Below, piece by piece: positions 1 to 39,688 of a stretch of 39,688 nt of DNA (positions are counted from its first letter, which is position 1; each line of letters begins with the position of its first letter). The translations under genes and the position numbers were made by a program. Source of the stretch: Candidatus Kapaibacterium sp. GTDB taxonomy: Bacteria > Bacteroidota > Ignavibacteria > Kapaibacteriales > Kapaibacteriaceae. The stretch spans positions 1-39,688 of the forward strand of contig VFFB01000010.1 in assembly GCA_018882585.1 (NCBI GenBank), given 5' to 3'. Under the pieces are notes generated by a model. That model saw only the letters and a list, made by a program, of their open reading frames with translations. It was not told the DNA's origin and made no database searches.

Positions 1-137
1 GCACCGGCCAGGCCAGTACCGACGACGATGACCGTGAATTTCCGTTTGTTTGCCGGGTTTACCAGCTTGAGGTCTGCCCGGTAGCTGTCCCACTTTTTAT
101 CAAGCGGTCCGCCGGGTGCTTTTGAGAGCAGTTCCAT
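1..137 (-). CDS. sdhA: Succinate dehydrogenase/fumarate reductase flavoprotein subunit, N-terminal fragment
   Basis: Only the first 45 or so codons lie in the window; the gene runs off the left edge. The start codon is at 137 and a GGAG-type ribosome site lies just upstream. The translated start contains [19 protein letters not shown], which joins the conserved pre-sequence of Bacteroidota-type SdhA/FrdA to the beginning of the FAD-binding Rossmann fold (GTGLAGA). The enzyme oxidises succinate to fumarate and passes electrons through an iron-sulfur subunit to the membrane anchor. The gene for the anchor, sdhC, lies 28 bases upstream on the same strand, giving the usual C-A order of the b558-type complex; sdhB would be expected beyond the window edge. 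Confidence 0.93.
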
Positions 138-165
138 GGTGCTGTTATCTCCGCAGATGTTGTGC

Positions 166-870
166 TTAGTGAGTGCCGCCGACAAGGCCGAGCAGGATCG
201 TGAGAGGCAGGCTGCCGAAACCTACGGCCAGGGCGATGGCAAGCGCCTTGCCACCTTTTCTGATCACCGGCGCGTAGCGCGGGTGGCTAATGCCCAACGT
301 CTGGACGGCGCTCTGAATGGCATGATGCAGGTGCATGCCCGTGAACACCATGGCCAGCATGTACAACACGGCAATCAGCGGCTGGCGGAACGACGCAACG
401 ACCATGCCGTACACGTCGTGGACGACGATGCCGTTGGCAAGCGTATATGTTCCATCATACCATTCCGTGTGAACCGCTCCCCACGTGAAGTGGGCAAGAT
501 GGTAAAGCACGTACGATAGGATCAGCAGTCCCGACAGGGCCATTGAGCGCGAGGCGATGCTCGACGTGCGATGTTCCGTGCGCGCATAGCCCTGCGGGCG
601 CGAGGCGCGGATCCGACGGGTGAGTGTAAAGGCAGACCAGATGTGCAGTACGGCGAAGAGTAGCAGACCGCCTCGGGCGAGCCATATGCCTGCACCGTGC
701 AGGAGGTGCTTCAGGTCGTACGCATACGTGTTCATCGCCTCCGGGCCCATGAACAACAGCATGTTGCCGGCAAGATGGCCGAACAGGAACAACACAAGAC
801 CGATACCTGTCACGGCCATGATCCATTTCCGTGCAATCGTCGATCCCCAGAGCTCCGATAACGATCTCAT
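166..870 (-). CDS. sdhC: Succinate dehydrogenase cytochrome b558 subunit
   Basis: This is a 234-residue integral membrane protein of the single-anchor b558 family found with Bacteroidota-type SdhA. It carries the quinone site and usually two hemes, and passes electrons between succinate and the quinone pool at the inner membrane. Five hydrophobic helices are visible at about residues 15-38, 64-85, 110-131, 155-178 and 208-230. Histidines inside or at the ends of helices (H32, H76, H124, H127, H180) are candidate heme ligands. I chose the ATG at 870, giving [16 protein letters not shown], because the frame extends upstream to 963 only through non-conserved sequence that overlaps the predicted promoter. 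sdhA follows after 28 bases. Confidence 0.92.
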
Positions 871-941
871 GACGTCATCCGATGGTGTGTGGTAGGTGCA
901 ATTCTTCCGCGTCGAACACGACACGTCGGAACAAAGTGCCG

Positions 942-949
942 CAAATTTA
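942..949 (-). promoter_or_regulatory. Predicted Bacteroidota-type -7 box for the sdhC-sdhA operon
   Basis: Read on the minus strand this is TAAATTTG, an exact match to TAnnTTTG. It would place the transcript start near 935, leaving about 65 bases of leader before the sdhC ATG at 870. No clear TTG -33 element is seen at the right spacing, so this is a motif-based prediction. Confidence 0.5.
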
Positions 950-1001
950 CGAAACACAGACATCCCCGTGTCTTGGCAGTGACATACAGGCGGTTCCGAG
1001 C

Positions 1002-1009
1002 TAGTTTTG
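1002..1009 (+). promoter_or_regulatory. Predicted -7 box for the ABC ATPase-mltG operon
   Basis: TAGTTTTG is an exact TAnnTTTG match and ends five bases before the ATG at 1015. Transcription would start at or very close to the start codon, which suggests a leaderless message; no Shine-Dalgarno sequence is visible upstream of this ATG. Confidence 0.5.
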
Positions 1010-1014
1010 CACCC

Positions 1015-1908
1015 ATGCTATCTGTGCAATCCGTTACAAAGCGCTTCGGCGCACAACTGGCCAACGACAACGTGTCGTTCGACGTCCGCGAAGGATGCAT
1101 TTTCGGCTTGCTTGGCCCGAACGGGGCCGGGAAGACAACGCTGATACGCATGATGACAAACATCATCGTGCCCGACAGCGGAGCGATCTTGCTTGATGGC
1201 GTGACCGTGGGAGCCGTCCAGCAAAATGACATCGGCTACCTGCCCGAGGAACGAGGTCTGTACAAGAAGCTGAAGGTTCTTGACCAGCTGGCCTACTTCG
1301 GCAAGCTGAAGGGACTTTCGGGCGATGATGCAATGCGGCGTGGCCTGCAGTGGCTGCGGCGCATGCACGCCGAGGACTTTGTGCCAAAGAAGATCCAGGA
1401 ACTCTCCAAGGGCATGCAGCAGAAGGTCCAGTTCGTCAGCACGGTCATGCACGAACCGAAGTTGCTCATCCTGGACGAGCCCTTCAGCGGGCTTGACCCC
1501 GTGAATGCAGGTCTGTTCATTGATGTCATCAAAGAGCTGAAGGCAGATGGCATGACCATCATTCTGTCGACCCATCAGATGGACCAGGTTGAACGACTCT
1601 GCGACGACATCGTACTGATCAATGCCGGCAAGGTCGTCCTGCAAGGTTCCCTCAGCGAAGTTCGCGCGCGATATCGCCGGAACCGCCTGATGGTTGCGTT
1701 CGACGGCGAGCTGCCGCCGGTCAGCGACATCGAGGGCGTGAGCATCGTCGACAGCGGTCCGCAACGCATGGAGCTGCAGTTCGACCATCGGCAAACGCAT
1801 GATTCGATCTTGCGCAAACTGGTCGACCGCACATCGATCATCCGCTTCGAGGTTGCCGAGCCGTCCCTCCACGACATCTTTGTCGACACGGTTACGCACA
1901 ACGCATGA
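1015..1908 (+). CDS. ABC transporter ATP-binding protein, NatA-like
   Basis: A 297-residue ATPase subunit that would power a membrane transporter. The Walker A motif GPNGAGKTT is at residues 34-42, the signature segment LSKGMQQK at about 130-137, Walker B LLILDEP at 150-156 and the switch histidine STHQ at about 187. The last 80 residues resemble the C-terminal extension (DUF4162 type) of NatA/YhaQ-like subunits, which pair with ABC-2 type permeases. No permease gene is nearby, so the partner must be elsewhere or is missing. I chose the ATG at 1015 because the family motif LSVQSVTKRFG starts there and a -7 box lies just upstream; the frame is open back to 889 but that part is unlike the family. 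Its TGA overlaps the mltG ATG (ATGA), implying translational coupling. Confidence 0.93.
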   Translation: MLSVQSVTKRFGAQLANDNVSFDVREGCIFGLLGPNGAGKTTLIRMMTNIIVPDSGAILLDGVTVGAVQQNDIGYLPEERGLYKKLKVLDQLAYFGKLKGLSGDDAMRRGLQWLRRMHAEDFVPKKIQELSKGMQQKVQFVSTVMHEPKLLILDEPFSGLDPVNAGLFIDVIKELKADGMTIILSTHQMDQVERLCDDIVLINAGKVVLQGSLSEVRARYRRNRLMVAFDGELPPVSDIEGVSIVDSGPQRMELQFDHRQTHDSILRKLVDRTSIIRFEVAEPSLHDIFVDTVTHNA

Positions 1909-2924
1909 AGCAACGTAGGCGCCGCCTTCTGTCCGTGCTGCTCCTTGCAGCCGTTACGGCAGCCGTTGCAACAGGCGCAACCGTCTGGCTGCAACTGTCG
2001 CGTTCGATCGATTTGTCGACCTCGGACAGCGCCCAGATCCGGCGTGGCAGCAGCGTCGTCGCCGCCGTCAACGCCATCGATACACAATGCCCCCTTCCGA
2101 CTCCAAAACTGGTATCGGTGGCGGCCCGGTTGATCGCCCGGATCTCCGGCAGTACGGTACAACGTGGATGGTATCGATTCAAGGCGGGCGACACGCAATT
2201 CGACGTGCTGATGGCCCTGTTCGGCAGCCATCGTCGCCCCACGATCCGCGTCACGATTCCCGAAGGCCGCACGTATGCCGAGATCGCCGGTATCCTTGCC
2301 CGTACGATCGAGGCGGATTCTGCGGCGTTCGTTGATTGGTGCGAACGTGACAGCGTATGCCGCTCCTACGGTGTTGACGGCCCGACCATGGAGGGCTATC
2401 TGATGCCCGATACGTATGCGTTCTACTGGCGCGACGAGGTTCCTATCATCGGCGACCGTCTCGCTTCGGAGTTCCGGCGGCGATGGCAGCAGCACTGCGA
2501 TGGCCTGCTTGCAAAAGGTTTGCGAACGAAACACGAGATCATAAGCTTAGCTAGTATCGTGCAGGCCGAAGCGGCCAATGTCGACGAGATGCCCCGTATC
2601 GCCGGCGTCTATCAAAACCGCCTTGACCGCAACATGCGGCTCGAGGCCGACCCAACAGTGCAGTATGGACGTGGAGCGCGTCAACGCGTGTTGTACAAGC
2701 ACTTGGACGACGACTCGCCGTACAACACGTATCGGCGCTCGGGTCTTCCACCCGGCCCTATCTGTAATCCCGGCATCCATGCGCTGATGGCCGCATTGCA
2801 GCCCGAAGACCATGCCTATATGTTCTTTGTTGCTCGCGGCGATGGATCAGGGCTGCACTACTTTGCAACGGATGGTGCCGGTCACGTGGCGAATGTTCGG
2901 CGATATCGCGCCACGCGTCGTTAG
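1905..2924 (+). CDS. mltG: Endolytic murein transglycosylase MltG (YceG family)
   Basis: A 339-residue enzyme with one N-terminal membrane helix (about residues 8-28 after a run of Arg/Lys) and a periplasmic catalytic domain. The family cleaves nascent peptidoglycan glycan strands and is thought to set their length. The catalytic glutamate is E222 in LASIVQAEAAN, and the family motifs EADPTVQY (about 247-254) and YNTYRRSGLPPGPICNPG (273-290) are intact. Length is normal for the family. The start overlaps the stop of the ABC ATPase by four bases. The stop lies one base from the end of the convergent gene at 2926, so neither has room for its own terminator. Confidence 0.95.
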   Translation: MKQRRRRLLSVLLLAAVTAAVATGATVWLQLSRSIDLSTSDSAQIRRGSSVVAAVNAIDTQCPLPTPKLVSVAARLIARISGSTVQRGWYRFKAGDTQFDVLMALFGSHRRPTIRVTIPEGRTYAEIAGILARTIEADSAAFVDWCERDSVCRSYGVDGPTMEGYLMPDTYAFYWRDEVPIIGDRLASEFRRRWQQHCDGLLAKGLRTKHEIISLASIVQAEAANVDEMPRIAGVYQNRLDRNMRLEADPTVQYGRGARQRVLYKHLDDDSPYNTYRRSGLPPGPICNPGIHALMAALQPEDHAYMFFVARGDGSGLHYFATDGAGHVANVRRYRATRR

Positions 2925-2925
2925 G

Positions 2926-4389
2926 TCATCGATCTTCGGCCCATGGCCGGGACACGGCTCCGCGTTTGTCGCGAGCAGCGATGCGAAACGCAAATGGCTT
3001 TGCAGCATCCTTTGGCGTAACGACGAATTGCTCCGTCCACGTCACCGTCGGACGCTGGCCCGGTGAAGCCGGAGCCAGGTTGCCATGCAGTTTTTGTACG
3101 GCGCCGATGTTGCCCTCAAGGATCTGCAGCTCCGGACGGTTCTCTTTGCCACCAAAGAACCGCACAACCACGAGCTTCTTGCCACCGTCGGCATATGGCC
3201 GCACATCAACGATCTCGGGCGGATCGAAGCTACTGATACGGATCGCGTCCTGCGAGACTCGCTGTTGATCAATGTAGCGCTCCAGGTAGACCGTCTTCCC
3301 CGTATCCGCGGCAACAGGCGTGAATCGGACGGTCTCGGCATTCGTCGGTTGCACACGCCATATCTGCCCCTCGCGCACAGCCGCACGGACATCACTTCCC
3401 GGCAAGTCCGGAAGTCGGGTTGTAAGCACGTATTCGATGCCCGGATACATCACAACCGGGACTGAGAGGGCGGTAAGGGGCGTCGATTCGACCACGAATC
3501 GCGTCTGTGCCGCACGACCATCGCGGCGGACAGCGCTGACGTCAACGGTAAGCGTTCCGGATGTTGGCGAAATGCCCTCGACAAGGATCGAAGCACCGTC
3601 ATCGTCGGTACGAACGCCAACGCCCTGCGCGGCGCGACCGTCGCTTCCGCTGGCGGTAACCTTGGGCAATGACGACAGATCGCGCGATACGTCGGCACCG
3701 CCAAAGGACAGGCGATTCGTCCAGCGTCGGCCTGGCAGGTCCACAATGCGTTCGCGGGCGGGTGCAACCCAGAATGTACCGAAGGTCTGCCCTTGGTTCA
3801 GCGCCTGTTCGCGCAACACTACCGTGTCGACACGTGATTCCACGCGGACGACCGTTTCGGTCTGCCGCTGCTCGACGGCCATGGCCAGCACGAACTCTGT
3901 TGTGCCGCGCACCTGCGTGCTCCCCAAAGGGTCGTCGGCAGGGACGGCCGTTGCTGTCAGGCGCACGCGAAACGTTCGATCGGTGGGGTCGAGCGCCGAA
4001 GGACGCCACCGGAACCGGGCAGCTCCGCGCGCTGCGTCATGTACCAGCCAGAACAGGCCATCGGCCGGAGATGCCTCGTCGATCTGCGTGCGCGCTCCGG
4101 TCTCGACGTCTTCGATCTCTGCCTGCAGGCGGATATCGCGCACGTTACCGGAGTATCTGATCACATTCATCGTGTCGGCCTGCCGTACGATGTACGAACT
4201 ACCGGAATCCCGCACGACGTCATAGAGCAACCGAACCCGCTCAGGCTGAAGGTCGATGCGAACGGTCGACACATCTGCACTGACGGCATCCTTGTCACGA
4301 ACGCCATCCGGCATCAGCAGAACGAGTGCCGCCAGGTAGAGAACGAAGTAGATCTCAACGCGACGTCGGCGAGGAGGGCGCGTTGGCAT
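2926..4389 (-). CDS. Membrane-anchored periplasmic protein resembling the T9SS motor subunit GldM/PorM
   Basis: A 487-residue protein with a basic N-terminus (MPTRPPRRRR), a single membrane helix at about residues 11-27 and a long, beta-rich periplasmic part with no enzyme motif. Length, one-helix topology and gene order (directly after a two-helix GldL-like protein) fit GldM/PorM, which spans the periplasm as the rotor arm of the type IX secretion motor (about 515 residues in known members). A segment near residue 320 (PVVMYPGIEYVLTTRLPDLP) resembles the 'YRGVDNP...PG' region that opens a late domain of GldM. I chose the ATG at 4389; it overlaps the upstream gene by 35 bases. The frame extends to 4512, but only inside that gene. 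The identification is an inference from architecture and weak similarity; a generic Ig-like periplasmic protein is the alternative. Confidence 0.6.
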   Translation of the reverse strand: MPTRPPRRRRVEIYFVLYLAALVLLMPDGVRDKDAVSADVSTVRIDLQPERVRLLYDVVRDSGSSYIVRQADTMNVIRYSGNVRDIRLQAEIEDVETGARTQIDEASPADGLFWLVHDAARGAARFRWRPSALDPTDRTFRVRLTATAVPADDPLGSTQVRGTTEFVLAMAVEQRQTETVVRVESRVDTVVLREQALNQGQTFGTFWVAPARERIVDLPGRRWTNRLSFGGADVSRDLSSLPKVTASGSDGRAAQGVGVRTDDDGASILVEGISPTSGTLTVDVSAVRRDGRAAQTRFVVESTPLTALSVPVVMYPGIEYVLTTRLPDLPGSDVRAAVREGQIWRVQPTNAETVRFTPVAADTGKTVYLERYIDQQRVSQDAIRISSFDPPEIVDVRPYADGGKKLVVVRFFGGKENRPELQILEGNIGAVQKLHGNLAPASPGQRPTVTWTEQFVVTPKDAAKPFAFRIAARDKRGAVSRPWAEDR

Positions 4390-5179
4390 TGTCGATGATG
4401 GTTCGTGACAGAATCCGCTCGAGCTCGACACGCACAAGGCGTTCGACCTCTTGCCGTTCAACGGAGCGAAGGCGCTCGTCAAGAGAAGACACACTTTGGC
4501 TAAGCGACGCAAGAGCGGCAGTTGTTTCCTGCATCGACGTCATGAGCCCAGGGTTCGGCGCAACGGCCGAAACGGCCGTATCGACGCTTTCGCGCACGGC
4601 ACGGATCAACGTGTCTTGACGCTCCACAACGTCGAGCAAGGCGCTGCCGATCGTTTCAAGCTGCACGGCCATGGCCGCGTAATCACGACCGATCTCGCCA
4701 AGCTCGCGCAAAAGTTCGTCTGTCATTGCCCCCGGCCCTTCACCCTTTGCCAGCAATTCGTCGGGCTCGTCGGCAGGTGTGAAGAACATGACCGTAAAGA
4801 GGGCGATCAGCAGGACCGCCTCGAGGATGACTCCCACAACAACAATGATGGGACTGTCGATGACACGGGTACGGTTCAGGCCTACGGCAACAAGCAGCAA
4901 CGCCGCTCCAAGGTAGACGAAGGCATTGATGGCGGCGTAGAAGTATCGGTTGACGATCTCCTGCATCCATAGCGAGGTTCCGTTCCACACGCCAAGGGGG
5001 TGCAGGACGACAACGTCGCGCTTGGTCAGCCGAACCAGCTCGCGTTCGCGCGTGCAGATCTGCCAGCAGATCCGCAGCGTGGCGACACCGCTAAGCTGCC
5101 GCTCGAAACGCAGCTCGCGATAGATATCGCGGAGCAGCGCGCGGCCCTGCACACTGGATAAGGTTTCGAGTTGCGTCAT
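4355..5179 (-). CDS. Two-helix membrane protein resembling the T9SS motor subunit GldL/PorL
   Basis: A 274-residue protein with two adjacent membrane helices (about residues 82-100 and 110-133) followed by a long predicted coiled-coil cytoplasmic tail (about 145-260, rich in Glu, Leu and Ser). GldL/PorL has this layout: two helices then a cytoplasmic domain, with an essential glutamate in helix 2 within a G-x-x-x-E-A motif. Here helix 2 reads VVVGVILEAVLLIAL, with E120 at that position. Differences from known GldL are an extra N-terminal stretch of about 80 residues and no lysine in helix 1 (Asn/Arg, N102 and R103, nearby). The gene precedes and overlaps the GldM-like gene. Proton-driven motor function is inferred; E120 is what I see, and the family role comes from known T9SS biology. 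Confidence 0.6.
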   Translation of the reverse strand: MTQLETLSSVQGRALLRDIYRELRFERQLSGVATLRICWQICTRERELVRLTKRDVVVLHPLGVWNGTSLWMQEIVNRYFYAAINAFVYLGAALLLVAVGLNRTRVIDSPIIVVVGVILEAVLLIALFTVMFFTPADEPDELLAKGEGPGAMTDELLRELGEIGRDYAAMAVQLETIGSALLDVVERQDTLIRAVRESVDTAVSAVAPNPGLMTSMQETTAALASLSQSVSSLDERLRSVERQEVERLVRVELERILSRTIIDNANAPSSPTSR

Positions 5180-5279
5180 GATGGTTCCGGATTCATCTCA
5201 ATGATACGCAATGTTCAGAGTTGCAGAACGGCTCAGCACTTCGTACAATGCGCTACTATTTTGACCGAAAGGATATGGT

Positions 5280-8200
5280 ATGAAGGTTTTGAGACCCTTG
5301 GTGATGCTGTGCTTCTTTGCCGGAGTGCTGTCAACAGCACTTGCAGGCACTGGTACGCGTCGAGCTGCGCCACGTCCCGCACTGGAGGTGAACGTTGGTC
5401 AGGTGCGCACCGACAACGGACTGCCTGCCGACCATGTTCGAGCCTTCTCGCGGCAGGGAAACGTCACGTCATACCTTCATCCGACGGGAGCGCATCTGGT
5501 GACACGCACGTTCGACTTCGAGCGTCGCGAAGAGCCAACGGCGCCGTATACCGAGACGGCGTACCGTTGCGATATGAGGTTTCTGGGCGGTAACCCCATG
5601 GCCCGAACCATACACGGCGCAACGGCCGGAGGCCCAAGTCGATACTACCTGCCCGGCCTGAACGGCGTTGCGGCCGAGCAGCTTACATCCATGACCTTTG
5701 TTGACGTTTGGGATGGCATCGACGTCCGATGGACGTCAGGCATGCAAGGACTGAAGTACGAGTTTGTCGTCCGCCCTGGTGCCGATCCCTCGGCCATCGC
5801 CATTGCCTTCGACGGCGCTTCGTCCACGCGCACTACGGCCGACGGTGGCTTCGAGCTGGCCACGCCAATGGGCGTGATGAACGAGGCAGCCCCGGTAAGC
5901 TGGCGCAGTGCCGACCATGATGGGCGCAGCAACATTGGTCCGGCCGACGTCCGGTTTATGCTCAGCGGCAACGTACTTCGCTTTGACGTTCGCTCGCATG
6001 ACCCCTCGAAAACGCTCGTGATCGACCCTGCACAGATCTGGACGACCTACTACAGTGGCAATGCCGACATTGCCGAGGAGGTCCGCCTGGCAAAAGACAA
6101 GTTCATGAATGTCATCATTACCGGTGCTTCGCCTGCTACGAATCTCCCGACGACCGTTGGAGTCATCCAGCGCAACAAGAAAAACGGCAATGGCAACTGG
6201 GATGGATTCATTGCGAAATTCGACATCGATGGAAAGCACCTGTGGAGCACCTACTACGGCTCGAGCAAGCAGGACGCCTTCCGAGATGTCGCCTGCGACT
6301 CGTTGGGCAATGTATGGGCCGTTGGCTTCGTGGGCGATGTGGATGCTCCGAACCTCATCGTCGATGGCAAGGATGCCACCGGGAAAGACACGGTTAAGAA
6401 GTTCGACATCCTTGTTGTCAAGCTGAATCCCAAGGGGGCTTGGATCGACGCATTCACGATGTCCGGCCGCGAGAACGACATCGCCAATGCCATTGACATC
6501 ACCGGTTCGAACGTCACGATCGTTGGCGTGACGCGAAGCCCCGAGATCTACGGTCTGCGTGGGACACCATATGCCAAGGCCTCGGCTGGCACGCCTCCGT
6601 TGCCCGACAACAATGACGATGCCTTCATTGCGCGATTCATTCCCGTCCCGAACAACCCTGATCGGTCAAAGCTGTCGTGGCTCACGTTCTTTGGTGGTAC
6701 TGCCTACGACGATGCCTTGGCAGTACGCTGCAATTCGGCGGGCGACATCTTTGTATGTGGCAAGACCGTTTCGACAAACATTCCCTCAACGCTGGGTACG
6801 TTTGGCGGAGGCTCCTTCTTTGACGGCTGGATCGCCCGCTTCCCGTCGGCCGGCGGTGCCCGCACATGGTGTACGTACCTTGGTGGATCGCTTGATGATC
6901 AGGCCCTTGACATTGCCGTAGATAATCAAGGAACGCCTACCGTCGTAGGAACGACAATCAGCACGAACTTCCCAGTAACGCCAGGTCTCGACGGCTTCAT
7001 CGCCGGCCGAGCAGGCTTCATTGCCCAGCTCAATGCCGGTACCGGTGCCCGCACATGGTCGACGCTCGTGGCCGCCAACGGCGTCATTGGCTCGATGCAA
7101 CTGAAGGGCGTGGCTATCGACCAGTCCCGGCGGATCTGGGTAACGGGGTTCCGTGAACTCGTAACAGGGTGGACAACAACAACGGACGCATTCCAGAAGA
7201 CCGTCACCGATGAGACGCGGACATATGACGGTATCATGGCGCGCTACTCGCCCACCGGACAGCGCCAATATGCGTCGTATCTGAGCGCGCCGTCCGACCC
7301 CGGCATTCCCGCGGGTCTTCCGCCTGCCGGCAGTGACCTTGGTCGCGACGAGTGTTTTGACGTGATGTGCGAGGGAGATGCCTACATGATCTTCGCCAAC
7401 ATCACCACCAGCAACAACTTCCCCACGAAGAACGCATATCAGGATTCGACCAACTTGCTGTCGACCGGCCTTGCCCGCAATGCCGTCATCGCCTTCTTCA
7501 GTGATTGCCCGGATTCGACGATCTCGATCACCGGACCCTCGAACATTTGCAACGGCCAGCCCATCCAGCTTGCCGCTCCCATCGGATTCGCCAAGTATCA
7601 ATGGAGCACCGGCGAGACCACGCGTACGATCACCGTGGCCGACTCGGGGTCGTACATTCTGACGGCCATCACCGACAAGGGCTGCCGCTATCGCGACACG
7701 CTCAAGGTGCAGTACTTCGTGTCTGCCTCCATCTCGGCCGGCAAGGACATCACCATCTGTAAGGACACACTTACCGAACTCAGCGTGACCATCACGGGCG
7801 GCACACCGCCGTTCAAGTACAAGTGGAACCGCATCGAGTCCGGCCAGGAGTACATCCAAGGCGATACGACGGCAACGCCAAAGGTATTCCCGGCAACGAC
7901 ATCGAACTACGAGATCGCTACGACCGATGCAAACGGTTGTATCTCACGGGATACGATCCTTGTTGCCGTGCTCGATCCAAAGCCGACCTTCGGTTCGGGC
8001 AACGTCGAGTTCGGTCTGATCGATGCCTGCTCGTCCTTCGGCGAAGCGGGATTCATCCTGCGCAATCCGATGCCCTACCCTATTACGGTAACGACCATCA
8101 CGTCGGCAACGGGTACGATCAGCGATGCTACACCCCTTGGCGCCGGAGGCCTGACGATTCCGGCCAACGGATCTGCCGACCTGATGGCACGCTACACACC

Positions 8201-10205
8201 AACGGCACCGGGCGTGGTAACTGGCACGATCATCCTACGGGGTATGCCTTGCGGGTGGACGGCAACGATCCCGTTCCGGGCCGACAAGGCGCGGCTTGGA
8301 GCCTCGGTTGCACCCGGCACCGTGTCGTTCGGTGTTGCCAGCGCATGCGAGACCATCGACGTGATCGACACGGTCGAGATTCGCAATGGCGGTACGGATC
8401 CGCTGGTCGTCCAGCCGGGTATTGTTGGCGCGCCCTACAGTGTGGTTGCCCCGACGGCCGAGACGACCGTCGACCCCGGGAAGACCCTTGACGTCATCAT
8501 CCGCTACGCACCCTCGGCTGCCGGAACGTACAACGATCAGCTGAAGCTGCCGTACACGGCGGGACTCTGCGACGACACGTTGCGCGTCAACCTGTCGGGG
8601 GTCGCCTCGAAGACCGACGTACGGGCACTCTCGACGACGATCGCCATGCCAGACCTTTCAGGCTGCGAGACCGAGATGGACACAACGATCACGTTGACCA
8701 ATACCGGCGACGCACCGATCTCGCTCACGTGGACCGCTCCGGCGGACGCTGTCATCACGACCACGCAACCGCTGACTGTTGCGCCCGGCAAAGACGCCGT
8801 GATCCCCGTGACGATCCGGCCCTCGGCCATTGGACCTTACAGCGTGCCGGTCGAATTCACGGCCACGCCTTGTGAATTGAAGCTGACGGTTACCCTGACA
8901 GGCTCGAAACAAGGCGTTTCGTTTGACACACCGCCCACGATAGCACTCGGCGAGGTAAACAGCTGCGCACCGGGTGGCGCCTCGGCTTCCGGCAGCATCA
9001 CCTACAACGGCACATCCGGAACTGGCAGTGTTACCGACGTGGTCACAGGGCCAGGGATTACGACGACCCTTGCCAAGAATGCCACGCTTGCCGCAGGCAC
9101 CCCGCTGTCGTTCAATGTCACATGGACGCCCACGCAGGACGGCGCTCTGGTCGACAGTATCGTTGTCATCCTGCAGCCATGCGATACGCGACGCGTGATC
9201 CGCGTGACGGGCGTCCGCACCACGCCTGCCATTGCTCCGGCACAACCCGCGGTCGACCTTGGGACATTGCCCGTCGGTGGAACGACGGGTACGATCACGT
9301 TCCGCAACAGCGGGACGGACACACTCAGCGCCATTGTCGGTTCCGATACGCCCGGAATCATTGTCACAGGCACACGGCCGGCAGCTCTCACGTCAATCCT
9401 TCCGGGGACGACCATCGAGGTTGACTACCGTATCCCCTGCGACGCAGGCACGGGCATCTCCGGCACGATTGCTGCCGTGGCGAATCCTTGTGCGCTGACG
9501 GCCGCGACGACGATCACGGCCGTATGCTCCAAGCCGCCTGCCGTCGGAACGGCAATAGTGGCGCTCGACACGCAACGCGTCAGCGTCGGCGATCGCGTTA
9601 CGATGCCTATCCGAATCGTCGGATCGTCGAACCTCAACAGCAGTGATGCCCGCTCGTGGAGAGCTCTTGTCTCGTACGACCCCTACATTCTGGTAGCAAC
9701 GGGCTCGACCCGAGACTGCTACACCGAGGGGATGATGGGACGTTGCACCACGGAGGTAACGGGTGTTCGCGGAGCCGACACCGTGGGTACGGTCGGACAG
9801 CTGACATTCACGGCCGTGCTTGGCTACACGTCGTTCTCGGCGGTGCAGATCGAATCCTTCGACTGGACGTCACAAACGCCGGTCACCACAACCGTCCGCC
9901 ATGGCCGCGTAGAGATCGACAACATCTGCAACGATCGATACCTGGTGTACAAGCGTGGTACAACCGTCAACGTTCGACCGCAACCGGCCGATGATGTGGT
10001 CGAGATCTCCATGCAGACGTCGGCACCAACGTCAGATGTCGTGCTGTACGACCTGATCGGAAATGTGGTCGACCGCATGACCATTGCACTTGACCGTGAT
10101 GGCGCAGGCACGATCGACGTGCGGCATCTCGAAGCAGGCACCTATCTCCTCACGGCACGTGTCGGCGACATCGTGCGTTCCAACATGATTGTCATCGCCC
10201 GATAA
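5280..10205 (+). CDS. Large secreted multidomain protein with SBBP-type repeats, Cys-paired anchor domains and a T9SS sorting tail
   Basis: A 1641-residue protein with a signal peptide (MKVLRPLVMLCFFAGVLSTALA). Next comes an N-terminal domain typical of SBBP-repeat proteins (about residues 35-255, DUF7948-like), then a beta-propeller of repeats built around W-(S/T)-T-Y/F-x-G and A-x-D-x-x-G-N motifs (about 258-745), and Ig/PKD-like modules (about 750-895). Five tandem repeats of about 100 residues resembling choice-of-anchor D/Hydin-type domains follow, each with two cysteines (about 900-1420). Then come a cohesin-like domain (about 1422-1545) and a C-terminal sorting-domain-like tail with YDLIGNVVDR and LEAGTYLLTA. 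It is expected to cross the outer membrane by T9SS and act at the cell surface. An AAAGGA ribosome site precedes the ATG. A barrel-protein gene follows after 11 bases. The exact function is unknown; adhesion or surface-layer roles fit the architecture. Confidence 0.85.
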   Translation: MKVLRPLVMLCFFAGVLSTALAGTGTRRAAPRPALEVNVGQVRTDNGLPADHVRAFSRQGNVTSYLHPTGAHLVTRTFDFERREEPTAPYTETAYRCDMRFLGGNPMARTIHGATAGGPSRYYLPGLNGVAAEQLTSMTFVDVWDGIDVRWTSGMQGLKYEFVVRPGADPSAIAIAFDGASSTRTTADGGFELATPMGVMNEAAPVSWRSADHDGRSNIGPADVRFMLSGNVLRFDVRSHDPSKTLVIDPAQIWTTYYSGNADIAEEVRLAKDKFMNVIITGASPATNLPTTVGVIQRNKKNGNGNWDGFIAKFDIDGKHLWSTYYGSSKQDAFRDVACDSLGNVWAVGFVGDVDAPNLIVDGKDATGKDTVKKFDILVVKLNPKGAWIDAFTMSGRENDIANAIDITGSNVTIVGVTRSPEIYGLRGTPYAKASAGTPPLPDNNDDAFIARFIPVPNNPDRSKLSWLTFFGGTAYDDALAVRCNSAGDIFVCGKTVSTNIPSTLGTFGGGSFFDGWIARFPSAGGARTWCTYLGGSLDDQALDIAVDNQGTPTVVGTTISTNFPVTPGLDGFIAGRAGFIAQLNAGTGARTWSTLVAANGVIGSMQLKGVAIDQSRRIWVTGFRELVTGWTTTTDAFQKTVTDETRTYDGIMARYSPTGQRQYASYLSAPSDPGIPAGLPPAGSDLGRDECFDVMCEGDAYMIFANITTSNNFPTKNAYQDSTNLLSTGLARNAVIAFFSDCPDSTISITGPSNICNGQPIQLAAPIGFAKYQWSTGETTRTITVADSGSYILTAITDKGCRYRDTLKVQYFVSASISAGKDITICKDTLTELSVTITGGTPPFKYKWNRIESGQEYIQGDTTATPKVFPATTSNYEIATTDANGCISRDTILVAVLDPKPTFGSGNVEFGLIDACSSFGEAGFILRNPMPYPITVTTITSATGTISDATPLGAGGLTIPANGSADLMARYTPTAPGVVTGTIILRGMPCGWTATIPFRADKARLGASVAPGTVSFGVASACETIDVIDTVEIRNGGTDPLVVQPGIVGAPYSVVAPTAETTVDPGKTLDVIIRYAPSAAGTYNDQLKLPYTAGLCDDTLRVNLSGVASKTDVRALSTTIAMPDLSGCETEMDTTITLTNTGDAPISLTWTAPADAVITTTQPLTVAPGKDAVIPVTIRPSAIGPYSVPVEFTATPCELKLTVTLTGSKQGVSFDTPPTIALGEVNSCAPGGASASGSITYNGTSGTGSVTDVVTGPGITTTLAKNATLAAGTPLSFNVTWTPTQDGALVDSIVVILQPCDTRRVIRVTGVRTTPAIAPAQPAVDLGTLPVGGTTGTITFRNSGTDTLSAIVGSDTPGIIVTGTRPAALTSILPGTTIEVDYRIPCDAGTGISGTIAAVANPCALTAATTITAVCSKPPAVGTAIVALDTQRVSVGDRVTMPIRIVGSSNLNSSDARSWRALVSYDPYILVATGSTRDCYTEGMMGRCTTEVTGVRGADTVGTVGQLTFTAVLGYTSFSAVQIESFDWTSQTPVTTTVRHGRVEIDNICNDRYLVYKRGTTVNVRPQPADDVVEISMQTSAPTSDVVLYDLIGNVVDRMTIALDRDGAGTIDVRHLEAGTYLLTARVGDIVRSNMIVIAR

Positions 10206-10216
10206 GGAGTCCGACC

Positions 10217-11056
10217 ATGTCACCAATGAACCGACTGCTGATCTGCTTCTGTGCACTGTTGTGCGTAACGTCCGTGACTGCATTCGCTCAGGACGATGAG
10301 GAGACGTCGAAACTTCCCACGCGCAGGCAAGCCTACATCGACCCCGTCGTGTCGAACTCCGAGATCCTGAGCCTGGGACTGCACGGTGGCTTCGGCTCGA
10401 CAAGTCACTCCGGAGCCTTCAAAGGAGCGCCGAATGTCCTGTCATGCTGCCCCGAGTTCAGCTCGGGCAGCGGAAGCGGCATCGTGTTCGGCCTGGATGT
10501 CTCATTGCCCCTTACCGAGAAGCTGCGGTTCCTTGGTCGGATAAACCTGCAGGGCCTTGGAGGTGCGTTCGAGGCTTCCGAGTCGACGACGGTTCGCATC
10601 GGGAATCAGGCCGTCGAGACGTCCTTCCTTCATACGTTCGATGCGTCGCTCAGTATGATCGCCCTTGAGCCGGCCGTGGAGTACCGCCTAGGCGGTCTTG
10701 GAATCGTTGCAGGTCTTCGTGTGGGCATCCTGTCAGGAGGGACGTACAAGCAGGTCGACGAACTTTCGGACAAGAGTATCCCCTATACCTTCCCGAACGG
10801 CCAACAGGTGTTTCAGAATGCAACGGGTGATCTTACCGACCTGTCATCAATGCAGATCGGCGCTCTTGCCGGACTTCGCTACCATGTTGGGCTGAGCAAC
10901 AACCTGAGTGTCGTACCCGAGGTGATGTTTGCGCCAAACTTCACCGCGTTGAACGCGGATAGGGATTGGGGCGTTAGCTCACTGCGCTTCGGAGCTTCCG
11001 TTGTGCTCACCTTGTGGGGCAAGAACGTGATCGCTTCGCCCGTCATGCCGAAGTAA
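10217..11056 (+). CDS. Small outer-membrane beta-barrel protein with a Cys-Cys motif, partner of the upstream cargo gene
   Basis: A 279-residue protein with a signal peptide ending near residue 25 (VTAFAQ). The remainder alternates amphipathic strands and turns, as in PorT-like eight-stranded barrels, and ends in a strand (FGASVVLTLW) plus a short tail. A CCPEFSSGSGSG segment sits at residues 77-88. The same layout, including CCTEYTTSTGFG, recurs in the barrel domain of the OmpA-like protein at 33096-35234. An AGGAG site at 10205-10209 sits seven bases before the ATG at 10217 and supports that start over the ATG at 10226. The gene follows the large T9SS cargo gene by 11 bases, so the two are probably co-transcribed. 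This resembles the PorP/SprF arrangement, although I do not recognise PorP/SprF sequence features. The function is inferred. Confidence 0.72.
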   Translation: MSPMNRLLICFCALLCVTSVTAFAQDDEETSKLPTRRQAYIDPVVSNSEILSLGLHGGFGSTSHSGAFKGAPNVLSCCPEFSSGSGSGIVFGLDVSLPLTEKLRFLGRINLQGLGGAFEASESTTVRIGNQAVETSFLHTFDASLSMIALEPAVEYRLGGLGIVAGLRVGILSGGTYKQVDELSDKSIPYTFPNGQQVFQNATGDLTDLSSMQIGALAGLRYHVGLSNNLSVVPEVMFAPNFTALNADRDWGVSSLRFGASVVLTLWGKNVIASPVMPK

Positions 11057-11086
11057 TCCTTCGACCATCGACCGTCGGCTTCGCCG

Positions 11087-11094
11087 TATGTTTG
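11087..11094 (+). promoter_or_regulatory. Predicted -7 box for prfC
   Basis: TATGTTTG is an exact TAnnTTTG match ending seven bases before the prfC ATG at 11102, suggesting a leaderless or near-leaderless transcript. The surrounding stretch from 11085 is nearly identical to the one before ffh (25545 onward). Confidence 0.5.
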
Positions 11095-11101
11095 TGGTCC
11101 T

Positions 11102-12658
11102 ATGTCATCAACGACCGCCGAGATCGCTCGTCGGCGTACGGTTGCCATCATCTCGCACCCCGACGCCGGCAAAACGACGCTGACCGAAAAACTTCTTCTG
11201 TACTCGGGCGCCATCCATAAGGCCGGCGCCGTCACGGGCGGCAAGCACAGTTCGACAACCTCGGACTGGATGGAGATCGAACAGCAGCGCGGTATCTCCG
11301 TGTCGTCCAGCGCCATGCGCGTCGAGTACGACGGCTACCTGCTGAACATTCTTGACACACCCGGCCACCAGGACTTTTCGGAAGACACGTACCGGACGCT
11401 GATGGCCGTGGACTCGGCCATCATGCTTCTCGACGCTGGCCGGGGCGTACAGGAGCAGACCATCAAGCTGTTCAAGGTATGTCGTGACCGCGGCATACCG
11501 ATCGTTACACTGATGAACAAGCTCGACCGCCCGGCACGCAACCCACTGGAGTTGCTGGACGAGGTGGAGCAGGTGCTTGGCATCACGGCCATTCCGCGAA
11601 CGTGGCCTATTGGCGATGGTACAGACTTCCGAGGCATCTATGACCGCGAGGCAAGGATGTTTCACCAGTTCGAGCGCACCGTCGGTAATAAGTACAAGGC
11701 CCCGGTCGACGTCAGCGATATCCGTAGTGCGGCAATCCGCGAAGCCCTCGGTTCGGCGCAACACGACCGGCTGCTTGAGGACCTCGAATTCGTAGACCAT
11801 GTCATCCCGACGTTCGACCGCAACGCCTACCTGAACGAATCTTGCACGCCGGTGTATTGGGGCTCGGCCATCACCAACTTCGGCATTGAGCATTTCCTGC
11901 AACAGATCCTTGATCTTGCGCCGGCACCGCAGCCATTCGAGATGTCAGGGGGCATTGTGCCACCCGAAGAGGCGGAGTTCACCGGCTTTGTCTACAAAGT
12001 GCAGGCCAACATGAACAAGGCCCACCGTGACCGGATCTCCTTCCTGCGCATCGTCTCGGGAACATTCGAGCGTGGCATGACGGCGTTTCACCCGCGTTCG
12101 GGCAAGGAGACGAAGCTGACGTATCCCTTCGAGATCTTTGGCCGCGAGCGCAAGATCATCGATGTAGCCTATCCCGGCGACGTGATCGGTCTTACGAATC
12201 CGGGTTTGTTTCAGGTTGGCGACACCATCACCGAACGCAGCAACATTACGCTTGAACGGTTCCCGCGCTTCGCGCCGGAGATCTTTGCCAAGGTCTGGCC
12301 ATCGACCGGGTCGTTCTCGAAGTCGTTCCGCAAGGGCATCGACCAGTTGCGCGAAGAGGGAGTCATCCAGATCTTTTCCGAGGCAGACCGAAGCCCCGTA
12401 CCAATGGTTGCCGTTGTTGGCGAACTCCAGCTGGAACTCTTCGCATGGCGCATGGCAAACGAATACAACGAGTCGATCAAGCTTGAGCGACTGCCCTATA
12501 CGCGTACACGGTGGATCACGGGCGATGCCCGCCCGGCAACGGCCGCACCCGTCGTCTTCGACGACAATGACCGGGCCGTTGTGCTGTTCAAGAGCGACTG
12601 GGAGATCGACTACACCGTAGAGCGCAGCCCTGGGCTGGTGCTGCGAGATACTCCCTGA
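11102..12658 (+). CDS. prfC: Peptide chain release factor 3
   Basis: A 518-residue translational GTPase that recycles release factors 1 and 2 from the ribosome after termination. The G1 loop SHPDAGKTT is at residues 19-27, the switch I region contains the characteristic GGKHSSTTSDWMEIEQQRGIS segment, G3 is DTPGHQDF (about 84-91) and G4 is NKLD (about 140). SDW-ME-E-QRGISV distinguishes RF3 from EF-G. Length is close to the usual 520-530. No Shine-Dalgarno is seen; a -7 box lies directly upstream. It ends four bases from the convergent pirin gene. Confidence 0.97.
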   Translation: MSSTTAEIARRRTVAIISHPDAGKTTLTEKLLLYSGAIHKAGAVTGGKHSSTTSDWMEIEQQRGISVSSSAMRVEYDGYLLNILDTPGHQDFSEDTYRTLMAVDSAIMLLDAGRGVQEQTIKLFKVCRDRGIPIVTLMNKLDRPARNPLELLDEVEQVLGITAIPRTWPIGDGTDFRGIYDREARMFHQFERTVGNKYKAPVDVSDIRSAAIREALGSAQHDRLLEDLEFVDHVIPTFDRNAYLNESCTPVYWGSAITNFGIEHFLQQILDLAPAPQPFEMSGGIVPPEEAEFTGFVYKVQANMNKAHRDRISFLRIVSGTFERGMTAFHPRSGKETKLTYPFEIFGRERKIIDVAYPGDVIGLTNPGLFQVGDTITERSNITLERFPRFAPEIFAKVWPSTGSFSKSFRKGIDQLREEGVIQIFSEADRSPVPMVAVVGELQLELFAWRMANEYNESIKLERLPYTRTRWITGDARPATAAPVVFDDNDRAVVLFKSDWEIDYTVERSPGLVLRDTP

Positions 12659-12665
12659 TGCATCA
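12656..12665. repeat. Palindrome containing both convergent stop codons
   Basis: TGATGCATCA is a perfect ten-base palindrome. Its left TGA is the prfC stop and its right arm, read on the minus strand, is the TGA of the pirin gene. It is too short and lacks a T-run to be a convincing terminator. Confidence 0.6.
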
Positions 12666-13523
12666 CTCGTCAAGGACGCCGAACTTGCCTCCGGCATAGT
12701 CACGGAAGGCTGCACGCAGTTCGTCGTCGGTGTTCATGACGAAGGGACCGTACGAAGCGATCGGTTCGCCGATCGGTTCCCCGCCCAGGAACAACAGGTG
12801 GCCATCCTCAAGCACCTCGATCATGATGTCGCCATCGACGTCGTCGAACACGACAAGCTGCTGACGGTCGACGCGATGCTCGTTATTCACGCGGATGCTT
12901 CCGCCAAGCACGTAAAGAAGGCTGCGTCGTTCTGCGGGAGCCTCCAGTAGTCCACTGCCCCCTTGCTTCATTGATGCCATGATGGCCGTGATTGGTGTCT
13001 GCGTGATGGCAGGCCCCGTCACATTACCGTAGGTGCCGGCCACGACGCTGCACGTAACCGCGCCGTCGAGCATGGACACAGTCGGTATAGCTTCGCGATG
13101 CAACTCCTGGTACACGGGGTGCATCATCTTTTTGGCTGCCGGAAGATTCACCCACAGCTGAATGAGCTCCAGCTCTCCGCCGCGTTCCATAAGATCAGGC
13201 GTAGGCCCTTCGCTGTGCAGGATACCGCTGCCGCTGGTGATCCACTGCACTTCGCCGGCGCTTATGCTACCGGCATTACCGAGGGAATCGCGATGCAGCA
13301 CGCTCCCCCGGTAGACGAATGTGACCGGCTCGAAACCTCGATGTGGATGCGGCTCGATGCGGTGCGCTTCGCCGCCCGACGTGAATTGTTGCGGTCCTGC
13401 ATGATGCAGCAGCAGGAACGGATCAGCATCACGCAGCGCATGTGTTGGCAACGGCTGCGCAACCCGCAGCGGACCAACGCCCGTGTGCAACGACGATGTG
13501 ATGAGTCGGATGGGACGAAACAT
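12663..13523 (-). CDS. Pirin family protein
   Basis: A 286-residue double-cupin protein. The pirin metal-binding motif HPHRGFEP is at residues 59-66 (H59, H61) and the second half HSEGP at 103-107 (H103, E105), so all four usual metal ligands are present. Bacterial pirins are cytoplasmic; several have quercetinase activity or bind metabolic enzymes, but the substrate here cannot be told from sequence. It is followed closely downstream by the end of prfC (convergent). The YceI-family gene lies 24 bases upstream on the same strand, so both are probably transcribed from the operator-controlled promoter near 14125. That link would place pirin in the same stress-responsive unit. Confidence 0.93.
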   Translation of the reverse strand: MFRPIRLITSSLHTGVGPLRVAQPLPTHALRDADPFLLLHHAGPQQFTSGGEAHRIEPHPHRGFEPVTFVYRGSVLHRDSLGNAGSISAGEVQWITSGSGILHSEGPTPDLMERGGELELIQLWVNLPAAKKMMHPVYQELHREAIPTVSMLDGAVTCSVVAGTYGNVTGPAITQTPITAIMASMKQGGSGLLEAPAERRSLLYVLGGSIRVNNEHRVDRQQLVVFDDVDGDIMIEVLEDGHLLFLGGEPIGEPIASYGPFVMNTDDELRAAFRDYAGGKFGVLDE

Positions 13524-13547
13524 CGCAGGAACCTTGAGTGGGGGTGA

Positions 13548-14075
13548 TTAGGCCGTCTTCTGTAGCTGAACGTTCAGCATCAGGCGGACGTCATCGCTGA
13601 CAACAATACCACCTGCTTCGGTAACAGCACTCCAGCCAAGACCGAACTCCTTGCGGTTGATCGTACCGGTGATCTCAAAACCGGCCTTCTCGTTACCATA
13701 GAAGTCAGTCATACGGCCGCCATACTCTACGTTCAGCGTCACAGGCTTGGTCACGTCGCGGATGGTCAGATCGCCAAGCAGCGAGTAATTCCCATCGGCC
13801 TTCTTCGTGAACGATGTAGATGCGAACGTCATGGCAGGGTACTTCTCGGCGTTAAAGAAGTCATCCGACTTCAAGTGTCCGTCGCGCATCTCGTTCTTCG
13901 TATTGATGGAGTTGACGTCTGCCGAAAACGCAATCTTGGCATCGGAGAAGTCGTCAGCGGCGGCATCGACGTTCACGTTGTACGATGTGAATTCGCCGGT
14001 AACGGTGTTGATCATTAGGTGCTTCACCTTGAATTGCACGTCGCTGTGCAGCGGATCGACGGTCCATGTAGCCAT
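13548..14075 (-). CDS. YceI family lipocalin-like protein
   Basis: A 175-residue protein of the YceI family, an extended beta-barrel that binds polyisoprenoid or other amphiphilic lipids. Typical elements are the opening WTVDPLHSDVQFKVKHL, the KSDDFFNAEKYPAMTF segment, LTIRDVTKPVTL and the closing strand. No signal peptide is visible, unlike periplasmic E. coli YceI, so this form may be cytoplasmic. Two in-frame ATGs lie at 14081 and 14075. I chose 14075 because the GGAG motif abuts the first ATG but is six bases from the second, and because family members begin at that point. A twin operator and promoter lie 47-67 bases upstream, so it is likely the lead gene of a regulated unit with pirin. 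Confidence 0.93.
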   Translation of the reverse strand: MATWTVDPLHSDVQFKVKHLMINTVTGEFTSYNVNVDAAADDFSDAKIAFSADVNSINTKNEMRDGHLKSDDFFNAEKYPAMTFASTSFTKKADGNYSLLGDLTIRDVTKPVTLNVEYGGRMTDFYGNEKAGFEITGTINRKEFGLGWSAVTEAGGIVVSDDVRLMLNVQLQKTA

Positions 14076-14109
14076 TCTCATCTCCAAGAAGTGTGGTGGT
14101 GTGATTATG

Positions 14110-14143
14110 TGTGTTGAAACACAAATATATGTGTCGCAACACG
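14110..14143. promoter_or_regulatory. Twin palindromic operator flanking the yceI promoter
   Basis: Two copies of TGTGT-N4-ACAC(A/G) lie at 14110-14123 and 14130-14143, with centres 20 bases apart (two helical turns). Together, 14111-14142 forms one larger dyad with 13-base arms matching at 11 positions and an AATATA core. The predicted -7 box lies in the gap between the copies. This is the kind of site bound by MarR- or TetR-type dimeric repressors; the regulator itself is not in the window. Confidence 0.75.
14122..14129 (-). promoter_or_regulatory. Predicted Bacteroidota-type promoter of the yceI-pirin unit
   Basis: On the minus strand this reads TATATTTG, an exact TAnnTTTG match. A TTTG lies 20 bases upstream (14150-14153 on the plus strand as caaa), the spacing expected for a -33/-7 pair. 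Transcription would start near 14115, giving a leader of about 40 bases with the GGAG site. The box overlaps the operator. Confidence 0.7.
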
Positions 14144-14179
14144 TTTTTCCAAACTCTGCTGCAACTTCTTGCCCGGGCG

Positions 14180-15544
14180 TTACGGAATCATGTATGGCGT
14201 TCGCAGCACCACTCGACCGCCGTGGGTAACGCTGATGTACATCGGCCCGTGCAGTGCAGACACGTTGGCCGTGCATGCACCATTGACGACCTGGGCCTCG
14301 GTCTGCATGCACTGACGTCCGTCGTACGAGTCGATCTCGATGAAGGCCATGTCATACCGATCGTCAAGTCCGCGCACATGCAGCATCCCGGCATCATCCA
14401 CACAAATGAAGGCATACTGGTCAAGGGCCAAGGAGACTCCTGCCCGCGGTAACGTAAATGTCCCGACCCAGGCGTGACGACCGTTCACACCAAACTGGTG
14501 CAACCAATCGCGTGTGAATCGTTGTTCGAAGAATGGCCACCACACCGCATATGGTTCACCGTTGTTGACCGGATACAGATAATCACCGATATGGTCAGCC
14601 GTGACGTTTCGATACAGCAGTAGACCCGCATTCGATGGCAGGAATCTGCAGCGCATGCCGTCAGTGTCGGGATCGCCATTGAGTTCGATGACGCGAACAA
14701 CGGAATCACCATCGCGATCATAGATCACGCACGAGCCTCCGCGGGGCGGGACGCCGAGTTCCGGCAGACGTGTAACGGCCACATATCTGGCATCGTCCGA
14801 CACGGCGATCGAGGCGATCTGGTCCTGACCTCTGCCTCCGTGAAAGATATCGGTGATGATGCCGGTCGAAGCGTCGAGCAGAACGCCCACGTCACGTGCA
14901 CCCAGGTAGGACGTTCTGACAGTGGCGATGAAGCGCTCGTCCGGCGTCATCATGGGCCGAGCCTTGGTCGCCGTAAACACGGTGATAAACCGCCACAGCG
15001 TATCACCCCGATCCGTATCGTACATCACACCATCGATGTTGCTGTACAGGTGGCATCCGTCGTGCGACAGCAGGACGTGTGGCAGTGCTTCGGCCGAGCC
15101 CGTAAACTCCCGACGCAGACGCATCTCCGGCCAATGCCACAACTTGATGCGACCAGCCTCGGCTGTAGCGAGCGATCTGCCGTTCCCGGCAAACACAACG
15201 TCTCTGATCGAGCTCACATGCCCAGTCTCCAGACTGCGCAACGAGTCGCCCGTGCGGATATCGTACACTACCAGTTTCTGACCACGTTGTCTAACACTCG
15301 AATTCGCCGTGACGGCAGCCACCAGCGTCGGCTCGTCACCGCCAAGGTCGCAAGCCTGGTACTCGACGAAGTCCCGCGCTGAGGCCAGATGCGTCCACAG
15401 GGTATCAACCCGCGGCGTCATCAAGGGCAGGGGCACCTGCGCCGGCAGCGGGACCTGTGCGATGGAAACGAAGAACGATGCCAATGCACATAGCGCAATG
15501 GCCTTGGCCGCATCAAGACGTGCGGCTGCAATGCGAGGAAACAT
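14180..15544 (-). CDS. Secreted WD40/propeller-like protein of unknown function
   Basis: A 454-residue protein with an N-terminal signal-like helix (AIALCALASFFVSIAQ at about residues 16-31). It then has degenerate WD40-type blades, recognisable by segments such as GHVSSIRDVVFAGNGRSLATAEAGRIKLW and SIAVSDDARYVAVTRL. The propeller is probably six or seven blades. No C-terminal T9SS sorting tail is evident; the protein ends in a short segment (VVLRTPYMIP), so it may be periplasmic. I chose the ATG at 15544; an in-frame TTG at 15565 is the alternative. A run of seven Gs just upstream could act as a crude ribosome site. The fold resembles the central part of the protein at 35231-37288, but the two differ in other domains. 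Its job is unknown. Confidence 0.7.
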   Translation of the reverse strand: MFPRIAAARLDAAKAIALCALASFFVSIAQVPLPAQVPLPLMTPRVDTLWTHLASARDFVEYQACDLGGDEPTLVAAVTANSSVRQRGQKLVVYDIRTGDSLRSLETGHVSSIRDVVFAGNGRSLATAEAGRIKLWHWPEMRLRREFTGSAEALPHVLLSHDGCHLYSNIDGVMYDTDRGDTLWRFITVFTATKARPMMTPDERFIATVRTSYLGARDVGVLLDASTGIITDIFHGGRGQDQIASIAVSDDARYVAVTRLPELGVPPRGGSCVIYDRDGDSVVRVIELNGDPDTDGMRCRFLPSNAGLLLYRNVTADHIGDYLYPVNNGEPYAVWWPFFEQRFTRDWLHQFGVNGRHAWVGTFTLPRAGVSLALDQYAFICVDDAGMLHVRGLDDRYDMAFIEIDSYDGRQCMQTEAQVVNGACTANVSALHGPMYISVTHGGRVVLRTPYMIP

Positions 15545-15590
15545 GACCCCCCCGGGAGCAAGCAAAACGTGACTTCGTTCACGTCACGTG

Positions 15591-15648
15591 TGCGACTGAA
15601 GGATCGCACGTCATGCATGAACGGTTGCGAATCTCGGTGCTGCAACCG
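15591..15648. repeat. Two small inverted repeats in the deoC-propeller gene gap
   Basis: The 184-base gap 15545-15728 has no gene. It contains TGCGA/TCGCA (15591-15595 with 15603-15607) and CGGTTGC/GCAACCG (15622-15628 with 15642-15648). They lie upstream of the propeller gene on the minus strand and downstream of deoC. Neither has a T-run, so a regulatory role is at least as likely as termination. I see no clear promoter box here. Confidence 0.35.
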
Positions 15649-15704
15649 GAGAAGGCGAGATGTAGATTTACTCGATATGCACTACTGGCACTGGTGCCGG
15701 CCTT

Positions 15705-15722
15705 GGAGCGGCGTACCGCTCC
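15705..15722 (-). terminator. Hairpin just after deoC, possible terminator
   Basis: GGAGCGG and CCGCTCC form a perfect seven-base GC-rich stem with a four-base loop (CGTA), six bases after the deoC stop. There is no T-run on the minus strand, so it would be a weak intrinsic terminator or an mRNA-stabilising 3' end of the tsaC-deoC operon. Confidence 0.45.
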
Positions 15723-15728
15723 GCGTGA

Positions 15729-16400
15729 TCACTGATCGAGATTGCGAACGATGGCCACTCCCGAGCTCGTGCCAAGCCGAGAGGCACCGGCAGCCAGCAT
15801 CGACAGCGCTGTACTCGTCTCGCGTATACCGCCCGAGGCCTTAATGCTGACGCCCGGCCCGACATGATCACGCATGAGCAGAACGTCGGCAACAGTGGCT
15901 CCACCGGTCGAGAATCCCGTCGACGTCTTGATGAAGTCAGCACCGGCCTGGGTCACGATCGAACACATGCGGCGCTTCTCTTCGTCTGTCAGGACACATG
16001 TTTCGATGATCACTTTGACGATACCCTTGCGGTCATGCACGGACGTGACAAGCGATCGGATCTCATGCAGAACGGTATCGACATCGCCGCTCTTGAGTGC
16101 CGAGATGTTTATCACCATATCCAGCTCAAGAGCTCCGTCATCCATGCAGCGCATGGCCTCGGCAATCTTTACGTCGGTATACGTTGCGCCCAGCGGGAAG
16201 CCCACAACGGTGCAGACAGCAACACTGCTATCGCGCACGATCGATGCTGCACGCCGGACGTGCCACGGCAGAACGCAAACGCTGGCAAAGCCATAGGTCA
16301 CTGCCTCGGCGCACAGAGCCTCGATCTGTGCAGCAGTGCCATCCGGCTTCAGGAGTGTATGGTCGATAGTTCTTGCAAGTTCTTGCGGTGTGAGTTGCAT
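15729..16400 (-). CDS. deoC: Deoxyribose-phosphate aldolase
   Basis: A 223-residue class I aldolase that splits 2-deoxyribose-5-phosphate into glyceraldehyde-3-phosphate and acetaldehyde in deoxynucleoside catabolism. The Schiff-base lysine is K158 in FIKTSTGF, and the supporting residues D95 (LELDMVIN) and K187 (SIKASGGI) are in place. It starts with the usual TIDHTLLKPD motif near residue 11. Length is typical for the shorter bacterial form. It is the last gene of a minus-strand run; an AGG site lies before its ATG, 14 bases after the Omp85-type gene. Confidence 0.97.
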   Translation of the reverse strand: MQLTPQELARTIDHTLLKPDGTAAQIEALCAEAVTYGFASVCVLPWHVRRAASIVRDSSVAVCTVVGFPLGATYTDVKIAEAMRCMDDGALELDMVINISALKSGDVDTVLHEIRSLVTSVHDRKGIVKVIIETCVLTDEEKRRMCSIVTQAGADFIKTSTGFSTGGATVADVLLMRDHVGPGVSIKASGGIRETSTALSMLAAGASRLGTSSGVAIVRNLDQ

Positions 16401-16414
16401 GGGTACCTCGTTGA

Positions 16415-18019
16415 TCAGCGATTGTCGATGGTGGCGCCTGTGGGCGAGGGGGCACGGAAGGCGTGCGAGCCGAAGGCACTGAATAGTTGGCGGACGGAAA
16501 AGAGCAGGCCGGTGAACCGGCGTTCATCCATGTTGTATGCCACGTCAAAGCGAAACGTCGTGTCTTCGCCCGAGGCTTTCAGATTGTGAATGCGGATGCC
16601 TCCGCCAAGGCTGTGGCGCAGCCGAACGGACGTCAGGTTGTCGCCCTGATTCCAGACTGCGCCGGCATCATGAAACACGACACCCGAGAAACCAAGGATC
16701 CATAGCCTCCAGTCCGTCATCCAGCGAACTTCCGTATTCATGACGATCCGGTTATCGCCCGTGAGCTTATTAGCCTGGTATCCGCGCAAGCCGGCATCGT
16801 TGTCCAGCACAAGCTGGTGGAAGGCATCCCAGTTCCATACCGTCTCCTGCCGGAAGCGGCTTGCAACCAATAAGGACGGTGTCAGCCGATAGTGGCCCAA
16901 CAGCTCGGACTCGACTGCTGTGTATCGCGCCCGGCCAGGGCGTATGCCCGAGCCCCCTGCCACCTTACCAAAGACATAGAACTCTGGGGTGACGTAGGCA
17001 GACTGTTCGCCTTCGGCGCCGATGTACCACATCGAGCCACCAAGACTGTCGGGCATGAAGACGCGACCGATGATGGCCGAGCCCCAACCTCCGGTTTGCA
17101 CATCCTCGGTCTCGAAGCCATCAAGCATGGCCGTCCGTGTGAACTGCTGTGCAATCGAAGAGAAGCCCACCAGGATTCGGCTGGTATTGTCGTATGCCTG
17201 ACGCGATGTCGCGATACTTCGTTGCGTGGAGTTATGGTCGACGGCAAGGGTCAGGAACTGTCGCGTCTCATTGATGCCCTGGGCATAACTGCCCCACCCC
17301 TTCAGCACGCGCTGCGTGAACGGCAGCAACGTCAGTGTGTCGCCATCGTACCGAAAGTCTCGTCCGAAGGCGTTCACGCCCGTCAATGCCATTGCCCATG
17401 GCGTAGCCATGGTCCGAAATGGCTTGTACACCTGCAGTGCCTGATCGGTTCTGAACTTGTTGGCCAACACCGAACCATAGATCCCGAATTCGCTACGGAA
17501 CAACCGTCGCTGGCCTGCGGCGATCATGCCTTCGGCGCCGATGTCGTTCTCGGTGCGATATAGACCGCTGCCGAGCAGATACGTTGCCGTACCGCCGAGA
17601 TTCACCTCGTCGACCTTCGCGCCGACGTTCGCGATGCCACCGCCAAGGCCGAACAGCACGGCGGGACGGAGCGAGAATCGATCCTGGGTGACGACGGTGA
17701 CGTCGACACTGTCGGCCGAGACCACGGTGCTGCGCACCTCGACGTTACTGAACAGGCCTGTTCGTCGAAGGTTGCGCTCGAGTTCGAGCAGCCTGTCGGC
17801 ATCAACCTCGTCGCCTTCGTCGAACAGCAGTTCATCTTCGATGATGTACTCCTTGGTCACAACATGCAGGGCGTTCATGACGCGTCCGGCAAGCGACCAG
17901 TCGCTGTGGCGCCGGTCGAAGACGTCCAAGCGCTCTATCGTCAGGGATCGGATGAAGGGTTGCGCGTGTGCGGTCATGGGCAGCAAGCAGCATAGGAGCA
18001 CGGCCAGACGATGTCGCAT
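16415..18019 (-). CDS. Omp85-family outer membrane protein with a single POTRA domain
   Basis: A 534-residue protein with a clear signal peptide (MRHRLAVLLCCLLPMTAHAQ). It has one POTRA-like domain (about residues 22-112, containing DELLFDEGDEVDADRLLELERNLRRTGLF) and a beta-barrel from about 120. The barrel includes the LRGY segment followed by NTEVRW, corresponding to the VRGF/lid loop region of the bacterial surface antigen (D15) domain, and ends in FSVRQLFSAF. BamA has five POTRAs, so this is one of the shorter Omp85 paralogues (TamA-, FhaC- or patatin-barrel-like). It may insert or export a specific outer membrane substrate. It lies four bases after ptsI in the same run, a link that need not be functional. 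Confidence 0.82.
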   Translation of the reverse strand: MRHRLAVLLCCLLPMTAHAQPFIRSLTIERLDVFDRRHSDWSLAGRVMNALHVVTKEYIIEDELLFDEGDEVDADRLLELERNLRRTGLFSNVEVRSTVVSADSVDVTVVTQDRFSLRPAVLFGLGGGIANVGAKVDEVNLGGTATYLLGSGLYRTENDIGAEGMIAAGQRRLFRSEFGIYGSVLANKFRTDQALQVYKPFRTMATPWAMALTGVNAFGRDFRYDGDTLTLLPFTQRVLKGWGSYAQGINETRQFLTLAVDHNSTQRSIATSRQAYDNTSRILVGFSSIAQQFTRTAMLDGFETEDVQTGGWGSAIIGRVFMPDSLGGSMWYIGAEGEQSAYVTPEFYVFGKVAGGSGIRPGRARYTAVESELLGHYRLTPSLLVASRFRQETVWNWDAFHQLVLDNDAGLRGYQANKLTGDNRIVMNTEVRWMTDWRLWILGFSGVVFHDAGAVWNQGDNLTSVRLRHSLGGGIRIHNLKASGEDTTFRFDVAYNMDERRFTGLLFSVRQLFSAFGSHAFRAPSPTGATIDNR

Positions 18020-18023
18020 CGCG

Positions 18024-19751
18024 TCAGCGTCCTTCCGTCAGCAATGCGTGAACGCCGAGCGTCGATGTGCAGCGCAAGAGCTTCTCGACAAGTTGTCGGG
18101 CGTCGGCATACTGTGTTGCGCGGACGCGTTGTTTGACCTCAAGCACAAGCCTTGGTGCGACGCTCAGTTCGCGGATACCCAGGCCAACGAGCATCTCGGT
18201 TGCCGCGGCATGTCCGGCCAGCTCGCCGCAGACGCTTACGGTGCGCCCATGTGCATCCGCGGCATCAACGATCATGCGGATCATGCGAAGCACGGCAGGA
18301 TGGCTTGCATCGAAGATATCGGCCACAAGTTCGTTCGTTCGGTCGGTCGCAAGCGCATACTGCGCCAGATCGTTGGTGCCGATGCTCAGGAAGTCCGTTT
18401 CCGAGGCAAAGACGTCGGCAAGCAAGGCGGCAGCAGGCGTTTCGATCATCACACCGACAGGCATGGCACGATCGAAATCAACACCTTCGGCGATCAGTGC
18501 CTGTCGGCAGGCCTCGATGATCTCCTTTGCCTGTTGCAGCTCCTCGTACACCGACACCATCGGCAGCATGAACCGCACGTTGCGGTGCGCCGAAGCGCGA
18601 AGCACGGCAAAGATCTGCTGTGCGAAGATATCGGGCCGGTACAACAGGAAGCGGATACCGCGCAAACCCAAGGCCGGATTGTCCTCGTGATGCGGTATTC
18701 CCTCGCGGAACTTATCGCTGCCCACATCGAAGGCACGAAACGTCACCGGCTGCGGGAAGGCCCGTTCGGCGATGTCGGTGTACCAGGACGTCTGCTCTTC
18801 CATGCTTGGATACCTGCCATGCTGTGCAAGCATGACTTCGGTACGAACCAGACCGATGCCTTCGCATCCCTGCATCATTGCCGTGTCGACATCATCGGGT
18901 GTGTCGATGTTGGCAAGCAGTGCGACGTGCACGCCATCGACCGTGGTGCTTGACTGATCACGGAGTTCACCAAGGCGTTGACGATACTCTTCGGCCTGAT
19001 GCAGTTTGCTCTCGTACTCTGCGCGCGTCTCGGCGGTCGGATACACGATGATCACGCCGGAATAGCCGTCAACGATCATCGGAGCCGCCGTAGGAATAAC
19101 TGTCGTTGCATTCCGCACGCCGATCACGGCCGGGATACCAAGGTCGCGGGCAAGAATGCACGTATGCGAATTGATGCCCCCGACCTCGGTCACGAAGCCC
19201 AACGTCTGATTCTGTCGGAAGAACAGCATATCCTGCGGCGTCACGCTGCCCGCAACCACTGCGGCTCCGGCAGCTGATTCGTGCGACAGCTGTCGGTTGC
19301 GCATGGCAGCCAACAGGCGTTCCTTGACGTGTTCAAGGTCTTGAGCGCGTTCGCGCATGACGGCATCACGTGCCGCGTACAGCAGGCTCTTGTGCGTGTC
19401 GTATTCGGCAATGACTGCCCATTCGGCAGCATAGCCATGTCGGATACGGTCGACGATCGAGGCCGTGATCGTCGGGTCATTCACGATGTGGATGAAGGAT
19501 TCAATGATCGACGTCACCGTTCCCTTTTCCGTCCGTGCGATCTCGACGGCCTTGTACAGCTCACGGGTCGACACATCGATGGCGATGGCGAAGCGCGCCA
19601 GCTCGGCGTCAACTTCGTTGGGCGATATCCGCTCGTGCCGGATCGTCGGTGATTCCACGCTAAGCACAAAGGCGCGGCCAACGGCAATGCCGGGCGAGGC
19701 CGGGATGCCTTTCAGAACACGCTCCCGTGCCACATCATCGGCGGGATTCAT
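18024..19751 (-). CDS. ptsI: Phosphoenolpyruvate-protein phosphotransferase (PTS enzyme I)
   Basis: A 575-residue cytoplasmic enzyme that takes phosphate from PEP onto its own histidine and passes it to HPr. The start LKGIPASPGIAVGRAF, the phosphorylated histidine H196 in GGINSHTCILAR, the PEP-binding LVRTEVM, the segment SIGTNDLAQYALATDR and the catalytic cysteine in VSVCGELAGH are all present, so it looks active. Length is normal. No EII permease gene lies in the window. Its start codon lies in the five-base loop of a GC-rich inverted repeat (19741-19757). ptsH lies 66 bases upstream. Confidence 0.97.
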   Translation of the reverse strand: MNPADDVARERVLKGIPASPGIAVGRAFVLSVESPTIRHERISPNEVDAELARFAIAIDVSTRELYKAVEIARTEKGTVTSIIESFIHIVNDPTITASIVDRIRHGYAAEWAVIAEYDTHKSLLYAARDAVMRERAQDLEHVKERLLAAMRNRQLSHESAAGAAVVAGSVTPQDMLFFRQNQTLGFVTEVGGINSHTCILARDLGIPAVIGVRNATTVIPTAAPMIVDGYSGVIIVYPTAETRAEYESKLHQAEEYRQRLGELRDQSSTTVDGVHVALLANIDTPDDVDTAMMQGCEGIGLVRTEVMLAQHGRYPSMEEQTSWYTDIAERAFPQPVTFRAFDVGSDKFREGIPHHEDNPALGLRGIRFLLYRPDIFAQQIFAVLRASAHRNVRFMLPMVSVYEELQQAKEIIEACRQALIAEGVDFDRAMPVGVMIETPAAALLADVFASETDFLSIGTNDLAQYALATDRTNELVADIFDASHPAVLRMIRMIVDAADAHGRTVSVCGELAGHAAATEMLVGLGIRELSVAPRLVLEVKQRVRATQYADARQLVEKLLRCTSTLGVHALLTEGR

Positions 19752-19757
19752 TCCCGC
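19741..19757 (-). promoter_or_regulatory. Inverted repeat enclosing the ptsI start codon
   Basis: GCGGGA and TCCCGC form a perfect six-base stem whose loop on the minus strand reads ATGAA, placing the ptsI ATG in the loop. This could limit ribosome access and set the ptsI to ptsH ratio; it is a structural prediction only. Confidence 0.45.
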
Positions 19758-19772
19758 ACCTTGCTAGTATTG

Positions 19773-19824
19773 ACCTTGAAGCTTGCCATGTGCAGTGCAG
19801 ATCGTAGGTCGTCCGGTTCAAGGT
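19773..19824 (-). repeat. Inverted repeat spanning the ptsH-ptsI spacer
   Basis: ACCTTGAA (19773-19780) and TTCAAGGT (19817-19824) are perfect eight-base inverted arms separated by 36 bases. The right arm overlaps the ptsH stop codon. It could form a hairpin protecting the ptsH message end. Confidence 0.4.
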
Positions 19825-20084
19825 TCATCGAATCCCGAGGCGAACAGGTCCTTGATGGCGTTGGCTGCCTCCTGCTCGTCGGCCCCAACAACGGTAAGCC
19901 CCAGGCGTGCACCTTGTTCGGCGGCCAGCGTCATCACGCCGATGATACTCTTGGCATTGATGCTGAAGCCGTCCCGAACAAGGTAGATCTCGCTCTGAAA
20001 CTTCGAAGCGATCTTCACGAGCATGGCGGCCGGCCGCGTATGCAGGCCAGCGCGGTTCACAACGTCGACGCTCGATTCGATCAT
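19818..20084 (-). CDS. ptsH: Phosphocarrier protein HPr
   Basis: An 88-residue carrier that accepts phosphate from enzyme I. The phosphorylated histidine is H15 in NRAGLHTRPAA. Serine 46 lies in INAKSIIGVMTL, the site phosphorylated by HPr kinase in organisms with HprK-based control, so regulatory phosphorylation is possible. I chose the ATG at 20084 because a GGAG site sits eight bases upstream and the family starts there; the frame runs on to 20141 inside tsaC only. The ATG overlaps the tsaC stop (ATGA), so the two are translationally coupled. ptsI follows after 66 bases. Confidence 0.96.
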   Translation of the reverse strand: MIESSVDVVNRAGLHTRPAAMLVKIASKFQSEIYLVRDGFSINAKSIIGVMTLAAEQGARLGLTVVGADEQEAANAIKDLFASGFDEP

Positions 20085-21073
20085 GTACCATCTCCCTGTG
20101 CTTCGGATACCGCATCCGCCGCCTTGCGAAGCCTGTTCCAAAGGGCTTCGTGTTCGACGACGGATGCATCACAAAGTACGAGAATTTTGTCGGCTCCGAG
20201 CGCGTCAGCAAGACGCAGCTCGGCATACAGTTCATGGGCTGTCAGGGGGCGATGATCAACGTCGAGCACCACGCCCGGTCGGGCCAGCACAAACGGCCGA
20301 TCGGCCCTGCGCATGGCCTTGATCAGCTCGGCCGGCGAATGGCACAGCAGGACCGGCGCCGACGGAGCATAGTGGCGATGTCGCATGCCGGGGCTGCCGC
20401 CTTCGGCGTCGGCGGCGCGCCGCAACGGTGCTCCAACGAGTTGCTCGATCAGCGATGCATCCAGTGCGCCGGGACGTAACAGCGTCACGGCACCACCATC
20501 AACGCGGATCACGGTTGATTCGATGCCTTGGCTGCAAGCTCCGGCATCAAGCACGGCATCAATGCGCCCGTCAAGGTCGTCCAGCACATGGTCGGCCGTG
20601 GTCGGGCTCGGACGTCCGGAACGGTTCGCCGATGGCGCCGCCAGGGGGCCGACGATACGCAACAGCTGTTGCATCACCTGATGATCGGGCACACGCACGG
20701 CCACGGTCTCAAGCCCGGCCGTAACGACCTGCGGCAACCCCGGAATGCGCGGAAGCACCACCGTGAGCGGGCCCGGGGCGAATGCACGAAGGATCTTCAT
20801 CGACAGTGCATCGGGCAGGGCGATCGTCGATACGTCGTCAATATCGGCCACGTGCACGATCAGCGGATTGTCGGACGGACGACCCTTTGCCTCGAACACG
20901 CGTTCGACGGCCCGGGAGTCGAGCGCCGATGCGGCAAGCCCATAGACCGTCTCGGTGGGAACGGCAACAAGGCCGCCCTGACGCAACAGGTGGGCCGCAT
21001 GTGCCACTGCTGCATCTACGTCGTTCACGGCATCAAGCCGTTCCGTCATGCGTGGTATCTTCGAAGTCATCAT
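20081..21073 (-). CDS. tsaC: L-threonylcarbamoyladenylate synthase (Sua5/TsaC)
   Basis: A 330-residue enzyme that makes threonylcarbamoyl-AMP from threonine, bicarbonate and ATP for the t6A37 modification of ANN-decoding tRNAs. The YrdC domain (about residues 15-205) shows GGLVAVPTETVYGLA, KGRPSDNPLIVH, APGPLTVVL and the SANRSGRPSPTT motif. A C-terminal Sua5 domain (about 225-325) is present, with the linker motif MRHRHYAPSAPV, so this is the long Sua5 form. The start at 21073 has an AGGGGG stretch just upstream; ATGs at 21070 and 21049 are alternatives. It heads the tsaC-ptsH-ptsI-Omp85-deoC run and is divergent from glgP by 30 bases. Confidence 0.95.
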   Translation of the reverse strand: MMTSKIPRMTERLDAVNDVDAAVAHAAHLLRQGGLVAVPTETVYGLAASALDSRAVERVFEAKGRPSDNPLIVHVADIDDVSTIALPDALSMKILRAFAPGPLTVVLPRIPGLPQVVTAGLETVAVRVPDHQVMQQLLRIVGPLAAPSANRSGRPSPTTADHVLDDLDGRIDAVLDAGACSQGIESTVIRVDGGAVTLLRPGALDASLIEQLVGAPLRRAADAEGGSPGMRHRHYAPSAPVLLCHSPAELIKAMRRADRPFVLARPGVVLDVDHRPLTAHELYAELRLADALGADKILVLCDASVVEHEALWNRLRKAADAVSEAQGDGT

Positions 21074-21103
21074 CGCCCCCTAATCTACGACCCCAATGCC
21101 TGC

Positions 21104-23641
21104 ATGAGACCTGTTACAACCTTCCTTGTTCGTCCCAACCTGCCGTCGGCACTGACTCCGCTGCGCGAGATCGCCTACAACTACTGGTGGTGTTGGGATG
21201 CCGAGGCACGCGACCTGTTCGAACATATCGATTCGACGCTTTGGGACGCCGTGCATCACAACCCTGTGGCACTGTTGCATAGGCTGCCGGCAGGCACCCT
21301 TGACCAGCTTGCAGCGTCGACATCGTTCCTTGATCGACTGGCCGGCATCCATCGTCGGTTTCGTGCCTACATGGACGAGCCGGCGACATCGGCGACGTCG
21401 GAGACCATTGCCTATTTCTGCGCCGAATTCGGCATCCACGAGTCGTTCATGAATTACTCAGGGGGCCTTGGCGTCCTTGCCGGCGACCACCTGAAGAGCG
21501 CATCCGACCTTGGCCTTCCGTTGATCGGCGTCGGCCTGCTGTACCAGGAAGGCTACTTCCGACAGCAGCTGACGCAGAACGGCTGGCAGAATGAGCGCTA
21601 TGCCGAGGTCGATTTTCACGCCTTGCCGGTACTGCCCGTGATGCACGACGACGGAAGCCCTGCGATGGTCTCGGTCGACCTGCCGCTTGGCACATGCTTC
21701 GCGCGAGTATGGCGGCTGCACGTGGGGCGCGTGACGTTGTACCTGCTTGATACCAACATTGCCGAAAACACGAACCATGTGCTTCGTGATGTGACGGACC
21801 GTCTGTACGGCGGCACCACGGATACGCGCGTGATGCAGGAACTTGTGCTTGGCATCGGCGGAATGCGTGCCCTGCAGACGCTTGGCATCGACCCTGCGGT
21901 TGTACACGTCAACGAGGGCCATGCCGCCTTCTGTCTGATCGAGCGCAGCCGCCAGTATATGCACCGTCATCACCTGACGTTCAACGAGGCATGGCGGCTG
22001 ACGCAGACATCGACCGTTTTCACCACGCACACGCCCGTGCCGGCGGGCAACGAAGTGTTTCCACATGAGCTGCTGCGCACGTATCTGCAGCACTACGTGG
22101 AGCAGCTGGACATTTCGTGGGAGGCATTCCTGCGACTTGGGGCGCAGCATGAACTGGACGAGGCAGGGTTTTCGATGACCGTCCTTGGACTCCGCGGTTC
22201 TTCGTTCCGCAACGGCGTCAGTCAACTGCACGGGGCAGTGGCGCGATCCATGTGGCACGATACGTGGCGCGGCTTCACGGTTGACGAAGTACCAATCCGG
22301 GGCATCACCAATGGCGTTCACACCGCCACGTGGGTCTCGAAAGAACTTGGCGAACTGTATGACCAACACATCGGCACCGACTGGAGAACGCGCCCGCATG
22401 AAATGGCCTCATGGGAACGTGTCGATTCCATTCCCGACAGCGAGCTGTGGAGCATCCACCAGCAGCGGCGGCAGATGCTGGTATCGGCCGCTCGCGCCCA
22501 CGTGCTGACGAAGCATAGCGCGTCGCTTACGGCTGCGCAGGCAACCCACATCCAGGACTGTCTGGACCCGGCCGCACTCACGATCGGCTTTGCGCGCAGG
22601 TTTGCAACATACAAGCGTGCCGACCTGTTCATGCACGACATGGAACGTCTGGGCCGGATCCTTGGCAGCACCGATCGCCCAGTGCAGCTCGTCCTTGCCG
22701 GCAAGGCGCATCCGCGAGACTTGCAGGGCAAAGAACTCATCCAGAAGGTACACTCCTACATCCGGCAGCATGGACTCGAGCATCGCATCATCTTCCTCGA
22801 AGACTACGACATGTCCATTGCACGATTCCTTGTCCGTGGATGCGACATCTGGCTTAACACCCCGCGTCGACCGCACGAGGCTTCCGGCACAAGTGGCATG
22901 AAGGCCGCCGTCAATGGTGGACTGCATTGCAGCATCCTGGATGGCTGGTGGGCGGAAGCCTACGACGGCACCAATGGCTTTGCTATCGGGCAGGGCGAGG
23001 CTCTGGCGGGCGACGAACAGGATGCTGCCGACGCATACGCACTGTACGATCTGCTGGAACACAAGATCGTTCCGCTGTACTACGACCGTCGTGCCGACGG
23101 CACACCGATAGGATGGACGGCCATGATGAAGCGCAGCATCGCCACCAACGGCTGGCGCTTTGCCGCCACCCGGATGGTGGATGATTACAGCAACATGTGC
23201 TACAAGGCAGCCATGCATCAGCGTACGGCCGCACTTGCCGACGGAGCCCGGGCCGTACGCGATGCCGAGCATTTTGTGCAACAGCTTGACGCGCACTGGC
23301 CCGAGGTTGCCATCACGCACGTCGAAGTACTTGGCGCCGATGCTGCTCACGTCGGCAACACGATCACAGTCCGTGCCACCGTCAGACTTGGCTCGCTGTC
23401 GGCCTCAAACGTATCGGTACAGGCAATGCACGGCCTGATCGATTCCCATGGTGTTATCCAATCGCCACGATTTGCCCCCTTGTCTCCCGTACAAACCAAG
23501 GATGCCGAAACCGTGTTTGAAGGTAGCTACCAATGCGAATCAACGGGTGTACAAGGTTGCACCGTACGAATTGCGCCCGTTCACGAAACTTTCACGAACT
23601 TGCCGGACGCATTCCGCGTGACCTATGCCGGCGTAGTGTGA
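21104..23641 (+). CDS. glgP: Alpha-glucan (glycogen) phosphorylase
   Basis: An 845-residue GT35 enzyme that releases glucose-1-phosphate from glycogen-like alpha-1,4-glucans. It is the short 'alpha-glucan family phosphorylase' type, with an N-terminal DUF3417-like domain (RPNLPSALTPLREIAYNYWW). The PLP-binding lysine is K600 in EASGTSGMKAAVNGG, and substrate-site segments such as HVNEGHAAFCLIERSR and TTHTPVPAGNE are intact. The start is set at the ATG at 21104; the frame is open far upstream (20528) but that part is the antisense shadow of tsaC. It is divergent from tsaC and followed after 72 bases by a DUF4397 protein. It supports storage-carbohydrate breakdown. Confidence 0.96.
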   Translation: MRPVTTFLVRPNLPSALTPLREIAYNYWWCWDAEARDLFEHIDSTLWDAVHHNPVALLHRLPAGTLDQLAASTSFLDRLAGIHRRFRAYMDEPATSATSETIAYFCAEFGIHESFMNYSGGLGVLAGDHLKSASDLGLPLIGVGLLYQEGYFRQQLTQNGWQNERYAEVDFHALPVLPVMHDDGSPAMVSVDLPLGTCFARVWRLHVGRVTLYLLDTNIAENTNHVLRDVTDRLYGGTTDTRVMQELVLGIGGMRALQTLGIDPAVVHVNEGHAAFCLIERSRQYMHRHHLTFNEAWRLTQTSTVFTTHTPVPAGNEVFPHELLRTYLQHYVEQLDISWEAFLRLGAQHELDEAGFSMTVLGLRGSSFRNGVSQLHGAVARSMWHDTWRGFTVDEVPIRGITNGVHTATWVSKELGELYDQHIGTDWRTRPHEMASWERVDSIPDSELWSIHQQRRQMLVSAARAHVLTKHSASLTAAQATHIQDCLDPAALTIGFARRFATYKRADLFMHDMERLGRILGSTDRPVQLVLAGKAHPRDLQGKELIQKVHSYIRQHGLEHRIIFLEDYDMSIARFLVRGCDIWLNTPRRPHEASGTSGMKAAVNGGLHCSILDGWWAEAYDGTNGFAIGQGEALAGDEQDAADAYALYDLLEHKIVPLYYDRRADGTPIGWTAMMKRSIATNGWRFAATRMVDDYSNMCYKAAMHQRTAALADGARAVRDAEHFVQQLDAHWPEVAITHVEVLGADAAHVGNTITVRATVRLGSLSASNVSVQAMHGLIDSHGVIQSPRFAPLSPVQTKDAETVFEGSYQCESTGVQGCTVRIAPVHETFTNLPDAFRVTYAGVV

Positions 23642-23682
23642 AACTTTCACATCGCTGTCCTGTTTTTCATCGTTCTGAACGA
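23638..23682 (+). promoter_or_regulatory. Two palindromes upstream of the DUF4397 gene
   Basis: GTGAAA-C-TTTCAC (23638-23650, spanning the glgP stop) and TCGTTC-T-GAACGA (23670-23682) are perfect inverted repeats with centres 32 bases apart, about three helical turns. They could be regulator sites for the next gene. An 11-base GAAACTTTCAC copy also occurs at 23585-23595 inside glgP. No TAnnTTTG box is seen. Confidence 0.4.
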
Positions 23683-23713
23683 CAAGCAACATCGATTCAT
23701 CTCGGAGACCACT

Positions 23714-25489
23714 ATGCGGACCGTCCTTTACGTCTTGGCAATGATGCTTGCACTGCAGGTAGCGCAGGCACAGAATGTCGACATCACTGTCGTTCACAAC
23801 GCACCCGACCCTGCGATCAGCGTCGTCGACGTGTACATCACCCAAGGTGGCATTACCAACAAGATCGAAGACCTTGCCTACCGGGCGGCCAGCAACGTTT
23901 CCAACGTGGTCACCCTGTTCGCCGATCTTGAAGTCACGATGCAATTCGCACCGGGGACGAGCACGGATGCCGGACAGGCACTGCTCACGGAGCGGTTCAC
24001 ACCGGTCGACGGCGAAGCCTATGTCATGACCGTCATCGGTCTTGCCGATCCGTCAAGCGGCTGGGTTGCCAATCCGTCCGGCGTTTCTACAGCCGCCGCC
24101 GTTCGCCGTTTCAAGGCTCTTTCCGAGACGTCCGACCCAACCAAGAGCGGCATCTATCTGGTGCATGCCTCCACGGATTTCGACGCATGCGACGTGTATA
24201 TCCGTGGCACTGCCAAGCCGCTTGCCACCAACTTCAAGTACGGCGACCAGATGACGACCATGGTCGAGGTTAGCCGCGATCGGGTGACCTTCGACCTGAC
24301 ACAGGTTGGACAAAAGACCAAGGTCCTGGCAAGCTTCTCGGCCGACCTAGGGGCACTCACCAACGTTTCGGTGTTCCAACTCTCCGGATTCAAGACGCCG
24401 GGCGACAACAAGGGTGGCACGGACACGCTTAGCATGATTGCCGTGATGGCCGACGGACAGGTTGCCCGCTTCCCGCTGCTGTCAGGTTCGCAAACAGCCC
24501 GCTTGCAGATCATTCACAATGCGGCAGCGCCGGCACTTGGCACGATCGACCTGTACTTGAACGGCGATCGCCGCGCAGACAACTTCTCGTTCCGCAAGGC
24601 CACGCCCTTTGCCGACGTGCCTGCCGGAACGCCGCTTGCGTTCGGTATCGCACCTCCAACAAGCAAGGATGCCAAAGAGATCACGGGCACGATCAATGTG
24701 CCTGCCCTTCGTCCCGGCCGCGCCTACACCATGATCGTGTCTGGCATCACCGACACGGCCGCCTTTGCAAAGAATCCCGACGGTCGCAACATCACACCTT
24801 CGATCACGGTGTTGGAAGGGGCATTGGAAGCCTCGGCTGTCGACGGTAAGACGTCGCTCCGTATCGCCCATGGTGCAACGGATGCCCCTTCGGTCATCGT
24901 CGAAACCGACGGCACGCCCATCGGAGGCACCCTGGGATATGGCGACGCCACAGCCGAGTATGCAGCCGTCGAGCCGGCCCAGGATACGCTCTGGGTGGCA
25001 GACCCTGTAACGAAGAAGCGCATCAAAGGCTACGTCGCCGATCTCCGTGGCAACAAGAAGGCCTTCATCGCCCTTGCCTCGGGCTTCATGGATCCGTCGA
25101 AGAATGCCAATGGTCCGGCCTTCCGCCTGGTCCTTGTCGATGCCTCCGGCACGGTCAACACGTCGATGCCGGAAGTCATGCCGGATACGACCGACCCAGG
25201 TGACACGACGTCAAGTGTCGACGAGCCGATGGTTCCGGCCTCTGCATGGTCGGTGGCTCCGAATCCCACCGACGATCGTCTGACCGTTGGCGTCGAAGCT
25301 CCGGTCGACCACGCCACGTTCGTCGTATTCGACGTCACCGGCACAGCACTGATGAGCATCAAGGCCGAAGGATCCGGTCGCCCCAGCGTCACGTTCCCTA
25401 CGCCGGAGCTTGCCCCCGGCACCTACGTCGTGCGTGGTCTGACGCCGGACGGACGCTTCCTGGGTTCTACCCGCTTTGTGAAGCGGTAA
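23714..25489 (+). CDS. Secreted DUF4397 repeat protein with a T9SS sorting tail
   Basis: A 591-residue protein with a signal peptide (MRTVLYVLAMMLALQVAQAQ). It carries at least three DUF4397-type beta domains, opening at VDITVVHNAPDPAISVVDVY (residue 22), ARLQIIHNAAAPALGTIDLY (about 262) and SLRIAHGATDAPSVIV (about 384), with a related segment near 150 (IYLVHASTDFDACDVYI). A Thr/Asp/Pro-rich linker follows. The C-terminal sorting tail is WSVAPNPTDDRLTV...VFDVTGTAL...LAPGTYVVRG, with the classic APNP start. It is expected to be exported by T9SS and attached to or released from the surface. A GGAG site precedes the ATG. Its ligand is unknown. It has no barrel-gene neighbour, unlike the cargo genes at 5280 and 35231. 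Confidence 0.88.
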   Translation: MRTVLYVLAMMLALQVAQAQNVDITVVHNAPDPAISVVDVYITQGGITNKIEDLAYRAASNVSNVVTLFADLEVTMQFAPGTSTDAGQALLTERFTPVDGEAYVMTVIGLADPSSGWVANPSGVSTAAAVRRFKALSETSDPTKSGIYLVHASTDFDACDVYIRGTAKPLATNFKYGDQMTTMVEVSRDRVTFDLTQVGQKTKVLASFSADLGALTNVSVFQLSGFKTPGDNKGGTDTLSMIAVMADGQVARFPLLSGSQTARLQIIHNAAAPALGTIDLYLNGDRRADNFSFRKATPFADVPAGTPLAFGIAPPTSKDAKEITGTINVPALRPGRAYTMIVSGITDTAAFAKNPDGRNITPSITVLEGALEASAVDGKTSLRIAHGATDAPSVIVETDGTPIGGTLGYGDATAEYAAVEPAQDTLWVADPVTKKRIKGYVADLRGNKKAFIALASGFMDPSKNANGPAFRLVLVDASGTVNTSMPEVMPDTTDPGDTTSSVDEPMVPASAWSVAPNPTDDRLTVGVEAPVDHATFVVFDVTGTALMSIKAEGSGRPSVTFPTPELAPGTYVVRGLTPDGRFLGSTRFVKR

Positions 25490-25518
25490 CCCCTGCCCCC
25501 CATTATTGCCCATCCATG

Positions 25519-25544
25519 AAAGAGCGCCCAAACGGGCGCTCTTT
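25519..25544 (+). terminator. Strong intrinsic terminator after the DUF4397 gene
   Basis: AAAGAGCGCCC and GGGCGCTCTTT form a perfect 11-base stem with a four-base loop (AAAC); the stem itself supplies the A and T runs on the two strands. It closes the DUF4397 unit and ends three bases before the ffh promoter box. Confidence 0.9.
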
Positions 25545-25546
25545 CG

Positions 25547-25554
25547 TATGTTTG
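25547..25554 (+). promoter_or_regulatory. Predicted -7 box for ffh-rpsP
   Basis: TATGTTTG is an exact TAnnTTTG match, ending ten bases before the ffh ATG. The expected transcript start is at or within a few bases of the ATG. The sequence from 25545 matches the prfC promoter stretch at 16 of 18 positions. Confidence 0.55.
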
Positions 25555-25564
25555 CGGTTCTACT

Positions 25565-26893
25565 ATGTTCGAGTCACTCCAGGAAAAGCTCGAAGGCGCG
25601 CTGAAGCGCATTCGGGGACACGCCAATATCACCGAAGAGAACGTCGCCGAGGCGCTCTCCGAGGTTCGCCGTGCATTGCTTGATGCCGACGTGAATTTCG
25701 GTGTCGTCAAGAAGTTCATCGACGACGTTCGCGAAAAGTCACTCGGCCTCGAAGTCAAGGGCAACGTCCTGCCCGGCCAGCTCATGATCAAGTTGATCCA
25801 TGATGAGCTGGTCGCCCTGATGGGTTCGTCGAAAGAAGAACTCAAGCTGGCGCCGCAGGCGCCTACCGTTGTCATGGTGGCCGGCCTGCAGGGATCGGGT
25901 AAGACCACGTTCTGCGCCAAGCTGGCATTCCAACTCAAGAAGAAGGGGCGTCAGCCGTTGCTCGTGGCCTGCGACGTGTATCGTCCTGCCGCCGTGGACC
26001 AGCTGAAGACGCTGGGCCAGTCAATGTCGCTGCCCGTCTACTCCAAAGAGGACGGCAAGCCGCAGGACATTGCGAACGAAGCGATGCAGTACGCACGGAA
26101 GTTCGGCCGTGATGTTGTGATCATCGATACGGCCGGACGTCTGACGATCGACGAGGACATGATGCAGGAGGTGGCCGACCTTAAGGCCATCACCAAGCCG
26201 CATGAGATCCTGTTCGTTTGTGATGCCATGACGGGTCAGGACGCCGTGACCACGGCCCAGGCCTTCCATGACCGTCTGGAACTGACAGGCGTCGTGCTTA
26301 CGAAGCTCGACGGCGACACGCGCGGCGGTGCAGCACTGTCCATCCGGGCCGTCCTTGGCAAGCCGATCAAGTATGTTGGCGTCGGCGAAAAGATCGACCA
26401 GCTCGAGTCCTTCCATCCCGAGCGTATCGCTTCGCGTATTCTTGGCATGGGTGACATCATCACCCTTGTCGAAAAGGCGCAACAGCAGATCGACGAGAAA
26501 GAGGCCGAGCGTCTTGAAGAGAAACTTCGCAAGAATCAGTTTTCGTTCGAAGACTTCCTTGACCAGCTGCGGATGATCAAGAAGATGGGCTCGTTGCGGG
26601 ACCTGCTTGGTATGATCCCCGGCATGGATAAGGCCATGAGGGGCGTCGAGATCGACGAGCGGGCCTTCGGCCGCGTCGAGGCCATCATCCTGTCGATGAC
26701 CCGCGAAGAGCGTCAGAATCCCAAACTGCTGAACGGCTCGCGTCGACGCCGGATCGCTGCCGGCAGCGGCACGTCGATCCAGGACGTCAACCGCCTGATC
26801 AAGCAGTTCGAAGACATGCAGAAGATGATGAAAAACATGACGCGCGGTCGGATGGCCCAAATGATGGGTCAGCAGGCTGGTTTGCGTCGCTAA
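25565..26893 (+). CDS. ffh: Signal recognition particle protein Ffh (SRP54)
   Basis: A 442-residue GTPase that binds 4.5S RNA and signal sequences and targets ribosomes to FtsY and the Sec translocon. The N domain (1-95) contains ALLDADVNF; the G domain has G1 GLQGSGKTT (107-115), DTAGRL and TKLDGDTRGGAALS; the methionine-rich M domain (about 300-442) has GSGTSIQDVNRLIKQF and MKNMTRGRMAQMMGQQAG. Length is typical. rpsP follows after 30 bases. The 4.5S RNA gene is not in this window. Confidence 0.98.
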   Translation: MFESLQEKLEGALKRIRGHANITEENVAEALSEVRRALLDADVNFGVVKKFIDDVREKSLGLEVKGNVLPGQLMIKLIHDELVALMGSSKEELKLAPQAPTVVMVAGLQGSGKTTFCAKLAFQLKKKGRQPLLVACDVYRPAAVDQLKTLGQSMSLPVYSKEDGKPQDIANEAMQYARKFGRDVVIIDTAGRLTIDEDMMQEVADLKAITKPHEILFVCDAMTGQDAVTTAQAFHDRLELTGVVLTKLDGDTRGGAALSIRAVLGKPIKYVGVGEKIDQLESFHPERIASRILGMGDIITLVEKAQQQIDEKEAERLEEKLRKNQFSFEDFLDQLRMIKKMGSLRDLLGMIPGMDKAMRGVEIDERAFGRVEAIILSMTREERQNPKLLNGSRRRRIAAGSGTSIQDVNRLIKQFEDMQKMMKNMTRGRMAQMMGQQAGLRR

Positions 26894-26923
26894 CCACTTC
26901 ACTTTTCACACAAGGGTTTACCC

Positions 26924-27472
26924 ATGGTCAAACTCCGCTTGCGTCGCCGCGGTCGTAAGAAGGCTCCCTTCTACGACATCGTTGCGATCGACGGACGCGC
27001 TCGTCGTGACGGCGCTTCGATCGAACGTGTGGGATACATCGATCCGATGACATCGCCCAAGGCAGTCATCCTTGATGTAGACCGCGCTCTTTACTGGCTT
27101 GGTGTCGGTGCTCAGCCTACCGATATCGTGCGTCAGATCCTTAGCCGCGAAGGCGTCCTGCTTCGTCGCAACCTGCTTGCCAAGGGGCACAGCGAGGCCG
27201 AAGTTGATGCCGCCGTCAGCCAGCACCGTGCCACGGCACAGGCGCGCTGGGATCGCATGAAGCGGAAGCGCGTTGAGCGCGCCGAAGCCAAGATCAAGGC
27301 CGCTGAAGCCGCTGCTGCTGCCGCCGCTGCCGCTGCCGAAGCCGAGGCACGCGCCGCCGCTGCGGCCGCCGAAGCCGAAGCACGCGCCGCTGCTGCCGCC
27401 GCCGAGGCTGCTGCCGCCGCCGAGGCTGCCGCTTCCGAGGCTCCGGCCCAGGATGCACCGGCCGCCGAGTGA
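26924..27472 (+). CDS. rpsP: 30S ribosomal protein S16 with a long Ala/Glu-rich tail
   Basis: A 182-residue protein. Residues 1-85 are a normal S16 (MVKLRLRRRGRKKAPFYDIVAID, GYIDPMTSPKAVILD, WLGVGAQPTDIVRQILSREGVLL) that helps small-subunit assembly. From about residue 115 the protein becomes almost pure Ala, Glu and Arg, with repeated AEAEARAAAAAA units, ending SEAPAQDAPAAE. Extended S16 tails are known in Bacteroidota relatives; this one is unusually alanine-rich and would form a long helix. ffh lies 30 bases upstream, the common order, but rimM, trmD and rplS do not follow. A strong terminator lies 25 bases after the stop. Confidence 0.97.
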   Translation: MVKLRLRRRGRKKAPFYDIVAIDGRARRDGASIERVGYIDPMTSPKAVILDVDRALYWLGVGAQPTDIVRQILSREGVLLRRNLLAKGHSEAEVDAAVSQHRATAQARWDRMKRKRVERAEAKIKAAEAAAAAAAAAAEAEARAAAAAAEAEARAAAAAAEAAAAAEAAASEAPAQDAPAAE

Positions 27473-27496
27473 TCGGCTGTTCCATGAACGCGTAAC

Positions 27497-27520
27497 CAAC
27501 GCCCCGCTTGCGGGGCGTTG
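27497..27520 (+). terminator. Intrinsic terminator after rpsP
   Basis: CAACGCCCCGC and GCGGGGCGTTG pair perfectly (11 bases, with a TT turn so the innermost pair opens), followed by a T-rich stretch (TTCGTTT). This ends the ffh-rpsP unit. Confidence 0.88.
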
Positions 27521-27570
27521 TTCGTTTCGGGGTCGCTCACGCCTAAGTGACGCAGGCCGTATCTTGCGTC

Positions 27571-28002
27571 ATGCTACACCCCTCACTCGCCGAACGCTAC
27601 GTGTCCGAGCGCCGGACATACGGACGTCTTCTCAGACTGGCCTTCGCCATGGCCGGCATCTACTGGATCGTCATCTACTGCCTTCCGTTAGATACACACG
27701 TGCAGCTGCGGTCCGGACAGACGTTCATCTACTTCGTCCTGCTCACGCTGTGGGGCTTGGACTATATGCGCGAGCAGCGCCGGCTGACCATCGTAATCCA
27801 ACAGGCAAACGCCAACGGCATACCTCCGGAGTCGGTATCACTGTCCGATGTTGAACAGCGGGCTTCGCTGTTCACAATGATGACGCCGCGCGGCGGTGGC
27901 TGGGGCATGATCATGCCCGTGTTCTTTGTGGTTGGCATGGTCGTGGGCTGGGTACTCATCATTGGCCAGTACATGCGTGCCATCAATGTCATGTTGCAGT
28001 AA
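27571..28002 (+). CDS. Small integral membrane protein, unknown function
   Basis: A 143-residue protein with three hydrophobic helices (about residues 21-39, 48-63 and 112-134) separated by a polar loop. I do not recognise the family and see no catalytic motif. I chose the ATG at 27571 (MLHPSLAERYVSERRTYGRLLRL), which gives a charged start before helix 1; an ATG at 27547 is in frame but has no support. A TATCTTG stretch lies just upstream, a weak -7-like signal. It sits between the rpsP terminator and a secreted FG-GAP protein gene 24 bases downstream, so the two may be co-transcribed. Confidence 0.65.
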   Translation: MLHPSLAERYVSERRTYGRLLRLAFAMAGIYWIVIYCLPLDTHVQLRSGQTFIYFVLLTLWGLDYMREQRRLTIVIQQANANGIPPESVSLSDVEQRASLFTMMTPRGGGWGMIMPVFFVVGMVVGWVLIIGQYMRAINVMLQ

Positions 28003-28026
28003 GACATCGTTCCCCGGAGCATCATC

Positions 28027-31000
28027 ATGCGTCTAGTTCTCTGCCTTGCCATTCTGGCCATTGCCACAGGCACAACGGTTGCGTCGGTCGACACGCTGCG
28101 CTACGACGACGGAACGTATACCAGCATCAACACGGCTCGCGAAAACTGGGAAGAGTCGGTCATCATCGCAGCCGACGGACCCTGTAGAGTGGAACGCATC
28201 CTGGTTTACTATGCAGGCGGTACCGGCAATGATGTTGTGCGGCTGACGGGTGACGCCGCCGAAGGGGCAATTCCGCCCACACAGTACTGCTTTGACTATA
28301 ACACACTGGCCATGGCCAACGTCAGCGTCACAGCTCCCGGCTGGATGAGCATCGACGTGTCGTCGCAGAACGTTATCATTGGCGGCTACGAGCGCATCGT
28401 CGTACAGCATCTAGTCCGCCCGGGCGGCCCACAGTTCGGCCAGGACGCAGGCCAATCCGCCGTCAGGTCGTTTTTCTACGACCCTGTAACACCCAATCCG
28501 AACTTTTATCAGATCCCCGGCATCTATTATCGCGCCAGCGGCGACTACATGGTGCGTCTGGTGGTGACGCGACTTGCAACCGAGCAGCCCGTACCGACCA
28601 TGGTGGACGTCACCCGGACCGCCGGCCTTGTTGATGCAGCAGGCACTGCGATCAAGGCCGATATCAGCTCCGTTGCCGATATCGACAACGATGGATGGGA
28701 CGATATCGTTGTTGGAGCCGGCATGGCCTTCGCCAACAACGCCAATGGAACATTCACACGTAAGACGCTGCCCTTCAGCGGCGGAGCCACGGTATGGGCA
28801 GACGTCGACAATGACGGACGTGTTGATGCCTTCGTCGCCGCCGGTTTTGGCAATGATATACTTTGGCATAATGATGGCAACTGGACCTTCACAGACATCA
28901 CGAAGGCCTCGGGCATCGTAAATGACGCTCCCACCGTCACGCCGCTGTTTGCCGACTATGACGGCGACGGCGACCTTGACCTGTTCATTGCCAACGGTCG
29001 TACGGAGCAGAACGGCCAGGAGGTCTACTTCCAGGACAAGCTCTGGCGCAACGACAACGGCACGTTCGTCGACGTGACGACTGCCTCCGGTATCGCCTTG
29101 GGAGAACGTAGCCCCTTTTATGATACGTGGGGCGCAAGTGTTGCCGATGCCAACAATGATGGGCGCCCTGATTTCTTTGTTGCCACGTACCGACTTGCTC
29201 CGGACAGGCTGTACCTGAACAAGGGTGACGGAACCTTCCGCGAGATATCTGCAGCCTCGGGTGTGCAAGGCAATACCACAACAGAGCCCGGATACTTTGG
29301 TCATGGCATGGGTAGCGATTGGGCCGACATCGACAACGACGGCGATCAGGATCTTGCCGTGGGCAACCTTGGACATCCCGATTCGCGCGCGCGATACTCC
29401 AACCCGTCGCTGATCTGGATCAACGATGGCAAGAGCGATCCTTCGTTCACGTCGCGTGTTGCCGGCAACGGTGGCGTAAAATTCTACGAGATGAATGCCG
29501 GCATGTGTTTCATGGATCTTGACCATGACGGCTACCAGGACCTGTGGCATGGGCAGATCTCGTACGAGCAGTTCGGTGCCGGCGCTACCCGTCGGTCGCG
29601 ACTCTACCTGAATGAAGGCGGCAAACGATTCAATGACATCACCTGGGACGCCGGCATGTCGCATCACGGTCCGTGGACGGGTGTTCGGATCGACTACGAT
29701 CGCGACGGAGACCTTGATCTGCTTGCATCTTCGGGTACAGAATCCGTGAAGCTCTATCGCAACGACGTCGAGAAGAAAGGGGCATCGGTCACGCTGTTGC
29801 TTCGCAACACGAAAGACAATGCCATGCCTCGCGACGGTTCGGGCGCCTACGTCACCGTCGTTGCCGGCGGGACACGATTCCACCGCTGGACGGTAGCAAC
29901 CCCCATCGGCGGCCGCGCAGCGCAGATGAGCACTGATCTGCATGTTGGAGTAGGCGAAGCAAAGGTCATCGACAGCGTGATCATCCGCTGGCCGAATGGT
30001 GAACGCCAGGTTGTTACGGCGCTCAGCGCAGGCGGCACATACGTCATCGACAGAGCAGGCAGCACCAAGCGTCTTGCCTCGGTGCCCAACCTGCGGGCCC
30101 CCATGAACGGAGCGACCGGACTTTCCGACAATGTCACGCTGCAGTGGGACGCGCCGTTCGGTGATACGGTCAGGGTCATCGTCGCCACCGATGCAGCGCT
30201 GACCAACCTTATCAAGAATGTAACGAGCACTGCGTCGACCCTTCCGCTCAGCACCGTCGAGCAGGGATCAACGTATTTCTGGCAGGTCGTGCGCACGATC
30301 GGCGACAAAACCTACAGCACGCCCACATGGTCGTTCAGCGTCGGCCTGCCGAAACCGGATACCGTCATGGCGCTGTATCCATTTCCGGGAAGCCCCGGTG
30401 TTTCGACTGCTCCGGTGATGACGTGGCACAGGGCCACGTACAGCTCGCTGAGATCATTTCCGACGACGTACGACGCACAGATATCCCGTGACAGTACGTT
30501 TGCCACAGTGGATAGATCTGCGAGCGGCATCAGCGACACCTTGCACGCATTCGATTCGCTCGTGGGCGAGACGCGGTACTTCTGGCGAGTTCGCGGCGTC
30601 AATGGCACGCAGCCGGGCCCGTGGACGCAAGCTCGTGGATTTACCACGTACGGTCTGCCGCCGGCCATCGCCTTGGATCTGCCCTCCGACGGAGCCACAG
30701 GTGTCTCGCAACGTCCAAAACTGCAATGGCGCCGCCACCCCTGGGCGGAGCGCTACACGGTCGAACTTGATACGACGCCATCGTTCGACGCACCGCTCAC
30801 GCGCGAGCGCCCCGACACAGCATTCTCGGTCACGTCGCTGCGCAAGCCGCAGACGACGTACTACTGGCGTGTTATCGGCATCAACGCGCTGGGCAATGGC
30901 ACGCCGTCGCCAACATGGTCGTTCAAGACCGGTGGTACGGTTAGCGTTCCACTCGACGAGATCCCTGTATCCGCCTTTGACACGTGGAAGGCATACGACG

Positions 31001-31134
31001 TACTTGGACGCACCATCGCCGAGGGCAGTCCTGTTGTTGTCAAGCAGCGCATCGAGTCTCACCGCGGCATCATCATCATCGAACAAATCGACGAACGTGG
31101 CAATCGTGCCAATGTGTATGCCGTGATGCGGTAA
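28027..31134 (+). CDS. Secreted FG-GAP/VCBS propeller protein with ASPIC/UnbV and Fn3-like domains
   Basis: A 1035-residue protein with a signal peptide (MRLVLCLAILAIATGTTVAS). A propeller region (about residues 195-590) carries at least seven calcium-binding DxDxDG-type loops, for example DIDNDGWDD, DVDNDGRVD, DYDGDGDLD, DANNDGRPD, DIDNDGDQD, DLDHDGYQD and DYDRDGDLD, each in an FG-GAP/VCBS blade. An ASPIC/UnbV domain follows (about 605-680, IIRWPNGERQVV). Three Fn3-like repeats (about 690-970) contain YFWQV, YFWRV and YYWRV. The last 60 residues contain YDVLGRTIAEG, which resembles the middle of a T9SS sorting tail but lacks the usual xPNP opening. A GGAG site precedes the ATG. Probably surface-exposed; ligand unknown. 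Confidence 0.87.
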   Translation: MRLVLCLAILAIATGTTVASVDTLRYDDGTYTSINTARENWEESVIIAADGPCRVERILVYYAGGTGNDVVRLTGDAAEGAIPPTQYCFDYNTLAMANVSVTAPGWMSIDVSSQNVIIGGYERIVVQHLVRPGGPQFGQDAGQSAVRSFFYDPVTPNPNFYQIPGIYYRASGDYMVRLVVTRLATEQPVPTMVDVTRTAGLVDAAGTAIKADISSVADIDNDGWDDIVVGAGMAFANNANGTFTRKTLPFSGGATVWADVDNDGRVDAFVAAGFGNDILWHNDGNWTFTDITKASGIVNDAPTVTPLFADYDGDGDLDLFIANGRTEQNGQEVYFQDKLWRNDNGTFVDVTTASGIALGERSPFYDTWGASVADANNDGRPDFFVATYRLAPDRLYLNKGDGTFREISAASGVQGNTTTEPGYFGHGMGSDWADIDNDGDQDLAVGNLGHPDSRARYSNPSLIWINDGKSDPSFTSRVAGNGGVKFYEMNAGMCFMDLDHDGYQDLWHGQISYEQFGAGATRRSRLYLNEGGKRFNDITWDAGMSHHGPWTGVRIDYDRDGDLDLLASSGTESVKLYRNDVEKKGASVTLLLRNTKDNAMPRDGSGAYVTVVAGGTRFHRWTVATPIGGRAAQMSTDLHVGVGEAKVIDSVIIRWPNGERQVVTALSAGGTYVIDRAGSTKRLASVPNLRAPMNGATGLSDNVTLQWDAPFGDTVRVIVATDAALTNLIKNVTSTASTLPLSTVEQGSTYFWQVVRTIGDKTYSTPTWSFSVGLPKPDTVMALYPFPGSPGVSTAPVMTWHRATYSSLRSFPTTYDAQISRDSTFATVDRSASGISDTLHAFDSLVGETRYFWRVRGVNGTQPGPWTQARGFTTYGLPPAIALDLPSDGATGVSQRPKLQWRRHPWAERYTVELDTTPSFDAPLTRERPDTAFSVTSLRKPQTTYYWRVIGINALGNGTPSPTWSFKTGGTVSVPLDEIPVSAFDTWKAYDVLGRTIAEGSPVVVKQRIESHRGIIIIEQIDERGNRANVYAVMR

Positions 31135-31139
31135 CTTTG
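31132..31139 (+). promoter_or_regulatory. Predicted -7 box for the UXS-like gene
   Basis: TAACTTTG is an exact TAnnTTTG match that includes the stop codon of the FG-GAP gene and ends four bases before the ATG at 31144. A leaderless transcript for the next gene is suggested. Confidence 0.45.
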
Positions 31140-31143
31140 CCGC

Positions 31144-32091
31144 ATGGCACGTATCCTCATCACCGGCGGTGCCGGATTTCTTGGGTCGCATCTATGCGAT
31201 CGCTTCATCGCCGAAGGCGATGCGGTGATCTGCATGGACAACTTCATCACCGGCTCGCCCGCCAACGTCGATCACCTGATCGGCCACCCTCGATTCGAGC
31301 TGGTGCAGTACGACGTCACCAACTTTGTGTACGTCCACGGCGACCTTGATGCGATCCTCCATTTTGCCTCACCCGCCTCGCCCATCGACTACCTGCGCTA
31401 TCCCATTCAGACGCTCAAGGTTGGATCACTGGGTACGCACAAAGCCCTCGGCCTGGCCAAGGCCAAGGGTGCACGGTTCCTGCTGGCCAGCACCAGCGAG
31501 GTCTACGGCGACCCGCTCATTCACCCCCAGCCCGAGACGTACTGGGGCAATGTAAACCCTGTTGGTATTCGCGGAGTCTACGACGAGGCGAAACGCTTCG
31601 CCGAAGCAATGACAATGGCCTACCATCGCTACCATAACGTCGACACACGCATCGTCCGGATCTTTAACACCTACGGCGAGCGGATGCGCATCGAAGATGG
31701 CAGGGCCATACCCGCCTTCATCAGTCAGGCACTGCGGGGCGAGCCGCTGACGGTGTTTGGCGACGGCTCGCAAACACGAAGCGTATGCTACGTATCGGAT
31801 CTTGTGGACGGCATCGTACGTCTGCTGCGAAGCGACATCACCGATCCGGTCAACATTGGCAATGCCAACGAGATCACGATGCTTGATCTTGCCCGCGAGA
31901 TTATTTCCCTCACAGGCTCGGCCAGCGAGATCTCGTTCATGCCATTGCCGGCGGATGATCCGAAGGTGCGACGACCCGACAACACCATTGCCAGAACGAA
32001 ACTCGGCTGGACGCCGATGGTTGACCGCACCGAGGGTCTGCGGCGGACCATCGGATATTTCAGTGCAGCACTCGACGCGCGATCAGCATGA
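31144..32091 (+). CDS. NAD-dependent sugar epimerase/dehydratase, UDP-glucuronate decarboxylase-like
   Basis: A 315-residue extended SDR enzyme. The NAD motif [10 protein letters not shown] is at residues 8-17 and the catalytic YDEAK at 146-150 (Y146, K150). Segments [39 protein letters not shown] and [14 protein letters not shown] are the hallmarks of UDP-glucuronate decarboxylases (UXS), which make UDP-xylose for glycans. A related dTDP-glucose dehydratase role is less likely. Located in the cytoplasm. Its stop overlaps the start of the CDF-like gene (ATGA), so the two are coupled in translation. Confidence 0.88.
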
Positions 32092-33074
32092 CGCTTCCCG
32101 TTGCCAACTGGCGACGCACGGTCCGTGCACTACTTACCCGGGGACGTCCGGAGTTCGCTTCGACGGTCTCGCTGCTTGCCTGTACGCTGCTGGCCCTTGG
32201 CAGCATCGCACTGGGCGTGATCCAGCGGTCGCTCATCATGCAGACCAACGGATATATCGCCCTGATCGACATCGGCAACTCGCTCCTGTTCTTGGCAGCC
32301 GTGCAACGAAGCAGCCGTCAGGCCGATGTAACATTCAACTACGGCTATGGGAAGTACGAAAGCCTGGCCATTCTGGTCAGCGCAAACCTGCTCATCGTGC
32401 TTACCATCTTTACGTTGGGCGAAGCATTCTCCTTTGCACGGCGTCCACCGGTCGACGTCAACAGCGTTTTCCTGGCAGGTTGGGCCATGCTGTCGTTCGT
32501 TGTCATGCGCTACACAGCGCGGCTGCTTGAGCGCTATGCCAACCGCTTTCACATGCCCATGCTGCGGTATGACGCCGAGCTGTGGCGGGCCGATTCCTGG
32601 ATGGAGCTTGGCGTACTCTCCGGCATCGGCATCAGCGCTGCGCTGCGCACGATCGACCGTAGCAACATCGCCGCCATCCTGGATATTGCGGCTTCGATCA
32701 TCCTACTGCTTGTTGCGCTGCGCGTACCTCTCAAGCATGGACGCGAAGCATTTCGGCAGCTTCTTGACCGAACGCTTCCCGACCAGGCCCAGTATGAGAT
32801 CCTGGCCATCATTGCCGAGAATGTTCGCAACATGTGTGCGTTCAACAGTGTGCATACGCGACAATCCGGCCGCGACATCTTTATCGAAATCGACCTGGTG
32901 ATGCCGTTCGATTACACGTTGGGTCAGCTGTACGAGCTTGAACGATCCATCCTGGACAATCTCCGCGCGAAGTTCCCCACGGCCATTCCTCGCGTATACG
33001 TAACGCCGTGCGACAGATCGTGTGAGCACGACGGAGTTTCGTCGTGCCCCATCAAGGTCCTTCGTCAAGGCTGA
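32088..33074 (+). CDS. Cation diffusion facilitator-like membrane protein with degenerate metal sites
   Basis: A 328-residue protein with six hydrophobic helices and a C-terminal cytoplasmic domain laid out like the YiiP/FieF zinc transporters, including the conserved [23 protein letters not shown] and HTRQSG segments. By alignment from memory, the transport-site residues are mostly replaced: D45 by I57, H153 by M172 and D157 by V176; only D49 (D61) remains. Second-site His become F83 and Y87, and the cytoplasmic-domain His are also changed. A C-terminal [13 protein letters not shown] segment (C308, C312, H314, C320) adds a possible new metal site. It may transport another cation, sense metal, or have lost transport. 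The overlap with the UXS-like gene is four bases. Confidence 0.85.
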
Positions 33075-33086
33075 CGGCGTATGCCG
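33075..33086. terminator. Possible small hairpin between convergent genes
   Basis: CGGC-GTAT-GCCG lies in the 21-base gap between the convergent CDF-like and OmpA-like genes, and flanking AAGG and CCTT could extend it. The stem is short and there is no T-run, so support is weak. Confidence 0.3.
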
Positions 33087-33095
33087 CCTTAACGA

Positions 33096-35234
33096 TCAGC
33101 GCGACCGCTTAACTTCGATCTGCACGGTACGGCTCAGGAATCGCTCTTCCGGCGTCGCGTACGACTCGATGCCCGGCGGAAAACGGTCCGTGCGAACCTC
33201 GTCGCAGTTCAACGTCACGCGCTTCTTCAGGTGCTTTTGGATGGCTTCGCACACGGCACTTGCGCGGCGTTGCGAAAGCTCGCGGTTGAATGCGGCATTG
33301 CCAAGCATGTCGGCAAATCCGCGCACGGTCACCGTTGATCCGGCAGGCACCACTTCGACGAATCGTTTGATCTGTTCTTCGGCGATCGGCGTCACCTTGT
33401 CGGAGGCGACGTCGAACAGCGTCAGCGTCAGACGCTCATATTCGTTCGAAGCCGTATCCCGCTTGATGGGAAGTGTGGCCGAGGCTGTTGCCGTCACACC
33501 GCGGATGCCAAGTATCGTCAGGTCTACGGCAACGGTCGATCCGTCCTTCATCTGATTTGCCTGGGCAAGGGTCAGCGGCTGCGTGATCGACGTCGGTACG
33601 CCCTGTCCCTCCTGCGCGAAGACCTCTTCGGCGCCGCTGCGAGCGACAAGCTTCCAGCCGGTGACGTATTGCGTCGACGATCCCGCGGGATCGAAGAGCA
33701 GACCTGGCGGATCGATGGCTCGAGCTTCGTTGAAACGACGACGTGCAACCGGTGCGAGCAAGGCAAGGTCGTCGCTCTCGATCTCGACGCGACGGTTCTC
33801 GGAGTAGCCGTCTTCGGACTGCTGACGCGTGAGTTTTTCCGGTGCGCACGATCCGTTTGCTGTCGCATTCACGATGCGGCCAGGATCGATGCCCCACACG
33901 GAGGTCAAATACTTCTTTACCGATTCGGCGCGGCCGCGGGCAAGTTCGCAGTTACCACCTTCGGTGGTGGGATCTGCATAGCCACGCAATCTGACGGACA
34001 TCGCGGCGTTGTCGCGAAGGCGTCTTCCGATCACGTTCATCACTTCGTGATGCACATCCGTCGTTCGAGGCCGAACCTTCATCTCGTCGTATTGCATCGG
34101 ATCGGTGACCTGCGTGTAGCGCGATGCAATGGCAGGCGACTGTGCATCAAAGAAGATCACCGGAAGCACCGGCAGTGCTTCGGTCACGAACTGCGTGGCA
34201 ACGTTGATGGTGAACGTTCCCTTGAGCGAACCATCGGCCTGTACGGCCTTCGTTGCAACCGCCGCCTTGATCTTGGGCAACGGCGGCGTGAACACCGTAT
34301 CGGTGCGGTAAGCACGCTCGGTGATCACCACCAGATCCTCGCTCACGGCAGTATCGGCTTCGACGCGCTCCAGGCCTTTTTCGCGACGATATGGCTTGTC
34401 GGGAGCGATGTCGACGATAAGCGAATCGACGAACGTGTCGCGACGTCGCTCGATCGGTATCGGCGGCGGTGGTGCGTTCAGGTTGAAGGCAAGCGACACG
34501 CCTGCACGGATTACCGAGGTCTTCCACGGCTGATCTTCGAGGTTGTCGCTCAGCGGAAGCGTATACAGTACTTCGGGCGTGACGACAACTGAATGATTGA
34601 TGGTCATGGGGATATCCATGCCAACACCAGCGACCAGCCCCATTGCGGAGCCGGCAAGGCCCTGCATGGGCTGGTTGGTCTGCACTCCGCGCTCGCGCCT
34701 GCCATTTTCGAAGGTGCCGACGGCAGGCTCCAGCAGGACCTCTTTCTGCGAATAGATCGACGACATGAACGATCCGAAGGACAAGCCTCCCAGAACGCGG
34801 ATACGACCGGGGAGTCGCGCATCAAGGAGTACCTCGCCCCCAATCATATCCATTGCGGTTTGAAGCTCGTGCTTCACCAGACCGTTGATCTGGCCGGAAA
34901 GAAGCAGACTCTCCGATGTTGTGAACAATCCCGAATACGGTAGATATGTTGCCCGCAGATTCAGGCGCAGATGTTTGGTGATCTCCTGCTTGAGAAACAA
35001 GCTTGCGGCTATGCCAAACCCCGTCGACGTGGTGTACTCCGTACAGCACGTTGGCGCACCGGGGAGCAGGAACGAGCCATCGTCCGACTGATAGCTGCCG
35101 TGGACAGCAACGCCAAGGCTTGTAAGCCAAACGTCTTCGGTGGAGAGTGTCGTTGGGATCTTGCTTGGTGCCTGCGCGAAGGATTGCATCGATGCAACGA
35201 GCGAGACAACGAGGAGTGTTCGGAGTGCCTTCAT
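33096..35234 (-). CDS. Outer-membrane barrel protein fused to two OmpA-type peptidoglycan-binding domains
   Basis: A 712-residue protein with a signal peptide (MKALRTLLVVSLVASMQSFAQA). A beta-barrel domain (about residues 35-252) contains the Cys-Cys motif at 63-64 (PTCCTEYTTSTGFG), matching the free barrel protein at 10217-11056. After a proline-rich linker and a beta-rich segment come two OmpA C-like domains: about 395-487 (RGYADPTTEGGNCELARGRAESV...NRRVEI) and about 600-708 (RGFADMLGNAAFNRELSQRRASAV...RTVQIEV). Both keep the Asp and Arg that bind diaminopimelate in OmpA homologues. It probably anchors an outer-membrane complex to peptidoglycan. Its ATG overlaps the stop of the beta-propeller T9SS cargo gene (ATGA), so the two are translationally coupled. 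Confidence 0.88.
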   Translation of the reverse strand: MKALRTLLVVSLVASMQSFAQAPSKIPTTLSTEDVWLTSLGVAVHGSYQSDDGSFLLPGAPTCCTEYTTSTGFGIAASLFLKQEITKHLRLNLRATYLPYSGLFTTSESLLLSGQINGLVKHELQTAMDMIGGEVLLDARLPGRIRVLGGLSFGSFMSSIYSQKEVLLEPAVGTFENGRRERGVQTNQPMQGLAGSAMGLVAGVGMDIPMTINHSVVVTPEVLYTLPLSDNLEDQPWKTSVIRAGVSLAFNLNAPPPPIPIERRRDTFVDSLIVDIAPDKPYRREKGLERVEADTAVSEDLVVITERAYRTDTVFTPPLPKIKAAVATKAVQADGSLKGTFTINVATQFVTEALPVLPVIFFDAQSPAIASRYTQVTDPMQYDEMKVRPRTTDVHHEVMNVIGRRLRDNAAMSVRLRGYADPTTEGGNCELARGRAESVKKYLTSVWGIDPGRIVNATANGSCAPEKLTRQQSEDGYSENRRVEIESDDLALLAPVARRRFNEARAIDPPGLLFDPAGSSTQYVTGWKLVARSGAEEVFAQEGQGVPTSITQPLTLAQANQMKDGSTVAVDLTILGIRGVTATASATLPIKRDTASNEYERLTLTLFDVASDKVTPIAEEQIKRFVEVVPAGSTVTVRGFADMLGNAAFNRELSQRRASAVCEAIQKHLKKRVTLNCDEVRTDRFPPGIESYATPEERFLSRTVQIEVKRSR

Positions 35235-37288
35235 TGCTTGCTCACCAGGATCGTTGCACGTTCCGTGGCCGAGGTCACGGAGATGATATACGGGCCGCTT
35301 GCAAGCGCCGACGCATCGATACTTCGGGTCATCGACTTCCGTTGCTGCTCGTCAGCCGTGGCCTGATCGGCAAACACCACACGTCCGAGCATGTCAACGA
35401 CGGTCAGCGTTGCAGGCATGGCCTCGGCCAGGGCCACATCAAGATCGATCATGGATCCCCTTCTGGCCACGGCGATCGACAGCTGCTGACCATTGGGATT
35501 GAACAGACGCGGTGTTCCGCCTTCGCGACAGATGCCACGAACGAGGATGTCGGCCGATGCCGTGTCGAACGTCACGCCCGGACCAGAACCGATCTGCCGT
35601 ACACCCCGGACGCGGACGCGGGTTAGGGAATCCGTGCCCAGCGTGGCGCGGAACGTCAGGACGTCAATGATGGCTTCGGTAAGGGGCAGCGGGACGGCCT
35701 TGAGCGTTACCGTGCGCATGTCGGCCGAATCGACCTCGCCTGCGACAAGATCGCGCGTCTCCAGGTCGATCATCGTGTAGTTGTAGCGAAGGCTTACGGC
35801 GATGGAATCGATGTCGGCCAGCGCAAGGAAGGACGTTGCTTCGAGCCGCAATTCACTTTGCAGTCGATCGCCGATCATCACGGTGTCGCCCGTGGTACGC
35901 AGCCGGGCAAAGGCTGGCGGCGGCGGCGAGATCGAGAATACATTGTCGGAGGTGTCGGCCTGCAGCACGATGGACTTGATTCTCCATATCCGAGCCGCAT
36001 CTACGGCCGTCGTCATGATGCGCGTATCGTCCGGACTCCATGCAATGGTGTTGAGCGGGCCCGGATGCGGCAGCCTGCGGAATTGGCGCAATGCCACCAT
36101 GTCGAAGATCTGTACCGAGGCATCGTTGCTTGCCGTGGCCAGCATGGTGCCATCGCTGTTCCACTCCACGTCGACCAGGTACGAGGTATGTCCGCCGAAT
36201 CGCACGATGAGTTTTGCGGTGTCCGGCGCCGTGATGTCCCAGACGGTCACGGTCGAGTCGCTCATGCCAACGGCAAGACGTGTTCCGTCCGGCGAAAAAT
36301 CCAGACAGCGAACACCTTCGTCGACAACGCTCAGCGAATCTCGCTGTCGGCCATTCGTCGAGTTGAACAGCCGCACCGTAGCGTCACCACCAACCGTTGC
36401 CACAAGGGCGCCATCGGGCGAGAACTCGGCCTGCAGCACCCCTGCCTGCACGTGGCCACGCAGCTTCAGGCCAAGGCCTCCGGTGCGGTTATAGATGGTG
36501 GCAAGATTATCGTCAGAACCGGTCACGATGCGATCGCCGGAAGCCGACCAGGAAATGTCGTTGACGGTTGCCGGATGACTGAACTGGGCCGATGCCACGC
36601 CGGACGCCGTAGGAAAGATCCTAGCCCTGTCGTCACGCGCATACGTGGCGATGAACTTCGATGTCGCATCAAATCGTGCTTCGCGCACAACGTCGGGATG
36701 CGTGTACGTCCGAACAGCCTGATACGTCGTGGCATCCCACAGGCGGGCCGTGTTATCGTCGGACGCACTGATGATAAGCAGCGAGTCCTTGCTCCAGTCA
36801 ACGGTGTTGACGGCATCGTCGTGACCACTCAGCACGCTGAGCGTTGCGCCGGTCTCGGCATCCCACACATGTGGTTCGGCCCCGGCCGTCACGACGCGGG
36901 TTCCGTTCGGTGCCCACGATCCGTCAAGAACATTCGTGAAGTGCCTGGCATAGGTCACGTTGTCGGCCGGTGCGGGAGGCCGCACCTGCTGGATCAGTAC
37001 CCTGTAAGCGGATGCAACCGGAAACTTCGATGCATCCCACTGATAGGTCAGGCCGCGTGCACTGTCGGCGACAAGTGTCCACGATGTTCCGTCGTTGGGC
37101 GAAACGAAGATCTGCACGGCAAGCGTGTCATCAACGCCGGTCCACTCAATCGGGATGATGCGATCACGATTGATGTAAAAGATCTCGCCACCATTGGGCT
37201 TGACAATCGTGAGCTGAGCCGACAGGTCTGCGACGAATACGATGGCGGTGGCGGCAAGGACAAGCCAGCGTAATGGCATGTTCGACAT
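35231..37288 (-). CDS. Secreted WD40 beta-propeller protein with a cohesin-like domain and T9SS sorting tail
   Basis: A 685-residue protein with a signal peptide (PLRWLVLAATAIVFVADLSAQ). An Ig-like domain follows (about residues 26-105, LTIVKPNGGEIFYIN and VSPNDGTSWTLV). The WD40 propeller (about 115-440) has GHDDAVNTVDWSKDSLLIISASDDNTARLWD and several more blades. A cohesin-like domain (about 455-595, starting TGDTVMIGDRLQSEL) precedes an IC linker and a sorting-type tail with TVVDMLGRVV and LASGPYIISV. The cohesin-IC-tail module matches the end of the cargo protein at 5280-10205. I chose the ATG at 37288 (MSNMPLRW; an alternative is 37279) because the signal peptide starts there; the frame extends to 37486 within dnaB only. 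It overlaps the following barrel-OmpA gene by four bases. Confidence 0.87.
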   Translation of the reverse strand: MSNMPLRWLVLAATAIVFVADLSAQLTIVKPNGGEIFYINRDRIIPIEWTGVDDTLAVQIFVSPNDGTSWTLVADSARGLTYQWDASKFPVASAYRVLIQQVRPPAPADNVTYARHFTNVLDGSWAPNGTRVVTAGAEPHVWDAETGATLSVLSGHDDAVNTVDWSKDSLLIISASDDNTARLWDATTYQAVRTYTHPDVVREARFDATSKFIATYARDDRARIFPTASGVASAQFSHPATVNDISWSASGDRIVTGSDDNLATIYNRTGGLGLKLRGHVQAGVLQAEFSPDGALVATVGGDATVRLFNSTNGRQRDSLSVVDEGVRCLDFSPDGTRLAVGMSDSTVTVWDITAPDTAKLIVRFGGHTSYLVDVEWNSDGTMLATASNDASVQIFDMVALRQFRRLPHPGPLNTIAWSPDDTRIMTTAVDAARIWRIKSIVLQADTSDNVFSISPPPPAFARLRTTGDTVMIGDRLQSELRLEATSFLALADIDSIAVSLRYNYTMIDLETRDLVAGEVDSADMRTVTLKAVPLPLTEAIIDVLTFRATLGTDSLTRVRVRGVRQIGSGPGVTFDTASADILVRGICREGGTPRLFNPNGQQLSIAVARRGSMIDLDVALAEAMPATLTVVDMLGRVVFADQATADEQQRKSMTRSIDASALASGPYIISVTSATERATILVSKQ

Positions 37289-37349
37289 GGTGATTCCAAG
37301 CGTCTGAAGTAAATGTACTCCGTCAACGGGCATGGAATATACGGCTTTG

Positions 37350-38807
37350 TCAGAACGGAACGTCCGGCCCCTGATCCACATATCCGCCAACCGACGGCCC
37401 CTCGAACTGCGAGTGCACGTAGGTGAGGTTCGCGAACCGCGCAAGGTCCTTGTTGTAAAACAGGCGAGTATCGCCGACGGGTCCATTCCGCTGTTTTCCG
37501 ACGATGATCTCGGCGATATTCTCCGTGGACGTGCCGTCCTCGAACTTCTCGATCTTGTAGTATTCGGGTCGGTGAACGAACATCACGACGTCGGCATCCT
37601 GCTCGATCGAGCCGGACTCCCGAAGGTCAGACAGCATGGGGCGCTTGTCGGCTCGCGCCTCGAGTCCACGGTTCAGCTGCGACAGTGCCAGAACGGGAAT
37701 GTTCAACTCTTTGGCAACCTGCTTGAGTGTGTGCGAGATGGCCGAGATCTCGCGCTCGCGGCTTTCGGCCTTGGGCGCATGCATCAACTGCAAGTAGTCC
37801 ACAATCACAAGGTCGATCTTATGCTCGATCTTCATGCGGCGGCACTTGGCGCGGAACTCGACGGGCGACAGCGCCGCCGAATCGTCGATGTACATCGGCG
37901 CACTCATCAGCTTGTCGATCTTGGCTACGATGTCATTCATCTCGCGCTGCGTAAGACGTCCCGAGCGCAACGACTGCAGGTTCACTTCGGCATCGGCCGA
38001 GATAAGACGAAGCACCAGCTGCTGCGCCGACATTTCGAGCGAGAAGATCCCGACGGCTTTGCCGCGGCGCGACGCTTCGCGCGCGATCGACAGCGCGAAC
38101 GCCGTCTTGCCCATTGACGGACGTGCGGCAAGGATGATCAGGTCCGACGGCTGCAGACCGCTCAGCATCGAGTCCAGTCCGTTGAAGCCCGTCGGGACGC
38201 CGGTCACTCCGTCGTTATCGCCTTGAGCCAGATGGAAGATCTTGTCGATGGCATCGCGTGTGAGCTTCTTCATGCCCGTGTACGAGCGCTTCAGTCGCCG
38301 CTCGGCCACTTCGAAGATGCGTTGCTCCGCGCGGTCAACCTCGTCAAGAGCATCCGTGGTATCGTCGTAGCAGTCGCCGATGATCTCGCGGGCTACGCCG
38401 ATCAGCTGACGCTTCAGATAACGCTCCAGCACGATCCGTGCGTGGTGCTCGATGTTCGCCGACGTCACGGCCCGAACGCTCAGGTCGGTCAGCGTATACA
38501 TACCGCCAACGCGCTCCAGCTCGCCGGTACGACTGAGTTCATTGTTCAGCGTGATCAGGTCGATCGAGACGGATCGATTGAACAGCTCGATCATCGCCTT
38601 GAAGATGATCTGGTGCTTCTCGTGGTAGAAGCAGTCGGAATCCAACACTTCCATGGCTTTCGAAGCTGCGTCACGGTCTACCATGACGGCACCAAGGACA
38701 GCGACTTCGGCTTCGGTGGAGTGCGGAGGGATGTGCCCTTCGAGTTCGGTCAGGGAAAGGACTTGCGCGGGTTGCTGGCGCTTTCGACGATCAGATGCTT
38801 GGGCCAT
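37350..38807 (-). CDS. dnaB: Replicative DNA helicase DnaB
   Basis: A 485-residue hexameric helicase that unwinds DNA at the replication fork and binds primase. The N-terminal domain (PPHSTEAEVAVLGAVM, about residues 27-42) is followed by a linker and a RecA-like domain with Walker A ARPSMGKTA (about 228-236), Walker B VIVDYLQLM and the SQLNRGLEARADKRPMLSDLRESGSIEQDAD segment. No intein is present. Length is typical. The start at 38807 is preceded by a TATCCTTG stretch (38812-38819), one mismatch from the -7 box, which implies a very short or absent leader. The upstream gap has DnaA-box-like sequences. Confidence 0.97.
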   Translation of the reverse strand: MAQASDRRKRQQPAQVLSLTELEGHIPPHSTEAEVAVLGAVMVDRDAASKAMEVLDSDCFYHEKHQIIFKAMIELFNRSVSIDLITLNNELSRTGELERVGGMYTLTDLSVRAVTSANIEHHARIVLERYLKRQLIGVAREIIGDCYDDTTDALDEVDRAEQRIFEVAERRLKRSYTGMKKLTRDAIDKIFHLAQGDNDGVTGVPTGFNGLDSMLSGLQPSDLIILAARPSMGKTAFALSIAREASRRGKAVGIFSLEMSAQQLVLRLISADAEVNLQSLRSGRLTQREMNDIVAKIDKLMSAPMYIDDSAALSPVEFRAKCRRMKIEHKIDLVIVDYLQLMHAPKAESREREISAISHTLKQVAKELNIPVLALSQLNRGLEARADKRPMLSDLRESGSIEQDADVVMFVHRPEYYKIEKFEDGTSTENIAEIIVGKQRNGPVGDTRLFYNKDLARFANLTYVHSQFEGPSVGGYVDQGPDVPF

Positions 38808-38811
38808 GATG

Positions 38812-38819
38812 CAAGGATA
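38812..38819 (-). promoter_or_regulatory. Weak -7 box for dnaB
   Basis: On the minus strand this is TATCCTTG, one mismatch from TAnnTTTG and four bases from the dnaB ATG. No good -33 is found. Confidence 0.35.
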
Positions 38820-38849
38820 ACAAAACCGCTGGCCAGCGCAGGGCCGGCG

Positions 38850-38891
38850 TTAGCCACGCGTTATCCAGACGTATGAGACTGGTTTTCCACA
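38850..38891 (+). promoter_or_regulatory. Cluster of DnaA-box-like sequences upstream of dnaB
   Basis: TTATCCAGA (38861-38869) and TTTTCCACA (38883-38891) each differ at one base from the TTATCCACA box, and TTAGCCACG (38850-38858) differs at two. All have the same orientation and are spaced 11 and 22 bases apart, so they share a DNA face. They may mediate DnaA control of dnaB; chance is possible for such short motifs. Confidence 0.4.
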
Positions 38892-38898
38892 GCTGGCG

Positions 38899-39688
38899 TC
38901 AGGGGATGACGATCTCGCGCTTGAGCTCGGCACTTGCATAGAGTGCCTCGACGATCTTCATCCGCTCCACTGCTTCGTCCACGGTCGAGATCATCGGCAC
39001 GATGCCCCGTACGGCGTTGACGAAATGCTTCAATTCGGCCTCGTACGTGCGCTTGTACACGTCTATCTGCGAGCGTTGCTGCTGCGGGACCGTCGTGGTT
39101 TGCGTCGTGGCTCCCGATCGGGTGACCAGCTTGAACGGATTGATGAAGGCGCTGCCCTTTGTGCCAAAGACGTTGCAGTAGAACACGTCTTCCGACCGCA
39201 CCAGCGACCAGCTGGCCTCGATCGTGGCAACGGCTCCGTTGTCGAACTGCAGCATTGCAACGGCCACGTCTTCCACGCTCTTGGTATCGTGGTGATACGT
39301 CGATGCCATCACGCTGCGTACACGTCCAAAATTGAAGACGTGCAGGATCATGTCGATCACAACGATGCCAAGATCGACCAGCACGCCACCACCTGATTTG
39401 TCGGCCTGGGCAAGCCATCTCGCATCGGTGCTGCGCTGCTTCACCCATCCGGCCTTGACATACGATACATTGCCGATGTCGCCGCGTTCAACGGCGTTCT
39501 TCATGTGCACCAGGTCCGGACGGAAACGGTGATTCATCCCGACCATCACATGCACGCCAGCTTCCTGGGCTGCAGTGCGGATCTCGACGGTCTCCTCGAG
39601 TGTGCGCGCGATCGGTCGCTCGACAAACACGTGCCTGCCGGCAGCAATGGCCTTGCGAGCGATCTCGGCGTGCGCATCCGTACTGGTC
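38899..39688 (-). CDS. Gfo/Idh/MocA family oxidoreductase, C-terminal part
   Basis: The gene enters from the right edge, so its N-terminal NAD-binding half is mostly missing. The visible 263 codons begin TSTDAHAEIARKAIAAGRHVFVERPIA, the segment after the Rossmann fold that normally ends in EKPxA; here the usual lysine is arginine. Then comes GMNHRFRPDLVHMK and the dimer-forming beta-sheet domain with GGGVLVDLGIVVIDMIL. In many members the last stretch reads GGGxLxDxGxHxxD; here Val replaces the His. These enzymes oxidise or reduce sugars and related alcohols with NAD(P). The arginine and missing histidine suggest an altered or non-standard chemistry. The substrate cannot be told. Confidence 0.88.
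   Translation of the reverse strand, partial: TSTDAHAEIARKAIAAGRHVFVERPIARTLEETVEIRTAAQEAGVHVMVGMNHRFRPDLVHMKNAVERGDIGNVSYVKAGWVKQRSTDARWLAQADKSGGGVLVDLGIVVIDMILHVFNFGRVRSVMASTYHHDTKSVEDVAVAMLQFDNGAVATIEASWSLVRSEDVFYCNVFGTKGSAFINPFKLVTRSGATTQTTTVPQQQRSQIDVYKRTYEAELKHFVNAVRGIVPMISTVDEAVERMKIVEALYASAELKREIVIP

Follow-up and report, generated by a model that had tools for sequence, protein, structure and literature searches.

A family of putative outer-membrane barrels, distinct from PorP/SprF, often encoded directly downstream of T9SS cargo genes in Kapaibacteriales

Analysis of a Candidatus Kapaibacterium genome and its relatives suggested that each member of a family of outer-membrane barrels is the dedicated partner (carrier or anchor) of the T9SS cargo whose gene immediately precedes its own. 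A probability of about 0.7 was assigned to this reading, for which there are no binding data. In the two-class view of the T9SS, type A tails are served by PorV, a general shuttle, and each type B tail has a PorP/SprF barrel of its own. The barrel system is best read, by analogy, as a functional analogue of type B CTD, PorP/SprF and PorE that would have evolved separately from another barrel family. What was observed is that the genes are paired, with signals of coupled translation in the window, that pair subtypes have been inherited together, that the paired cargos have a tail subclass of their own, and that neither PorP/SprF nor type B tails occur in the order genomes searched, together with the predicted folds.

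Cargo and barrel genes in the window

The window, meaning the whole 39.7 kb stretch of DNA analysed, is contig C166 of a 2.79 Mb draft genome and contained two cargo-barrel gene pairs. Gene calls throughout the analysis were taken from open frames.

5280..10205, + strand: cargo 1, 1641 aa, with DUF7948, SBBP, choice-of-anchor-D/ASH repeats, cohesin-like module and sorting tail (sequence and domain scans)
9546..9917, + strand: cohesin-like beta-sandwich of cargo 1 (AlphaFold model; matches PDB cohesins)
9927..9929, + strand: linker Cys1550 of cargo 1, motif DNIC-NDRYL, between the cohesin-like module and the sorting domain (invariant column of alignment A4; adjoins the low-confidence linker in the model)
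9969..10202, + strand: type-A-like sorting domain (Por_Secre_tail) of cargo 1 (PF18962 at 29.3 bits, cut-off 27; weak PDB gingipain/mirolase CTD matches)
10203..10209, + strand: TAAGGAG, in which the stop codon of cargo 1 runs into the Shine-Dalgarno-like sequence of barrel 1 (sequence)
10217..11056, + strand: barrel 1, 279 aa, predicted 8-stranded outer-membrane barrel without OmpA domains (model, Foldseek)
10445..10450, + strand: Cys77-Cys78 of barrel 1 in predicted extracellular loop 1, its sole cysteines beyond the signal peptide (model, Cys count)
33096..35234, - strand: barrel 2, 712 aa, barrel fused to two OmpA domains (domain scans, alignment with barrel 1)
33111..33419, - strand: second OmpA domain of barrel 2, with Asp/Arg signature (domain scans, residue check)
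33777..34049, - strand: first OmpA domain of barrel 2, with Asp/Arg peptidoglycan-binding signature (domain scans, residue check)
34431..35234, - strand: barrel domain of barrel 2 (27% identity to barrel 1, E=5e-17; barrel alignment A1)
35043..35048, - strand: Cys63-Cys64 of barrel 2, aligned with Cys77-Cys78 of barrel 1 (alignment A1)
35231..37288, - strand: cargo 2, with WD40 propeller, cohesin-like module and sorting tail (domain scans, tail profiles)
35528..35530, - strand: linker Cys of cargo 2, RGICREGGTPRLF (alignment A4, Cys count)

An earlier note on this DNA had described a cargo gene followed after 11 bases by a barrel gene and a second such pair with a four-base overlap, and both pairs were found to be present, the overlap of the second being ATGA. 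The stop codon of cargo 1 lies inside the Shine-Dalgarno-like sequence of barrel 1, so that these two genes look translationally coupled. The domain scans and gene neighbours also bore out the statement that the two remaining secreted proteins of the window have neither the C-terminal module nor a barrel neighbour. The first of these (23714-25489) has DUF4397 and a weak tail and is followed by ffh, and the second (28027-31134, FG-GAP/UnbV) is followed by an epimerase gene. This second protein, of FG-GAP/UnbV-ASPIC type, has fn3-like domains and a signal peptide, and the tail profile scan recognised no T9SS tail in it.

Distribution and predicted structure of the barrel family

The identity between barrels 1 and 2 extends over 258 aa, and both carry the Cys-Cys, a GAFEASES/GLFTTSES strand and a VVPEV/VVTPEV strand, in agreement with the earlier view that they are of the same barrel type. 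The window genome contained 14 barrel copies by tblastn and 18 by profile. Between 9 and 28 copies per genome were found in all 25 genomes searched (the window genome and others of the same family and order). Outside the order, strong multiple matches were obtained in three more genomes of the class, and a few further genomes of the class and phylum gave only one or two weak matches each. The relatives matched in a scan of the genome collection with a closer subset of the diverse alignment A1 carried record titles that were mostly Candidatus Kapaibacterium, Ignavibacteria or similar. No description of the family was found in the open-access literature.

Most barrels continue into OmpA domains. 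PF00691 was matched in 6 of the 8 long barrels of the window genome that were scanned, barrel 2 included, and both domains of barrel 2 met the peptidoglycan-binding test (PF00691 plus Asp/Arg residues), while our own strict Asp/Arg pattern missed many others.

The AlphaFold model of barrel 1, from a shallow alignment of 26 rows, had a mean pLDDT of 86 and eight strands (residues 49-68, 81-98, 103-128, 131-158, 161-183, 198-222 with a short gap inside, 230-241 and 251-267), and its best Foldseek matches were OmpX/Ail/OmpA/OmpT-type barrels. No sequence relatives of the barrel were found among solved structures, where the only matches were spurious ones to BCL6 and cyclooxygenase. Pfam/NCBIfam scans gave weak OMP_b-brl_2, Toluene_X and TDE1717 matches and nothing stronger, with no PorG model among them. 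Both termini were assumed to be periplasmic, as for small barrels generally, and this places Cys77-Cys78 in extracellular loop 1 (69-80) and the C-terminus, where OmpA follows, in the periplasm.

Pairing of barrel and cargo genes

A gene with a T9SS tail was found directly upstream on the same strand in 92 of the 126 non-redundant barrels sampled, and the gaps in these sampled barrels were mostly below 60 bases or overlapping. Tails were detected with a local profile built from the window genome. The sample was biased to high-scoring copies, and a census of all copies was hence made in two genomes. Cargo stood directly upstream of 22 of the 37 census copies (12/18 in the window genome and 10/19 in the closed genome G005), against an expectation of about 1.5 (P about 1e-21). 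The expected rate of about 4% corresponds to 95 tails among 2400 genes, a number estimated from genome size. The proposed preference of barrel homologues for cargo neighbours is supported by both counts, which also rule out chance pairing in a single window. One match of the trained profile, in a GTPase-like protein upstream of a G005 barrel, was judged to be spurious and left out of the count.

About 40% of the census copies had no cargo upstream, and about a third of copies were orphan barrels, some of them with other neighbours that are conserved between genera. Orphan cargos with the full module and linker Cys and no barrel neighbour were found on contigs C36, C19 and C46 of the window genome. 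These may, by analogy, share orphan barrels in the way that a single shuttle serves three orphan type B cargos in F. johnsoniae (PMC12618676). The C36 cargo, with a CREGGPRLY module, is followed by an open frame of 846 residues that starts like a surface protein. A linker-Cys cargo occurs in two genera, at L212 on contig C46 and at L221 in G005 (SGCFIQGRLIKYFG and TGCSLQERALTFF, respectively), and 8-48 bases further on lies the gene of a protein of about 700 aa with the look of a TonB-dependent receptor (VVTGTRN...); these may be further pairs of cargo and barrel in which the barrel is of another kind.

In two genomes that were read, a further barrel type precedes a WD40 cargo, which results in the order barrel-cargo-barrel. 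A WD40 cargo of about 1440 aa between two barrel-OmpA genes was seen at L233/L234 (G005, G009) and on contigs C11 and C10 of the window genome, and paired coordinates suggest this order in about ten genomes.

Comparison with PorP/SprF

SprA and PorV are present in the genome (the PorV family in three copies, all above the cut-off), and the T9SS core is therefore there. Other parts of the phylum Bacteroidota commonly have PorP/SprF. PF11751 had no match in the window genome or in the window barrels, and in 25 members of the order it had two matches only, both in proteins that look PorV/PorQ-like. No type B tail (TIGR04131) exceeded the cut-off in 25 order genomes, and hhalign of the barrel family against the PorP/SprF alignment gave probabilities of 20.7 and 33.8.

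The new barrels meet the PorP/SprF criterion of a gene directly downstream of the cargo gene, and this identical gene order, together with the occurrence of OmpA fusions in true PorP/SprF, is what could be said for ordinary PorP/SprF identity. That identity was refuted at the sequence level by the lack of a PF11751 match in the window genome, the hhalign probabilities of 21-34% and the absence of type B tails from the order genomes searched, and the fold matches of OmpX/Ail/OmpA/OmpT type also stand against it, leaving it next to no credence. The suggestion in the earlier note of a parallel pairing system with a different barrel family is supported by the cargo-neighbour preference and the non-PorP/SprF profile, and the role in export or attachment remains an inference. 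Points absent from that note are the type-A-like (not type B) tail, the lack of true PorP/SprF in the order, and the linker Cys, which may be the partner of the Cys-Cys. In another Bacteroidota genome (G059), L228, L229 and L230 were found to be true PorP/SprF with TSP_3 repeats and a C-terminal OmpA, that is, shuttle and PorE-like anchor in one protein.

C-terminal module of the paired cargos

At the C-terminus of the paired cargos a cohesin fold is joined to a type-A-like sorting domain, which comes last, by a linker that carries a conserved Cys ([IV]CREGGxRL). The upstream cargos share this module and not their N-terminal domains, and WD40, SBBP and Ig-like cargos are alike in this respect. 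The C-termini of cargos 1 and 2 matched each other weakly in pairwise BLAST (E=0.039), and both matched the module profile, of which both are rows, nearly over its full length (E 2e-65 and 2e-60). That the two cargos end in the same cohesin-like/IC/tail module, as had been claimed, is thus clear from the profile and is supported by the fold of cargo 1.

The AlphaFold model of the cargo C-terminus (shallow alignment of 19 rows, mean pLDDT 87) showed a cohesin fold (17-140), a low-confidence linker from about Cys144, and a sorting domain (158-235) with a beta-sandwich-like strand pattern. The cohesin-fold test was met by the cargo 1 model, of which the best Foldseek matches were cohesins with TM (target) of about 0.6; Pfam Cohesin was matched by only 1 of 19 module members. 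With TIGR04183 (cut-off 23 bits), the tail of cargo 1 passed at 24.7 and that of cargo 2 fell just under at 21.6, and the latter passed PF18962 in a six-frame search. The type A test (PF18962/TIGR04183 plus an Ig-like CTD fold) was met, and the sorting domain, judged from profile matches and with only weak PDB CTD matches, appears to belong with the type A CTDs.

A Cys-x(2-7)-Arg-x-hydrophobic motif preceded the tail in 84 of 92 paired cargos versus 4 of 40 unpaired cargos of the window genome. Another module profile was trained only on the paired cargos of relatives, with the window genome held out, and was compared with a generic tail profile in leave-one-out form. In the window genome it scored more than 9 bits above the generic profile for 8 of the 10 paired cargos and for only one of the 40 unpaired, the orphan of contig C36. 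On these sequence criteria the paired cargos are a distinct tail subclass, and the extended module separates most paired from unpaired cargos.

Barrel distances and cargo-tail distances were correlated over 92 pairs with r=0.78, versus a mean of 0.18 and a maximum of 0.39 in within-genome shuffles, which indicates that barrels and cargos stayed together as pairs. The same-genome subset (paralogues) of this mirror-tree test gave a weak result (r=0.38 vs 0.18, sd 0.065), and the tail without the linker gave none that was significant (r=0.08 vs 0.03).

Cysteines of barrel and cargo

In 111 of 126 barrels, the barrel domain has no cysteines past the signal peptide other than the Cys-Cys. Besides its linker Cys, cargo 2 has a single Cys, in its WD40 domain. 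A hand count of 102 pairs found both the linker Cys and the barrel Cys-Cys in 92, the cargo Cys alone in 0, the barrel Cys-Cys alone in 8 and neither in 2 (Fisher 0.009, without correction for common descent). The 92 include L214 and L246, in which the linker Cys is present though missed by the motif pattern. The eight barrel-only pairs (L021, L115, L116, L126, L127, L133, L149 and L240) form one orthologous group in which NPDPxRR replaces the cargo Cys motif and the barrels keep Cys-Cys. The two pairs with Cys-free cargo and Cys-free barrel (contig C58 of the window genome, and G005) also form one group. In the two-genome census, Cys-Cys was present in 18 of 24 cargo-adjacent versus 0 of 13 orphan barrels; orphan barrels with Cys-Cys do occur in other genomes.

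In SprF and PorG, twin cysteines of the periplasmic tail bond with GldK, and donor-disulfide chemistry has been proposed (PMC12635249). The new barrels resemble them in that twin cysteines of an outer-membrane protein face a single conserved Cys of a partner, which in the cargo sits in an exposed linker, and resemble PorG in the eight predicted strands. Location and partner are different: SprF and PorG carry their cysteines on the periplasmic side, in the C-tail, and engage the track with them, and in the new barrels the Cys-Cys is placed outside the cell, in loop 1, with the exported cargo as its candidate partner. The PorG test of cysteines in a periplasmic C-tail was not met by barrel 1, of which the mature cysteines are only in loop 1.

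Disulfide capture, in which the extracellular Cys-Cys would be a donor disulfide exchanging with the cargo linker Cys while the OmpA of the barrel is tied to peptidoglycan, in a separately evolved system, is a tentative and rather unlikely proposal, and the bond itself is inferred. The covariation of the cysteines was rejected as proof of it, only about two independent loss events being involved, and by its sequences the NPDPxRR group is a real counter-example. An even chance was given to the alternative that a vicinal structural disulfide stabilises loop 1 of the barrel and that the cargo Cys has another role, e.g. lipid, glycan or other-protein attachment. It accounts for the eight pairs with Cys-Cys and no linker Cys and for the linker Cys of several unpaired cargos, but not so readily for a linker Cys present in 92 of 102 pairs and never beside a Cys-free barrel, for the loss of the cargo Cys in the only group with Cys-free barrels, or for the census difference between cargo-adjacent and orphan barrels.

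Discussion

Under the dedicated-partner reading, the cargo would be exported via the SprA translocon using its type-A-like sorting domain, and the cognate 8-stranded barrel would recognise the module (cohesin fold, Cys linker and sorting domain) and hold the cargo at the cell surface. The complex would, for most copies, be tied to peptidoglycan through the periplasmic OmpA domains of the barrel. Export route, binding, surface retention and the peptidoglycan link are all inferred. Extraction of the cargo from the translocon by the barrel is likewise an inference, and whether the barrel replaces PorV stays open. The orphan barrels (about 40% of the census) and the module-bearing cargos without a barrel (C36, C19 and C46) count against the reading, as do the weak same-genome result and the non-significant tail-only result of the mirror-tree test.

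With PorV present and the tails type-A-like, export by PorV could take place with the barrel acting only afterwards. In that account PorV collects the tails and the barrel holds the cargo at the surface after export without being a shuttle, which as regards anchoring is a sub-case of the dedicated-partner explanation. It was held to be a serious possibility, short of an even chance: the three PorV copies above the cut-off, SprA, the match of the tails to type A CTDs and a barrel much smaller than the PorV/FadL type are all in its favour, but the extended tails of the paired cargos form a subclass of their own, and in the known cases of one barrel gene paired with one cargo gene the barrel is a shuttle (PMC12618676). 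Adjacency by itself shows co-regulation, and barrel and cargo might merely be co-expressed for one surface process such as adhesion without binding each other, as the orphans on both sides would allow. This was considered improbable, given that the upstream genes share a C-terminal module and not N-terminal domains and that the pair subtypes co-vary.

The precedent for cognate cargo-barrel pairs is type B CTD cargo with PorP/SprF, as in SprB-SprF and PG1035-PorP (PMC12618676, PMC9143113). The dedicated-partner system resembles it in the barrel gene directly 3' of the cargo gene, the many cognate pairs per genome, the orphans on both sides and the presumed surface anchoring. It differs in that the barrels are of an unrelated family with 8 predicted strands, that their Cys pair lies in an extracellular loop and not in a periplasmic tail, and that the cargos have a cohesin fold and Cys linker before a type-A-like sorting domain. 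As with PorE, the OmpA-like partner of PorP, and with the PorP_SprF-TSP_3-OmpA fusions, peptidoglycan-binding OmpA is attached to the barrel of the cargo; unlike these, the new barrel is fused to one or two OmpA domains without TSP_3 repeats. The OmpA fusion in true PorP/SprF and in the new barrels is a convergent detail. The sorting domain is of the PF18962/TIGR04183 family, as in type A CTDs served by PorV, and unlike that one general shuttle there is one new barrel per cargo. The 8-stranded fold is shared with the small barrels OmpX/Ail/OmpA, which differ in lacking the T9SS gene context and, beyond the weak matches listed above, any sequence relation in the Pfam/NCBIfam scans.

In the best reading, a Bacteroidota order without type B tails and PorP/SprF has expanded a one-barrel-per-cargo system in which type-A-like tails go with a barrel of an unrelated family. 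About a hundred natural pairs, with more to be had by search, are available for complex prediction and specificity mapping, and with them disulfide capture on the surface of bacteria can be tested directly. If the reading is true, dedicated carriers arose at least twice, the division into A and B tails fails to predict the anchoring mode, and a short recognisable module directs cargos to dedicated barrels.
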